Shown here: one piece after another, positions 1 through 64,000 of the stretch
Numbering within the stretch: position 1 is the stretch's first letter
Layout of the letters: every line of letters begins with the position of its first letter
NCBI GenBank assembly: GCA_913045315.1
Contig: CAJWQJ010000008.1
Span: forward strand, 19,942 to 83,941
Direction of reading: 5' to 3'
Length of the DNA stretch: 64,000 nucleotides
Source of the DNA: an uncultured Chloroflexota bacterium
GTDB lineage: Bacteria; Chloroflexota; Dehalococcoidia; Lucifugimonadales; UBA1127
Made by a program: the position numbers and the translations under genes
The notes under the pieces: generated by a model
Database searches by the model: none
The model's input: only the letters and a program-made list of their open reading frames with translations
Told to the model about the DNA's origin: nothing

Positions 1-1
1 T

Positions 2-1906
2 ATCCCAATTATAAGTGACACTGCTGTTGATAAGGATTTTGGAACAGGAGCATTAAAAGTTACTCCTGGGCATAGTCAGGTAGACTTTGAAATAGGCCAA
101 CGACACAACTTACCTATAGTGCAGGTAATTCAACACGACGGAAAAATGAATTCCAATGCTGGGTTATATGAAGGCATGGATAGATTTGATGCAAGGGAAG
201 CTATTGTAAATGATTTACAAAAAGAAAATTTACTTACAGACATTGAGGACAATACCCACTCAATCGGCCATTGCCAAAGATCGAGAGATATAGTGGAGCC
301 AATAGTGAGCAAACAATGGTTTGTTAATATAGAACCACTTGCAAAACCAGCTATAGCTGCTGTCAAAAAAGGTGAGATCGAAATACTACCTGAACGCTTT
401 AAAAGAGTTTATGAAAATTGGATGGAAAACATAAGAGACTGGTGCATAAGCCGACAATTATGGTGGGGGCATCGAATACCTGTTTGGTATTGCGATGATT
501 GCGAAAATGAAATCGTTGAGGTTGAAGATCCTACTCATTGCCATGAATGCAACTCAACATCATTGGTTCAAGATGATGATGTTTTAGATACATGGTTCAG
601 TTCAGGGTTATGGACTCACTCGACCCTTGGTTGGCCTGAAGAAACAGAAGATTTAAATTATTTCTATCCAACAACTGTAATGGAAACTGGTCATGACATT
701 TTATTCTTCTGGGTAGCAAGAATGATAATGATGGGAATTGAAAATATGGGAAAACCTCCATTTAAGACCGTTTTATTAAGTGGATTAATCCGGGATATTG
801 AAGGAACAAAAATGAGTAAAACTCGTGGAAACGTTATCGATCCACGAGAAGCGATTCTAGAATATGGATGTGATGCTCTCAGATTTGCTTTAACTATTGG
901 CACAGCTCCCGGAAACGATGGGAGATTAGGTCCCCAAAAATTAGAATCTGGTAGAAATTTTGCAAATAAAATTTGGAATGCCGCCAGATATGTCATGTTA
1001 TCAATAAAGGATGAAGACGATCTACGAAACTGGGAAAACCCTGAACCTCAAACTATGGAAGATCGATGGATCCTTAGCCGATTACAAAAATGTATATCTG
1101 ATGTCAATAGACTTCTTGACAGCTTCTTAATCGGAGAAGCTGAACAAGTAATATACGACTTTATCTGGAACGATTATTGTGATTGGTACATTGAGGTATC
1201 TAAAGTTCGATATAGAAATAATCATCTTCATTCACCGAGTATAATTCTTGTCCATGTAATGGAAAAAGCATTACGACTTCTTCATCCATTTATGCCTTTT
1301 ATAACTGAAGAAATTTGGAGTAAAATTAACTCCACAATACCTCAAGAAAACAAGCAGCCCGAATCAATTATGATTGCAGAATATCCTGAAAGCATATCTT
1401 CTCTAATTGATCTAGAATCTGAGAAATCCTTTGGTTTACTTACTGAAATCATCCGTATGATTAGAAATATTCGTGCTGAGTTTAAAATAACTCCTACTCA
1501 AAATCTTGCATTGATTATTCAACAAAATGAAGAAAAAATCCCTTTTGAAAATGGATTAGACATCATTAAATCTATTGGGCGAATAGATCCTTTGATAATT
1601 GCTGATAACAATAGTGAAGTTAATTTAAGCGGTTCTGTAAATAGTGTTATTGGAGATATCTCACTTACGGTGCCGATGGAAAATTTAGTTGATATTCAAA
1701 AAGAAACTCAACGTTTAGAAAAGGAACTTTCTGATGCTTCTAATTTGCAGCAAAATATTAGTAAACGGTTAGAAGATACACAATTTCTCTCTAAGGCACC
1801 TGAAGAAGTAATTGATCGTGAAAGAGAAAAAGTTGCCGATCTAGACCAAAGAATAAGCCAATTGGTTGAGCTTATAAAACAACTAGTGAATAAAAAAATG
1901 AATTAG
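2..1906 (+). CDS. valS: Valyl-tRNA synthetase, 5'-truncated by the window edge
   Basis: Frame stays open upstream of the track start (IPIISDTAVDKDFGTGALKVTPGHSQVDFEIGQRHNLPIVQV); KMSKTRGNVIDP motif; C-terminal coiled coil typical of ValRS. Confidence 0.95.
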   Translation: MPIISDTAVDKDFGTGALKVTPGHSQVDFEIGQRHNLPIVQVIQHDGKMNSNAGLYEGMDRFDAREAIVNDLQKENLLTDIEDNTHSIGHCQRSRDIVEPIVSKQWFVNIEPLAKPAIAAVKKGEIEILPERFKRVYENWMENIRDWCISRQLWWGHRIPVWYCDDCENEIVEVEDPTHCHECNSTSLVQDDDVLDTWFSSGLWTHSTLGWPEETEDLNYFYPTTVMETGHDILFFWVARMIMMGIENMGKPPFKTVLLSGLIRDIEGTKMSKTRGNVIDPREAILEYGCDALRFALTIGTAPGNDGRLGPQKLESGRNFANKIWNAARYVMLSIKDEDDLRNWENPEPQTMEDRWILSRLQKCISDVNRLLDSFLIGEAEQVIYDFIWNDYCDWYIEVSKVRYRNNHLHSPSIILVHVMEKALRLLHPFMPFITEEIWSKINSTIPQENKQPESIMIAEYPESISSLIDLESEKSFGLLTEIIRMIRNIRAEFKITPTQNLALIIQQNEEKIPFENGLDIIKSIGRIDPLIIADNNSEVNLSGSVNSVIGDISLTVPMENLVDIQKETQRLEKELSDASNLQQNISKRLEDTQFLSKAPEEVIDREREKVADLDQRISQLVELIKQLVNKKMN

Positions 1907-1912
1907 TTTATG

Positions 1913-2344
1913 CTATCTTGCATCTCTATAATCAACTACTATCCGATCTCCGTCTTTCAAAATTAAATCTTCGAAATCACCACTAAAAAGTTCTCCATTA
2001 AGGGAGATTTTAATTTCGGGAAGTTCTCTATATGGATTTTGATCACCCCACACTTCCATAAAATCTAAGAGAGTGAATTCTTTGCGGTCAGGTGATTCCA
2101 CATAGACTATCGATGATCCATCGTGAGTATGCAAAGCTTTCGTGCATTCTGGTTCTATTCCAATATTTGGTGGAAGCATCATTGGAGTTCCATTGGCAAC
2201 AATCACAATTGTCACTTGCATCTGAACTTTAAGATCTTCATGCGTTACACAATCATTTGACGTGATCGGTGTAGAGTTTTGGCAACCTGCAAAAGTAACT
2301 GCAACTAGAAAAAGAAATACAATTTTCATGATTTTAATACTCAT
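1913..2344 (-). CDS. Putative small lipoprotein of unknown function (LHTHDGSSIVYVESP motif)
   Basis: Lipobox-like FAGC after a hydrophobic signal; conserved-looking HTHD motif; follows secA and a hypothetical gene on the same strand. Confidence 0.7.
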   Translation of the reverse strand: MSIKIMKIVFLFLVAVTFAGCQNSTPITSNDCVTHEDLKVQMQVTIVIVANGTPMMLPPNIGIEPECTKALHTHDGSSIVYVESPDRKEFTLLDFMEVWGDQNPYRELPEIKISLNGELFSGDFEDLILKDGDRIVVDYRDAR

Positions 2345-2374
2345 AGTTACCTTTTCTCATAAATTTATGTCAAG

Positions 2375-3109
2375 TTATATTTTTAATCTTTCTATCGCAA
2401 TGTTTGTATCACTAGCGACTCTTGTAGGTTCACCCTTATTAACTCGTCTTTTAAACAAAAAATATAATATCCAAACGCTTAGCCTGTTAGTAGATACAGT
2501 CTCATTGCTCTTAAGCGAATCAAAGAATTCTTGAAGCAAAAATGAATTATTCTGTTCATATAGATGCATTAAAACTAATTCGTTATCAACTTTCTGATCA
2601 TGGAAACCTTTACTTATCAAATCTTTCAACAACATTTTACTTGAGACTTGATGAAGAGATTCTTCAACTATTACTCCATACCAGTAGTTTAGATAACCCC
2701 TATATTTAATAGTACCCAATAAATCCTTAATTTCATTTTGAGTGAATGCGTGCATGAATTCACCATTATTTAAATCATGTATAACCTCATTAGGATTTAC
2801 TAAATCAATAAGTTCACGAGTAAGCCTTCTGGCAAGTAATGGCCAATCAAAAGCCTCACCAAAAATTAAATAATTATATTGAATTCCCTTTTTAAATTCC
2901 TCAGTGACAAGGGGCCATTCGCCTATTGCTTTTAACAAAAAATATTTCCAATTGCCATGTTTTTGTATCGACGAACGAAGAGAAATTATTATAGATGACA
3001 CTTCATTAGATTGATTAACTTCGTTATATTTCCCAACTACATCAATTTTACTTGAAAAGACATCATATGAATTCATCCAACTAGTATCTTCTATATTCAA
3101 ATCTTTCAT
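2375..3109 (-). CDS. Hypothetical protein immediately downstream of secA
   Basis: 244-aa ORF, starts 2 nt from the secA stop on the same strand; no family recognised. Confidence 0.65.
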   Translation of the reverse strand: MKDLNIEDTSWMNSYDVFSSKIDVVGKYNEVNQSNEVSSIIISLRSSIQKHGNWKYFLLKAIGEWPLVTEEFKKGIQYNYLIFGEAFDWPLLARRLTRELIDLVNPNEVIHDLNNGEFMHAFTQNEIKDLLGTIKYRGYLNYWYGVIVEESLHQVSSKMLLKDLISKGFHDQKVDNELVLMHLYEQNNSFLLQEFFDSLKSNETVSTNRLSVWILYFLFKRRVNKGEPTRVASDTNIAIERLKI

Positions 3110-3110
3110 T

Positions 3111-5825
3111 TTAGACAGCTACACCATGACATCGTTTGTATTTCTTTCCACTGCCACAAGGACATTGGTCATTTCTTCCAATTTTTTCAGATGAACCTTT
3201 TGTGAAATTATTTGCAGGAGCTGAAGCGATAGGTCTCGATTGTTTTGTATGAATGTGCTTATTTCTAGAAGGGCTAGCATTTTTAGAAAATTCACTTCTG
3301 TATTCAGCTGAAGACAAATGGAATATACCTGAAACAATGTCATGTTGGATTGATAATAACATTTCTTGAAACTGTTCATGCCCTTGAGCTCTGTACGCTA
3401 CAAGGGGATCACGTTGACCAAAAGCTTGTAATCCAACGCCTTGTCTTAAATTTTCCATAGCTGTGAGGTGATTGACCCAATGAGAATCTATGGTTCTAAG
3501 CATAACCACCCGTTCAAGTTCACGCATTGCATCATATTTGAGTTGTTCTTCATTTTGGTCATAAATTAAAAATACATGATTCATTATGGTTTCTTTGATT
3601 TCGGGAGTGTCTAAATTAAATAGCTCATCAAAATCAAGATCTGAAATTCCTTCTCCAACTATCGAACTGATTTCCTGAACTAAATTTTGAGGATTTTGCC
3701 CATCAGTTTGATTTGAGTAAAAGTAATCATCCACTATCTGAACAAGTTCTTTTTCAACCATATCAGCAATATTTAATTTTAAATCAGCACCAGCTAAAAT
3801 TTTGACTCTTTCTCCATATATTACCTCTCGTTGCATATTAATTACGTCATCAAACTCTACCAAATGCTTCCGAATTTCAAAATTATGAGCTTCAACTTTT
3901 GTCTGGACATTTCCTATGGCTTTTGTAACCATATTTGCTTCTATGGGTTGATCTTCTTCTATACCGATAAGATCCATAAAGCCTTTAACTCTCTCCCCTC
4001 CAAAACGACGCATAACATCATCTTCTAGGGAAACATAAAATCTTGACTCTCCAGGGTCACCTTGCCTTCCGGACCTTCCTCTTAGCTGGTTATCAATCCT
4101 TCGAGCTTCATGTTTTTCTGTGCCTAACACATATAATCCACCTGATGATCGAACTAATTCTTGTTCTTTCTCCCATTCTTTGGAAAAATCATCTCGAATT
4201 TCAGATACTTGCACTGCATCTGTTTCCTTTTGGATCCCTCTTTTATACAATTCAGAACTTATTGAAGATTCTAGATTCCCACCTAATATAATGTCTGTAC
4301 CCCGACCTGCCATATTCGTTGCAACAGTAACAGAACCCATACGGCCAGCATTGGCAACAATACTTGCTTCTCTTTCATGGTTTTTTGCGTTCAAAACTTC
4401 ATGAGGAATTCCACGCTTTTTTAAAGACATACTCAATGATTCTGAGTTTTCTATAGAGGTAGTTCCAATTAATATAGGTCTTCCGGATTTATGTTTTTCC
4501 TCTATGTCCTCTACAATAGCTTTCCATTTAGAATTAGAAGTTTTATACACAACATCTGAATGATCATCACGAACCATAGGACGATTTGATGGGACTGGGA
4601 TAACCCCCAAACCATAGATCTTCATAAATTCTTCGGATTCAGTAGAAGCAGTTCCAGTCATGCCAGCAAGTTTCTCATACATTCTAAAGTAATTTTGCAA
4701 AGTAATGGTTGCATAAGTAATTGATTCTTGTCGGATACGAACACCTTCTTTTGCCTCAATCGCTTGATGCAAACCATCAGAAAACCTTCTGCCTTCCATT
4801 AATCGTCCAGTAAATTCGTCAACAATCACAATATTTCCACTTTGTACAACATAGTCTCGATCTTTTTTGTATATGACTGATGCACGAATAGCATTTTCAA
4901 CATAATGAATCAATTGAAAGTTTTCTGGATCATATAAATTTCCAAGATTCAATATTTTTTCCACTTTACTAATTCCTTCGTCAGTAAGTGTGATTCCACG
5001 ATTTTTCTCTTCAATCATGAAATCATTATTTTCCTGAAGCCTTGGAGTAATCTTAGCCATTGTTCCATACAATCTATTAGCTTCCTGTGCGGGACCACTT
5101 ATTATTAAAGGAGTTCGAGCTTCATCAATTAGAATGTAATCAACTTCATCCACAATTGAATAATTTAAACCCCTCTGAACAAGCATTTCTTCATCGACTG
5201 ACATATTATCTCTTAGGTAATCAAACCCGAACTCATGATTAGTCCCATAAGTAATGTCCGCTGCATATGCTTCTTTTCTACTAGCAGATTTCAATGACAT
5301 CAATCCTTTTGATGAATCGTTTGAATTCTGATCATAAATAAAAGATGTTTCATGTTGTAATGCGGAAACACTTAGCCCAAGACCTGAATAAACTGGCCCC
5401 ATCCATTGCACATCTCGTCGAGCAAGGTAATCATTAACAGTAACTATATGAACTCCTTTTCCAGAAATAGCATTTAAATATGCAGCTAATGTGGCAACTA
5501 AAGTTTTACCTTCACCAGTTTTCATCTCTGCAATGTTACCGTAATGGAGAACAAGTCCACCCAAAAGTTGAACATCATAATGTCTAAGCCCGATATGTCG
5601 AAAAGCAGACTCTCTTACTGCAGCAAAGGCTGATGGCAGAATATCTTCAATAGTTCGGCCTTCATGAAGTTGTTTTTGGAATTTTATAGTAGTTTCAATT
5701 AACTCAGAATCATTTAATGCAGAGTAATGGGCTTCGAACTCATTGATCTTTTCAATAACAGAATTGAATTTCTGCAAGGATTTATCTGACTTCTTCGTAA
5801 ATAATTTTGTAATACTTCCTATCAT
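3111..5825 (-). CDS. secA: Preprotein translocase ATPase SecA
   Basis: GEGKTLVATLAAYLNA, DEARTPLIISG, GRGTDIILGG, C-terminal zinc motif CPCGSGKKYKRCHG. Confidence 0.97.
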   Translation of the reverse strand: MIGSITKLFTKKSDKSLQKFNSVIEKINEFEAHYSALNDSELIETTIKFQKQLHEGRTIEDILPSAFAAVRESAFRHIGLRHYDVQLLGGLVLHYGNIAEMKTGEGKTLVATLAAYLNAISGKGVHIVTVNDYLARRDVQWMGPVYSGLGLSVSALQHETSFIYDQNSNDSSKGLMSLKSASRKEAYAADITYGTNHEFGFDYLRDNMSVDEEMLVQRGLNYSIVDEVDYILIDEARTPLIISGPAQEANRLYGTMAKITPRLQENNDFMIEEKNRGITLTDEGISKVEKILNLGNLYDPENFQLIHYVENAIRASVIYKKDRDYVVQSGNIVIVDEFTGRLMEGRRFSDGLHQAIEAKEGVRIRQESITYATITLQNYFRMYEKLAGMTGTASTESEEFMKIYGLGVIPVPSNRPMVRDDHSDVVYKTSNSKWKAIVEDIEEKHKSGRPILIGTTSIENSESLSMSLKKRGIPHEVLNAKNHEREASIVANAGRMGSVTVATNMAGRGTDIILGGNLESSISSELYKRGIQKETDAVQVSEIRDDFSKEWEKEQELVRSSGGLYVLGTEKHEARRIDNQLRGRSGRQGDPGESRFYVSLEDDVMRRFGGERVKGFMDLIGIEEDQPIEANMVTKAIGNVQTKVEAHNFEIRKHLVEFDDVINMQREVIYGERVKILAGADLKLNIADMVEKELVQIVDDYFYSNQTDGQNPQNLVQEISSIVGEGISDLDFDELFNLDTPEIKETIMNHVFLIYDQNEEQLKYDAMRELERVVMLRTIDSHWVNHLTAMENLRQGVGLQAFGQRDPLVAYRAQGHEQFQEMLLSIQHDIVSGIFHLSSAEYRSEFSKNASPSRNKHIHTKQSRPIASAPANNFTKGSSEKIGRNDQCPCGSGKKYKRCHGVAV

Positions 5826-5878
5826 ACTTAAAAAACCTTAATAAAATACTAAAATTTTTTTTTCGCAGAAAAAATGAA

Positions 5879-6832
5879 CTAAAAACCATCGAACATTGCG
5901 CCAACTGACCGACCACTATATATACGATTTATCGCCTCTCCGAGCAGAGGAGCGATTGTAATAACTGAAACCTTTTCTAGACCTGTGGTCTCTGCTTGAG
6001 GAACAGTATCCGTAACAATCATCTCTAGTATTGAACTATTTGAAATACGATCATTAGCTTTACCAGAAAATATTCCATGAGTAGAGCATGCATACACTTC
6101 TTTAGCACCAGCCAAAATAACTGCCTCCGCAGCAGAAGTTAATGATCCACCAGTGTCCGTTTCATCATCAAACATTATTGCTGTGGCCCCAACAACATCA
6201 CCTATAACATTTAACGCTTCACTGCCATCATCATTTCCTGTTCTACGCTTCTCAACAATTGCTAGCGGAGCACTTAATCTACTTGCCAAATCTCTAGCCC
6301 TTTTGCTTATTCCAACATCTACCGCTACTACAACTGGATTTTCAAAGGATTTGCTTTTTAGATAAGATGCTTGTAATGGTAGTGCAGTAAGTTCATCAAC
6401 AGGAATATTAAAAAAACCCTGGATTTGACCAGCATGTAAGTCCATTGTCAACAAACGATCAGCACCGGCAGCGGTAATTAAATCAGCAATTAACCTTGCT
6501 GTAATTGGAACTCGAGGTTGATCTTTCTTATCAGTCCTACCATATGCATAATAAGGAACCACTGCAGTAATTCTTCCTGCAGACGCCCTTTTTGCAGCAT
6601 CAATCATAATCAATAATTCCATAATGCTATCATTGACACTAGGTGAGCATGGTTGAATTATAAATACATCTTGTTGGCGAATATTTTCTTGATATTGGAC
6701 AAATGTATTCTCATTTGCAAATTTTGAAACTTCTGCAGAACCTAGTGGTATTTCCAAGTAATCACAAACTGATCTTGCAAGTGAAGGATGCCGATTTCCA
6801 GTAAAAATTTTAAGCTGATCTAAAGGTGGCAT
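5879..6832 (-). CDS. prs: Ribose-phosphate pyrophosphokinase
   Basis: GNRHPSLARSVCDYL, DLHAGQIQGFF, MFDDETDTGGSL PRPP-binding motif. Confidence 0.95.
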   Translation of the reverse strand: MPPLDQLKIFTGNRHPSLARSVCDYLEIPLGSAEVSKFANENTFVQYQENIRQQDVFIIQPCSPSVNDSIMELLIMIDAAKRASAGRITAVVPYYAYGRTDKKDQPRVPITARLIADLITAAGADRLLTMDLHAGQIQGFFNIPVDELTALPLQASYLKSKSFENPVVVAVDVGISKRARDLASRLSAPLAIVEKRRTGNDDGSEALNVIGDVVGATAIMFDDETDTGGSLTSAAEAVILAGAKEVYACSTHGIFSGKANDRISNSSILEMIVTDTVPQAETTGLEKVSVITIAPLLGEAINRIYSGRSVGAMFDGF

Positions 6833-6868
6833 TATTTTTACCTCTAAAAATAGGTTTGGAAACGTAAC

Positions 6869-6905
6869 AATAAGATTATAACATAGGAATCAAAATAATC
6901 TTATT
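6869..6905. promoter_or_regulatory. 11-bp perfect inverted repeat (AATAAGATTAT-N15-ATAATCTTATT) in the divergent prs/purA intergenic region
   Basis: Direct reading; arms 6869-6879 and 6895-6905. Confidence 0.5.
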
Positions 6906-6929
6906 ATTTGTTTGCATATCGACTCTTAG

Positions 6930-8279
<1,350 letters not shown>

Positions 8280-8297
8280 AAAGGGATTAATTTTTAT

Positions 8298-8912
8298 TCA
8301 AAGAAGTTTATATTGATATGGTTCATTGGCTTCAATATTTTCAGAAGTATTTAATCTAAAATCAATTTGCTGGATCAGTTTAGGTATTTTAGCTATGTCA
8401 CTTTCAAGAACTTGTCTAAGATTTCCTTGATGAAGAGCTGCTGCAGGGTGATACATAGGAAAAAAATACACTCCATTCCAATCAAAAAGTTCACCATGAA
8501 CTTTAGAAATAGAATTACCTGGAAGAAAATAGCTCAAAGCAAATCGACCTAAACCAACAATTACCTTTGGCTCAACTAATTTAATTTGTTTATCAAAATA
8601 TGGTCTGCACGACTCAATTTCAATTGGAATAGGGTCTCTATTATTTGGGGGGCGACATTTTACAATATTAGTTATGTAAACTTTATTTCTATCCATTCCA
8701 ATCTTTTCAAGCAGACTATCCAGTAGTTTACCGGCCTGACCAACAAACGGAATTCCTTGTTTGTCTTCATTAGAACCCGGAGCCTCTCCTACAAACATAA
8801 TGTCAGATGGAATAGGTCCTTCACCGGGAACAGCTAATATTCTCCCTTCACAGAGAGAACAAATTGAACATTTATTTATTTGTTCTCGCAATAAAGCATA
8901 TTCGGAATTCAT
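8298..8912 (-). CDS. Uracil-DNA glycosylase, family 4-type
   Basis: CxxC N-terminus, GEAPGSNEDKQGIPFVGQAGKLLD, YITNIVKCRPPNNRDP, YHPAAALH. Confidence 0.9.
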   Translation of the reverse strand: MNSEYALLREQINKCSICSLCEGRILAVPGEGPIPSDIMFVGEAPGSNEDKQGIPFVGQAGKLLDSLLEKIGMDRNKVYITNIVKCRPPNNRDPIPIEIESCRPYFDKQIKLVEPKVIVGLGRFALSYFLPGNSISKVHGELFDWNGVYFFPMYHPAAALHQGNLRQVLESDIAKIPKLIQQIDFRLNTSENIEANEPYQYKLL

Positions 8913-8936
8913 TTCAACCCAGAAAATCCTCAGATT

Positions 8937-8969
8937 TTGAATTCTTTATATTCAATACAAAGAATTCAA
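8937..8969. promoter_or_regulatory. 11-bp perfect inverted repeat (TTGAATTCTTT-N11-AAAGAATTCAA) in the udg/fbpA divergent region
   Basis: Direct reading; arms 8937-8947 and 8959-8969. Confidence 0.5.
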
Positions 8970-9028
8970 TAAAGTAAATATTTTTATCTATATTTAAGTC
9001 AACACTTAATTGTAAAAATAATATTGAA

Positions 9029-9043
9029 TTTCTAATTTAGAAA
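9029..9043. promoter_or_regulatory. Perfect 7-1-7 palindrome TTTCTAA-T-TTAGAAA upstream of the Fe(III)-binding protein gene
   Basis: Direct reading; 58 nt upstream of the ATG of the iron ABC operon. Confidence 0.45.
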
Positions 9044-9100
9044 GTATATACTAAACTAATAATTATATACACACATTCTTAAGAAGGAGAGTACCTATAA

Positions 9101-10207
9101 ATGAAACGTTATCTTTACATGTTCGCACTTACCCTCAGCGTTTTCGCACTTATCGGCTGTTCAAGTGATCCTGAAATAGTTGAAAAGATTGTTGAGGTTG
9201 AGGTAGAAAAGATTGTTGAGGTTGAAAAAGACCCAGGTAAGCTAGTTATTTATTCTGGAAGAAAAGAATCTCTAGTTGGACCAATAATTGATCAATTCGC
9301 TGACGCGACTGGAATTGAAGTAGAAGTAAAATATGGTTCTTCAGCACCTATTGCCGCTCTACTTATGGAAGAAGGGGACAAGAGCCCTGCTGATATTTTC
9401 TATGCTCAAGATCCAGGTGCCATTGGTTCAGTTGAAAGCATGTTACAGCCAATAAGTGACTCAATACTTACAAAAACCACTACTTCGGATGATGGTAAAA
9501 CTGAAACCAGTGCTCTAGTTCCTGATTGGGCTAAGTCACCATCTAATTTATGGACTGGTATTACTGGTAGAGCTCGTGTAGTTGTATATAACACTGCTAC
9601 AGTGACTGAAGCTGATTTACCTGACACCATGACTGGATTCTGTGATGCTAAATGGAAAGGCCGAATTGGTTGGGCTCCAAGCAATTCATCCTTCCAAACA
9701 ATGATTACTGCTATGAGAGCAGAATGGGGAGAAGCACAGACTAAGCAATGGATTGAATGCATCCGAGACAATGATGCATCAGTATATCCAAAAAATACCC
9801 CTCAAGTTGAAGCTGCAGCAAAAGGGGAAATTGATGTTGGATTTGTAAATCACTACTATCTTTACAAGTTTGTATTGGATAAGAGTGAGGGTGATCAATT
9901 CAAAGCTAGAAACTATCATCCAAGAACAGCTGGACCAGGTTCAATGGTAATGGTTTCTGCAGCAGGCATCCTTAAATCATCTGAAAACAAAGCAAATGCT
10001 GAAAAATTCCTTGAATTCATGCTTTCAGGTGTTAGTCAAAATTATTTCGCAAACTCAACAAGAGAATATCCTCTTATTGATGGCGTAAAAACTCATCCAT
10101 TGTTAACACCAATGAGTGAAATCAATAAACCCGGAGTAACATTAGCTGAGCTTCAAGATATAGCTGGCAGTGCAAAGCTACTTACTGATGCCGGTGTCTT
10201 AGACTAA
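9101..10207 (+). CDS. Fe(III) ABC transporter substrate-binding lipoprotein (FbpA/FutA-like)
   Basis: Lipobox IGCS, VEKIVEVEVEKIVEVEK linker, KLVIYSGRKESLVGPIIDQF; followed by FbpB/FbpC-type genes. Confidence 0.9.
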   Translation: MKRYLYMFALTLSVFALIGCSSDPEIVEKIVEVEVEKIVEVEKDPGKLVIYSGRKESLVGPIIDQFADATGIEVEVKYGSSAPIAALLMEEGDKSPADIFYAQDPGAIGSVESMLQPISDSILTKTTTSDDGKTETSALVPDWAKSPSNLWTGITGRARVVVYNTATVTEADLPDTMTGFCDAKWKGRIGWAPSNSSFQTMITAMRAEWGEAQTKQWIECIRDNDASVYPKNTPQVEAAAKGEIDVGFVNHYYLYKFVLDKSEGDQFKARNYHPRTAGPGSMVMVSAAGILKSSENKANAEKFLEFMLSGVSQNYFANSTREYPLIDGVKTHPLLTPMSEINKPGVTLAELQDIAGSAKLLTDAGVLD

Positions 10208-10226
10208 TTAACAAAGGAAGTTAAAT

Positions 10227-10370
10227 ATGGAAGCATACTGCTTTAAATGCAGAAAAAAAACAGAAATGAAAAATACTGTTGCGGCAACTTTAAAAAATGG
10301 TAAGCCAGCAACAAAAGGATCATGTGCAATATGTGACGCAAATATGTCACGTATTGGGAAGCACAGTTAA
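10227..10370 (+). CDS. DUF5679-like small zinc-ribbon protein, 47 aa (absent from the ORF track)
   Basis: Translated by hand: MEAYCFKCRKKTEMKNTVAATLKNGKPATKGSCAICDANMSRIGKHS; two CxxC knuckles plus NGxPATKGxC and RIGK; RBS-like aaggaag upstream. Confidence 0.85.
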   Translation: MEAYCFKCRKKTEMKNTVAATLKNGKPATKGSCAICDANMSRIGKHS

Positions 10371-10472
10371 GGATTCAAAATGTTAATTGGAACTATTATC
10401 AGAATGACATCTTGTACAATACTTACAGGAATCATTCTGGTAGTAGTTCATAAGATTCAATAAAATGATACT

Positions 10473-12014
10473 ATGAGACTACTATACATATCTTGTTTGC
10501 TTGTTTCCCTATTCATTCTAATCCCAATTCTTTATATATCTATTCACATTTTCAATTCTTTTGAATCTTTTATTCAGCATTTATGGCGATTCAACACAAT
10601 AACTCTAACATTCAATACAATTCTTCTTATTATTTCAGTAGTTACAGCCTCAGTAATTATTGCTGTGCCTTCAGCAATAATTACAATTAAATCCGATCTC
10701 CCTTTTAAAAAACTATTACGTGTTTTATTAGTAATGCCTATCGTATTCCCAAGTTATATATATGCACTTATATTCATCCTAGCATTTGGGCCAAAAGGTT
10801 TGGGTCAAAAAATATTATCAAATATCGGAATTGAAACCATACCTTCAATATACGGATTCTGGGGAACTTTTTTATGCCTAACATTCCTTTGTTTTCCATA
10901 TATTTTTATAAGTGTTTCTGCTTCAATCATGAAAATCGATTCAAGTTATGAGGAGGCAGCAAAAAGTCTAGGAAAGTCAAATTTGTTCACCTATAAAACC
11001 ATTTTATTGCCACTATTAAAACCATCTATAATTGCTGGCTCTATACTTGTAGGGCTTTATGTAGCAAGTGATTTTGGAGCAGTTTCGCTACTGCATTTCA
11101 GAACATTTAGCTCAGTTATATATAATCATTATGAGACAATCCAAAGGGGTACAGCTGCAAGTTTGTCTTCAATAATAATATTCATAGGAATAATAGTTCT
11201 TTGGTTTTACAAAACTACAGGAAATTCTGAAACACAATACAGAGCTAATGCTGCAGTTCCGAGACAAGGAAATATAATATTATTAGGAAAATACAGATGG
11301 CCTATAGCAACTTTATTTATGTTGTTTATTGGGATTACTCTCATTATTCCTGTATGGGTTTTATTCTCCTGGGCATATGAATTTACAACTAATTACAATC
11401 AAAATTTTAAAATTATATACGCATTTAATTCCATTTATGCTTCACTTCTAGGAGCTTTAGCAGTAGTGATAATTTCTATCCCAATAACAATATTAATTAT
11501 TGCAAAAAATAACATGTGGACTCGATTTATTGAGAAAGCTTCATATACTGGATTTGTATTGCCTGGAATAGTAGTAGCTTTATCTGTGGTATTTATTGGT
11601 ATAAATTACCTTACACCTATTTATCAAACCATGACAATTCTTTGTATAGGGTATCTGATTTTATTCCTCCCTGTTTCAATTGGAGTTTTAAAACCTGTTC
11701 TATTACAAATCAATCCCAAACTAGGAGAATCTGCTAAAACTCTGGGTGCATCAAATTTGAGAATTTGGAAGAACATCAGCATCCCTTTAATGGCACCAGG
11801 TTCATTTGCAGCTTTTGCAATACTATTTATGTTAATCATGAAAGAACTTCCAGCAACATTAATTTTAGCTCCACTAAATTTTGGAACTCTTGCAACAAGC
11901 ATTTGGACTCATTCGACTGAAGCTAATTTTGGAGATGCGGCTATTTATTCATTAATTTTATTGCTAATCACTGGTACGCCTATGTTCATTTTACTCAATC
12001 GAGGAGTAAAATAG
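10473..12014 (+). CDS. Fe(III) ABC transporter permease (FbpB-like, duplicated permease domain)
   Basis: Multi-TM; two EAAxxLGxS-type loops (EEAAKSLGKSNL, GESAKTLGASNL). Confidence 0.9.
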   Translation: MRLLYISCLLVSLFILIPILYISIHIFNSFESFIQHLWRFNTITLTFNTILLIISVVTASVIIAVPSAIITIKSDLPFKKLLRVLLVMPIVFPSYIYALIFILAFGPKGLGQKILSNIGIETIPSIYGFWGTFLCLTFLCFPYIFISVSASIMKIDSSYEEAAKSLGKSNLFTYKTILLPLLKPSIIAGSILVGLYVASDFGAVSLLHFRTFSSVIYNHYETIQRGTAASLSSIIIFIGIIVLWFYKTTGNSETQYRANAAVPRQGNIILLGKYRWPIATLFMLFIGITLIIPVWVLFSWAYEFTTNYNQNFKIIYAFNSIYASLLGALAVVIISIPITILIIAKNNMWTRFIEKASYTGFVLPGIVVALSVVFIGINYLTPIYQTMTILCIGYLILFLPVSIGVLKPVLLQINPKLGESAKTLGASNLRIWKNISIPLMAPGSFAAFAILFMLIMKELPATLILAPLNFGTLATSIWTHSTEANFGDAAIYSLILLLITGTPMFILLNRGVK

Positions 12015-12043
12015 GTTCTTATTAATATCCCATGAGGTGACAA

Positions 12044-13123
12044 GTGGACTTTGAGTCGCAATTACCTGTTATACGCTGCATAGGAATAGGTAAAACTTAC
12101 GCAAATGAGAAAGAAGCAGTTTTCAATATCGACCTAACAGTAAATCACGGCGAAATATTAGTTCTTCTAGGTCCTAGCGGTTGCGGAAAAACTACTCTCC
12201 TACGACTTATTGCTGGTCTAGAAGAACCTACTTCTGGAACACTCTCAGTAGGCGGACAAGTAATGTCAATGCCAGGGAAATTCATACAGCCAGAAAAAAG
12301 AAAAGTTGGAATGGTATTTCAAGATTATGCACTATTTCCTAATATGAATGTAAGAAAAAATATTGAGTTTGGAATTCATGGAAACCAAAACTCGTCACAT
12401 AGGACTGAAGAAGTCATGAGATTAGTTGGATTAAGTGAGCTGGGAAACAGGATGCCATATCAACTTTCCGGTGGTGAACAACAACGTACAGCTCTTGCCA
12501 GAGCACTAGCCCCCAACCCATCCGTAATCTTATTTGATGAGCCATTATCTAATTTAGATGCAAATCTGAGAATAAAAGTTCGCGCAGAAATAAAACAAAT
12601 CATAAGTGAGACGAAAGCTACTTGCATATTTGTTACTCACGATCAAGAAGAAGCAATGTTCTTAGCTGATAGAATTGCAGTAATGAATAACGGTAGAATT
12701 GAACAAATCGGAACCCCTGAAGAAATCTACAATAATCCTCTAACACAATTCGTTGCCCAAGCAATGGGCCCAGCTTGTTTCATAGATGCCTATATTGCCG
12801 ACTCCACTCTTAAATCAGAGCTAGGAATTTTTGTTACTGAAGGAACGGAAAAGCAAATAGGAAATTTTCAAATTCTAATCAGGAGTAATCACTTAGTACA
12901 AACTCAAGATAATTTAAACTCTAATGCAACGGTAATTTCAACTGAATTTAGAGGATCTCATTATTCATACACAATGCAACTTCAATCTAAAAATATGGTT
13001 GAGTTCCATACCCCGACTAAAGCATTTGAAAATGGACAATCCATAAACTTAACGCTAAAAAAGGATTTACTATATCATCTATATATAGACAATAAATACT
13101 CCGAAACTATTGAGATATCATGA
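12044..13123 (+). CDS. Fe(III) ABC transporter ATP-binding protein (FbpC-like)
   Basis: GPSGCGKTTLLR Walker A, LSGGEQQR signature, ILFDEPLSNLD Walker B; TOBE-like C-terminus; GTG start. Confidence 0.92.
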   Translation: MDFESQLPVIRCIGIGKTYANEKEAVFNIDLTVNHGEILVLLGPSGCGKTTLLRLIAGLEEPTSGTLSVGGQVMSMPGKFIQPEKRKVGMVFQDYALFPNMNVRKNIEFGIHGNQNSSHRTEEVMRLVGLSELGNRMPYQLSGGEQQRTALARALAPNPSVILFDEPLSNLDANLRIKVRAEIKQIISETKATCIFVTHDQEEAMFLADRIAVMNNGRIEQIGTPEEIYNNPLTQFVAQAMGPACFIDAYIADSTLKSELGIFVTEGTEKQIGNFQILIRSNHLVQTQDNLNSNATVISTEFRGSHYSYTMQLQSKNMVEFHTPTKAFENGQSINLTLKKDLLYHLYIDNKYSETIEIS

Positions 13124-13225
13124 TTTTCATCTTGGGAGCAAATTTATAGGGAACCTGCAGAAGGGTTCATACGTTGAATTATTAGTATAGTAACAGTCTG
13201 TTAAGTATCACCAAAAGGAACAATC

Positions 13226-15667
13226 ATGTTTCATTCAAAAGATAAATCAAAGAGCTTAAATGAATTGGACTCTTTTGTAGCCTACAAACAACTAAAAAGT
13301 AGTAGTCGCTATAGTTATTCAAGCATAGCAAAAGGTATTTTATTACTCTTACTATCTTTAGGATTAGCAATTTCAGATTTTATTATATGGCCCTACATAG
13401 GTTATGGAATAGCAATATTGAATTTATGGGCAATCGCTACTTTATGGCTAATATTTACAAAACCCAAAATAACTGTTCAATACTGGAATGCCGTTTTGGG
13501 CTCACTATTTCTTACCATTCCGATTATAGGGGTCCTAGAAATTTACCAGCAAGGAACAGGTGGGGAATTTGGAGAAATTCTATTTGAGAATTCTTTTAAA
13601 CTGGGAATTACTTCCTGCCTAATTTTAGCAATTTTTTCCGTATATCTTATTGTCCCAAGAAGATTAACCTCTATTTGCATAAAATTTGCCCATTGGATGC
13701 TTTGGTTTTACTCTAAATCACTTCCTGTAGTTGTGCGGTTATATTTAACCACAAAACTTATAGCAAAATATTCATTTCAAGCTTGTAAACAAATCTATGC
13801 AATTTCGTATAGAATCGCATCTGCTCTTTACAAGAATTACCCAAAATTCCCTGTTCATAAAACAATAACTATGCCAATACAATTCTTTATCGGCAAAATC
13901 AAGAATAGGAATTTAAATAATCCTCAAGTTACCCATGACCAATACAATAAACCAATTGAGTTGCAACAAATCAACACATTGGAACCTGATATCATTGAGG
14001 ATAGTTACATTAATGATAATTCGAATTTCATTGACCATGATGAATTTGAACATCTTTCTAATTCATCTTACTCAGATAATGATAACGAACATCTTATAGA
14101 TACAGATTCATATTTAGAAGATATAGAATCACCCTTAGGTGAAATTTCACAACCTTTTAAACAAGCCAATTGGAAAACCCCTCCGTTCGAAATACTCAGA
14201 GTGATAGAAAAAAGATGGGTTTCTGAAGAAGAGAATAGAGAAACGGCGACAAAAATAGAAACTGCTATGAAAGAATACAACATTGAGGTAACTATCGACC
14301 AGATCCGACCAGGACCTGTAGTAACTCAATACGGACTGATTCCAGGGTGGATCAGAAAATACAAGGATGAAAAGGTTGTGAATACAGATGGCTCCTACGC
14401 TTTGGATGAAAAAGGCAAACCAATTACCAGTAAGGTGGAAGAAAAGACAAGAATAAAAGTTTCTAGTGTATTGGCTAGAGAAAATGATCTTGCACTAACA
14501 TTAGCGGCATCAAGCTTACGATTTGAAGCCCCAGTTCCAGGAGAAAATTTTATCGGCCTTGAGGTGCCAAACTCTCAAGCCAGCCTAGTCAATTTACGTT
14601 CTATTCTTGAAAGTAACACCTTTCAAAAATTCAAGAAAACTGCTGAACTTCCTGTAGCTCTAGGTCAAGGAAGCGGTGGAGAACCTGTAGTAGCTGACTT
14701 AACAGAAATGCCACATCTTTTAATTGCTGGTGCAACAGGAAGTGGAAAAAGCGTATGTATGAACACAATGATATGTTCATTATTAATGGAAAAAACCCCA
14801 ATGGAAGTCCAAATGTACATGATTGATCCAAAAAGAGTTGAACTAACACCTTATGAAGGATTACCTCACGTATCTGGACCTGTTTTAGTTGAAGTTGAAG
14901 ATTCTGTCCCGACGTTAAAATCCATTTTAGCTGAAATGCAAGCCCGATATAAAAAATTTGCAAAGGCCGGAGCACGGAATATTGTAACTTACAATAAGAA
15001 ATTTTCTGACCAAACCGAAAAGATGCCTTATATTCTTGTTATTATAGATGAATTGGCTGACTTAATGATGACTGCTCCTGGAGAAGTTGAATCAACTCTA
15101 GCAAGATTAGCGCAACTAGGAAGAGCCACTGGCATACATCTCGTGATAGCAACACAAAGACCTTCAGTAGATGTCTTGACAGGATTAATTAAAGCAAATA
15201 TTCCGAGCAGAATAAGTTTTGCTGTGGCATCACAAATTGATTCTAGAACAATCCTTGATGGCGGAGGTGCAGAAAAACTTCTAGGAAAGGGAGATATGCT
15301 CTATCTTCCCGGAAATGCTCCTAAGCCCAAACGATTACAAGGGGGATTCATATCAGATGAAGAAGTTGAAGAAATCGTAAATCATTGGAAGCAACAACAC
15401 GGAATAGTGCCAAAATTTATAATGCCTTCAACAAAGATTGAGAATGCCCATATTGAAAATCATAACCTACTAGATGAATTCGAAAATATTGATCAGGATT
15501 TAGCTCAAGCAATTAATTTAACAAAAATCCATAGTAGAATTTCAGCTTCACTTATTCAGCGAAAACTCGGGATAGGATTTACAAAAGCTTCTGATTTATT
15601 AAATAAATTAGAAGGTAAAGGATTAGTTGAATCAGGAGATCCTGGAAAATCAAGAAAAGTTTTATAA
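13226..15667 (+). CDS. ftsK: DNA translocase FtsK/SpoIIIE
   Basis: N-terminal TM segments, AGATGSGKSVCMNTMI Walker A, IDELADLMM Walker B, C-terminal gamma domain. Confidence 0.95.
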   Translation: MFHSKDKSKSLNELDSFVAYKQLKSSSRYSYSSIAKGILLLLLSLGLAISDFIIWPYIGYGIAILNLWAIATLWLIFTKPKITVQYWNAVLGSLFLTIPIIGVLEIYQQGTGGEFGEILFENSFKLGITSCLILAIFSVYLIVPRRLTSICIKFAHWMLWFYSKSLPVVVRLYLTTKLIAKYSFQACKQIYAISYRIASALYKNYPKFPVHKTITMPIQFFIGKIKNRNLNNPQVTHDQYNKPIELQQINTLEPDIIEDSYINDNSNFIDHDEFEHLSNSSYSDNDNEHLIDTDSYLEDIESPLGEISQPFKQANWKTPPFEILRVIEKRWVSEEENRETATKIETAMKEYNIEVTIDQIRPGPVVTQYGLIPGWIRKYKDEKVVNTDGSYALDEKGKPITSKVEEKTRIKVSSVLARENDLALTLAASSLRFEAPVPGENFIGLEVPNSQASLVNLRSILESNTFQKFKKTAELPVALGQGSGGEPVVADLTEMPHLLIAGATGSGKSVCMNTMICSLLMEKTPMEVQMYMIDPKRVELTPYEGLPHVSGPVLVEVEDSVPTLKSILAEMQARYKKFAKAGARNIVTYNKKFSDQTEKMPYILVIIDELADLMMTAPGEVESTLARLAQLGRATGIHLVIATQRPSVDVLTGLIKANIPSRISFAVASQIDSRTILDGGGAEKLLGKGDMLYLPGNAPKPKRLQGGFISDEEVEEIVNHWKQQHGIVPKFIMPSTKIENAHIENHNLLDEFENIDQDLAQAINLTKIHSRISASLIQRKLGIGFTKASDLLNKLEGKGLVESGDPGKSRKVL

Positions 15668-15708
15668 AATGACAATTAATTACAAAAAGAAATTAAAGTG
15701 AAACTAAT

Positions 15709-17457
15709 ATGGTAAGAGGATTTATAGACGTAGTAAGTGCAGTTTTTGGGCGTCAAGGAGAATTCTTAGATTCTAACTCTATGGTTCAAGATGTATGCTT
15801 GGTATGTTCTTTAAATCTCGTTGATAAAGAATTACATCAACAATATCGCATATGCCCTCAATGCAGATTTCATTACAGCGTTACACCTCGACAACGAATT
15901 GAACTCTTAACTGACCCAAAAACATTCAAAGAAAAATATAAAAACATAAGCTCATTAGATCCTCTCGGGTTCAGCAGTAAAATAACATACCGGTCAAGAT
16001 TATTTAATGATCAAAAAAGAACAGGCTTAACAGAAGCGGCAATAATAGGTGAAGCAAAAATTCAAGGAACTCAAGTTGTACTTAGCATTCTTGATTTCAG
16101 TTTCTTAGGTGGTGGAATGGGGTCTGTTGTAGGAGAAAAAATTGCCCTAGCATGTGAATATGCTATCCAAAAAGATCTTCCACTTGTATCGGTTATTACT
16201 AGTGGTGGAATTAGACTGCAAGAAGGAGCCTTATCATTAATGCAAATGGCAAAGGCTGCAGCAGCTACTAATAAATTACATAAGAAAGGATTGCCGTATC
16301 TTGCGATATTAGCTAATCCAGCTACTGGCCAAGCATATGCTAGCTTTGCTAACTTAGCTGACGTCATCCTCGCTGAACCTGGGGCATTAATAGGACTTGC
16401 TCCACTAAGATCATTACAACAAATGGAAGGAGAACCTCTTCCTCTTGAGGCCCATAACGCTGAATCGCATTTAGCTAATGGCATGATTGATGGTGTTGTT
16501 GAAAGAGTTGACCTTAGCAACACAATAGGTACATTCGTAAAGTTATTAAGTAGTCCAAGAATACATTCAAAGGTTCTTAAGCCTAGGAATCGAAAAGAAT
16601 CAGCTAAACAACGACCAGAAGCTTGGGAAGCTGTCCAAAGGACAAGACACCCTAATAGACCAACCACTAGGGATTATATTGAAAAATTATTCGCTCAATT
16701 TATAGAAATCCGAGGAGACCGCCTAACTGGTGATGACCCTACAGTAATTTGTGGCTTAGCTGAATTAACTGGAAAAACCATAGTCTTAATAGGCCAACAA
16801 AGAATCAACAAAAGACCGGATCAACAAAATTATATAACTCCTTCAGGTTTTCATAAAATCAGACGGGGGTTAACAATAGCTAATAAATTTTCTTTGCCAG
16901 TAATTACTTTCATTGACACCTCTGGTCCATCTATGACTCTCGAGGCAGAACAAAAAGGAATAGGGCCTGCAATTGCACATACCAGTTCAGCAATACTTGA
17001 TATAAACGTCCCAACTATAGCCTTAATAATAGGTGAAGGTGGTAGAGAAGGTGCACTTGCATTAAGTATGACAGATACCGTTTTAATGATGGAAAATGCT
17101 ATTTATACTCCTGTCTCTCCAGAACAGGCTGCAAATCTTATGTATCGCGATTCCACACGTGTTTCTGAAGCTGCCCATTCGCTTAGATTGACCGCTAGAG
17201 ATGCAAAGGAAATGAATATAATTGATAAAATTATTGCAGAACCTGAAGGAGGAGCACATACCGATATAACGAAAACTTCAACAACAATACAGGAAAATCT
17301 AATTCGAGAAATCGCACTGATTCAAGGATCCTCAATGGACAAGCTAATTAGCAAAAGATACAAGAAGTTTAGAAATATGGGTGCATATACCGACCATTTC
17401 CAATCAGCTGTAGCACGTGAAATAACCTTACTTAGAGAATCTAACAAAAAGAAATAA
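15709..17457 (+). CDS. Acetyl-CoA carboxylase carboxyltransferase, fused beta (AccD) and alpha (AccA) subunits
   Basis: N-terminal CxxC...CxxC zinc ribbon and AccD core (ITSGGIRLQEG), followed in frame by AccA core (RGDRLTGDDPTVICGLAEL, IGEGGREGALAL). Confidence 0.9.
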   Translation: MVRGFIDVVSAVFGRQGEFLDSNSMVQDVCLVCSLNLVDKELHQQYRICPQCRFHYSVTPRQRIELLTDPKTFKEKYKNISSLDPLGFSSKITYRSRLFNDQKRTGLTEAAIIGEAKIQGTQVVLSILDFSFLGGGMGSVVGEKIALACEYAIQKDLPLVSVITSGGIRLQEGALSLMQMAKAAAATNKLHKKGLPYLAILANPATGQAYASFANLADVILAEPGALIGLAPLRSLQQMEGEPLPLEAHNAESHLANGMIDGVVERVDLSNTIGTFVKLLSSPRIHSKVLKPRNRKESAKQRPEAWEAVQRTRHPNRPTTRDYIEKLFAQFIEIRGDRLTGDDPTVICGLAELTGKTIVLIGQQRINKRPDQQNYITPSGFHKIRRGLTIANKFSLPVITFIDTSGPSMTLEAEQKGIGPAIAHTSSAILDINVPTIALIIGEGGREGALALSMTDTVLMMENAIYTPVSPEQAANLMYRDSTRVSEAAHSLRLTARDAKEMNIIDKIIAEPEGGAHTDITKTSTTIQENLIREIALIQGSSMDKLISKRYKKFRNMGAYTDHFQSAVAREITLLRESNKKK

Positions 17458-17475
17458 GCAGCATATCGTTTACTA

Positions 17476-18339
17476 TTAATTAATAGTATCTAATAAACGT
17501 GCTGCTGAATCATAATCCCTTCTTCCTCCACGATAAATTGGTGGAACTACATATAAACCCCGAACTCCGAAGTCAAGATATGATTGAACTTGATTAATAG
17601 CGTAAGGCAGCATGTCTTCATCTGATTCAATCGCTTTTTCTAAATTTTTTGGAATCTCCCCTAATCTCAATCCATTCTTAACAAGGATTTGAATCCCCCA
17701 AAAAACAGGAACCTGTAAATCATTATCGAACTCCATCTGATAACGAGAGAAAAACTTTTCAAAAGTGATGAAGTCGAACGTTGGCTGGGAAATAAAAAAA
17801 CCTGCACCAGCTTGTATTTTTTTTCGCATCAACAATAATTCTCTATCTATATCATTATTTAAGTCGATTGTAGCTCCAATACAAATTGAAGATAAGGAAG
17901 GTAATTTTGAACCTCTATTATCTAACCCATAATTCAGCTGATTACTATCATATATTAATTCTGACGGCTTCTGATTATGTACTGGTAAAACAAAATCAAG
18001 TTCCTTTTGAGAAAAATGATCACCATATAAAACTATTGCATTTTCTAGTCCGAGCATAGAAGCAGACATCATGCGAGTTCCTAATGCTAATTTATTCATA
18101 TCCCTAGTAGCAGTACTGAAAATAACATCAATACCATATCTTTCTTTTAACATATGTGCATAAACTAATGAATCTACACGTGGTATCTTCCCTGGATTAT
18201 AAGCTATGGATAAAAAATCCGGATTAAGATTTTGAAAATTATCCAAAGTTTTCAAATTAGTATCCCGCGGGGGACTAACATCAACTATAGATACGAAGGA
18301 TTTATTATTATCATTATATGTTGTATCAACTCTCGACAT
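17476..18339 (-). CDS. Methylenetetrahydrofolate reductase family (MetF-like) protein
   Basis: VDVSPPRD, LSIAYNPG, GAGFFISQPTFD; overall MetF-like TIM-barrel pattern. Confidence 0.8.
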   Translation of the reverse strand: MSRVDTTYNDNNKSFVSIVDVSPPRDTNLKTLDNFQNLNPDFLSIAYNPGKIPRVDSLVYAHMLKERYGIDVIFSTATRDMNKLALGTRMMSASMLGLENAIVLYGDHFSQKELDFVLPVHNQKPSELIYDSNQLNYGLDNRGSKLPSLSSICIGATIDLNNDIDRELLLMRKKIQAGAGFFISQPTFDFITFEKFFSRYQMEFDNDLQVPVFWGIQILVKNGLRLGEIPKNLEKAIESDEDMLPYAINQVQSYLDFGVRGLYVVPPIYRGGRRDYDSAARLLDTIN

Positions 18340-18375
18340 TTTCGATATTCTTATAATTAATTTTACCCATTAGCT

Positions 18376-19320
18376 TCAGCTCAAAGAAGAAATAAGTGAT
18401 AATGTTCGTTCAAATGATTTTTCTGTATCTGATCCTGCGAGCAACGGATGTGCAATTATTTCACCTGCTCCCCATTTGAAAAGTCTTTCAATTTGATTCG
18501 CTACAGCAGATTCATTACCCATTAAAACCACATCATCAATCATTCCGTCGCTCCAAACACCTTCAATAGCTTCCGGGTGACCAGAATCACTAAACATTTG
18601 CTGATAAAATGGGCTTTTAGGATAGTTTCCTAATTGTTCTCTTGCCGCCTTTCTAACCTCATCTATATCATCATGAACACATATAGGAGCATGCACGATC
18701 AAAGGGGGAACAATTCTATTAGCTTTTGATGCACCCTTGTTTAAAGCTGGAATAGCTACATCTCTAAGATATGTTCCAGGGCACACCCAACTTATTGCTC
18801 CATCACTAATTTCACCACATAACTCAAAAGACTTAACACGTAAAGCAGAAGCCATAATAGGAATCTCTAAGTTTTGACCACTTAAAACACGTGCGTGAGC
18901 ACGATATTGTTTCCCATCAAATTCAACTTCGCCATTTTCAAGCATGGAACGTACTATAAAAATGTATTCCCTAAGATTAGTCAAAGGTGCTATATGTTCT
19001 ATCCCATATGTTGCTTCTATACTTACCTTATGAGATGGACCTAATCCTAAACGAAATCTATTTGGAGCAAGGTGATTAATAACCTGCACTTGCTGTACTG
19101 TTGTTATTGGATGTCTAGGATATGTTGGTGTAATACAAGTTCCTAGGAGAATAGATTCAGTAGCCATTGCAGCAGCAGCAAAAATAGTCAGTCCGTCTAC
19201 TCCCGCACCACCTGTTGTTAACCATGCAGCTTTTATACCATTATTTTCAAATTTAATTATCTTTTCTACTACTGTTTTGCTATCTCCCCCCATTGCAGTG
19301 ACACCAATTTTACCAAACAT
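18376..19320 (-). CDS. LLM-class (F420/flavin-dependent) oxidoreductase, methylene-H4MPT reductase-like
   Basis: LLM luciferase-like barrel: LLGTCITPTYPRHP, NRFRLGLGPSHK, ELCGEISDGAISWVCPG. Confidence 0.82.
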   Translation of the reverse strand: MFGKIGVTAMGGDSKTVVEKIIKFENNGIKAAWLTTGGAGVDGLTIFAAAAMATESILLGTCITPTYPRHPITTVQQVQVINHLAPNRFRLGLGPSHKVSIEATYGIEHIAPLTNLREYIFIVRSMLENGEVEFDGKQYRAHARVLSGQNLEIPIMASALRVKSFELCGEISDGAISWVCPGTYLRDVAIPALNKGASKANRIVPPLIVHAPICVHDDIDEVRKAAREQLGNYPKSPFYQQMFSDSGHPEAIEGVWSDGMIDDVVLMGNESAVANQIERLFKWGAGEIIAHPLLAGSDTEKSFERTLSLISSLS

Positions 19321-19387
19321 AATAAACCCCTAAATTAAATATACTTGAAACTATAAATAAAAATGAATTCCCACTATTCCTATCGGA

Positions 19388-20239
19388 TTATTTAATTGCA
19401 AAACCTATTCGAATTGATATTTCTACATCCAAAGAACCAGCAATGACTGGAGTATCAAATTCCATTGCGGACATTGTCTGTGCAGATTTAAAACTAGGAG
19501 CACTTATTATAGGTTCGCTTCCCGTTTCAGTTAGATAAATTATAGGACCAAGATTCATATCGGTAGAAGTTTCAAACTGTTTTGCTTTGTTTATAGCATC
19601 TTTGATTGCCATTTCTCTAGCTTTTGTTTCCAAAACTTCTACATTTTCTATAGAAAATTGAATACTATTAATCCTAGTAACTTCGCCCCCAGCCGCTAAG
19701 GAACCATCAACGATCTTCCCAATTCGTGATAAATCACGAACCGTTACACTTAACGTATTATTAACTACATATCCATCAATAACTCTTTCCTGATCACCAT
19801 TAACTTTTTTCCAAACGTATTGCGGAGCCATTGATAGATTTGTTGTTCTTATATCGTCTTCTATGATCCCATAACCTAATAGATTTTTTATAATTGCAGA
19901 CATCGATTCAGCTGAATCAGATCTTGCTTTTGAAAGAGTTTTACGTTTAACTTCAACTCCAAGAGATACGAAAGAAATATCTGGTTTACCCGAAACCTGG
20001 CCTCTACCACTAATCCAGACACCATTTTGTGAGTTATTATTGTTTACGAACTGTGAAGTCCTTACCATACCTGATTCATCAACAGCAGCAAGGATTCGCT
20101 CAACATATTCAATCTGTCCTTGATTTAATTCATTCTGTGATTCGGAATTTAATTTTTCATCCGATTTCTCTTGGGATGAGCACGAAAGACATATTAGAAA
20201 AGATAGAAATAACAAAAGGATATTTGAACGAGTGATCAA
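19388..20239 (-). CDS. SIMPL-domain (DUF541) lipoprotein
   Basis: Lipobox LSCS; ISGRGQVSGKPDISFVSLGVEV typical of SIMPL. Confidence 0.85.
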   Translation of the reverse strand: MITRSNILLLFLSFLICLSCSSQEKSDEKLNSESQNELNQGQIEYVERILAAVDESGMVRTSQFVNNNNSQNGVWISGRGQVSGKPDISFVSLGVEVKRKTLSKARSDSAESMSAIIKNLLGYGIIEDDIRTTNLSMAPQYVWKKVNGDQERVIDGYVVNNTLSVTVRDLSRIGKIVDGSLAAGGEVTRINSIQFSIENVEVLETKAREMAIKDAINKAKQFETSTDMNLGPIIYLTETGSEPIISAPSFKSAQTMSAMEFDTPVIAGSLDVEISIRIGFAIK

Positions 20240-20281
20240 CTATTTGTACCACCACTAATTTAATTGAAAGAAACCGCCAAA

Positions 20282-20854
20282 CTAATACGATTTAGTTTGA
20301 CGTATGGACCTTATGTAAAGAGTCGAAACAATAATAGTTATCAAAGAAAATGTTATAAACCATATAAATCTATCTGAACGATCAATTGAACCGGATTCGT
20401 AACTTTCCACAGATCCATCTGATTGACTTAGCTGTATCACTTTTTCTGGATTTATATCTGATTCAATTACCTCAGGACTTGCCATAAAAGATTGCAATAT
20501 CGGCATATCGCCCTGAGAACTTTGAGAAGTTGTAAGCATCCCACCTACAAGAACAACTAAGAACAAAACTGCTGCATAAGCAAGAATCCTTACTGGAGCA
20601 GCAAAAGGAATACTTCGAGAAGACTGCTTGTAAACCTTGGGTAATACAAATTGTCTAGGAGATTTCACTGATGGGAGTGAACGTAATACGTTTACAGTCT
20701 CACTAAGTTGATCCAAACGAAAAGAACAGTCTGTGCAAATAGTCAGATGAGTCTCTACTTCCATAAAAGATTCAGAAGTAAGTTGGTTGTCTATATGCTC
20801 AGAAAGCACTTCGCTGGTAAGATGTTCAACTTTACTGTTTGAGAATAAACTCAT
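20282..20854 (-). CDS. Membrane-anchored anti-sigma factor (zf-HC2 type)
   Basis: HLTICTDC (HxxxCxxC) motif with upstream EHID; two TM segments; directly downstream of the ECF sigma gene. Confidence 0.85.
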   Translation of the reverse strand: MSLFSNSKVEHLTSEVLSEHIDNQLTSESFMEVETHLTICTDCSFRLDQLSETVNVLRSLPSVKSPRQFVLPKVYKQSSRSIPFAAPVRILAYAAVLFLVVLVGGMLTTSQSSQGDMPILQSFMASPEVIESDINPEKVIQLSQSDGSVESYESGSIDRSDRFIWFITFSLITIIVSTLYIRSIRQTKSY

Positions 20855-20877
20855 TATTTACTCCCCCCTCGAATGTT

Positions 20878-21456
20878 CTAACGAAATTGAGCAGGTAAAA
20901 GTTCCCTTTGTTCAACTAATTGAAGACGAACAGACTCTCGCGCTCTACTTAAACGTGATTTTACTGTACCAATAGGTGTATCCAGAATAGTTGAAGTTTC
21001 CTCATAACTCATACCCTGTACATCAACAAGAATTAAAGCTAGTCTTTGATCTTCAGGTAAGTTTAAGAGAGCTTCTTGGATTATCCCTGAAAGTTCTTTA
21101 CGAATAGCGAAACTATCAGGAGATTCCAAGTTGCTTGTTAATACATATTCAGAAGTTTCTTCTATGACTTCGAGAGATTGGTTCTTTCGAATCCGTGGAG
21201 AACGAAGATAATCCCTACAAGCATTCGAAGCAATTCTGTATAGCCAAGCCCGAAAGTTACCTTCTTTAAACCGCCCTATGTTTTTATAGGCTGAAACAAA
21301 TGCTTCCTGAGTCATATCTTCTGCAGCAGAAGGGTCGCCTAGAATTCGGTAACATACGTTATATATCTGCCCTTGGTATTCTAGTACCAAGAGATTAAAT
21401 GCTTCGACATCACCATTTTTGCTGGCCTGAAGAAGTGTATTCTCATCCATTAGCAT
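20878..21456 (-). CDS. ECF RNA polymerase sigma factor (RpoE-like)
   Basis: Sigma-70 region 2 (DMTQEAFVSAYKNIGRFKEGNFRAWLYRIASNACRDYLR) and region 4 HTH. Confidence 0.92.
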   Translation of the reverse strand: MLMDENTLLQASKNGDVEAFNLLVLEYQGQIYNVCYRILGDPSAAEDMTQEAFVSAYKNIGRFKEGNFRAWLYRIASNACRDYLRSPRIRKNQSLEVIEETSEYVLTSNLESPDSFAIRKELSGIIQEALLNLPEDQRLALILVDVQGMSYEETSTILDTPIGTVKSRLSRARESVRLQLVEQRELLPAQFR

Positions 21457-21475
21457 CCACCAATAAGATTAGTTG

Positions 21476-21489
21476 GTGTAATCTTACAC
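21476..21489. promoter_or_regulatory. Perfect palindrome GTGTAA-TC-TTACAC upstream of the ECF sigma gene
   Basis: Direct reading; 20 nt upstream of the track start of the sigma gene. Confidence 0.4.
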
Positions 21490-21595
21490 TAAATTAGTTA
21501 TCTCGCATACTATCTCGGGTATTGAATAAACATTATACTCTATATATTAATGATACCCATTACCATTTAGAAATTTTTATTATCTGTTTATTTAT

Positions 21596-22138
21596 ATGAA
21601 AAAAATCATTATTGATACCATACAAACAATTTTAGCTGCCATTGCTGTTTTCCTTATATTACAAACATTAGTAGGTGGATCTAAGGTTGAGGGTGCCAGC
21701 ATGGAAGGCTCTTTACCTCATAATTCATATGTACTTGTAAATAAAATAAGCTATCTTCAACCAATGTTTTGGACAACCTCAAATTCAAAACTGACTGACT
21801 CGTCATATTTATTTAATCCACCGAAAAGAGGCGACATAATAGTTTTCAGTCCTCCATATCCAAACAATCCTGATTATGTAAAACGTGTAATTGCAATTCC
21901 TGGGGATAAAATCCATATAAAAAACGGAAGGATACTAATAAATGATACGATTTTACAAGAACCGTACGTATCAAATATAGGAAACTATAGCATGCATTCT
22001 ATTACAATCCCTCCTGGCAAAGTTTTTGTACTTGGAGACAATCGATCTTTCAGTGAAGATTCTCGTTCATTTGGCCCTATAGACAGACAAAATATTGTAG
22101 GTAAGGTTTGGTTTACAATTTGGCCAATAAATCAATAA
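21596..22138 (+). CDS. lepB: Signal peptidase I
   Basis: N-terminal TM, GASMEGSLPHNSYVLVNK, PKRGDIIVFSPP, VKRVIAIPGD, VLGDNRSFSEDSRSFG. Confidence 0.94.
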   Translation: MKKIIIDTIQTILAAIAVFLILQTLVGGSKVEGASMEGSLPHNSYVLVNKISYLQPMFWTTSNSKLTDSSYLFNPPKRGDIIVFSPPYPNNPDYVKRVIAIPGDKIHIKNGRILINDTILQEPYVSNIGNYSMHSITIPPGKVFVLGDNRSFSEDSRSFGPIDRQNIVGKVWFTIWPINQ

Positions 22139-22248
22139 TTTTTCACCTAAAATCTACTAGTAATTTTATTATGTCAAGTCTATGTTATTAATGGTTATAT
22201 CTTTACTAAGTAATGGTGGTTAATTTATATATCTGCTATCATATATTG

Positions 22249-22321
22249 GGCCGTTAGCTCAGCTTGGCAGAGCACCGGACTTTTAATCCGTGCGTCCAGG
22301 GTTCGAATCCCTGACGGCCCA
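22249..22321 (+). tRNA. tRNA-Lys (anticodon TTT)
   Basis: GGGCCGT...ACGGCCC acceptor pairing, GCTCAG D-arm, loop CTTTTAA, GGTTCGAATCC T-arm. Confidence 0.95.
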
Positions 22322-22374
22322 CATCGACAAAAATTACCTATCATAACTTTCCATATACAGGGGATAATTTAGTT

Positions 22375-23640
22375 GTGGAATCCTATTTGAAGTCAAAAAA
22401 AATTTTCTATGGATGGTGGCTTCTGGTTGGCTCTACAGGCGTAATGGTAATGCAAGGTGCATTCAACGCCTACGGTTTCCCAGTTTTTTTTGTCCCATTA
22501 GCTGCATCCTTAGGAACAAATAGGGGTTTACTATCAATGGCTTTTTCATTTAGTAGACTTGAAAGCAGCCTTCTTGGTCCATTTGAAGGATACCTTATAG
22601 ACAAACTAGGCCCAAGAAAAATTATGTACCTCGGATTTGCTATTTGGGGACTTGGTTTTCTCCTTTTTAGTAGAGTAAATTCAATAACAACATTCTTTAT
22701 GGTTTTCCCAATCATTGCACTTGGAGCTAGTCTTGCAGGATTTCTACCTGCAATTACTGCTGTTAACAATTGGTTCTCTAAGCGTAGAGCATTTGCAACT
22801 GGGATTACATCTGCAGGAGTAAATCTTGGGGGAATTTTAGTTGCTTTATTAGTACTAAGTATATCATCAATAGGATGGCAATCTACTTCATTTTTATTAG
22901 GGATAATAATATGGATCGCTGGATTCCCGTTGGCAAAAATTATTCGACATAAGCCCCAAGATTACGGTTATTTGCCTGATGGGGAATTGGATCCGGTAGT
23001 TTTAAATGAAAATCTAAGTAGTGACAATTATTTGCAAGTAGAAAGCTCCGATTTTTCATGGCAGCAAGCTTTAAAAACTCCAGCTTTCTGGTTACTTGCT
23101 TCCGCTCATGGATTTTCATTATTTATCGTTGGCACAGTTTCGATTCACCAAATGCCTCTTTTGGATGATGCTGGAATTACATTTGAAATGGCAGGAACCA
23201 TTGTTGCAATAATGACTGCTATTGCTATGGCAGGAAGGGTTTTAGGGGGATATCTAGGGGACAAATTTGGAAGGAAACTTATCCTTTTAGCATGCTTTAG
23301 TATGATGTCAATCGGTGTTTTATTATTAGCTACAACAAAAACCGTAAGTCAGTCTATACTTTATGCTTTTTTTTATGGACTAGGATACGGTGCACGAGCT
23401 CCAATACTAGTAGCTTTAAGGGGAGAATACTTTGGACCTAAAAACTTTGCAACAATCATGGGACTTTCTCAACCAATAATGGTTATTGGGACATTTTTTG
23501 GCCCTGTAGCCGCTGGATATGCATATGACTTGCAGGGAAGTTACACTACAATTTTTACCATAATTGCCGGACTTAACATGATAGGTGCAATTTTAGTATT
23601 TTTTATTAAACCACCTTCAATAAATGACTATCAATCTTAA
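22375..23640 (+). CDS. Major facilitator superfamily transporter (monocarboxylate/OFA-like)
   Basis: About 12 TM; FYGWWLLVGSTGVMVMQG start; MAGRVLGGYLGDKFGRK; GTG start. Confidence 0.88.
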   Translation: MESYLKSKKIFYGWWLLVGSTGVMVMQGAFNAYGFPVFFVPLAASLGTNRGLLSMAFSFSRLESSLLGPFEGYLIDKLGPRKIMYLGFAIWGLGFLLFSRVNSITTFFMVFPIIALGASLAGFLPAITAVNNWFSKRRAFATGITSAGVNLGGILVALLVLSISSIGWQSTSFLLGIIIWIAGFPLAKIIRHKPQDYGYLPDGELDPVVLNENLSSDNYLQVESSDFSWQQALKTPAFWLLASAHGFSLFIVGTVSIHQMPLLDDAGITFEMAGTIVAIMTAIAMAGRVLGGYLGDKFGRKLILLACFSMMSIGVLLLATTKTVSQSILYAFFYGLGYGARAPILVALRGEYFGPKNFATIMGLSQPIMVIGTFFGPVAAGYAYDLQGSYTTIFTIIAGLNMIGAILVFFIKPPSINDYQS

Positions 23641-23654
23641 GCACATTACAAAAC

Positions 23655-23765
23655 TTACAATAGCCTACAAATAGTCAACCCTATTATGAAACCAAAAAGT
23701 ATTGCAACTAAAGAAAAAGTAAAATCACTACTAAGTATTTTTTTCCAATAAATTTGTTTTTTCAT
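23655..23765 (-). CDS. Putative 36-aa single-TM micropeptide (not in ORF track)
   Basis: Hand translation MKKQIYWKKILSSDFTFSLVAILFGFIIGLTICRLL; directly follows the 133-aa membrane ORF on the same strand. Confidence 0.35.
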   Translation of the reverse strand: MKKQIYWKKILSSDFTFSLVAILFGFIIGLTICRLL

Positions 23766-23792
23766 GTATATTAAACACCACTCATATAAAAT

Positions 23793-24194
23793 TCATCTAT
23801 TTTTTCTAGCATCAATAAAACTTTTTATAAAAAATATCATTGCGAATAAAGAAGTTCCAATCATCACCAAAACTCTGATTAAGCCTACACCTCCATCGTC
23901 TAGTGACTTAGGCAACCTCATTCCAACTAGTGCTAATAAAATTACCATGGTAAACAATATTGCAACATGTGAAACAATCATATTCAAATGAGGTTTCCTA
24001 CTAGTTATGAAATAACATAAAAAAAGGATTATCCCAAAGACTACCGGAATTAATGCTGTCGGAGATGATAACTCAATATATCCCCAAAACCCCATAACTA
24101 TTAAGGATATTGAATTCAATAAATTTGCTCTAGTAGGATTCATTTTATATTCCTTTTTAAAATATTGTGTCTTTTCAATTATAGTATATATCAA
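23793..24194 (-). CDS. Hypothetical membrane protein, about 4 TM
   Basis: 133-aa ORF with four hydrophobic stretches; ATG at 24194 or an internal in-frame ATG. Confidence 0.6.
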   Translation of the reverse strand: MIYTIIEKTQYFKKEYKMNPTRANLLNSISLIVMGFWGYIELSSPTALIPVVFGIILFLCYFITSRKPHLNMIVSHVAILFTMVILLALVGMRLPKSLDDGGVGLIRVLVMIGTSLFAMIFFIKSFIDARKNR

Positions 24195-24208
24195 ATTTAT
24201 CTAAGGGG

Positions 24209-24493
24209 GTGACCAAATTCCACTTTATCATATAATTCACCCTCAATCAGCAGAAACCTGTTTCGGAGCACCTAATCCAGAAAATGAAAAAATGGATTTA
24301 TGGAGAGAGGTTGGAAAAAATGCTGAAGAAAACAATGTAGAAATTAAATTCTTCAAAGTAAATCCTACTAAACATACTTTTTTTTCTCCTACTAGATGCT
24401 AAAGATTATTCCGACATTGAAAAAACAATTGGCAAGTGTAAAAAAACAGGTGATTTTACAATAACACCAGTAACAGATCATACTTTTTTTTAA
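24209..24493 (+). pseudogene. Small protein gene interrupted by two compensating frameshifts (or indel errors)
   Basis: GTG start gives MTKFHFII; then the shifted frame gives IHPQSAETCFGAPNPENEKMDLWREVGKNAEENNVEIKFFKVNPTKHTFF; back in the first frame, LLDAKDYSDIEKTIGKCKKTGDFTITPVTDHTFF*. Second shift lies at a T8 run. Confidence 0.6.
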
Positions 24494-24569
24494 AAGTGAC
24501 CTCTAAGGAAATCGATACCACTTTTTTCAACCATTACTTATCTAGATTTCTCCAAAATAAAAAGAATTT

Positions 24570-24737
24570 CTACTTCTTTTTATTTTTACTTCTAAAAAAA
24601 GTGACTGAACCCATGATAATAACTAAAATTACTAAAGCCAAAAATATTATCAGTTCATCAGACGAACCCTTAGAATCACTTACAACATGTAAATTTATCT
24701 CATCCAAATGCCAACTATGAGCATGATTAATTTTCAC
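24570..24737 (-). CDS. Putative 55-aa single-TM protein (not in ORF track)
   Basis: GTG start with GAGGTG upstream; MKINHAHSWHLDEINLHVVSDSKGSSDELIIFLALVILVIIMGSVTFFRSKNKKK. Confidence 0.45.
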   Translation of the reverse strand: MKINHAHSWHLDEINLHVVSDSKGSSDELIIFLALVILVIIMGSVTFFRSKNKKK

Positions 24738-24875
24738 CTTTGCACCTCATGAATCATGAAAATTTTTCCATATGAATATTACTATAATTTTTTCTAGGTA
24801 GCGATTTCACGCCAAGACTGTTATTGTACACCACGTTTAATCTTAATTAGGGTAAACGATAAAGGAGATTGGCAT

Positions 24876-25796
24876 ATGGCAAAAAGCATTAAATGGGGAA
24901 TATCGATACCTCAAATCTTCCCTAACGCTACACCTGACATCGATTTCATCAAAAATTTCATTCTCAAGGCAGAAGAATTAGGGTATCACAGTCTATGGGT
25001 ACAAGAACACATCGAAGAGTATCAGCCTTCTATGGATCCTATAGGTTTATTAAATTTTGCCGCAACGCTTACCTCTAGAGTGAAAATGGGTACTTCTGTA
25101 CTTTTACCTATTTTTAGAAACCCTGTTCACCTTGCCAAATCACTTTCAACTTTAGATATAATGTCAAAAGGTCGTTTTATATATGGAGTTGGTTTAGGAG
25201 CACTACCAGAACAGTATTCATCCTTTGGTTTCAAAAATGAAAAGCGAGTTAAGCAATTCTTAGAAGGTTTACGTGTATTGAAATCTCTTTGGGTCCAAGA
25301 ATCAACAAGTTTTGACGGAGAATTTTGGAAATTAAACGAGGTTGCCATTTATCCTAAACCAGTACAGTCTCCCCATCCACCCATATGGTTTGGAGGTAGA
25401 CACCCTGATGCACTTAAAAGGGCTGTACTGAACGGAAATGGTTGGATTGGTGCAGGGGGATCTTCAACTGAAACATTCGTTCAGAATGTAAAGGACTTAA
25501 GAATAATCTTGGATAAAAATCAAGTTGATCCTGCAAAATTCCCTATTGCCAAAAGAGTATATATTGCACTGGACAATGACGAAAATCGAGCAATAAATAG
25601 ACTTGAGAAATGGTTTGCTGATAGATATAAAAATAATCGAGCAAAAGAGGTTTGCGTATGGGGCAACCCTGAGAAATGCATCCAGGGCTTAAACGATGTT
25701 ATTGAGGCAGGAGCTCAAATTATTCAACTTGATCCAGTATTTGATCAATTAGAACAAGTCGAAAGTCTAAAAAATGATGTTATCGATAAAACATAA
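24876..25796 (+). CDS. LLM-class F420-dependent oxidoreductase
   Basis: WGISIPQIFPNATPD, VKMGTSVLLPIFRNPVHLAKSLSTLD, PPIWFGGRHPDALKRA. Confidence 0.88.
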   Translation: MAKSIKWGISIPQIFPNATPDIDFIKNFILKAEELGYHSLWVQEHIEEYQPSMDPIGLLNFAATLTSRVKMGTSVLLPIFRNPVHLAKSLSTLDIMSKGRFIYGVGLGALPEQYSSFGFKNEKRVKQFLEGLRVLKSLWVQESTSFDGEFWKLNEVAIYPKPVQSPHPPIWFGGRHPDALKRAVLNGNGWIGAGGSSTETFVQNVKDLRIILDKNQVDPAKFPIAKRVYIALDNDENRAINRLEKWFADRYKNNRAKEVCVWGNPEKCIQGLNDVIEAGAQIIQLDPVFDQLEQVESLKNDVIDKT

Positions 25797-25901
25797 GTAA
25801 ATTGATTAAAGTTCTCCTATGTTCGTTTCAAATAAAATATTATAGAATATAATAGTGTAGTTCTACATTGAAATTGCTTTCACTTTTAAGGGGGTAGCAC
25901 A

Positions 25902-28205
25902 TTGACAACCATATCAGATAATCAATCCAAACGAGGACAAGAACACTATCGACTAGTAGGTGGAAGACCTATCCGACACGATGGTGTTGATAAAGTAACG
26001 GGTAGGGCAAAATATGCTGCAGATATAAAAATGGCAGGTGTAGTGCATGCTAAGCTTCTAAGGAGCCCTCATGCTCATGCAATTATTAAAAACATCGACA
26101 CCAGTAAAGCTCTTAAACTCGATGGCGTATTAGCTATAGTTACAGGACATGACATGCCTTTCGTTGCAGACCGAATGACCGATTTAGGCGAAGAAATGGG
26201 AAACTTACGATTGATTTCGGAAAATTGTCTTGCTCATGACAAAGTTTTATATCAAGGTCACGCGATAGCTGCAGTTGCAGCAAATGACATAAATATTGCC
26301 GAACAAGCGCTTAATCTAATTGAAGTTGATTATGAAGTTTTACAACCTGTTTTAAATGTCAAAGATGCGATGGCTGAGAATGCTCCTTTACTTTTTGAAA
26401 ACCGACTTAAAACTCAAGTCAGACTTAATTCAATATTAGACGAAAATGCTCCGGAAAAATTCAGCAATATTGCTTCTCACATTAATCTAGAAAGAGGTGA
26501 TATAGAAGAAGGCTTCAAAAACTCTGACATAGTGGTAGAACGAGAATACAATACTAAGATGGTCCATCAAGGATATATTGAACCACAAAGCTCTACTGCT
26601 TTCTGGTCACGAGATGATTACGTTACATTATGGACAAGCACCCAAGCTCCATTTGGAGTACGAGCAACAACTTCAGAATTATTAAATATACCTGAATCAA
26701 ATGTTAAAGTTGTCCCAATGGAAATTGGTGGAGGATTCGGGGGGAAAATTGGCACATACTTAGATCCTGTTGCCGCATTACTTTCAAAGAAAGTTGGACA
26801 TCCAGTTAAACTTTCTATGGGACGAAAAGACGTCTTTGAGGCAACGGGCCCAACTTCCGGAAGTCATATGCGAGCTAAAATTGGTGCTACAAAAGATGGA
26901 AAAATAAAAGCAGTTCAAATGTTTGTTGCTTTTGAAGCTGGAGCATATCCAGGTGCACCAGTTGCTGGTGGAACTAATTGCGTTCTTGGCCCTTATAAAG
27001 TTGAGAACTTCAAAATCGATGGGTACGATGTAGTTGTAAATAAACCCAAAACATCAGCATATCGAGCTCCTGGAGCACCTATTACAGCATTCGCTCTTGA
27101 ACCAGTAATAGATGAAATTGCTAAGAAACTCGATATGGACCCAATGGAATTTCGGCTCAAAAACGCCACTGAAGAGGGTGATAGGAATGTAAATGGTGTA
27201 GCTTATCAAAAGATTGGCTGCATCGAAGTGGAAGAAGCCATACTAGCTAGTGAACATTATAATTCACCCCTCGAAGGTCCTAACCGTGGAAGAGGTGTAG
27301 CAATGGGATATTGGGGTAATGCAGGCCTTCAATCTTCAGCTACAATAGTAGTAAATACAAACGGAACTATTAATCTAATAACTGGATCAGTTGACATAGG
27401 AGGAACAAGAGTTTCAGTCGCAATGCAAGCTGCTGAAATACTTGGCATTGAAACTGAAGATGTTACTCCTACTGTAGGTGATACTGACTCAATTGGCTGG
27501 ACGGGACTTACCGCTGGAAGTAGAACTGCTATGTCAACAGGACTAGCTGCTATAAATGCTGCCCATAAAATTATAGATGAAATGAAAACACGAGCTGCAA
27601 TTCTTTGGGAAACACAACCTGAAGATGTAGATTTCTCTGCTGGGAAATTCATATCAACTAAGAACACAGAAGACAAACTCACTTTTAAAGAACTTGCTGG
27701 AAAGATCATGACCACAGGTGGCCCAATTAGCGCATCTGCCTCCTCAAACCCATCCCATGTGGGAGTATCGTTTGCCGGACACATAGCAGATGTAGAAGTT
27801 GACCCAGATACTGGAAAAGTCACCCTGTTACGATATACAGCAGTACAAGATGTTGGACAAGCAGCTCATCTCAGCTATGTTGAGGGACAGATGCAAGGAG
27901 GAGCAGCTCAAGGAATTGGATGGGCATTAAACGAAGAGTATTTTTATAATGACCAAGGAACTATGGCTAATTCAACTTTCCTTGATTACCGAATGCCAAT
28001 TGCTCTCGACCTTCCAATGATAGAAACTATAGTCGTTGAAGTACCTAGCCCAGGTCATCCATTCGGGATTAGAGGCGTTGGTGAAGTTCCAATCGTGCCA
28101 CCAATGGCTACCATCGCTAATGCAATTGCAGATGCCGTCGGTGTGAGAATGACTGAATTGCCAATGAACCCTGGAGCAATCCTTGATGGGTTAAATAACA
28201 AATAA
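25902..28205 (+). CDS. Xanthine dehydrogenase/CO dehydrogenase-family molybdopterin-binding (large) subunit
   Basis: EIGGGFGGK, SAYRAPGAP, C-terminal RGVGEVPIVPPMATIANAI; TTG start. Confidence 0.92.
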   Translation: MTTISDNQSKRGQEHYRLVGGRPIRHDGVDKVTGRAKYAADIKMAGVVHAKLLRSPHAHAIIKNIDTSKALKLDGVLAIVTGHDMPFVADRMTDLGEEMGNLRLISENCLAHDKVLYQGHAIAAVAANDINIAEQALNLIEVDYEVLQPVLNVKDAMAENAPLLFENRLKTQVRLNSILDENAPEKFSNIASHINLERGDIEEGFKNSDIVVEREYNTKMVHQGYIEPQSSTAFWSRDDYVTLWTSTQAPFGVRATTSELLNIPESNVKVVPMEIGGGFGGKIGTYLDPVAALLSKKVGHPVKLSMGRKDVFEATGPTSGSHMRAKIGATKDGKIKAVQMFVAFEAGAYPGAPVAGGTNCVLGPYKVENFKIDGYDVVVNKPKTSAYRAPGAPITAFALEPVIDEIAKKLDMDPMEFRLKNATEEGDRNVNGVAYQKIGCIEVEEAILASEHYNSPLEGPNRGRGVAMGYWGNAGLQSSATIVVNTNGTINLITGSVDIGGTRVSVAMQAAEILGIETEDVTPTVGDTDSIGWTGLTAGSRTAMSTGLAAINAAHKIIDEMKTRAAILWETQPEDVDFSAGKFISTKNTEDKLTFKELAGKIMTTGGPISASASSNPSHVGVSFAGHIADVEVDPDTGKVTLLRYTAVQDVGQAAHLSYVEGQMQGGAAQGIGWALNEEYFYNDQGTMANSTFLDYRMPIALDLPMIETIVVEVPSPGHPFGIRGVGEVPIVPPMATIANAIADAVGVRMTELPMNPGAILDGLNNK

Positions 28206-28211
28206 ATTATA

Positions 28212-28254
28212 TCAAACTGAATAAGCTGCTCGAAATGTAGCTTGTTCAGTTTGA
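28212..28254 (+). promoter_or_regulatory. Intercistronic hairpin, 16-bp stem with one G-U, between the Mo-hydroxylase and reductase genes
   Basis: TCAAACTGAATAAGCT / AGCTTGTTCAGTTTGA, 11-nt loop; no U-tract follows. Confidence 0.6.
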
Positions 28255-28255
28255 A

Positions 28256-28975
28256 ATGAAAGTTGCAACAATGTCAGTTCTTGCAAAAATCACACGAATT
28301 CAGCAAGAAACCTCTCTTATTCGTTCCTTCAGGCTGGAATTAGAAGATAGTAGATTCTCTTTTCTGCCAGGTCAGTGGGTTGATTTCTACAAAGACATTG
28401 AAGGAGAACTTCGAGTGGCTGGCTATTCAATCATTTCACTTCCTTCCCAAAAAGGATTTATCGATTTGGCTGTGAAGAAAATTGGAACAAATCCTGTTAC
28501 AAAATATTTACATGATGGTGTAAAACTTGGTGATACAGTTTACGTCGATGGTGGATATGGAGATTTCTTTTTCACAAAGGATATGGGAACTTCAGTAGTT
28601 TTAATCAGTGGTGGAATAGGTGTAACCCCCTTACTTGGGATATTACGATACATTCAGGATGAAGCACCAGAAGTACAAGCAACTATGCTTTATAGTGCTA
28701 AATCACAAGAAGAATTTCTGTTTCATAATGAATTCTTAGAAATCGAAAATAAAAACGAAAATATAAATTGCATATTTACCATAACTCAATCCGATAATTT
28801 AAAAAAATGGAATGGTAGTATAGGCAGAATTGATATGGATTTAATTAATAGAACTAACCTCAAGCCAGAAACAATCTTCTACATTTGTGGTCCTCCTGCC
28901 ATGGTTGAGGACTTACACAAACTTTTACTCTCAAATAAAATCCCCAGTGATCGTATTTATACTGAAACGTGGTAA
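28256..28975 (+). CDS. Ferredoxin-NAD(P)+ reductase-family flavoprotein
   Basis: FLPGQWVDFY, RVAGYSIISLP, ISGGIGVTPLLGILRY, YICGPPAMVEDL. Start may be the internal ATG at 28271. Confidence 0.88.
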   Translation: MKVATMSVLAKITRIQQETSLIRSFRLELEDSRFSFLPGQWVDFYKDIEGELRVAGYSIISLPSQKGFIDLAVKKIGTNPVTKYLHDGVKLGDTVYVDGGYGDFFFTKDMGTSVVLISGGIGVTPLLGILRYIQDEAPEVQATMLYSAKSQEEFLFHNEFLEIENKNENINCIFTITQSDNLKKWNGSIGRIDMDLINRTNLKPETIFYICGPPAMVEDLHKLLLSNKIPSDRIYTETW

Positions 28976-28978
28976 TAA

Positions 28979-29512
28979 ATGCTATTACTCAACATGATAA
29001 ATGCTGCCAGATTAAACAAAAACTATTATCAAAAAATAGCTTTGGATATCGAATCTACTACTAAGGCATTTATGATAGTCATTCTAATGTCAATTGCTGC
29101 AAGCATGGGAATATTTAGGCCTACTACATTATCTGAACTTTTTGGATCAATCATTATTACCATACTTTTATGGATGCTATGGGTATTTATAGTATACAAT
29201 TTAAGCAATTTATTTCTACGAAAAGCCGAGCAGGTTAGAAGTTGGGGTTCATTATTTCGAACCCTTGGAGTAGCTCAATCTCCCGGAGCATTGCATATGA
29301 TAGGAGCTTTCATTTCTCCCGAACTAATTGCTATTGGTGACTCTATAAGTTATTTCCTCGTATGGATTATAATAGGTTGGCAGATTTCATGTTCTTTGTA
29401 TGGTATTTATTCACTTATTGAAGAAAGTTACTCAATCAAAACCGCTGCAGGAATTACATTCGGTAGTTATATCCCTTTCGTAGCAATAATTCTATTATTA
29501 ACAAGAATATAA
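28979..29512 (+). CDS. Yip1-family membrane protein
   Basis: Multi-TM with LGVAQSPGALHMIGAF pattern. Confidence 0.65.
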   Translation: MLLLNMINAARLNKNYYQKIALDIESTTKAFMIVILMSIAASMGIFRPTTLSELFGSIIITILLWMLWVFIVYNLSNLFLRKAEQVRSWGSLFRTLGVAQSPGALHMIGAFISPELIAIGDSISYFLVWIIIGWQISCSLYGIYSLIEESYSIKTAAGITFGSYIPFVAIILLLTRI

Positions 29513-29546
29513 AAAAGAGTGCGTTTTATAAAACGCACTCTTTTTT
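29511..29546. terminator. Bidirectional rho-independent terminator
   Basis: Perfect palindrome AAAAAAGAGTGCGTTTTATAAAACGCACTCTTTTTT between convergent genes. Confidence 0.9.
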
Positions 29547-29563
29547 ATATTTATTTCAGGCAA

Positions 29564-30748
29564 CTATCTAACTATGCCACCATCCCTTAATGCAGACGCT
29601 TGATCAGAAGAATAACCTAATTCTTCAAGTATTGTGTCAGTATGTTCCCCAGTTATAGGACCAAGACTTCGAACTGTAGCTGGGGTATCGGAGAATTTAG
29701 GACCAAAGCCTACGTGTTTTACTGTTTCACCATCAACTTCTCCAACTGTCATGATCAAATTTCTAGCTTGAACATGATCATCATTTTCCATGTCGTCTAT
29801 ATCAAGGATTCTTGCAACAGCAATATCTCCAGCATTTTGAAGATAATCTACCCATTCATCTCGAGTTTTTGTTTTGAAATCTGCAGTAAATGCAGCAAAT
29901 TGTTCTGGGTGTTTAGACTTATCATGTTGAAAAGGAATGAAGTCATCATGCCCCAAAGCCTTACAAAGCGGTTCCCAAAAATGTGCTTCCATACAACCTA
30001 GACTCAAATATTTACCATCACTACACTGATATGCTCCATAATACGGTACAGCACCTGCAGTAGCTGTAGTGCCTCGTCTTCCTACTTCACCTGAAGCAAG
30101 ATAGGAACTAATCATTGATGATATAAGGTATGTAGATCCATCAGACATAGCAATATCAACATTCTGCCCCTTGCCAGTTCTCTCTCTGGAGAATAAGGCG
30201 CCTAAGATAGCCATTGCAGCATGAAGACCACCACCAGCGAAGTCAGCAACGATATTCTGTGGTGGTATTGGTGGACCACCATCATTCCCAATCAAAGATA
30301 ATGCCCCACCCACAGATATATAATTGATATCATGACCTGGCACCAATCTTAAAGGTCCAGTTTGTCCAAATCCCGAAATTGAACAATAAATTAATCTCGG
30401 ATTAATTGCACTTAATGTTTTATAATCTGCATTTAGACGATCTACTACACCTGGACGATATCCTTCTACTAGAACATCCGCATCCTTAACAAGCTTATGT
30501 AGAATCTCTTGACCTTGAGCATCACGGAGATTAACAGCCATACTTCTCTTATTTCTATTTAATGCATTGAATGCAGCTGCTCTCTTAGCTTGTTTCTTTT
30601 GCTCCGAAGTTTGAGGTCCTCCATCTGCAGGAGGTTGCTCAACTCGAAGCACTTCTGCTCCTAGATCACCTAATATCATTGTGCAAAATGGACCAGGAGC
30701 CATTCTTGTTAAGTCAATAACCTTTATACCTTCTAAAATCGATGTCAA
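29564..30748 (-). CDS. CaiB/BaiF-family (family III) CoA-transferase
   Basis: GIKVIDLTRMAPGPFCTMILGDLGAEVLRVEQP; GHDINYISVGGAL. Confidence 0.92.
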   Translation of the reverse strand: MTSILEGIKVIDLTRMAPGPFCTMILGDLGAEVLRVEQPPADGGPQTSEQKKQAKRAAAFNALNRNKRSMAVNLRDAQGQEILHKLVKDADVLVEGYRPGVVDRLNADYKTLSAINPRLIYCSISGFGQTGPLRLVPGHDINYISVGGALSLIGNDGGPPIPPQNIVADFAGGGLHAAMAILGALFSRERTGKGQNVDIAMSDGSTYLISSMISSYLASGEVGRRGTTATAGAVPYYGAYQCSDGKYLSLGCMEAHFWEPLCKALGHDDFIPFQHDKSKHPEQFAAFTADFKTKTRDEWVDYLQNAGDIAVARILDIDDMENDDHVQARNLIMTVGEVDGETVKHVGFGPKFSDTPATVRSLGPITGEHTDTILEELGYSSDQASALRDGGIVR

Positions 30749-30850
30749 TTTTCCCCTCCTAATTTACTGATTCTTAAATCAAACATACTCAGGAGTGGTA
30801 TTCTATCCTCGAAATGATTAAAACAAAAGGTTATTAAACAAATAATTAAT

Positions 30851-31315
30851 TTAATGTTTATAAATTTGCTTTTCTATCTCATAAATCAATCTAGAAATAT
30901 TACTATTATCAATTTTATTTAAAGGAAAATTGTATTCTTTGGAGTTGAATAAATTCACAGTAAAAATTTTTAAATAAGGAATTCTTGTAAACCACCAAAT
31001 TATGATTCCAGAAATGCTTGTTAATAACGCAATAATCATAAATACTTTTTCGGGATTTGTTACTATCGATAATAAACAAACCAAAACTGAAAGGATTAAT
31101 AAGCTATTTTTGGTGATATGCTTTCGTTCTACGAATTCTACATCTTCATAACGTACATAATCATCTACATGGTTATGTACAGAAATAACGTCTTTAATGA
31201 TCAATTCATCGTTTGATCTATGCACTATTCTTTTATCAGTCAAAATGATATTACCCACTGAAAAAACTACTATTTCTTCAGGAAAAATATCATTAGAATA
31301 GCTGTATTTATCCAA
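30851..31315 (-). CDS. Hypothetical membrane protein with PH-like N-terminal region
   Basis: GNIILTDKRIVHR pattern followed by two TM segments. Confidence 0.55.
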   Translation of the reverse strand: MDKYSYSNDIFPEEIVVFSVGNIILTDKRIVHRSNDELIIKDVISVHNHVDDYVRYEDVEFVERKHITKNSLLILSVLVCLLSIVTNPEKVFMIIALLTSISGIIIWWFTRIPYLKIFTVNLFNSKEYNFPLNKIDNSNISRLIYEIEKQIYKH

Positions 31316-31368
31316 TTTAACCCTTAAATTAATAAATATATTTACATTAACAATAACGTTTTTCTAAG

Positions 31369-31410
31369 CACAGATACTATAAAAATGATAACCTTTTTAT
31401 AGTATCTGTG
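31369..31410. promoter_or_regulatory. Perfect 17-bp inverted repeat (CACAGATACTATAAAAA-N8-TTTTTATAGTATCTGTG) in a divergent intergenic region
   Basis: Arms 31369-31385 and 31394-31410; no poly-T tract follows on either strand. Confidence 0.7.
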
Positions 31411-31444
31411 TCATTATCGATATTGAAATAAAAAAGGAAGTCAA

Positions 31445-32098
31445 ATGAGCATAATAGGTTTTATAGGTGGAACTGGTCCAGAAGGCAAAGGTTTAGGACT
31501 CCGAATGGCAATGGCCGGACATGAAGTAATAATAGGTTCACGAGATAGTCTAAGAGCAACGAATGCTGCTAATGACATTAAAGAACTCACAAATACAAAA
31601 CTCATTATAAAAGGTGCTGACAATAAACAAACTGCCACCGAAAGTGAAATAGTTTTTATTACTGTCCCCTATGAAGGCCATCAAAACACACTGATCGATC
31701 TTAAATCAGAGCTATCTGGAAAAATTGTGGTTGATACTGTTGTGCCACTTAAAGTTAGCAAAGGGAATTTTGAGTCTATTGAAGTGCCTTCCGGATCCGC
31801 TGCAGAAGAAGCGTTTATAAATTTGCCTAATTCACACGTAATCGGTGCTTTCCACAACGTTAGTGCGGTTGAATTACTTAAACCAACCACTTCAGTTGAT
31901 TGTGACGTAATCATTACGGGAAATAATTCCGAATCAAAAAATATCATAATGCAACTCGCGGAAGGAATAAATGGAATTCGAGCAGTTGATGGAGGAAGAA
32001 TCGAAAACACAAAACAAATTGAGGATTTAACTATTCTTCTTTTAAATATAAATAAAATTTATAAAAAGCACTCAATGATCAAAATTGTAGGATTATAA
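31445..32098 (+). CDS. npdG: NADPH-dependent F420 reductase (F420H2:NADP oxidoreductase)
   Basis: IGFIGGTGPEGKGLGLRMAMAGHEVIIGSRD; VDTVVPLKV; GAFHNVSA. Confidence 0.88.
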   Translation: MSIIGFIGGTGPEGKGLGLRMAMAGHEVIIGSRDSLRATNAANDIKELTNTKLIIKGADNKQTATESEIVFITVPYEGHQNTLIDLKSELSGKIVVDTVVPLKVSKGNFESIEVPSGSAAEEAFINLPNSHVIGAFHNVSAVELLKPTTSVDCDVIITGNNSESKNIIMQLAEGINGIRAVDGGRIENTKQIEDLTILLLNINKIYKKHSMIKIVGL

Positions 32099-32416
32099 TT
32101 CTTCTCTATGCAGATAAACGTCATTACCATCTAATGTTACATGATATGAATCAACATCTTCGGTAGAAGGCCCTTGAAGACATTTACCATCTTGAAGGTT
32201 AAACCTGCTTCCGTGCCATGGGCATTCAACTTCACAACCTTCAAGCAAAATTCCATCTTCAAACATTGGCAGATCTGCATGGGGACAATTATCAGAAATT
32301 GCAAAGATCTCTCCATTTATATTAGCGACCAAAACTCTTTCATCTAATACATCTACAGCTTGTATAGTTCCACCTTCAAAGTCAGATACTATTCCAATTT
32401 TTATTAATTCGGCCAA
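32093..32416 (-). CDS. Rieske [2Fe-2S] ferredoxin
   Basis: CPHADLPMFEDG...CPWHGSRFNLQDGKCLQGP. Confidence 0.92.
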   Translation of the reverse strand: MAELIKIGIVSDFEGGTIQAVDVLDERVLVANINGEIFAISDNCPHADLPMFEDGILLEGCEVECPWHGSRFNLQDGKCLQGPSTEDVDSYHVTLDGNDVYLHREEL

Positions 32417-32435
32417 TTAAAGCTCCTCATACCAA

Positions 32436-33134
32436 TTAACGAAAAAGAATTTCTTTCCCTCCAGTACCTAAAGTCCAATAGTATATTATGTATAGCCCCG
32501 CACCTAATAAAAGAATTTTTCCAGCACTATTTACATACGGCAACACTATTCTAACAAATTCCTGAGCAGTTTTTCTAGATAGAATTGATATTATTGTTAT
32601 GAAAATAAGTGCTAATCCCATTCCAAACGAATAGGAAATAAACATTCCTAACCCTTCTATCATTCCTATATTTGCCATTACACTTACTACAACAACAAGA
32701 AAAATAGGAAGTGCACAACTTAGTGATACAATTGCATAGGCAATTCCAAATAAAAATACTCCGACTAAATTATTGCCACGATCTAGTCCAATACGGCTAG
32801 CCATCACAATACCTAATGATTGACCAGAAATTATTAACCACAATGATAGAAAAACAATTATAATTCCTGTAATTAACCCAGCAATTGGGATGTAATTTAT
32901 GATTAATCTACCACCTGAAACAATTATTATTCCTACACTGCCAAATATGGTTATAAATCCCAAAGTGCTTACCGATCCATTAATTATTCCTTTTGTTATT
33001 GCCCAATAAAAAGGGATTTGTGCATTTGAACCTATCAACTGATATCCTATATACGCAGGAAGCATTGCTGCACCACAAGGATTTACAAGTGCAAGCATCC
33101 CGGCAGAAATAGCATATATAACTGGTAAATCCAA
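32436..33134 (-). CDS. CcdA-family cytochrome c biogenesis/thiol-disulfide membrane protein
   Basis: Multi-TM; MLALVNPCGAAMLPAYIGY and SLSCALPIFLVVV cysteine/proline motifs. Confidence 0.85.
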   Translation of the reverse strand: MDLPVIYAISAGMLALVNPCGAAMLPAYIGYQLIGSNAQIPFYWAITKGIINGSVSTLGFITIFGSVGIIIVSGGRLIINYIPIAGLITGIIIVFLSLWLIISGQSLGIVMASRIGLDRGNNLVGVFLFGIAYAIVSLSCALPIFLVVVVSVMANIGMIEGLGMFISYSFGMGLALIFITIISILSRKTAQEFVRIVLPYVNSAGKILLLGAGLYIIYYWTLGTGGKEILFR

Positions 33135-33213
33135 ATAAATTACCCCCTCAAAAAACTAAATTAATCTTAACATTAATCATACAAATCTCTAAACAATTCA
33201 AATTAAAATTAGA

Positions 33214-33243
33214 TTGACTATTCTCCATAATAAACGTTAGAAT
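33214..33243 (+). promoter_or_regulatory. Sigma-70-type promoter of guaB3 (TTGACT-N18-TAGAAT), apparently leaderless
   Basis: -10 ends 5 nt before the ATG at 33249. Confidence 0.55.
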
Positions 33244-33248
33244 ACACT

Positions 33249-34391
33249 ATGGAAGCAAGGTCATTTAAACAAATTCAACGAGCTTACGGATTTGATGAAG
33301 TTGCTATTGCCCCTGGTCCAATAACTCTGAACCCAGAATTCTCTGACACCTCTCTTACCTTAGGAGAACATCACTTCGAAATTCCATTAATTGCTTCAGC
33401 TATGGACGCTGTTGTTTCCCCTGGGTTTTCTGGTCATATGTCAAATGCTGGTGGATTTGGAGTTCTTAACCTTGAAGGGATCTGGACAAGATATCAAAAC
33501 GCAGAAGACATCCTGCAGGAAATAAGCACTACACCATTAGATCAAATTACAACTTTATTCCAAAGACTTTATAGCGAACCAATCAAGGATGCTTTAATCG
33601 AACAACGTATAAATGAAATAAAATCAACTGGAGCTGTAGCAGCAGTTTCAATGACACCACAGCGCACAAAACATTTTTCCAAAATTGCCGTCGAATCTGG
33701 TGTTGATATTCTGGTTGTTCAAGCTACAGTAACTACTGCACGGCATACCTCAAAAAGTGAACGAGGATTAATACTCTCCGATCTTGTAAAAGAAATAGAT
33801 ATTCCTATTGTTGTTGGTAATTGTGCTACGTATGATGTAGCTATGGAACTATTGGAAGAAGGTATTCACGGATTATTAATAGGCATAGGACCTGGAGCAG
33901 CATGTACGACTAGAGAAGTTGTTGGAGTTGGAATACCTCAAATAACTGCAACAATTGAATGTGCGGCTGCCAGAGAAGATTATTATAATCGTACTGGAAG
34001 ATATGTGCCAATCATTACAGATGGTGGCATTCGCACCGGTGGAGAATTATGTAAAGCATTGGTTGCAGGAGCTGATGGTGCAATGCTTGGCACTCCGTTT
34101 GCTCAAGCTGTCGAAGCACCAGGTTTGGGGTACAACTGGGGTATGGCTACTCCTGATCCTGCTTTACCTCGAGGAACAAGGATTAACGTAGGTACTAGAG
34201 GCTCTTTAAAAGAAATACTTTTCGGACCTTCACTTTTGACAGATGGAACAATGAACTTTATTGGAGCCCTTAAAGCATGTATGGGAATGGTAGGAGCTGC
34301 AAATATAAGAGAATTGCAGCAAGCAAGTCTAATTTATGCACCTGACATCAAAGCTGAAGGTAAATCTTTCCAAGCTGCACAAAAAAGTTAA
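33249..34391 (+). CDS. guaB3: GuaB3-family IMP dehydrogenase-related protein
   Basis: IPLIASAMDAVVSP, GIGPGAACTTREVVGVGIPQ, ITDGGIRTGGELCKALVAGADGAMLGTPFA; no CBS domains. Confidence 0.9.
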   Translation: MEARSFKQIQRAYGFDEVAIAPGPITLNPEFSDTSLTLGEHHFEIPLIASAMDAVVSPGFSGHMSNAGGFGVLNLEGIWTRYQNAEDILQEISTTPLDQITTLFQRLYSEPIKDALIEQRINEIKSTGAVAAVSMTPQRTKHFSKIAVESGVDILVVQATVTTARHTSKSERGLILSDLVKEIDIPIVVGNCATYDVAMELLEEGIHGLLIGIGPGAACTTREVVGVGIPQITATIECAAAREDYYNRTGRYVPIITDGGIRTGGELCKALVAGADGAMLGTPFAQAVEAPGLGYNWGMATPDPALPRGTRINVGTRGSLKEILFGPSLLTDGTMNFIGALKACMGMVGAANIRELQQASLIYAPDIKAEGKSFQAAQKS

Positions 34392-34422
34392 TCTTCAACT
34401 ACTCTAATTATGAGCACACCTT

Positions 34423-34803
34423 ATGGATAATTCCTCAAATATATTAATAATTCAAACAGGACTTATATTTTTAATTATTTTAGTTGCAATTCTTTTGATA
34501 ATATTAATATGGGTAATTGTTGAATTAAAAAAAGCAATTCGAAAAGGGAACTTGAGAAGGATTCAATTATCTAGTGGAAATGCAATTGATCTTCAATCAG
34601 AAAGAATGTTTACTGTTACTGATGACATTATCGGTGAAACAGGTCAGGCAGTAACTGATTTAACCCCTCAAGGAGTAGTGTATATACATAATGAATACTG
34701 GAGAGCTACTTCTGTAAGTGTTCAGCCTATTCAAAAAAACTCAAAGGTTGTTGTTCTTGAGATGAACGGCTCAGATTTAACTGTAACATCAACAGAAAAT
34801 TAA
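34423..34803 (+). CDS. TM-anchored NfeD-like C-terminal-domain protein
   Basis: N-terminal TM then IGETGQAVTDLTPQGVVYIHNEYWRATS; adjacent to an SPFH gene. Confidence 0.75.
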   Translation: MDNSSNILIIQTGLIFLIILVAILLIILIWVIVELKKAIRKGNLRRIQLSSGNAIDLQSERMFTVTDDIIGETGQAVTDLTPQGVVYIHNEYWRATSVSVQPIQKNSKVVVLEMNGSDLTVTSTEN

Positions 34804-34825
34804 TAGACTTTTATTGGAGGGAAAT

Positions 34826-35665
34826 ATGGCAATACTTAATTTTTTAAAAGACTACGAGCGAATCGCAAGATTTCGTTGGGGTAACTTTGATGGGCTAAAA
34901 GGACCTGGACCAGTTTTCATGATACCAATTATGCACTCAGGTCCAAAAGTTGACTTAAGAACAGAGGTAATAGACATCCCTAGACAAACTAATATTACAA
35001 AGGATAATGCTCCAATAGCAATCGATTTCCTAATTTACCTAAGAGTAATGGAAGAACATGCCGATCGAGCGATTTTACAAGTAGAAGATTATCGATCAGC
35101 AGTAATTGGATTGGCGACCACAACTTTAAGAGCAGTTATAGGTGATATAGATCTAGATGACGTTCTCTCTCAACGAGAAAGAATAAACAATCTTTTGCGT
35201 GATAAACTCGATTCAGAAACAGAACGCTGGGGAATTAAAGTTACAAATGTCGAAATCCGTGAAATAGAACCACCTGCAGATATCCAAGAAGCAATGAACA
35301 GGCAAATGTCAGCTGAAAGAGTTCGAAGAGCCGTAGTCCGTGAGGCTCAAGGAACGCGAGAAGCTGCAATCACTGTGGCTGAAGGAGAAAAACAAGCCGC
35401 AATTCTTACCGCTGAAGGACAGCGCCAATCAGAAATATTACATGCTGAAGGAGAAAAACAAGCCGCAATTTTAAGAGCAGAAGGATTTAGCAGTGCCCTA
35501 GAACTTATAGAACAAATCGCGAAAAATATAAGTGGAGATACTCTTTCTTTACAATATTTCGAAACCCTTAAACATATTGGAGCAAGTGATTCTACCAAAT
35601 ACATTTTGCCAATGGAATTCACAAATGCTTTAAAGCCTTTTATTAACAAAACTCAAGTTGAATAG
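34826..35665 (+). CDS. SPFH/Band 7 (slipin/stomatin-like) protein
   Basis: Band 7 core, AEGEKQAAILTAEGQRQSEILHAEGEKQAAIL coiled-coil repeats; ATG at 34826 has a GGAGG RBS, preferred over the track's TTG at 34814. Confidence 0.9.
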   Translation: MAILNFLKDYERIARFRWGNFDGLKGPGPVFMIPIMHSGPKVDLRTEVIDIPRQTNITKDNAPIAIDFLIYLRVMEEHADRAILQVEDYRSAVIGLATTTLRAVIGDIDLDDVLSQRERINNLLRDKLDSETERWGIKVTNVEIREIEPPADIQEAMNRQMSAERVRRAVVREAQGTREAAITVAEGEKQAAILTAEGQRQSEILHAEGEKQAAILRAEGFSSALELIEQIAKNISGDTLSLQYFETLKHIGASDSTKYILPMEFTNALKPFINKTQVE

Positions 35666-35733
35666 ATTGTTTTCAGCAAGATTTGAAAATCCAAAGACTT
35701 TTAAGTAAATAAAAATTTTTTTTCGTTCGTTAT

Positions 35734-36945
35734 TTATTGTAATATACCGTTTTCCTTCAATACCTCAATTTCATCGCTGTCCATTCCCAATATATCTGAG
35801 AGAACCATATCAGTATGTTCTCCAATTGAAGGAGCAGCAAATTGATTATCAGGAGTTTTTGGAAGTCGAAAGCTTGGTCCATCATAAGGAACATCCCCCA
35901 TAGTGCTGTGATTTAAAACTCTAAAATGATTTCGATGCACTAATTGAGGATCTTCATGCAAATCTTTAGTATTAGCAACGATACCTGCAGGAATATTTGA
36001 ACTTTGCAATTTTTCTTGTAAACTCCAAGGTTCAAATTTTGAAGTCCATTCTGATATGTTCATGTCAATTTCATCTTCATATTGTTTCCGACCTTCAAAC
36101 GATAAGAATTTTTTGTCACTTGCCCATACTGGACTACCCATAGCTTCTACTAGGCTTTTCCATTCTTCATCATTAGATATGGCAATTGCAATCCAACGAT
36201 CATCACCTTCACATTGATAAGCACCATGTGGAGCATGTTCATTTGATCTGTTCCCTTGCCTCTGAAAAATTCTACCATTTACAGTGTATTCCATGACCGA
36301 AACAGCAGAAAATTGTATGCCAGCCTCTATTTGTGATTGATCAATATACTGACCTATTCCTGTTCGGCGTCTATAATCCAAAGCACCAACAAGAGCAGCA
36401 GTTAAAAACCTAGGAGAAACAAAGTCAGTATATGCTCCATAAACATACGTAGGGCCTCGATCTGGCCATCCAGTAATAGTATAAAAACCTGCAATACCCC
36501 CGCCAGTATTTCCGGCTCCAGCAAATAGTGCATGAGGACCAGTTTGACCCTGTTGACATGTGCTGAACATTATAAGATCAGGCTTAATCTCTCTTAAACT
36601 TTCATAATCCAAACCCCAATTTTTCATTGCTTTAGGTGTATAACTTTCAGCAACAATATCAGCCCACAAAACTAGTTTTTTTGCAATTTCAATTGATTCT
36701 GGTTTCGACATGTCCATAGATAAGCTATATTTGCTGGAATTAAAATTTGCAAAAAACTGACTATTGTTAATTCCCGGTACGCCATTCAAAGCTGGTTGTC
36801 CTAACCTTAAACTATCAGGACGAGTTGCTGACTCTATGTGTACAACTGTAGCACCATGATCAGCTAAATATTTTACTGTTATTGGGCCAACACCAATCCA
36901 TGCAAAGTCTGCAATTTTTATTCCTTCAAAAACCTTGCTAGTCAT
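35734..36945 (-). CDS. CaiB/BaiF-family CoA-transferase
   Basis: GIKIADFAWIGVGPITVKYLADHGATVVHIESATRPD; SIGEHTDMVLSDILG. Confidence 0.92.
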   Translation of the reverse strand: MTSKVFEGIKIADFAWIGVGPITVKYLADHGATVVHIESATRPDSLRLGQPALNGVPGINNSQFFANFNSSKYSLSMDMSKPESIEIAKKLVLWADIVAESYTPKAMKNWGLDYESLREIKPDLIMFSTCQQGQTGPHALFAGAGNTGGGIAGFYTITGWPDRGPTYVYGAYTDFVSPRFLTAALVGALDYRRRTGIGQYIDQSQIEAGIQFSAVSVMEYTVNGRIFQRQGNRSNEHAPHGAYQCEGDDRWIAIAISNDEEWKSLVEAMGSPVWASDKKFLSFEGRKQYEDEIDMNISEWTSKFEPWSLQEKLQSSNIPAGIVANTKDLHEDPQLVHRNHFRVLNHSTMGDVPYDGPSFRLPKTPDNQFAAPSIGEHTDMVLSDILGMDSDEIEVLKENGILQ

Positions 36946-36967
36946 TCCACTACCTCCCCATTTAACA

Positions 36968-38236
36968 TTATATGATTGATTCGTTCTTTAGCTGCTGGAA
37001 TAATGAATTATCAATTGCTAATTCATTTATGAAAATTTCATCATTATGTTCACCAATGGTTGGCGCAGATCGATGAATAACTATAGGAGTTTCACTCATT
37101 CTAAGAAAAGGACCTGGTAATCGAATTGTTTTTTCTAAGTATGGGTGGTAAACATCTATAAGGTATTTCCTAGCTTCTAACTGTTCACTTTCAGCTATAT
37201 CTTTACCGTTTGTCGCAGTTCCTAGTCGTAATTGTCTTTTTAATCCTTCTGCGAACAATTCTACCTTAGTTTTAGTAAAGAAAAATTCTTGGACGTTCCC
37301 TTCAACCTTATCAACTACTTCTTGTGAAACTGAAGATCGATCGTAATCAGTGGCCCAATTTATACTTTTGATAAAATCAGATGCCATACCTTCTGAATCC
37401 ATCCAATCTACCATTCCTTGAGCAACTCTTCTCTGTGAGACCGCAGCCCCTCCAGATATAGCAAAAACAACAAATCCATCCTTACAAGCCCAAGTTGACC
37501 GCATTTCAACCCCATTTGGATTAACATTCTTCATGTTATTTCTTCTTTTATATGTACCTAATAATGGCCAATATCCAGTAGCATCCATGTTGGTCCATAT
37601 TACACATTCTTGAATTGAAACATCTACATGTTGAGTTTCTCCAGTCCCTTCTCTGTGATAATAAGCAATCATTGAAGCAGCAGCACCTTCAACACCACCA
37701 TGAAGGTAAGACTGAGGGATCCCGGGTCGAACTGGTGGACGATCAGGATCACCAGTCATGTACATCAAACCTCCTCGAGCCATATTAATCAGATCTGTCG
37801 TTTTATGGTTAGAATGAGGTCCACTTTGACCATATGGAGTTATTGAGGTCAATATAATCTTAGGATTGATTTTAATCATCTCTTCATACCCTAATCCGAT
37901 ACTTGACAGATAACCCGGATCAAATGATTCAATAACAAAATCAGACGATTTAATTAAATTAACAACAATATTTTTTGATAATGGAGAAGCAATATCTAAT
38001 GTTATGCCTCTTTTATTCATATTACAAAATAACCAGGGAAGGCTTTTTTCAGGATGAGGATCATCTTGAAAAAAAGGACTGGTATTCCGGCCAAGGTCAC
38101 CTCCAGGAGGTTCAACTTTAATAACATCAGCACCTAAATCTGCAAGAACTTTACCACACATATAGCCCTTAACATCGGTCAAATCCAATACTCGTCGCCC
38201 TTGCAAAATACTATCCTGAGTATCTACAACAGCCAT
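36968..38236 (-). CDS. CaiB/BaiF-family CoA-transferase
   Basis: RVLDLTDVKGYMCGKVLADLGADVIKVEPPGGDLGRN; start moved to ATG at 38236 (MAVVDTQ) because of a GGAGGTGATT RBS. Confidence 0.9.
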   Translation of the reverse strand: MAVVDTQDSILQGRRVLDLTDVKGYMCGKVLADLGADVIKVEPPGGDLGRNTSPFFQDDPHPEKSLPWLFCNMNKRGITLDIASPLSKNIVVNLIKSSDFVIESFDPGYLSSIGLGYEEMIKINPKIILTSITPYGQSGPHSNHKTTDLINMARGGLMYMTGDPDRPPVRPGIPQSYLHGGVEGAAASMIAYYHREGTGETQHVDVSIQECVIWTNMDATGYWPLLGTYKRRNNMKNVNPNGVEMRSTWACKDGFVVFAISGGAAVSQRRVAQGMVDWMDSEGMASDFIKSINWATDYDRSSVSQEVVDKVEGNVQEFFFTKTKVELFAEGLKRQLRLGTATNGKDIAESEQLEARKYLIDVYHPYLEKTIRLPGPFLRMSETPIVIHRSAPTIGEHNDEIFINELAIDNSLFQQLKNESII

Positions 38237-38389
38237 AATCACCTCCCCCTGAACTTGTGGATCAAAATTACCACACGACCTAATCATAAACAAGAGCAAC
38301 TTTCAACGAAAAATGTTTGACAGAAATAGAAATACAAACATATGATGCAACTTAAATACAACTTAAATACAGAAATATATAGAGGTGCC

Positions 38390-39400
38390 ATGCAGATTTA
38401 TACTGGACTCAACACAAAAAAACTCGCAGATATTCCAGCCTTAGCAAAAAAAGCAGAGGATTTGGGATTTGATGGTGTAGGATTTGGAGAAGTAAGTGTT
38501 GATGCATTTCTCCCTGCAACACTTTCTGCATCTTCTACCAATCGTTTATTAGTTGGCACAAGTATAAGCCTAGCATTTGTTAGAAGCCCTATGGCAACAG
38601 CGTATACTTCATGGGGCATTCAAGAATTATCTAATGGAAGATTTGAATTAGGGTTAGGTACTCAGGTAAAAGCACATAATGAGCGACGTTTTAGTGTGCC
38701 TTGGGTAGCTCCAGCTCCTCGACTCCGAGAATTAGTAAATTCAATTCGTGCGATCTGGGACTGTTGGCAAAATGGAACAACATTAAACTTTCAAGGGGAA
38801 CACTACAACTTCAATCTCATGCCACCTGAATTTAATCCTGGACCACTAGCATGTGGGATTCCAAAAATCAATATTGCAGCAATGAACACCAATATGGTTC
38901 AGTTAGCAGGAGAAGTTGGTGACGGATTTCTCCCGCATGGATTTAATACCTCAAAGTATGTAAATGAAATTACATTACCTGAACTTGAAACCGGTGCAAA
39001 ACGAGCAGGTAGAACTTTGAAAGACTTCACAATAAGTGGAGGCGGATTTATTGCAAGTGGACTTGATGATAAAGAAGTTGCAAGGCAATTCGAAGTTGTA
39101 CGCAGACGGATATCATTCTATGGTTCTACACGAGCTTACAGACCAGTTTTAGAAGTGCACGGATGGGAAAAAACTGGCGATCAATTACGAGAAATGTCAA
39201 AAAATAATCAGTGGGATGAAATGCCTGGATTAGTAACCGATGAAATGGTAGAAGCTTTCGCAATAGTAGGAAAGTATAAAGATTTACCTGATATGTTAAA
39301 AAAGCGATATCATTATGCCAGCAGAATTAACTTAGAATTCCCCAAAACAGCTGAGGCAGAAGAGGAAATTTTAGCGGCTATGGCAGCAATGAAATCATAA
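38390..39400 (+). CDS. LLM-class F420-dependent oxidoreductase
   Basis: MQIYTGLNTKKLADIPALAKKAEDLGFDGVGFGE; NGRFELGLGTQVKAHNERRF. Track ORF starts at 38342, inside an 11-bp tandem repeat. Confidence 0.87.
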   Translation: MQIYTGLNTKKLADIPALAKKAEDLGFDGVGFGEVSVDAFLPATLSASSTNRLLVGTSISLAFVRSPMATAYTSWGIQELSNGRFELGLGTQVKAHNERRFSVPWVAPAPRLRELVNSIRAIWDCWQNGTTLNFQGEHYNFNLMPPEFNPGPLACGIPKINIAAMNTNMVQLAGEVGDGFLPHGFNTSKYVNEITLPELETGAKRAGRTLKDFTISGGGFIASGLDDKEVARQFEVVRRRISFYGSTRAYRPVLEVHGWEKTGDQLREMSKNNQWDEMPGLVTDEMVEAFAIVGKYKDLPDMLKKRYHYASRINLEFPKTAEAEEEILAAMAAMKS

Positions 39401-39418
39401 ATTATCTATCTTGCATAA

Positions 39419-40351
39419 ATGACAACTAACAATTTTATCAATCCAAATGAAAATTCTGAAGGAAATTCTTTCAAGTATGGTTCTGTGGCACTTATAGGAA
39501 AACCCAATGTGGGCAAGTCAACAATTCTCAACTCAATACTGGGTGAAAAGCTATCAATCACTTCTAGACGACCTCAGACTACAAGACATAGAATACTTGG
39601 GATACTCACAGGTAATTCATATCAAATTGAATTCCATGACACCCCTGGATTCTCTAATCACGTAAAAGATTTATTAAATCAAAGAATGCGATCAAAAATA
39701 CGGGAGGTTATTGGACTAGTAGATTTAATTTTACTGGTCGTACCACCATATCCTCCATCTTTAGTTGAAAACAAACTTATAGAGGACATTCAAAAAAGTG
39801 ATAGCAAATCAATATTAGTAATTAACAAAATTGATCGAGTAGTAAAACCTTCTCTTCTTCCACTTATTTCAAATTATAAAAAAACTCATGATTTTTTAGA
39901 AATAATTCCTATAAGTGCAAAAAAACATGAAGGGATTCCTACGCTTATTTCTAAAATTATTCATTATCTCCCCTACGGATCTCCTGTTTATGAAAACGAG
40001 GAAATAACAGATAGAAGTGAACGATTCATTGCTTCTGAATTAATCCGAGAACAATTATTTATACTCTTTGGGCAAGAAATTCCATTTGATACTGCAGTAG
40101 AAATAGAAACATTTAAAGAAAATTCCCAGAAGAATCAAAAGGATTTAATCGAAGCAGTGATTTATGTCAATAAAACAACTCAAAAACAAATTTTAATTGG
40201 TTCAAGCGGTAACAAGCTTAAAACCTTGGGAATTAATTCTCGACAAGAAATAGAAGTAACTTTAGGTAGAAAAATTTTTTTAAGTCTCTGGGTGCAAGTA
40301 AAAGAAGAATGGAAACAAAATCCTGCTTTCCTTGAACAAATTGGATATTAA
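39419..40351 (+). CDS. era: GTPase Era
   Basis: GKPNVGKSTILNSILGEKLSITSRRPQTTRHRI, DTPGF, NKID, C-terminal KH-like region. Confidence 0.95.
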   Translation: MTTNNFINPNENSEGNSFKYGSVALIGKPNVGKSTILNSILGEKLSITSRRPQTTRHRILGILTGNSYQIEFHDTPGFSNHVKDLLNQRMRSKIREVIGLVDLILLVVPPYPPSLVENKLIEDIQKSDSKSILVINKIDRVVKPSLLPLISNYKKTHDFLEIIPISAKKHEGIPTLISKIIHYLPYGSPVYENEEITDRSERFIASELIREQLFILFGQEIPFDTAVEIETFKENSQKNQKDLIEAVIYVNKTTQKQILIGSSGNKLKTLGINSRQEIEVTLGRKIFLSLWVQVKEEWKQNPAFLEQIGY

Positions 40352-40369
40352 ACACTGTTATTTATAAAT

Positions 40370-40407
40370 GTTACAAAAACGTAATCTTGCTGTAATCCTA
40401 AAGTAAA
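40370..40407 (+). promoter_or_regulatory. Four-copy, 11-bp-period half-site array upstream of the PII gene (GlnR-box-like)
   Basis: GTTAC-aaaaac-GTAAT-cttgct-GTAAT-cctaaa-GTAAA at 40370, 40381, 40392 and 40403. Confidence 0.6.
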
Positions 40408-40457
40408 ATGCATCATGTATATTTTTTTCGTATTCATAAGAAAGGAGAGTATCTTCA

Positions 40458-40811
40458 ATGATTAAAATAGAGGCAATAGTAAGGCCAGAAAAAGTTAATC
40501 AAGTCACTGCTGCACTTTTAGATGTTGGATGCGGTGGTTTCCATTACCAAAATGTAACTGGTCAAGGCCGACAACAAGGAGTGGAAGTATTCACTGGACG
40601 GGGAGGCCAAACAGCAACTCGGGCTGCTATGCCTAAAACAATTATCACAACTGTAGTCCAGGACGATCAACAAGCTACAGTAGTTGAAGCAATTATTGCA
40701 GCTGCCAAAACAGGAGATGAAGGAGCAATAGGTGACGGAAAAATATTCATCTCAAGTGTTAGCGATGCAATCAGAGTCCGAACAAATGAATCTGGTGAAG
40801 ATGTACTTTGA
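40458..40811 (+). CDS. glnB: Nitrogen regulatory protein PII
   Basis: MIKIEAIVRPEKVNQVTAALLDVGCGGF; IGDGKIFISSVSDAIRVRTNESGEDVL. Confidence 0.9.
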   Translation: MIKIEAIVRPEKVNQVTAALLDVGCGGFHYQNVTGQGRQQGVEVFTGRGGQTATRAAMPKTIITTVVQDDQQATVVEAIIAAAKTGDEGAIGDGKIFISSVSDAIRVRTNESGEDVL

Positions 40812-40833
40812 TAACTAAGATTCAATATTTAAT

Positions 40834-40871
40834 ATCACATAAACGTAACATTTACGTAATTCTCAAGAAAT
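40834..40871 (+). promoter_or_regulatory. Four-copy, 11-bp-period half-site array upstream of amtB (GlnR-box-like)
   Basis: ATCAC-ataaac-GTAAC-atttac-GTAAT-tctcaa-GAAAT at 40834, 40845, 40856 and 40867. Confidence 0.6.
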
Positions 40872-40922
40872 AATAAGAGAATAAACTGATTTACAGAAAT
40901 TTAAATACGAAAGGATCTTTTT

Positions 40923-42128
40923 ATGGATAGCGGAAATATGGCATGGATGCTTACCGCAAGTGCTTTGGTTCTTTTTATGACGCCAGGCCTTGCTTTTTTT
41001 TACGGAGGATTAGTTAGAGCAAAAAATATTGTTAATACCATCATGTTAAGCTTTATAGCGATGGGAGTTGTCAGTATTGTATGGGTGCTTTGGGGTTATA
41101 GCTTAGCATTTGGTCCCGGTGGCAGTTTTATAGGCAACTTTGATCATTTTGCACTTAATGGAATCGCAGCGGATGATGGAGAAACATTAATATTTGTAGT
41201 ATTTCAAATGATGTTCGCAATTATCACTCCTGCACTTATTACTGGTGCATTTGCTGAGAGATTTAAGTTTTCGACATATATGATTTTTCTAGTTCTTTGG
41301 GTAACTCTTGTATACGCACCTGTATGTCACTGGGTTTGGGCTGCTGATGGATGGTTATTTGAAAGAGGAGCCTTAGATTTCGCTGGTGGTACTGTTGTTC
41401 ATATCAATGCTGGTATAGCTGCTGTTGCTGCAGCTTGGTTAGTTGGAAAACGACGAAATATAGACCGGGGAGTTGAACCTCATAGCGTTCCATTTGTAGT
41501 TCTAGGTGCAGGCATGCTGTGGTTTGGTTGGTTCGGTTTTAATGCTGGATCTGGTTTAGCAGCTAATGCTTTAGCAGCAAACGCATTCCTCGTCACTAAC
41601 GTTGCAGCTGCCTCAGCCGCAGTTAGTTGGACAATAATTGCTCAAATAAAAACAGGTAAATTTAGTGCTGTAGGTGCAGCATCTGGTGCTGTTGCAGGAT
41701 TAGTAGCAATAACACCTGCTTCTGGATTTGTAGATGTTGTTGGTGCTCTTGCCATAGGTATTGGAGCAGGTGCAATTTGCTACGGAGCAGTTCTCATTCG
41801 AGCTAAAGTTAGCTTAGATGATGCATTGGAGGTATTCCCAGTTCACGGTATAGGTGGCATCTGGGGCGCCTTAGCTACTGGCATATTTGCCGTAGAAGCT
41901 ATTGGTGGTACTGCAGGTCTTCTTGAAGGAAACGGTGCACAAATGACAGAACAGTTCATAGCCGTTATAGCTACTCTCATCTATTCCTTTATTGTGAGTG
42001 TAATTATTCTAAAAGTACTTGATGTAATACCAGGATTGGGGTTACGTGTCTCTGAAAAAGACGAGGATGCTGGATTGGATATATCATTGCATGGTGAAAG
42101 AGGATACGTTCACGACGGTGCTGATTAG
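40923..42128 (+). CDS. amtB: Ammonium transporter
   Basis: MTPGLAFFYGGLVRAKNIVNTIM, DFAGGTVVHINAGIAA, WFGWFGFNAGS, VFPVHGIGGIWG. Confidence 0.96.
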   Translation: MDSGNMAWMLTASALVLFMTPGLAFFYGGLVRAKNIVNTIMLSFIAMGVVSIVWVLWGYSLAFGPGGSFIGNFDHFALNGIAADDGETLIFVVFQMMFAIITPALITGAFAERFKFSTYMIFLVLWVTLVYAPVCHWVWAADGWLFERGALDFAGGTVVHINAGIAAVAAAWLVGKRRNIDRGVEPHSVPFVVLGAGMLWFGWFGFNAGSGLAANALAANAFLVTNVAAASAAVSWTIIAQIKTGKFSAVGAASGAVAGLVAITPASGFVDVVGALAIGIGAGAICYGAVLIRAKVSLDDALEVFPVHGIGGIWGALATGIFAVEAIGGTAGLLEGNGAQMTEQFIAVIATLIYSFIVSVIILKVLDVIPGLGLRVSEKDEDAGLDISLHGERGYVHDGAD

Positions 42129-42140
42129 ATGCTTTTCTAG

Positions 42141-42187
42141 ATACAATAAAAAGGAGCTTCTATTCAAGAAGCTCCTTTTTATTGTAT
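42141..42187. terminator. Rho-independent terminator with a 21-bp perfect stem, amtB 3' end
   Basis: ATACAATAAAAAGGAGCTTCT-ATTCA-AGAAGCTCCTTTTTATTGTAT. Confidence 0.88.
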
Positions 42188-42646
42188 TGAATAACCCAAA
42201 TAAATTATTATCCCAAAACAAAGATTTGCAAAACAAAAAACTATTCCATTAAATTTGTCATCCTTTAACCAAAAATAGTTAGGCTTTGAAAACTCATCAG
42301 ATGTAATCGCAGGATGTAATTTTTCAACTACCCCAAGTAATATTCCAAATATAATATATTGAACTAGTATCAATAATACTGTTACAAGAATAATTGATCC
42401 TTCAAAAGAATACGCATATGTATAAATAATCCCTAAAATTCCAAATATAATCCCGCAACATAAACTTCCAAATATATAAATCCCTGATACGTCAGTAAAC
42501 ACCATTGAACCGATAAAATGAAATGGATTTATGCTAAATAAGTTTGGGAATTTAAAATGCAACAAATATATACTAAATAAAGCCACTGATCCGGAAAAAA
42601 TACCTAAGACAGCCCCAAACAAAAGATCTAAAAATTCCAATTCCAT
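42179..42646 (-). CDS. Hypothetical membrane protein
   Basis: 155-aa ORF with several TM stretches; stop codon lies in the amtB terminator stem. Confidence 0.5.
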   Translation of the reverse strand: MELEFLDLLFGAVLGIFSGSVALFSIYLLHFKFPNLFSINPFHFIGSMVFTDVSGIYIFGSLCCGIIFGILGIIYTYAYSFEGSIILVTVLLILVQYIIFGILLGVVEKLHPAITSDEFSKPNYFWLKDDKFNGIVFCFANLCFGIIIYLGYSIQ

Positions 42647-42715
42647 CTTTCCTTTATATCTTAAATAAAAACTAATATAGTTAACTATTTATAAATACTC
42701 ATAAAGGTTAACTTG

Positions 42716-42755
42716 CACAATTTACTCTGATCATTCACAATTTACTCTGATCATT
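42716..42755. repeat. Perfect 20-bp tandem duplication upstream of hflK
   Basis: CACAATTTACTCTGATCATT repeated twice with no spacer (42716-42735, 42736-42755). Confidence 0.97.
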
Positions 42756-42791
42756 ATAGAATAAATCAATAAAAATTGTAGGATAAATTAG

Positions 42792-43796
42792 ATGGTACGT
42801 GGTGGAAATGGACCTTCATTCGATGGAGGTAAATTTTTTGACTCCTTTTCAGAATTATTCAGATCTGTGTTGGGTCGAGGGTTTTCCTTTTGGCTAGTAA
42901 TAATTGCAGTTATTGCAATTATTTGGCTTGCTACGGGAATATATTCAGTCAAACCCAGAGAACAAGGTGTTATCAGGTTATTCGGTTCATTTCAAGAACA
43001 AACAGGCCCTGGACTACATTGGAGATTCCCTGATCCAATAACTTCCCTTGAGCGAGTAGACACTGAGTCAATACGAACAGCTACAATAGGATATAGAATA
43101 AATGAAATAGGTACAGTAACTCAGGTTCCACAAGAATCCCTTATGCTTACAGCTGATAATAGCATCGTTGAAGCACAAATGGTTGTTCAGTACAAGGTTG
43201 GAGACGCTAGGGATTTTACTTTTAACGTTGCAAACCCTGAGAAAGTATTATTTACTACCGCAGAGGTATCACTTCGAAGCATAGTCGGTAGAACTAATCT
43301 TGTAGAAGTATTAACTACTGGTCGTTCAAAAGTTGAGCAGGATACACGATTATTTCTGGAAAACCTACTCGAAAAATATCAGGTTGGTATATTAGTTACG
43401 GATGTAAAATTACAAACAGTTGATCCACCTGAAGAAGTTAAGGATGCTTTTCAAGAAGTCACTAGGGCTCTGGAAGACGAAACTAGATTAGAAAACGAGG
43501 CAAAAGCATATGAAGCTTCTCAGATTCCTGTAGCAAAAGGTCAGGTTCAAGTGACAATCCGAGAGGCAGCAGCATATTACCAACAAGAGGTTGAACGATC
43601 TACAGGTGAAGCTTTAAGATTCTTAGCGTTACTTGAAGAGTATAGGACTGCCCCCGAGATTACCATCGAAAGACTGTATATTGAAGCTATGGAATCTATA
43701 CTTCAAAAGACCGATAAAACAATAATAGACACAAATGTTGAAGTGTTACCATTATTAGATATTGATACAGGTACACCACGTTTAGGAACGCAATAG
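42792..43796 (+). CDS. hflK: HflK-like SPFH membrane protein
   Basis: IYSVKPREQGVIRLFGSFQEQTGPGLHWRFPDPI; VQTVDPPEEVKDAFQEV-type region. Confidence 0.88.
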   Translation: MVRGGNGPSFDGGKFFDSFSELFRSVLGRGFSFWLVIIAVIAIIWLATGIYSVKPREQGVIRLFGSFQEQTGPGLHWRFPDPITSLERVDTESIRTATIGYRINEIGTVTQVPQESLMLTADNSIVEAQMVVQYKVGDARDFTFNVANPEKVLFTTAEVSLRSIVGRTNLVEVLTTGRSKVEQDTRLFLENLLEKYQVGILVTDVKLQTVDPPEEVKDAFQEVTRALEDETRLENEAKAYEASQIPVAKGQVQVTIREAAAYYQQEVERSTGEALRFLALLEEYRTAPEITIERLYIEAMESILQKTDKTIIDTNVEVLPLLDIDTGTPRLGTQ

Positions 43797-43800
43797 TAAA

Positions 43801-44787
43801 ATGATAAAATCACCAATAGTAATATCCATAATAATAATAATCGCAATACTAATTTTTGGAAGCCAAGCAGTATATATAGTGGATGAAACTAATCATGCAG
43901 TTGTTACACAATTTGGTAAAATCACTGCAACTAAAAGCACGCCTGGATTGCAATTTAAAACACCATTTATACAAAATGTTTCATATCTAGATAAAAGAAT
44001 CCTTACGCTAGATACCCCTAGTCAAGAATTTTTAACATCTGATGAGAAACGATTACTTGTCGACCAAGTTACTCGGTGGAAAATTACTGAACCAAAAGCA
44101 TTTTTCCTCTCAGTTAGAACAGAGTCAAGTGGAGAAGCACGAATCCTTCCTATCGTTGAGGCTGAATTACGAGCACAAATTGCAAAAAATTTATACTCAA
44201 CAATGATTTCCGCAAAACGTGATGATTTAATGGTCAGCGTGCAATCAGAAGTGCGTGATCGCGTCAATGAGAACGGCATAGGTATTACTATAGTTGATAT
44301 CCGAACAAAAAGAGCAGACTTACCAGAAACCGTTGAACAATCAGTGTTCAATCGAATGGAGTCTGCAAGAAGGATTGAAGCTGATAGATACCGTGCAGAC
44401 GGACAACAGAAAGCTGACATAATTACTTCAGAAACGAATAGATCAGTAAAAGTAATGCTTGCTTGCGGGGATCGAGTTTCTACAGAAGTAATAGGTCAAG
44501 GTGATGCTGCCGCAATAGCAATATTTGCAGAAGCATTAAGTCAGGATCCAGATTTTTACTCAGTAACCAAACGTCTTGAAGCATATCAAACTACTATCGG
44601 AACTGGAAATGACAGAGTCATTCTAAGTTCCGACTCCAATTTTTTAAGTATGTTAAACAGGGAATTGAAGTCAAAAATTTCAATTCCTATCACATCAGGA
44701 CCAGTAACACCTCTCAGTGAATCACTTATAAATCCGTATGATGAAATTGCTACGAATGAACTAATAAAGCAATGTCTTCCTGACTAG
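43801..44787 (+). CDS. hflC: HflC-like SPFH membrane protein
   Basis: VDETNHAVVTQFGKITATKSTPGLQFKTPFIQNV; RMESARRIEADRYRADGQQKAD; DPDFYSVTKRLEAYQ. Confidence 0.88.
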   Translation: MIKSPIVISIIIIIAILIFGSQAVYIVDETNHAVVTQFGKITATKSTPGLQFKTPFIQNVSYLDKRILTLDTPSQEFLTSDEKRLLVDQVTRWKITEPKAFFLSVRTESSGEARILPIVEAELRAQIAKNLYSTMISAKRDDLMVSVQSEVRDRVNENGIGITIVDIRTKRADLPETVEQSVFNRMESARRIEADRYRADGQQKADIITSETNRSVKVMLACGDRVSTEVIGQGDAAAIAIFAEALSQDPDFYSVTKRLEAYQTTIGTGNDRVILSSDSNFLSMLNRELKSKISIPITSGPVTPLSESLINPYDEIATNELIKQCLPD

Positions 44788-44796
44788 TATATTTCA

Positions 44797-45135
44797 TTAT
44801 TTATAAAATGAATCAACCTTGGAAGCCATTATGAAATCGTTCCTGTGAAGATTTCTTATTTTATGAGTCCACCAAAAAATTGTTACCGATCCCCATTCAG
44901 TAATTATGCGAGGATGATGCCCTTCTTCTTCAGCTTTTTCACCCACTAAATTACTAAATTCCATTGCGTTTTTAAAATTATCAAATTTAAATGAACGAGT
45001 GAGTTTTGGTATCCCTTCCTCAATAATTATATCCCAATCAGGAATACTAACATGGAGTACTTTTCTTTCTTCATCAGTAACATGTGGAGAATCTCGCCTA
45101 CAAGCAACACATTTTTCAGAACTTAGTTGCTGCAT
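44797..45135 (-). CDS. 4a-hydroxytetrahydrobiopterin dehydratase (pterin-4a-carbinolamine dehydratase)
   Basis: FKFDNFKNAMEFSNLVGEKAEEEGHHPRIITEWGSVTIFWWTH. Confidence 0.9.
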   Translation of the reverse strand: MQQLSSEKCVACRRDSPHVTDEERKVLHVSIPDWDIIIEEGIPKLTRSFKFDNFKNAMEFSNLVGEKAEEEGHHPRIITEWGSVTIFWWTHKIRNLHRNDFIMASKVDSFYK

Positions 45136-45229
45136 TTTTCACCCCTTTTTATCATCCGGAAGCTGTGCATCATTCATTTACATGCTACACTTAATAACGA
45201 TATAAATAAAATTTACGAGAGAAACTTCT

Positions 45230-47869
45230 ATGAATAAAATTAATTTTGAAAAGCATGTTTTGCCAAATGGTCTTCAAGTAATTCTCCATGAAGATCATAC
45301 TTTGCCAGTAGTATCAGTTAATGTATGGTATCACGTAGGTTCAAAAGATGAACAATTAGGGAAAACAGGGTTTGCACATTTATTTGAACATATAATGTTT
45401 GAAGGTTCAAAACATCACAATAGAAGTCATTTTGATTCACTGCAAGTTGTTGGTGCTACTTTAAATGGATCAACAACAACTGATCGTACTAATTATTGGG
45501 AAAATCTTCCATCAAATCATCTTGAGCTTGCTATATGGTTAGAATCTGACCGTATGGGGTTTCTCCTAGAAGCTTTGGATCAACAAAGATTTGATGTTCA
45601 AAGAGACGTGGTAAAAAATGAACGAAGACAAAGCTACGAGAACAGACCATATGGAATGGCTAGCCTAAGACTTCAGAAAGAAACTTATCCACTTCCTCAT
45701 CCATATCATTGGCCAACAATAGGTTTTCACGAAGATTTAGACGCAGCTAATTTGGAAGATGTGAAGGATTTTTTTCTTCGTTACTACATACCTAACAACG
45801 CAAGTGTTTCAATTGCTGGAGACATAGAACCTAAGAAAACATTAGAATTAGTCAATAAATATTTTTCTGACCTTAAGCCAGGAATGCCTGTAGAACGAAT
45901 TAAATATATGGATTCACCCTTGCAAGGATCCAGTGAATTAAAATTATATGATAATGTCTCTCTCCCAAGAATTACTATTTTATGGCCTTCTGTTCCAAGA
46001 TTTCACAAAGATGAAGCACCATTAGCTTTATTGGCAGGCATATTGGGAGATGGTAAGGGAAGCAGATTATATCGGTCATTAATTTATGATAAACAAATAG
46101 CTCAAAGTACTAGCTCATATATGGATGCAATGGAAATAGCTGGAGATTTTCTAATAGATGCTACCGCCCCAGATGCAAAATCTTTTCAGGAAACCAGAAA
46201 CGAAATCTACAAGGAAATAGATGAACTTATTTCTAATCCCCCCTCGATGCATGAGCTGGAAAGAGTCAAGAATAGACTTGAAATGCAATACTCCAGACAG
46301 ATTGCCAATATCGGAGGGTTTGGAGGAAGAGCAAATAAATTAAATTCATTCAATATATTTACAGGTGATCCTGATCAAATTAATACAGACATGCAGAGAT
46401 ATCTTGAAGTTTCCGATAATGATGTTAAAAGAGTTATAGACAAGTATCTTGGCTCAAGAAGAATTGAAATGTCAGTTTTGCCGGTAGAATCCTACTCTCA
46501 AAAAACTTTTGCAATAGACAGGTTTGCTCAGCCCAAACCAGATCCTGAACCAAAATATACACCACCCCAAATACATAAAGAATCATTAAAAAATGGAATG
46601 GATGTTTATATAGTTGAAAAACAAGACGTGTCTTCAGTCCTTTGTGGTCTTTTAATAAAAGGAGGATCATCAATTGATCCCATTTCACAATCTGGGATTT
46701 CATCTCTAACCACATCAATGTTGCAAGAAGGAACAAGCACCAGAACAAGCGAAGAAATTGCAAATGAATTTGAATTTATGGGAAGTAGTCTGACTAGTAT
46801 TACTAGTCGAGAATATTCATTACTTGGAGCAGAAGTTCTTTCAAAGCATTTTAGGGAATCTTTATCCATTCTTTCTGATATAACCCTAAACCCAAGCTTC
46901 CCACAACATGAATTGGATAGAATAAAAGCACAACGAATCACTCAACTCAAAAGAATCCATGATGATCCAAACTCTCTTTCAGAAATCCTGTTCCCTTCCA
47001 TAATTTATGGAAAGAACCATAAGTATGGCCATTCATCTATAGGAACCAACCAATCATTATCTTTAATAACTCAAGATAATATTAAAAATCATTATAGGGC
47101 AACATTTACCCCTTCCAATACAAGTCTTATCATAGTTGGTAATGTATCTGTTACTGAAGTTATAAATCTTGCTAATCAGGAATTTAGCAATTGGATACCA
47201 AATTCGATATCTATTAAGGATAACAATAATTCTGCCAAAACTTTACCAGAAAAAATCGAAATCATGCTTGCAGATAAACCCGATGCCAGTCAATCTGTTA
47301 TACGAGCAGGGCACTTAACCATACCTCGATCCCACAAGGACTATCAACCCTTGATGATGCTTAATCAAATCTTGGGGGGGCAATATACCGCTAGATTAAA
47401 TATGAATCTTAGACAAGACAAAGGTTATAGCTATGGATACAGATCATGGGTAGAATGGCATAATGACATATCTGCAATTGTTGCAGGTGGAGATGTTCAA
47501 ACTTCCGCAACTAAGGAATCTATATTTGAAACAATAAATGAATTTGAATCTTTATATACAAAAAATCCAGTATCATCTGAAGAACTTGAGAACGCTAAAT
47601 CATCAGTAATACAACAATTCCCTTCATCGTTTGAAAGTTTAAATCAAATCCTTGAACGAATTATAACAATTGTTTTATTTGATTTAGATATTAATCATTA
47701 TGGTAATTACATAAACCGTATTGAGAAAATTACTCTTGATGACATTCAAAATGCAGTAACCTCTCATATAAAACCTGATCAATTAAGAATTTTAGTAATC
47801 GGTGACCAAAAAGTAATTGAGAATGACATTAGTCAACTAGGAATTCCTATTGAAATTATCGTACCCTAA
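45230..47869 (+). CDS. M16-family zinc metallopeptidase, two tandem M16 modules
   Basis: HLFEHIMFEGS (HxxEH) plus a second M16 half (SLKNGMDVYIVEKQDVSSVLCGLLIKGGSS). Confidence 0.92.
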   Translation: MNKINFEKHVLPNGLQVILHEDHTLPVVSVNVWYHVGSKDEQLGKTGFAHLFEHIMFEGSKHHNRSHFDSLQVVGATLNGSTTTDRTNYWENLPSNHLELAIWLESDRMGFLLEALDQQRFDVQRDVVKNERRQSYENRPYGMASLRLQKETYPLPHPYHWPTIGFHEDLDAANLEDVKDFFLRYYIPNNASVSIAGDIEPKKTLELVNKYFSDLKPGMPVERIKYMDSPLQGSSELKLYDNVSLPRITILWPSVPRFHKDEAPLALLAGILGDGKGSRLYRSLIYDKQIAQSTSSYMDAMEIAGDFLIDATAPDAKSFQETRNEIYKEIDELISNPPSMHELERVKNRLEMQYSRQIANIGGFGGRANKLNSFNIFTGDPDQINTDMQRYLEVSDNDVKRVIDKYLGSRRIEMSVLPVESYSQKTFAIDRFAQPKPDPEPKYTPPQIHKESLKNGMDVYIVEKQDVSSVLCGLLIKGGSSIDPISQSGISSLTTSMLQEGTSTRTSEEIANEFEFMGSSLTSITSREYSLLGAEVLSKHFRESLSILSDITLNPSFPQHELDRIKAQRITQLKRIHDDPNSLSEILFPSIIYGKNHKYGHSSIGTNQSLSLITQDNIKNHYRATFTPSNTSLIIVGNVSVTEVINLANQEFSNWIPNSISIKDNNNSAKTLPEKIEIMLADKPDASQSVIRAGHLTIPRSHKDYQPLMMLNQILGGQYTARLNMNLRQDKGYSYGYRSWVEWHNDISAIVAGGDVQTSATKESIFETINEFESLYTKNPVSSEELENAKSSVIQQFPSSFESLNQILERIITIVLFDLDINHYGNYINRIEKITLDDIQNAVTSHIKPDQLRILVIGDQKVIENDISQLGIPIEIIVP

Positions 47870-47889
47870 AGCCAAGGAGCATATTAATT

Positions 47890-48567
47890 GTGAATAAAAA
47901 CTATTTAAGCCCTATATTCCTCTTTATTACTTCAATTTTTATTACATCATTAATTGTTTCTAACGTTACAGGAGTAAAATTAGCATTACTTTTTGGTGAA
48001 GTATTACCTGCAGCAATTATTATTTTCCCGATTACATATATTATTGGAGATGTTCTTACTGAAGTATATGGATTCAAGAAAGCAAGATCAGTTATTTGGC
48101 TTGGCTTCTTTTGCAATCTTATATTTGTAACAGCTATATGGATAGCAGGATTATTACCCCCTGCAAGCTTTTGGTCTGAAAATCAACAATCCTATGAGAG
48201 CATTCTCGGATCTACCCCAAGACTTCTCATTGCTTCCCTTTGTGCATATGCAATAGGAGAATTAATTAATTCGCTTGTATTATCCAGATTAAAGATAGCA
48301 ACAAAGGGAAAGTGGTTATGGTCAAGAACTATTAGTTCAACTGTAGTAGGCCAAGGATTAGATTCATTGATATTCATTACAATTGCATTCACTGGAACTC
48401 CAGGAATTGTTAGAATGATTCTTCTCCAATGGGCAGTAAAAGTAGTGTATGAAGTTTTGGCTACACCTATAACATATTTAATAGTCGGATATCTTAAGAA
48501 GAAAGAAAATATTGACACAACTGATCATGAAATTTCCATCCTTCCTTTTTCAAACAGCAATGATTAG
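47890..48567 (+). CDS. Queuosine precursor transporter (YhhQ/VUT family)
   Basis: VSNVTGVKLALLFGEVLPAAIIIFPITYIIGDVLTEVYGFKKAR. Confidence 0.88.
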   Translation: MNKNYLSPIFLFITSIFITSLIVSNVTGVKLALLFGEVLPAAIIIFPITYIIGDVLTEVYGFKKARSVIWLGFFCNLIFVTAIWIAGLLPPASFWSENQQSYESILGSTPRLLIASLCAYAIGELINSLVLSRLKIATKGKWLWSRTISSTVVGQGLDSLIFITIAFTGTPGIVRMILLQWAVKVVYEVLATPITYLIVGYLKKKENIDTTDHEISILPFSNSND

Positions 48568-49292
48568 AGTTCTTCATAAACTTCCATCATTTTTTTCATT
48601 CCGTAACAACGAAATCCCTCTTTCAAAAAATCATCAGGTTGAACTTCTTTCATTTTTTCGATGAATTTTTCTCTCCCCCCAGCTCTATCAACCCAATCCT
48701 GAACTTGACTACGATGAGCCATCACCGCATTAGCTTTCTGTTCAACCGTATCGCTTATATCTATAAATATATCTGGTTCCTCTGATCCCCAAAAATATAT
48801 TTCTTCAACATTATGTCCTGCTAATCCCTGTTCAATATGTTCTGGGTAATGCAATCGGTCTCTTGCATAAGGAAAAACTGCATCCAAACTTACTAAGCCA
48901 GCAATACGATGATCTCTATGAATATAAAATGATTTTCGAAATGGATCTGTTGTAAATAATATATTAGGTTTATATATTCTTATGTTGTATACAAGAGCAC
49001 TCCGAAAAGGATGATCATCCTCTAAGTTTCCATCACTAAATCCTAGATGAACTATGTGTTTAACTCCTAATATCGAAGCAGCTTCTTCCTGTTCTTCTCT
49101 GCGTTTATCATTTAAATACTCTTGAGACATATCTGTGTCTCGTCCACCTCTATCGCCACTTGTGGCAACTACGTAAATTACTTCCTTGCCATCATTTGTA
49201 AGTTTTGCAACCGTTCCACCACAACCAAGTTCAGCGTCATCTGGATGTGGTGTAACAACCATTACGCGTTCAATATTTTTGAATATTTCCAT
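48564..49292 (-). CDS. PIG-L family deacetylase
   Basis: VVTPHPDDAELGCGGTVAKL; HRDHRIAG. Confidence 0.92.
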   Translation of the reverse strand: MEIFKNIERVMVVTPHPDDAELGCGGTVAKLTNDGKEVIYVVATSGDRGGRDTDMSQEYLNDKRREEQEEAASILGVKHIVHLGFSDGNLEDDHPFRSALVYNIRIYKPNILFTTDPFRKSFYIHRDHRIAGLVSLDAVFPYARDRLHYPEHIEQGLAGHNVEEIYFWGSEEPDIFIDISDTVEQKANAVMAHRSQVQDWVDRAGGREKFIEKMKEVQPDDFLKEGFRCYGMKKMMEVYEEL

Positions 49293-49473
49293 AGCATACC
49301 CCTTATTTATGATAATACATGGGTCTTATATTGTCAGATATTAAAATGTTGGGTTTGAAATAATAATCAATTGGCAAGATTAGTTATCAAACTATATAAT
49401 TAGCGTGTATAGACTTATATCAATTCAACAATTTACCCATGAAATCATGACAAATTCGGAGTAACCTCCTTGC

Positions 49474-52400
49474 ATGTTCGACAGAAATGAACGAATACAG
49501 AACCTGAAAAAGATGTTGCAAGCTCGCATCGTAATTCTTGATGGTGCTACTGGAACTGCAATACAAGAATTAAACTTAAATGCAGAAGATTTTGGTGGTG
49601 AAGAATACGAAGGATGCAACGAGCATCTTTGCATTACAAAACCTGAATCAATAGCAAACATTCATCATTCCTATTTCAATGCTGGTGCAGATATAACGGA
49701 AACAAATAGTTTCGGCTCTACTCCACTAGTTCTACAAGAATATGGTCTTGAAGATATAGCTTGGGAATTAAATTACAATGCAGCAAAAATTGCTCGTGAC
49801 GTAGCGAATTCTTTTGAAATCAATAATCAAATGAAATTTGTTGCTGGTTCAATGGGGCCTACTACAAAAACACTGTCTGTAACAGGTGGGGTTTCATTTG
49901 AAGAATTAGTTAAATCATATGAAATTCAATCCCAAGGTCTAATAGAAGGTGGTGTTGACTTTCTATTGATCGAAACAAGTCAGGACCCACTTAATCTTAA
50001 ATCTGCATTAATAGGTATTGACCAAACATTCGAAAACATCGGATTTAGTATACCAATTGCTATCCAAGCTACTATCGAATCAATGGGAACCACATTAGCA
50101 GGTCAAGATATTGAATCATTTTATGAAACAATTAAGCATCGAGATTTACTATGGGTAGGGATAAATTGTGCAACAGGTCCTGAGTTTATGACTGATCACA
50201 TTAAAACCCTTTCAGAAATATCTAAATTCCCTGTCTCCTGTGTTCCTAATGCAGGTTTACCAGATGAAAACGGTTTATATTCAGAATCGCCACAACGAAT
50301 GTCCTCATTTCTTCAACGATTTCTAAAAGAAAGATGGATTAATGTGGTTGGAGGATGTTGTGGTACAACACCTGCTCATATTAAAGAAATAGCAAGTCAA
50401 GCAAGTAGTCAAACACCAAGGAATATTATTTTAGATACTGATACAAAAATTTCCGGATTAACAACTGTAACTGTTAATAAAGATACAAGTCCAGTATTAA
50501 TTGGTGAACGATTAAATGTATTAGGAAGTCGGAAATTTAAACGATTAATCAGTGAAGGCAAAATAGAGGAAGCCGCCGAAATTGGAAGGGATCAAATTGA
50601 ATGGGGTGCCCAAGTTTTGGATATCTGTTTACAGGATCCCGATAGAAATGAAATGGAAGACATCAAAAATTTTCTGAGACAAGTAACTAAAAAAGTTCGA
50701 TCTCCAATAATGATTGATACAACAGATAAAAAAGTAATGGAAGAAGCTTTAAAGCTTACACCTGGAAAATCAATTTTAAATTCAATTAATCTTGAAGATG
50801 GGTTAAAGAGATTTGAAGAGATAGTACCACTTGCAAAACAATATGGTGCCGCATTAGTAGTGGGGTGTATAGACGATGACCCAATTCAAGCACAAGCAAT
50901 AACTAGGGAAAGAAAACTAGAAGTTGCCCAAAAATCATATCTAATACTTACTGAAACATTCGGAATTGCACCTGAAGATATAATTTTCGACCCTCTTGTT
51001 TTTCCTATAGGAACCGGGGATGAATCCTATATTGGTTCTGGAGTTGAAACAATAGAGGGAATAAAGTTAATCAAAAAAGAATTTCCATTATGCAAAACTG
51101 TTTTAGGCATCTCAAATGTATCATTCGGTTTACCATTAAACGGAAGAGAAGTTTTAAATGCAGTTTTTCTTTACCATTGTGTTCAAGCTGGACTTGATAT
51201 GGCCATTGTTAATCCAGAAAGACTCGAAAGGTATATCAGCATATCAGATGAAGATAAACAGGTTTCAGAAAACCTTATTTATTGGACAGGCAACGATCCA
51301 ATAGGTGATTTTGCTTCTAACTTTCGAGGAAAAGAAGCTTCCAAACCTAAAGCAAACATTACTCTACTTCCGTTGGAAGAAAGACTTGCAAACTACATTA
51401 TAAGGGGCTCAAAACAAGGCCTTATTGAAGATCTTGAGAAAGCCTTAGAAATATCCACTCCTCTTGAAATCATAAACGGACCTTTAATGGCAGGAATGGA
51501 TGAAGTTGGTCAACTCTTTAATGATAATCAAATGATCGTGGCCGAAGTTCTTCAATCGGCCGAGTCTATGAAAGCTGCCGTATCCTTTCTTGAACAATTC
51601 ATGGACAAATCTGACACCATTGCAAAAGGAAAAATCATGCTCGCAACTGTAAAAGGGGATGTTCATGATATTGGAAAAAATCTTGTAGACATTATATTAT
51701 CCAATAATGGATATACAGTTATAAATTTAGGTATAAAAATTCCACCTGGAGAGCTTATCCAAGCGTACAATAAACACAAACCCGATATTATTGGCTTGTC
51801 TGGATTACTGGTTAAATCAGCACAAATGATGGTAGAAACTGCTCAGGAATTTAAAGAATCAAACATAACGGTACCAATTCTCGTAGGTGGAGCTGCTTTA
51901 ACAAATAGATTTACTCGATTAAGAATTGCACCAGAATATAATGGCCTTGTTGCATATGCTCAAGATGCAATGCAGGGATTAGGAATTACAAATAGACTAT
52001 TAAATGAAAAAGAAGTGCAATTGCTTACCAAGGAGCTAGCTAATCTGGATATAGAAATGCAAGATTCTACCCCAAAAGACATCCCATACATTCGTCCTGT
52101 AGAAATCCCATCAACCATTGTAAATACCAATTTAGATATCCCGGAACCTCAAAGCTTAACACCAAAAATTTATACTAATTATGACTTGAAAGAAATATTT
52201 TCTTACATAAATCCAGTTATGCTTTACACCCGTCATTTAGGATATAGAGGAAGGTTTGAAGAAGCATTAATGACCAATGATCCAAAAGCGATGGAACTTT
52301 ATGATTTAGTTAAAGAAGTTCAAAATGAAATGATCGACAGGAAAGATATTATAGCTTCGGCAATTTATAAGTTTTTCCCAGCTTTTTCTGAACAAAAAAC

Positions 52401-52980
52401 ACTAATAATCTATGACGATGAAAGAATTTTGCCTATTGAAAAATTCGAATTTGGACGTCAATCCACAGGTGATTTACTATGTTTAAGTGATTTCGTATCT
52501 TCAACAAAATCGGGTAAACCCGACCACATTGCTATGTTTGTTACTTCGATAAGTGATTCTGCAAGATTATGGGCTGACAAACTACGATCAGATGGTGAAT
52601 TTCTACGTTCACACATCGTACAATCATTAGCTATAGAGGGTGCGGAAGCTTTCGCTGAAATCATACATCAGCAAATAAGAAATGAATGGGGTATAAAAGA
52701 CAAAAAAGACATTACCCTAAGGGAGTTATTTCAAGCAAGGTATACGGGTAAAAGATATTCATTTGGATATCCAGCTTGCCCAAGGCTTGAAGATCAAGAA
52801 AAATTATTCCGACTTTTAAACATTCAATCATTACTACCTGTAAGTCTTACCGAAGGATACATGATGGAACCAGAAAGCAGCGTTAGCGCCTTAGTAACGC
52901 ACCACGTTGATGCTAAGTATTTCAATCTTAATGTTAAAGATATTGAAATTCTCGAGAAGGACATAGAAAATAATCAATGA
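49474..52980 (+). CDS. metH: Cobalamin-dependent methionine synthase
   Basis: Homocysteine domain (NVVGGCCGTTPAHI), pterin domain, B12 domain (KGDVHDIGKNLVDIIL) and activation domain (YSFGYPACPRLEDQ). Confidence 0.95.
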   Translation: MFDRNERIQNLKKMLQARIVILDGATGTAIQELNLNAEDFGGEEYEGCNEHLCITKPESIANIHHSYFNAGADITETNSFGSTPLVLQEYGLEDIAWELNYNAAKIARDVANSFEINNQMKFVAGSMGPTTKTLSVTGGVSFEELVKSYEIQSQGLIEGGVDFLLIETSQDPLNLKSALIGIDQTFENIGFSIPIAIQATIESMGTTLAGQDIESFYETIKHRDLLWVGINCATGPEFMTDHIKTLSEISKFPVSCVPNAGLPDENGLYSESPQRMSSFLQRFLKERWINVVGGCCGTTPAHIKEIASQASSQTPRNIILDTDTKISGLTTVTVNKDTSPVLIGERLNVLGSRKFKRLISEGKIEEAAEIGRDQIEWGAQVLDICLQDPDRNEMEDIKNFLRQVTKKVRSPIMIDTTDKKVMEEALKLTPGKSILNSINLEDGLKRFEEIVPLAKQYGAALVVGCIDDDPIQAQAITRERKLEVAQKSYLILTETFGIAPEDIIFDPLVFPIGTGDESYIGSGVETIEGIKLIKKEFPLCKTVLGISNVSFGLPLNGREVLNAVFLYHCVQAGLDMAIVNPERLERYISISDEDKQVSENLIYWTGNDPIGDFASNFRGKEASKPKANITLLPLEERLANYIIRGSKQGLIEDLEKALEISTPLEIINGPLMAGMDEVGQLFNDNQMIVAEVLQSAESMKAAVSFLEQFMDKSDTIAKGKIMLATVKGDVHDIGKNLVDIILSNNGYTVINLGIKIPPGELIQAYNKHKPDIIGLSGLLVKSAQMMVETAQEFKESNITVPILVGGAALTNRFTRLRIAPEYNGLVAYAQDAMQGLGITNRLLNEKEVQLLTKELANLDIEMQDSTPKDIPYIRPVEIPSTIVNTNLDIPEPQSLTPKIYTNYDLKEIFSYINPVMLYTRHLGYRGRFEEALMTNDPKAMELYDLVKEVQNEMIDRKDIIASAIYKFFPAFSEQKTLIIYDDERILPIEKFEFGRQSTGDLLCLSDFVSSTKSGKPDHIAMFVTSISDSARLWADKLRSDGEFLRSHIVQSLAIEGAEAFAEIIHQQIRNEWGIKDKKDITLRELFQARYTGKRYSFGYPACPRLEDQEKLFRLLNIQSLLPVSLTEGYMMEPESSVSALVTHHVDAKYFNLNVKDIEILEKDIENNQ

Positions 52981-52983
52981 ACA

Positions 52984-53436
52984 CTATCCTTTTGAAGGTA
53001 ATAAGATTGTAGCTTCTCCTGGTGCAGTTTCTTGACCATCTTGATTTTTCAGACTTATAGAAAAATCTACTAAGTGTTCACCATTTTCAAATCTCTTATC
53101 TATAACTTTAGCAGTACATGTCAAAAAATCATTCTTTTGATTCTTGGCTCGAAATTGACACCCTAGTTTACGAACCTGAGCTTCATCACCAGCCCACTCA
53201 CGAAACATATTATGGAAATAAGCGAATCGAAGATTACCCATTCCGAACGCACCCTGTTCATTCAATGCAGCTTTCCCTGCTTCATCATCCATATGGATGT
53301 AAACAAATTCATCATTTACAGCTGCATAACGATTCCAATGCATAAAATCAGTTTGCCTGCTCCATGGAGTTACTTCTTGTCCAATCTCAACATCTTCCCA
53401 ATACACATTAAAAGTCATGAGTACTCCTCTTTTCAA
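52984..53436 (-). CDS. MaoC-like/hotdog dehydratase-family protein
   Basis: Hotdog-like FNVYWEDVEIGQEVTPWSRQTDFMHWNRYAAVND. Confidence 0.72.
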   Translation of the reverse strand: MKRGVLMTFNVYWEDVEIGQEVTPWSRQTDFMHWNRYAAVNDEFVYIHMDDEAGKAALNEQGAFGMGNLRFAYFHNMFREWAGDEAQVRKLGCQFRAKNQKNDFLTCTAKVIDKRFENGEHLVDFSISLKNQDGQETAPGEATILLPSKG

Positions 53437-53439
53437 TAA

Positions 53440-53934
53440 TTAATAACGAATACCAATAGATTTACGTATTTTTACAAGATCTCCACGTTGATTTACCCAT
53501 CGTGTTTCAGTAGTTGAAAACAACGTTAACCCCAAGCTTGTGGTGCGTTCATTCCATTCAGATAATGCAGTACTAGAGGAAATCACATCTCCAGGTCGCA
53601 TAGGTGCATAATATTCTTCTGTTTGCCCACCATTCATAGCTCGGGTGCCTACACCTCCACCTTGAGGTGTTTGTAAACCAACTGGAGTAGGTTCTTTTTC
53701 TACTGGCCACGCAAATGGATTAAATTCGGAAGGTGCTATGATACCACTCCAATGAGTTGTTTTTGCATAATCAGTATCCCAAAATATTTTAGGTGGGGTT
53801 TCAGGCCAGTAAACCGCTATAGCCCACTTGCGAATATCGGAATCTGAAATAGGTGGTGAAACTTTAGCTTCACTCCAAACACCTTTGCGATCTAACATAT
53901 CTTGTGTTACGAGTGTTTCAATTTGATCCGACAA
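53440..53934 (-). CDS. MaoC N-terminal/FAS1-type dehydratase-domain protein
   Basis: ISDSDIRKWAIAVYWPETPPKIFWDTDYAKTTHWSGIIAPSEFNPFAW. Confidence 0.75.
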   Translation of the reverse strand: MSDQIETLVTQDMLDRKGVWSEAKVSPPISDSDIRKWAIAVYWPETPPKIFWDTDYAKTTHWSGIIAPSEFNPFAWPVEKEPTPVGLQTPQGGGVGTRAMNGGQTEEYYAPMRPGDVISSSTALSEWNERTTSLGLTLFSTTETRWVNQRGDLVKIRKSIGIRY

Positions 53935-54019
53935 AATTCACCTCTTTATTTGAATAATTTTCAGAGGATTATACCTTTTAAATAATAACAATCAAGAAAA
54001 AAATTGAATTTTAGTATTT

Positions 54020-55816
54020 TTATTCATCCTGGAAATTCAATTCATACAATTCACGGTAACGACCGTTCCGTTTAAATAAATACTCATGGTTACCCATTTC
54101 AACAATTCTTCCAGATTCCAATACAATAATATTATCACTGTTTACTATAGTAGAAATTCTATGAGCAATGATAATTGATGTTCGATTTTTTAGCATAATT
54201 CTCATTGCATCCTGAATTAATTTCTCTGATTGGGAATCAATATTAGCTGTAGCCTCATCAAGTATTAAAACCCTAGGATTCATCACCATTGCCCTACAAA
54301 AACTTATTAATTGACGTTCACCCATACTAAGATTTCGACCACGTTCTTGAAGAACAGTATCATATCCATTTTCAAGATTCATAATAAATTCATGTGCTCC
54401 TAGATGTCTGGTAACCTTCTCAATTTCTTCATGAGTTATTTCCTGACGGTTATAACAAATATTTTCTCTGACAGTCATGGAATACAAAAATGGTTCTTGC
54501 AAAACCATACTAATTTGATTTGAAAGAAAACTTCTTTCTAAATTAGTAATGTCATATCCATCAAGAATAATTTTACCTGAGGTAGGGTCATATAATCGTG
54601 ATAAAAGTGAAGCTAAAGTAGTTTTCCCGGCACCAGTCAGTCCAACTAGTGCGATTGAAGTGGATGGAGGTATATCAACATTAATATCTTCCAAAACAGT
54701 CTTTCCGTTATCATAATGAAACCCAACGTGCTCAATCTGAATATGTCCTTTTGATGGAACGAGACCTTGGAGTTTACCTTCATTCTTCATTTCTGCATGA
54801 ATATCCAGCAATTCGAAAATTCGTCCTCCCGAAGCCATTGCCCGTTGAAAAACTGTATATTGCATTGAAATAACACGTACCGGCTCGAACAATCGTTGTA
54901 TATACAAAAGAAAAGCTACAAGAAACCCTAATTCTAAAGTTCCTTCAAAAACCATTAATCCCCCAACAATTATCACCAAACCCATAGAAACAATTGTTAA
55001 TACATCAACAACAGGCAGCAAAATTGCTGAAAGTTTTGCTGCGTGAATAGCAGCATCTCTATGCGCAGCATTCAATTCATCAAATAAATATAAATTTTTG
55101 TCCTGCCTATTCATACTTTGAGTTACACGCACACCTGAAATATTTTCTTGCAAGCTAGCATTAACACTTGATATTGCAGTTCTAACTTTTACAAAAATTG
55201 GTTTTGATTTCATTTGCCAATAAATCATAATTCCAATCAGAATTGGAAATGTAGAAAGAGTAACAAGTGCCAGAAAAGGATTCATGAAAAACATTATTGC
55301 AATTATGCATCCTAACATTGCAATATCACCTACAGTAATAATTCCAATATCCATGAATTCTTCTAGTTGATTGACATCATTTTGCACTCGGGACATTATT
55401 CGCCCAACAATTGTACGATCAAAGAACGCTGTGGATTGACGCTGCAAATGATCAAACATAGATTTACGAATATCAGCTAAAACTCTTACACTCAATCGTG
55501 CTAATGAATAATACTGTAAATAGTTGGAGAGCATATTCAAAATAATAATTCCAAAAAAGGATGCACAAACAAGATTAAATGTCATCCAATTTGGACCAAA
55601 ATTCACACTTGGAACAATAAATCCATCAATAGCCCATGCAATAATTAATGGTTGAAGGGACATGGAAAAAATATGCCCAATCATTCCAATAACTGCCCAA
55701 ATACCCCACTTGTAATAAGGTAGAGCATAATTTATCAATCTTCTAACTACTATATGATCATAGATTTTACCTTGAACAAGTTCGTCTAGTTCGGATTGCC
55801 CAATGTAGCTAGTCAG
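54020..55816 (-). CDS. ABC transporter, fused TM-ATPase exporter (MdlB/LmrA-like)
   Basis: GLTGAGKTTLASLLSRLYDP, LSMGERQLISFCRA, LILDEATANID. Start placed at CTG 55816 with GGAGG 6 nt upstream; the track start overlaps the preceding gene. Confidence 0.92.
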   Translation of the reverse strand: MTSYIGQSELDELVQGKIYDHIVVRRLINYALPYYKWGIWAVIGMIGHIFSMSLQPLIIAWAIDGFIVPSVNFGPNWMTFNLVCASFFGIIILNMLSNYLQYYSLARLSVRVLADIRKSMFDHLQRQSTAFFDRTIVGRIMSRVQNDVNQLEEFMDIGIITVGDIAMLGCIIAIMFFMNPFLALVTLSTFPILIGIMIYWQMKSKPIFVKVRTAISSVNASLQENISGVRVTQSMNRQDKNLYLFDELNAAHRDAAIHAAKLSAILLPVVDVLTIVSMGLVIIVGGLMVFEGTLELGFLVAFLLYIQRLFEPVRVISMQYTVFQRAMASGGRIFELLDIHAEMKNEGKLQGLVPSKGHIQIEHVGFHYDNGKTVLEDINVDIPPSTSIALVGLTGAGKTTLASLLSRLYDPTSGKIILDGYDITNLERSFLSNQISMVLQEPFLYSMTVRENICYNRQEITHEEIEKVTRHLGAHEFIMNLENGYDTVLQERGRNLSMGERQLISFCRAMVMNPRVLILDEATANIDSQSEKLIQDAMRIMLKNRTSIIIAHRISTIVNSDNIIVLESGRIVEMGNHEYLFKRNGRYRELYELNFQDE

Positions 55817-55835
55817 TTTAAACCTCCAGCAAATT

Positions 55836-57608
55836 TTAACTTCGAGAATTTGTTTGCAATAAATGCAAATCTCTATATTCTCCAGGACTCTCAATTAATT
55901 GTGAATGGGAACCTTTCTGAACAATTTTTCCATTGTTAAGAACAATAATAAAATCAGCATCCCGAACAGCTGTTAATCTATGACTGATTGTAATTATTGT
56001 CTTACCGCTAATATTGTTATTTATTGCCTCAATTAATTCATTTTCAGTATCTACATCAACACTTGAGGTAGAATCATCAAATATAATTATCGGATTTTCG
56101 CGTAATATGGTTCGTGCAAGAGAAAGTCTCTGTTTTTGACCACCTGAAAGACCTGTACCTCGTTCTCCTACTACCGTGTCATAGCCAAGCGGAAGGGTAA
56201 GAATAAATTCATGAATTTGGGATATTTTTGCGGCTTCTATTACCTTTTCAATTGTTGCATCTGGAAATCCGTATGAAATATTGTCATAAATGCTCATTGT
56301 GTGCACAAAAACATCTTGTTGAACAATACCTACACTTTTTCTAAGTGATTCCAAAGAAATGTCTCTTATATCATACCCGTCAATTGTTATAGAACCACTG
56401 GAAACATCATAAAATCGGGGAATAAGATGGGCAATAGTAGTCTTTCCACTACCATGAGTTCCGATTATACCAATATGTTGCCCCGATTCTACTGTTAAAT
56501 TTAAGTTTTCAATGTCCCAATCACCATTTTCTCTATACCTGAAAAAAATCTGATTGAAATCAATTCTTCCTTTTGTTTTAGTTAAATTAATGGCATCTAT
56601 CCTGTTGTTTATAACTGGAATTTGATCCACTATGGTAAAAAGCCGTTGCCCGCAAGATGACGCTCTCGAAAAACTATTTACCATCCAACCTATCATTCTT
56701 ATAGGCATTTGAAGAAGTCCCATATAAAAAATAAAAGAAGTCAACTCTCCAGGATTTAAATTGTTATAAATAGTTTCCCCATCTTGAAAAGATGTTCCTG
56801 CAAGAATATCTCGCCCTCCAACCCAAAGAATTGCAGCTAATGATAAGAAAAATAGACAATTCATTATTGAAAAATTTCCTGCCCACAATACTTGTGTCTT
56901 TCTAGTTTCATCAGCAACTGATTCTGCCGCAAACGAAAATCTTTTTTTTTCAAATTCCTCTGCAGCGAATGATTTTACAACCCTAATTCCATTTAGATTT
57001 TCTTGTAGAACTGTATTCATTCTAGCGGCGAGTGTTTGAATTATCAGCCATCCATGTCTTAGTCTTCTACTTGTAGAAACCGCACGCCAAGAAAGTAATG
57101 GTAAAAAAGCCATACTTACCATCGCTAATTTAAAATCAGTTGCAATCATAGCTCCCCCAATTCCAACTATCATTGCAACCACGAAACCTGCACGAATTGC
57201 ACCCATGTTGACAAACATTCGTACACCTTCAACATCTATCGTTGCACGTGACATGAGGTTCCCTGTAGTTTCGGAATCATGAAAAGAGAAACTGAGGTGC
57301 TGTAATTTATCAAAATACATATTTCTTAGATCATATGCCCACTTTTGGGCTACGAGTTCACCAATATATGTTTGCCCAAATGAAAATAATCCTCGGCTTA
57401 AACCAGCTAAAAATAATATAATACACACTCTATAAAGATCTGTAATATCCGCCCCTTCTGACACAAGTATGCTGTTCACACTTGCTCCTATGAACCATGG
57501 AATAGCCATAGCAGAAAGCGATGCTCCAATAACAGAAATATATCCAAGAGCTACTAGCTTTGGGTATTTTCTGAAAACTTGTTTAAAGATTCTAAATATT
57601 ACTAACAT
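55836..57608 (-). CDS. ABC transporter, fused TM-ATPase exporter (MdlA/LmrA-like)
   Basis: GTHGSGKTTIAHLIPRFYD, LSGGQKQRLSLARTI, IIFDDSTSSVD. Confidence 0.93.
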   Translation of the reverse strand: MLVIFRIFKQVFRKYPKLVALGYISVIGASLSAMAIPWFIGASVNSILVSEGADITDLYRVCIILFLAGLSRGLFSFGQTYIGELVAQKWAYDLRNMYFDKLQHLSFSFHDSETTGNLMSRATIDVEGVRMFVNMGAIRAGFVVAMIVGIGGAMIATDFKLAMVSMAFLPLLSWRAVSTSRRLRHGWLIIQTLAARMNTVLQENLNGIRVVKSFAAEEFEKKRFSFAAESVADETRKTQVLWAGNFSIMNCLFFLSLAAILWVGGRDILAGTSFQDGETIYNNLNPGELTSFIFYMGLLQMPIRMIGWMVNSFSRASSCGQRLFTIVDQIPVINNRIDAINLTKTKGRIDFNQIFFRYRENGDWDIENLNLTVESGQHIGIIGTHGSGKTTIAHLIPRFYDVSSGSITIDGYDIRDISLESLRKSVGIVQQDVFVHTMSIYDNISYGFPDATIEKVIEAAKISQIHEFILTLPLGYDTVVGERGTGLSGGQKQRLSLARTILRENPIIIFDDSTSSVDVDTENELIEAINNNISGKTIITISHRLTAVRDADFIIVLNNGKIVQKGSHSQLIESPGEYRDLHLLQTNSRS

Positions 57609-57617
57609 GAACCATGC

Positions 57618-58568
57618 CTAAAAATTTTCCTTTGCAGTAATAAAAATAACACCTGTCAGAATCATAAGTATTGCAAATAATTTCAAAAGTATCATCTTCT
57701 TACCAAGAGACTCAGAAAGTATACCAACTCTAGGCAAACTTAATAAACTACTTAGGCCCAATATAAATAAAGGTCTGGAAGCCATTAACACAGTGACTAA
57801 TGATACTGGCCCAGCACTAAGTGCAGAAACCTGCAGAAATATTGAAATTGGAGCTATTATCACTTGGCTTATGATTACTAAAACTTTACTCGATATATTA
57901 TTTAAACTGATTTTAAGATCTTGAATAACTTTAACTGGCTCCCAAATAACCGATAATAAAATTAAGAAGAAACCAGTAGACAAGGTTCTTAGAACAAAAA
58001 GATTCCAAAATAAGGCATTCCCCGAATAATTATTCATATTTAAAGCATACTTGTAAGCTACCTCACCACTCCCATAAAAACCACTTGCTAAAATTACTAG
58101 CATGCAAAGAATTAAATTTCTATAGTTCAATTTAGTCTGATTTATATTCCCTGTACCTGTTGCAATTCCTGCACCCATAACCACAAAAATTATTGAAATC
58201 CAATCAAGAAATTCTAATTTTTCATTAAGAATTAATGATGCTAATATTGCGGCAAAAATTGGATATGATGATAGAAGAGAATATACACGAGAAATATCTA
58301 GTGTTTTCAGAGAATAGAAAATAATACAAAGCATTAAACCAGAAGTAAACCCGGATATGATTGCAAATAAATAACTTTCCCAGTAATTATCAAGCGATAA
58401 CGGAACAACGAGAGATATTAATAACCCGATAAATACTTGTACACCACCAATTACAACACAAAAACTTTTTGAATTGCTAAACCACCTATTCAGTAATACT
58501 TTTTCCATTATAGAAAGTATTGAAAATGATATCGTCCCTGAAAGTGCAAGAGCAACCCAGTCTGTCAA
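57618..58568 (-). CDS. EamA/DMT-family transporter
   Basis: 10-TM pattern with internal duplication; YSLLSSYPIFAAILASLILNEKLEFLDWISIIFVVMGAGIA. Confidence 0.85.
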   Translation of the reverse strand: MTDWVALALSGTISFSILSIMEKVLLNRWFSNSKSFCVVIGGVQVFIGLLISLVVPLSLDNYWESYLFAIISGFTSGLMLCIIFYSLKTLDISRVYSLLSSYPIFAAILASLILNEKLEFLDWISIIFVVMGAGIATGTGNINQTKLNYRNLILCMLVILASGFYGSGEVAYKYALNMNNYSGNALFWNLFVLRTLSTGFFLILLSVIWEPVKVIQDLKISLNNISSKVLVIISQVIIAPISIFLQVSALSAGPVSLVTVLMASRPLFILGLSSLLSLPRVGILSESLGKKMILLKLFAILMILTGVIFITAKENF

Positions 58569-58570
58569 TA

Positions 58571-59548
58571 TTAGACTACCCCAGATCGCTCAAATACTTC
58601 TTTTTTCGAAAACGGAGTCTGTAAAGGTTTAATAACATGTTTAGCTATCAGTTCAACTTGCTTCAACCAATCGCCTGGTTTAGCAAGAGGCTGCAAAACA
58701 AATTTTGTAACGCCCACCTTTTGATAGGAATCGATTGTTTTAATTATTTCTTCTGGAGTTCCGATAGCTGTATAAGAATCTAATGAAGCATCATGACGTC
58801 TTCTAACATTTGCTAATATCGATTTATCCATTTCTGCACCATCTTCTGAAACAAAGCAGCTTAATGCAACTCCGAAATGATCTTCAGGAATTGCCCGATC
58901 ATAGTCGGAAGAAGCTAAGTTCTGTATTTCTACAATACCTTCAGCACATTCATAAGGAGTAATACCTGCGGGCAACCATCCATCTCCTAAACGTGCTGTC
59001 CTTTTTAAAGCCGCTTTACTACGCCCCCCAATCCAAACTGGAGGAGTAGGATCTTGAATAGGTTTAGGAACAATCGTAACATCATCAAACGAGTAATATT
59101 GGCCATGAAAAGAAACATTATTTTGTGTCCAAAGGAGTTTCATTATCTCAATGCATTCGTCAGTACGAGCACCTCGTTCTTTTTTGAAACCACCTGATGC
59201 CATATAATCTCTGGATTCTTCTGATCCAAGTCCCACCACCAACAATAATCGTCCTCTGGAAAGAAAATCCAACGTTGCTAATTCTTTAGCTAAAACAATA
59301 GGATGCCTTGCAGGAAGATTTAACGCATTGGTGCCAAATTTCATTATTCGACTTTTTCCAGCTAATGCCGCTAAAGTAATAATAGGATCCAAGACAATCC
59401 TATTAGGAATATCATTAATAATCCTTTCACTAAACCAAAGTGAATCAACCCCAAGGTCATCGCACTTATCAATAAAATCATAGAGATTTTTTGAATCAAA
59501 TTCGTCAAAAGACCATGCTCCTAACCCTAGCCCCAACCTCACTTTCAT
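58571..59548 (-). CDS. LLM-class F420-dependent oxidoreductase
   Basis: KFGTNALNLPARHPIVLAKELATLDFLSRGRLLLVVGLGSE; PPVWIGGRSKAALKRTARLGDGWLPAG. Confidence 0.88.
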   Translation of the reverse strand: MKVRLGLGLGAWSFDEFDSKNLYDFIDKCDDLGVDSLWFSERIINDIPNRIVLDPIITLAALAGKSRIMKFGTNALNLPARHPIVLAKELATLDFLSRGRLLLVVGLGSEESRDYMASGGFKKERGARTDECIEIMKLLWTQNNVSFHGQYYSFDDVTIVPKPIQDPTPPVWIGGRSKAALKRTARLGDGWLPAGITPYECAEGIVEIQNLASSDYDRAIPEDHFGVALSCFVSEDGAEMDKSILANVRRRHDASLDSYTAIGTPEEIIKTIDSYQKVGVTKFVLQPLAKPGDWLKQVELIAKHVIKPLQTPFSKKEVFERSGVV

Positions 59549-59638
59549 TCCTACACCTCCTCTATTTCTAGACCATATTCTACGATATTTCAGCTGTGCA
59601 AAGAAGCATGTATAACGACACTCATTATTTTTTAAGTA

Positions 59639-59667
59639 TTGACACTTTAATTCTAGAATGCTAATTA
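59639..59667 (+). promoter_or_regulatory. Sigma-70-type promoter TTGACA-N17-TAATTA
   Basis: Direct reading, about 50 nt upstream of the MaoC-like CDS. Confidence 0.55.
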
Positions 59668-59716
59668 GTGGTCATAAGTAGTATATCAAATGATATTTAC
59701 TAAGGAGGAGGTAAAA

Positions 59717-60784
59717 ATGAGCACTTCAAAAAATACTCAACGCTTCTGGGAAGATGTTAAAGAAGGTGATGAAATTCCTGGTCAAACTATTTACATAGAC
59801 CAAACAGAGATTGTTATTCATGTAGGTGCGACTCAAAATTATGACAAGGTTCACTTCGATCGTGAATACACGCAAGCAGGCGGTCATGCCGATGCTTTTA
59901 TGCATACTACTTGGTATAACGGAAATTTTGGCAAAATGTTAACCGAATATATTGGAATAGATGGATGGATAAAAAAACAAAGTCAACAGATGAGAAGAAT
60001 GAATCATCCGGGTGACACTACAACATTTGCAGGAAAGGTTGTAAGAAAATATCAAGAAAACGATGAATTTCTTTTAGATATAGAAATGTGGGCAGGAAAT
60101 CAGAGAGAAGAAGTTACAACACCTGCTAGAGCTACGGTTGCCATCCCAAGCAAGAATGGGTGGAAACCTGGGTTCCCAGTTCCTAGTGAAGAATACACAA
60201 AAATAACTCCTATAGGACCAGCATCAGAAGCTCCTAATACACGTCCGAGATCTGAATTGAAAACACCGGAAGATTTCTTGAATGAAGCCAAAAAATGGAT
60301 AGGATGGGAAAGTGAATCAACTACTTTCACCTATCCAATGGAACATGATCCGATAAGAAGATTTTGTCATATGACAAAGGATGATAATCCTCTTTATTTG
60401 GACCCAACGTACGCCAAAGATACACGATTTGGTGGGGTAATTTGCCCTCCTAGCTACCATCTTACTTATAGAGAATTCTGGCCACCAACTGAGGAAAACA
60501 CAGGAAAAATGGGCTCACCATCTTTCGAATTTGAGACACCAGGTGATCACCCTGCAAATTTAAGTTCAGAGGAAGAAAATTTTAGACCAATATATGTAGG
60601 TGATGTTATAACGAGTAAAAAGCGATATGAGGATGTTTATATAAAACCTCTCAGGGTAGACCCAGACACCTTTTGGATAACTTCAGCAACTATTTACTGG
60701 AATCAGAAAGGGGAAATCGTACGAATAAATCGTGGCACTTTGGTTAAGCATCGTACCCCGGAAGAAGTAACTGCTTCAAATTAA
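59717..60784 (+). CDS. Double-hotdog MaoC/FAS1-type dehydratase-family protein
   Basis: Two hotdog-like halves (FWEDVKEGDEIPGQTI; DPIRRFCHMTKDDNPLYLDPTYAKDTRFGGVICPPSY); RBS aaggaggagg before ATG 59717 (track start 59690). Confidence 0.8.
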   Translation: MSTSKNTQRFWEDVKEGDEIPGQTIYIDQTEIVIHVGATQNYDKVHFDREYTQAGGHADAFMHTTWYNGNFGKMLTEYIGIDGWIKKQSQQMRRMNHPGDTTTFAGKVVRKYQENDEFLLDIEMWAGNQREEVTTPARATVAIPSKNGWKPGFPVPSEEYTKITPIGPASEAPNTRPRSELKTPEDFLNEAKKWIGWESESTTFTYPMEHDPIRRFCHMTKDDNPLYLDPTYAKDTRFGGVICPPSYHLTYREFWPPTEENTGKMGSPSFEFETPGDHPANLSSEEENFRPIYVGDVITSKKRYEDVYIKPLRVDPDTFWITSATIYWNQKGEIVRINRGTLVKHRTPEEVTASN

Positions 60785-60813
60785 TCTATTTTTGAACCAG
60801 TCAAATTCAAAAC

Positions 60814-61404
60814 CTATGCAAGGTAGATACGTCTAGCAAGTTTAATTATTTTCTTCGGATAATAATCAAACTTGCTAGCACAAACAATCGAAAAAGAAGT
60901 GGCTAATACCCCAATAATAGCACCAGCAACTACATCAGATGTATATGAAACTCCAGCGTAAACTCGAGAAAACCCCCAAGCAAATGCTAAAAACATACCC
61001 ATAAAACCGGCAATCTTGTTCCATTTTAACAATCCCAATGCCAACGCAAATCCAACTACTGTAGGATTTGCCGGGAAAGAGGAATCGGTAGGCTGGTAAA
61101 ACAATAAATGCAATTCAAGATCTGCAAAAGGTCTTGGGCGAAATATATATAAATTTAAAATGAGCGTAATCAGATTACCAACAGCTACCCCAATAATTGA
61201 AGCTATTACTATAATTTGCTGATTTATTCTATCGTTTTGGCAAGAAAGATTAAACCAACTTGAATATAGCATCAGAGATAAAATAACAGGAGTTAAATAG
61301 TCCCCCACAAAATATTTTACAAATAAATTAATAAGTGGAAAATTAGTTTTATTTGAATCTAACCATATCGTTATACTATGGTCGAAAAATTCAATTATTC
61401 CCAT
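60814..61404 (-). CDS. PAP2-superfamily phosphatase
   Basis: RPRPFADLEL, SFPANPTVVGFALALGL, FSRVYAGVSYTSDVVAGAIIG. Confidence 0.85.
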   Translation of the reverse strand: MGIIEFFDHSITIWLDSNKTNFPLINLFVKYFVGDYLTPVILSLMLYSSWFNLSCQNDRINQQIIVIASIIGVAVGNLITLILNLYIFRPRPFADLELHLLFYQPTDSSFPANPTVVGFALALGLLKWNKIAGFMGMFLAFAWGFSRVYAGVSYTSDVVAGAIIGVLATSFSIVCASKFDYYPKKIIKLARRIYLA

Positions 61405-61784
61405 TTATTCTTTTTCCTTGAAGTTATGATTTCTCTGTAAGTGGAATTTCTTAATGCATCAAGTCCTTGAGGTGTATTTCCCTTGGGTCCACTTATTGTC
61501 TTTATAGATGAGATTATTAAAGTAGAAATTAAACTTGCCAGACAACCTATTGAAAATAATATCAATTGCTGATTGCCATCAAGTCCTCCCTGAGTATCGG
61601 GAATTTGATTTGGTCCATCAGAAAAAAAATAATAACAACCTAATGTTACAAGCACACAACCTGATAATAAAGAAAGTTTTGAGGAAGGGAAAAAATATAA
61701 ACCACGAAGTCCTGAAGAGAAGGATACGATCTGCAATAATCCTGCAGAAGTAAGGTAAATCATCAATAGGTAATCAAATACCAT
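61395..61784 (-). CDS. Hypothetical membrane protein
   Basis: 129-aa ORF with several TM segments, overlapping the PAP2 gene start by 10 nt. Confidence 0.55.
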   Translation of the reverse strand: MVFDYLLMIYLTSAGLLQIVSFSSGLRGLYFFPSSKLSLLSGCVLVTLGCYYFFSDGPNQIPDTQGGLDGNQQLILFSIGCLASLISTLIISSIKTISGPKGNTPQGLDALRNSTYREIITSRKKNKWE

Positions 61785-61804
61785 GACTACTCAAAAAAGA
61801 AGCT

Positions 61805-62722
61805 CTACACCATTAGACACCAGTGTCTGTATTTTTTATTACTTCCACGGATAAGAGTAAAGTATAAATCTTGAAGGGCACCAGTAATTTCTCCAACATC
61901 ACCATTACCAATAGATCTATTATCAATTTCACCTACTGCGGTTAAATGTGCTGCAGTACCAGTAAAAAAAACCTCATCTGCAAGATATAGTTCTCCTCGA
62001 CCTATTTCTCGCTCCTCAACAGTTAATCCGAGTTCTTCAACTGCTAGATGCATCACGCAATCTCGGGTGATTCCAGGTAAAGCATTACTCGATATCGGAG
62101 GTGTTGAAATTATATTGTTTCGAACTATAAATATATTTTCTCCAGTTCCCTCAGCAACAGAACCATCATCATTAAGTAAAATTGCCTCATCATAACCTGC
62201 AAGAATCGCATCAGTTTTAGCAAGAATGCCATTGATATAGTTGCCACTAATTTTTACTCGGGTAGGTACCATAGATTCGTCAATTCGTCTCCATCCAGAA
62301 ACAATACATCTTGCAGCACGCGTATCTATATAATTACCAAGAGGAACTGCTAATAATACAAAATCATCACTTAGTTCATGTAATTTAAGATTTGCAACTC
62401 TTTCTTCACTTTTAAATACAAGAGGACGAATATATAGATCTTCCTTAAATCCACTTTTCTGGATCAATTCTTTAGTAATATCTAGTAATTCATCAACGTT
62501 GTACTGAAGATGCATTCGCAAAATATTGCAACTGTCATGCAGTCTTACATAGTGTTCTCTTGGTCGAAAAACGCTATGTTTTTGTTCTTCACTATTCCAG
62601 TTACTTCGAATTCCTTCAAAAACAGCAGTTCCATAGTGCAGGGCATGTGTCATGACTCCAACTTTTGCATCACTTGCTGGTAAAAATTCTCCACGGAAAT
62701 ATGCCAAAGGAGCTGCAACCAT
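61805..62722 (-). CDS. ilvE: Branched-chain amino acid aminotransferase
   Basis: MTHALHYGTAVFEGIRSNW, SGNYINGILAKTDAILAGYDEAILLNDDGSVAEGTGENIFIV; ATG at 62722 has GGAGG upstream (track start 62773). Confidence 0.93.
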   Translation of the reverse strand: MVAAPLAYFRGEFLPASDAKVGVMTHALHYGTAVFEGIRSNWNSEEQKHSVFRPREHYVRLHDSCNILRMHLQYNVDELLDITKELIQKSGFKEDLYIRPLVFKSEERVANLKLHELSDDFVLLAVPLGNYIDTRAARCIVSGWRRIDESMVPTRVKISGNYINGILAKTDAILAGYDEAILLNDDGSVAEGTGENIFIVRNNIISTPPISSNALPGITRDCVMHLAVEELGLTVEEREIGRGELYLADEVFFTGTAAHLTAVGEIDNRSIGNGDVGEITGALQDLYFTLIRGSNKKYRHWCLMV

Positions 62723-62803
62723 TTTACTTCCTCCTGAAGATAAAAAAATATCACGTTCATAGGGAAAATTCAATTATCAGTTTTTTATATAAATAAAAAA
62801 TGA

Positions 62804-63787
62804 TTACTTAGGCAAGCGAAAACTAAGAGTTTTTATAGTTTTTTCAGATTTAATGTCCGAAAACTGAATCAATCCTTCAAAATTTAATTTATCGAGAAGT
62901 ATTTCTAATTTTTCTTGGTCAAAAGAATTATCCATCCTCTTGATATATTCATAAGCATCTTCAAATGAAATCCATTCATCTTCTATTGCCAATGATAAAA
63001 ATTTAATTAATTGGCCACGAAAATATCTATCCGATTGGATAAATGGGGTATTTTTGTTTTCAATTTGCAATTTAGGCTTTGTGATTTTTTCTTCTTCATA
63101 ATAAATTTTGGTTCTATTCAAAGGCGATGCACACACAGTATTAAAAACACAATTGAAGCAATCTGGAATATTTTTACATACTAAAGCCCCGAACTCCATT
63201 ATCCCTTGATTCCACGTCCAAGGATCTTCATGATTTAAATATTGAAGGGCTATTTCTTTTTGGGTTTTAACTGGCAACCTTATGTCAGATCCTAGAATTA
63301 ACCTTTCTAAAACCCTATTTACATTGATATCTATGACTGGTACAGCCTTCTCAAATGCAAAACAAATAATTGCTGATGCTGTATATTCCCCAACCCCTGG
63401 AAGCAAACAAAGATTCTTAATATCATTTGGAAATTCGCCTTTAAATTCATCAATAATCATTTTCGCTGAACGAAGTAAATTTATTGCACGTTTGTTATAT
63501 CCTAATCCTGACCATGATCTAATAACTTCCGATGCGTTTGATTGACTTAAAAATTCAAGAGTTGGAAATTTTTCTATAAAATCTATAAATTTAGGAATCA
63601 CTCTAGAAACTTGAGTTTGCTGAAGCATAAATTCAGAAATCATAATGAAATATGGATTTCGTGTCTGTCTCCATGGAAGCTCTCTTTGATTCAAAGAAAA
63701 CCATTCAGCTATTTTTATATGTAAGAATTCCTTTGAAGCCTGCATTAGCCGTTCCCATTGAACACAAATATCAATTCTAAAATACAA
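62804..63787 (-). CDS. mutY: A/G-specific adenine glycosylase (HhH-GPD)
   Basis: REL-PWRQTRNPYFIMISEFMLQQTQVSRVIP, LPGVGEYTASAI; C-x5-C-x2-C-x5-C cluster. Start uncertain. Confidence 0.87.
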   Translation of the reverse strand: MYFRIDICVQWERLMQASKEFLHIKIAEWFSLNQRELPWRQTRNPYFIMISEFMLQQTQVSRVIPKFIDFIEKFPTLEFLSQSNASEVIRSWSGLGYNKRAINLLRSAKMIIDEFKGEFPNDIKNLCLLPGVGEYTASAIICFAFEKAVPVIDINVNRVLERLILGSDIRLPVKTQKEIALQYLNHEDPWTWNQGIMEFGALVCKNIPDCFNCVFNTVCASPLNRTKIYYEEEKITKPKLQIENKNTPFIQSDRYFRGQLIKFLSLAIEDEWISFEDAYEYIKRMDNSFDQEKLEILLDKLNFEGLIQFSDIKSEKTIKTLSFRLPK

Positions 63788-63852
63788 ATGATATCATACA
63801 AATATCATTAACTTTATTTGAATTTCTGAGTATAATGAATGTCATGTGTTAC

Positions 63853-63881
63853 TTGACACATATAACCCTTCATGCTAGATT
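63853..63881 (+). promoter_or_regulatory. Sigma-70-type promoter TTGACA-N17-TAGATT upstream of tRNA-Lys
   Basis: Direct reading, about 45 nt upstream of the tRNA. Confidence 0.6.
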
Positions 63882-63926
63882 CGCTCGAAGTATGCTCGGG
63901 ATTGTAAGTTAACACTAATTTCTCGA

Positions 63927-64000
<74 letters not shown>

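Follow-up and report, generated by a model that had tools for sequence, protein, structure and literature searches.

A four-site direct-repeat array upstream of glnB in a Chloroflexota genome as a predicted GlnR-type activator site

We wanted to understand which regulator might read the four short direct repeats that lie upstream of glnB in a 64,000-nucleotide stretch of DNA (the window) from an uncultured Chloroflexota bacterium. A preliminary description, made from the letters of the window, had likened the repeats to a GlnR box and had proposed that a GlnR-like nitrogen regulator acts in this probable Chloroflexota genome. In actinomycetes, OmpR-type GlnR has been described as the master regulator for nitrogen, and this kind of GlnR is best known from soil actinobacteria. 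The assignment to Chloroflexota was sound, and the named relatives of the window genome are SAR202/Dehalococcoidia assemblies. The source assembly comprises 1.45 Mb in 32 contigs and is 89.4% complete.

Arrays at the glnB, amtB, and glnA promoters

Direct reading of the half-site coordinates (Table 1) confirmed the four-copy array at 40370-40407, GTTAC-N6-GTAAT-N6-GTAAT-N6-GTAAA, with its strict 11-bp period. The array had been placed correctly upstream of glnB, and 50 bases separate its end from the glnB start. The TATATT element lies at the position reported, but the distance of 11 nt assigned to it mixed the two boundaries of the last half-site: the element begins 15 nt after the start of this half-site and 11 nt after its end. 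A second array is located upstream of amtB, and both window promoters keep the 15-nt offset exactly, with 34 nt (glnB) and 35 nt (amtB) between the -10 box and the start codon. The gene order here is glnB-amtB, with an array for each gene, whereas the relatives have the reverse order, amtB-glnB. Further, the glnA promoter, elsewhere in this genome, carries a third array, which is not followed by a -10 box at the offset of 15 nt. We also note that the T-loop of the PII protein, GVEVFTGRGGQTATRAAMPK, lacks a counterpart of Tyr51, the residue modified in classic PII proteins, and that the SAR202 relatives checked lack it too.

Table 1. Coordinates of the arrays, promoter elements, and genes in the window
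Feature	Position	Strand	Basis
Half-site 1 (a1-like), GTTAC	40370..40374	+	Read directly from sequence
Half-site 2, GTAAT	40381..40385	+	Read directly from sequence
Half-site 3, GTAAT	40392..40396	+	Read directly from sequence
Half-site 4, GTAAA	40403..40407	+	Read directly; -10 spacing as in relatives
-10 element of glnB, TATATT (TANNNT)	40418..40423	+	Offset as in 27/34 relatives
glnB, PII protein (PF00543)	40458..40811	+	Domain match
Second array, upstream of amtB, ATCAC-N6-GTAAC-N6-GTAAT-N6-GAAAT	40834..40871	+	Best window score with relatives' model
-10 element of amtB, TAAACT	40882..40887	+	15 nt after last half-site start
amtB, ammonium transporter (PF00909, TIGR00836)	40923..42128	+	Domain match

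The three-site pattern GTWAY-N6-GTAAY-N6-GTAAW matched exactly at the glnB array only (in two registers) within the window, and at the glnB array (in the same two registers) and the glnA promoter only in the 1.45-Mb genome. Allowing one mismatch added only the amtB array and a site (C4:63188) flanked by rpoB and the gene for an Fe-S protein; the latter lacks a correctly spaced -10 box and is probably a chance match. When two mismatches were allowed, a scan of both strands of the whole genome gave 59 matches, compared with 98 for the backward control, and loose matches to the motif are uninformative because their counts are at or below background. A scoring model was built from the relatives only and spans four 11-bp units plus the -10 box. 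With this model, the amtB and glnB arrays, at 18.1 and 16.3 bits, were the first and second hits in the window; in Markov controls, the top score was equalled in 1 of 100, and the second-best score never exceeded 12.6 bits (0/100). In a scan of 355 kb of this genome with the weight matrix, the amtB, glnB, and glnA arrays were the top three. Under a half-site model from the relatives that omits the -10 box, each window array was, singly, only moderately strong; the half-sites of the window end more often in T or A, and those of the relatives end in C.

Conservation of the array and of its spacing to the -10 box

In the relatives, arrays of the form GTAAC-N6-GTCAC-N6-GCAAC-N6-GAAAC, or close variants of it, lie ~80-150 nt upstream of amtB in an amtB-glnB operon. 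These arrays are kept across the order at GC contents from 33 to 67%, and 42 of 54 non-redundant promoters scored >13 bits; the relatives share kinship, so that counts taken across them are not independent events. The array was not seen at amtB genes from outside Chloroflexota (L202-L240). Little was found directly upstream of glnB in the relatives, because the operon order there is amtB-glnB. The preliminary description had made its reading depend on conservation at orthologous promoters and on a frequency above background; the half-sites are indeed kept upstream of orthologous amtB-glnB operons, and the strict motif proved to be far above background. Specifically, a strict four-site pattern gave 17 matches in 197 genomes of the order, one per genome, and none with the reversed control; 15 of the 17 precede nitrogen genes: amtB in 10 cases, another glutamine synthetase gene in 3, and a second amt and glnA in 1 each. 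As a separate observation, other families of the order have the same four-site array in front of the gene for a glutamine synthetase of a second type (L256, L257, and L251).

The complete genome of Ca. Lucifugimonas marina has both the box and a GlnR-type regulator. This organism also has two amtB-glnB operons, with the array on one copy (L200) and not on the other (L186), and the genomes with the operon pairs L191/L164 and L175/L170 likewise carry it on one copy only, which suggests that the paralogues are differently regulated.

We aligned 34 strong arrays from the relatives. In 27 of them, the last half-site is followed by a TANNNT -10 box at an offset of exactly 15 nt from the half-site start, with none at the adjacent offsets, and the A and the T of TANNNT are each invariant (34/34). 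Activators of the OmpR/PhoB family replace the -35 box, and an 11-bp head-to-tail period is typical of their sites. By inference, the array may likewise substitute for a -35 box, and half-site 4, at about -27, would then stand in place of the -35 contact.

A GlnR-type protein in the relatives and the regulator in this genome

The proposed GlnR-like regulator was borne out in the relatives and not in the assembly itself. An orphan OmpR-type protein is encoded by 27 of 28 GlnB+ genomes, including all five family mates of the window genome (G001-G005), compared with 17 of 31 GlnB- genomes (Fisher p = 2e-4, uncorrected for relatedness). In a tree of 64 proteins with a limited reference set, it groups with GlnR of S. 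erythraea and M. tuberculosis (100/100), apart from RegX3, MtrA, PrrA, BaeR, RpaA, and the relatives' other OmpR proteins. The recognition helix GGTRTVDVHVRRLR(S/A)K is common to this protein and GlnR, and over the compared stretch the relatives read GGTRTVDVHVRRLRSK and actinobacterial GlnR GGTRTVDVHVRRLRAK, i.e. the same helix. The receiver is atypical: the acidic pair and the Thr of its pocket are lost, the Lys is mostly lost, and the Asp is kept in most members; no GlnR-type sequence retains the acidic pair, Thr, and Lys together. Among 17 members searched against Pfam, Response_reg matched one and GlnR_1st matched one, weakly. Loss of the receiver pocket has also been reported for GlnR (PMC10704036).

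The best sequence matches of the DNA-binding domain in the PDB were GlnR of Saccharopolyspora and Mycobacterium. Structure prediction followed by a PDB fold search returned a generic OmpR/PhoB fold, which does not discriminate within the family, with GlnR as the match of highest identity; no GlnR equivalog was among the best NCBIfam matches, and the protein cannot be named from NCBIfam. In six genomes, the gene neighbours a glnA-type gene (G023 and G032), a second glutamine synthetase gene (G015 and G029), or an amt gene (G030 and G067). Further, G007, G022, G038, and G056 encode no PF00486 protein other than the GlnR-type one, and all four carry arrays, that of G007 being weaker. Among 251 sampled Chloroflexota genomes searched at E <= 1e-60, the protein was found in this class only.

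Searches of the window genome's 89.4%-complete assembly, extended to E <= 10, returned no GlnR-type protein. The search for a GlnR/OmpR regulator that the preliminary description had suggested returned a single OmpR-type (PF00486) protein; it resembles RegX3 and has a canonical receiver. The recognition helix of this RegX3-like protein, TRTVDVHVRWLRKK, is similar to the GlnR helix, and its gene sits in an operon with genes for a PhoU-like protein, a PiT transporter, and a histidine kinase. TTCAC-N6-TTAAC occurs in the promoter region of this operon (L032:2300-2440) and may be a PHO-type box for the RegX3-like protein. In a synteny search for glnR, the LON-domain neighbour was unmatched in this genome, a distant trpE lies mid-contig, and the contig ends held no genes of the glnR region. 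Because the assembly has no GlnR-type protein, the identity of the regulator here is inferred; a gap in the assembly is likelier than loss from the organism because all family mates have GlnR and the arrays are preserved.

Proposed mechanism, alternatives, and comparison with known systems

Taking the sequence evidence together, we consider the glnB array to be, with good probability, the site from which an orphan nitrogen regulator of the OmpR family and the GlnR type activates transcription. Four protomers would line up head-to-tail along one face of the DNA, on the four 11-bp direct repeats, with the last half-site substituting for the -35 box at a fixed distance from the TANNNT -10 element. 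From this position of the last half-site and the fixed -10 spacing, we propose that the regulator, once bound, brings RNA polymerase to glnB and, via the second array of the same layout, to amtB; the third array would serve glnA. The regulator would presumably activate rather than repress these genes, the trigger is probably nitrogen limitation, and the GlnR orthologue itself may be encoded in the missing ~10% of the genome.

The alternative that bears on the regulator itself is that GlnR was lost in this lineage and that the RegX3-like protein now reads the arrays, which would tie the nitrogen genes to a phosphate-type two-component system. That this protein is the sole PF00486 protein of the assembly, and that its helix is close to that of GlnR, speak for such a replacement, as do reports that Streptomyces MtrA and PhoP act on GlnR targets (PMC10704036). 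However, all five family mates have the GlnR-type protein, RegX3-like orthologues coexist with GlnR in relatives, GlnR is the only OmpR-type protein in four array-bearing relatives, and the assembly is incomplete; we therefore regard the replacement as unlikely. Its corollary, a small marine genome from which GlnR has gone and in which a single OmpR-type regulator, the RegX3-like protein, governs the uptake of nitrogen as well as of phosphate, also seems to us improbable. A phosphate box of the RegX3/PhoP type also fits poorly with the targets, which are glnB, amtB, and glnA and not phosphate genes.

The remaining alternatives concern the array. The AT-rich GTAAT-type half-sites and the background frequency of looser motif versions could be accounted for by a chance run of repeats in AT-rich DNA, but the exact matches fall on nitrogen promoters, the arrays are kept in the order, and the -10 spacing is fixed in both window promoters, leaving chance a very improbable explanation. 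It is just as hard to credit a site for NtcA, a CRP-type protein, or another non-OmpR activator: the targets are nitrogen genes and GTA triplets are present, but the repeats are direct only, not the inverted GTA-N8-TAC palindrome of an NtcA box, their 11-bp head-to-tail period is typical of OmpR/PhoB sites, and a GlnR orthologue co-occurs in the relatives.

Under the GlnR-type reading, ammonium uptake appears to be controlled by a GlnR-type switch throughout a class of Chloroflexota that has been little studied and is mostly uncultured. A GlnR orthologue with a canonical box across this deep-ocean and sediment class would place the regulon in a second phylum, and it allows a nitrogen-limitation regulon to be predicted for an abundant marine lineage. 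A search of the open-access literature for GlnR together with Chloroflexi, Chloroflexota, SAR202, or Dehalococcoidia returned no relevant paper, and with this open-access coverage the novelty is provisional.

Among known systems, the MtrA sites of Streptomyces are similar in that MtrA binds GlnR boxes (as cited in PMC10704036), but the relatives' protein groups with GlnR and not with MtrA. The PHO-type 11-bp direct repeats of PhoB, PhoP, and RegX3 boxes share the OmpR-family geometry that replaces the -35 box; they differ from the arrays here, whose half-site sequence and targets are of the nitrogen type, and in this genome the gene for the RegX3-like protein belongs to a phosphate operon. The closest likeness is to GlnR of Streptomyces, Mycobacterium, Amycolatopsis, and Saccharopolyspora, for which the actinobacterial consensus is gTnAc-n6-GaAAc-n6-GtnAC-n6-GAAAc and for which the published activation complex, which includes RNA polymerase, has four sites bound head-to-tail by four GlnR protomers (PMC10704036). 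The arrays have the same tandem 11-bp gTnAC/GaAAC half-sites with 5 + 6 spacing, head-to-tail in an a-b-a-b order, as four units in phase in the window and in near-textbook form in the relatives. Likewise, the amtB-PII and glutamine synthetase promoters that actinobacterial GlnR targets are those at which the motif exceeds background, and the relatives' protein is, like GlnR, an orphan regulator with a degenerate receiver pocket and a near-identical recognition helix. What differs is the phylum, Chloroflexota, and, in this genome, the drift of the half-sites to GTAAT/GTAAA, the swapped order of glnB and amtB with separate arrays, and an assembly from which the regulator gene is absent.
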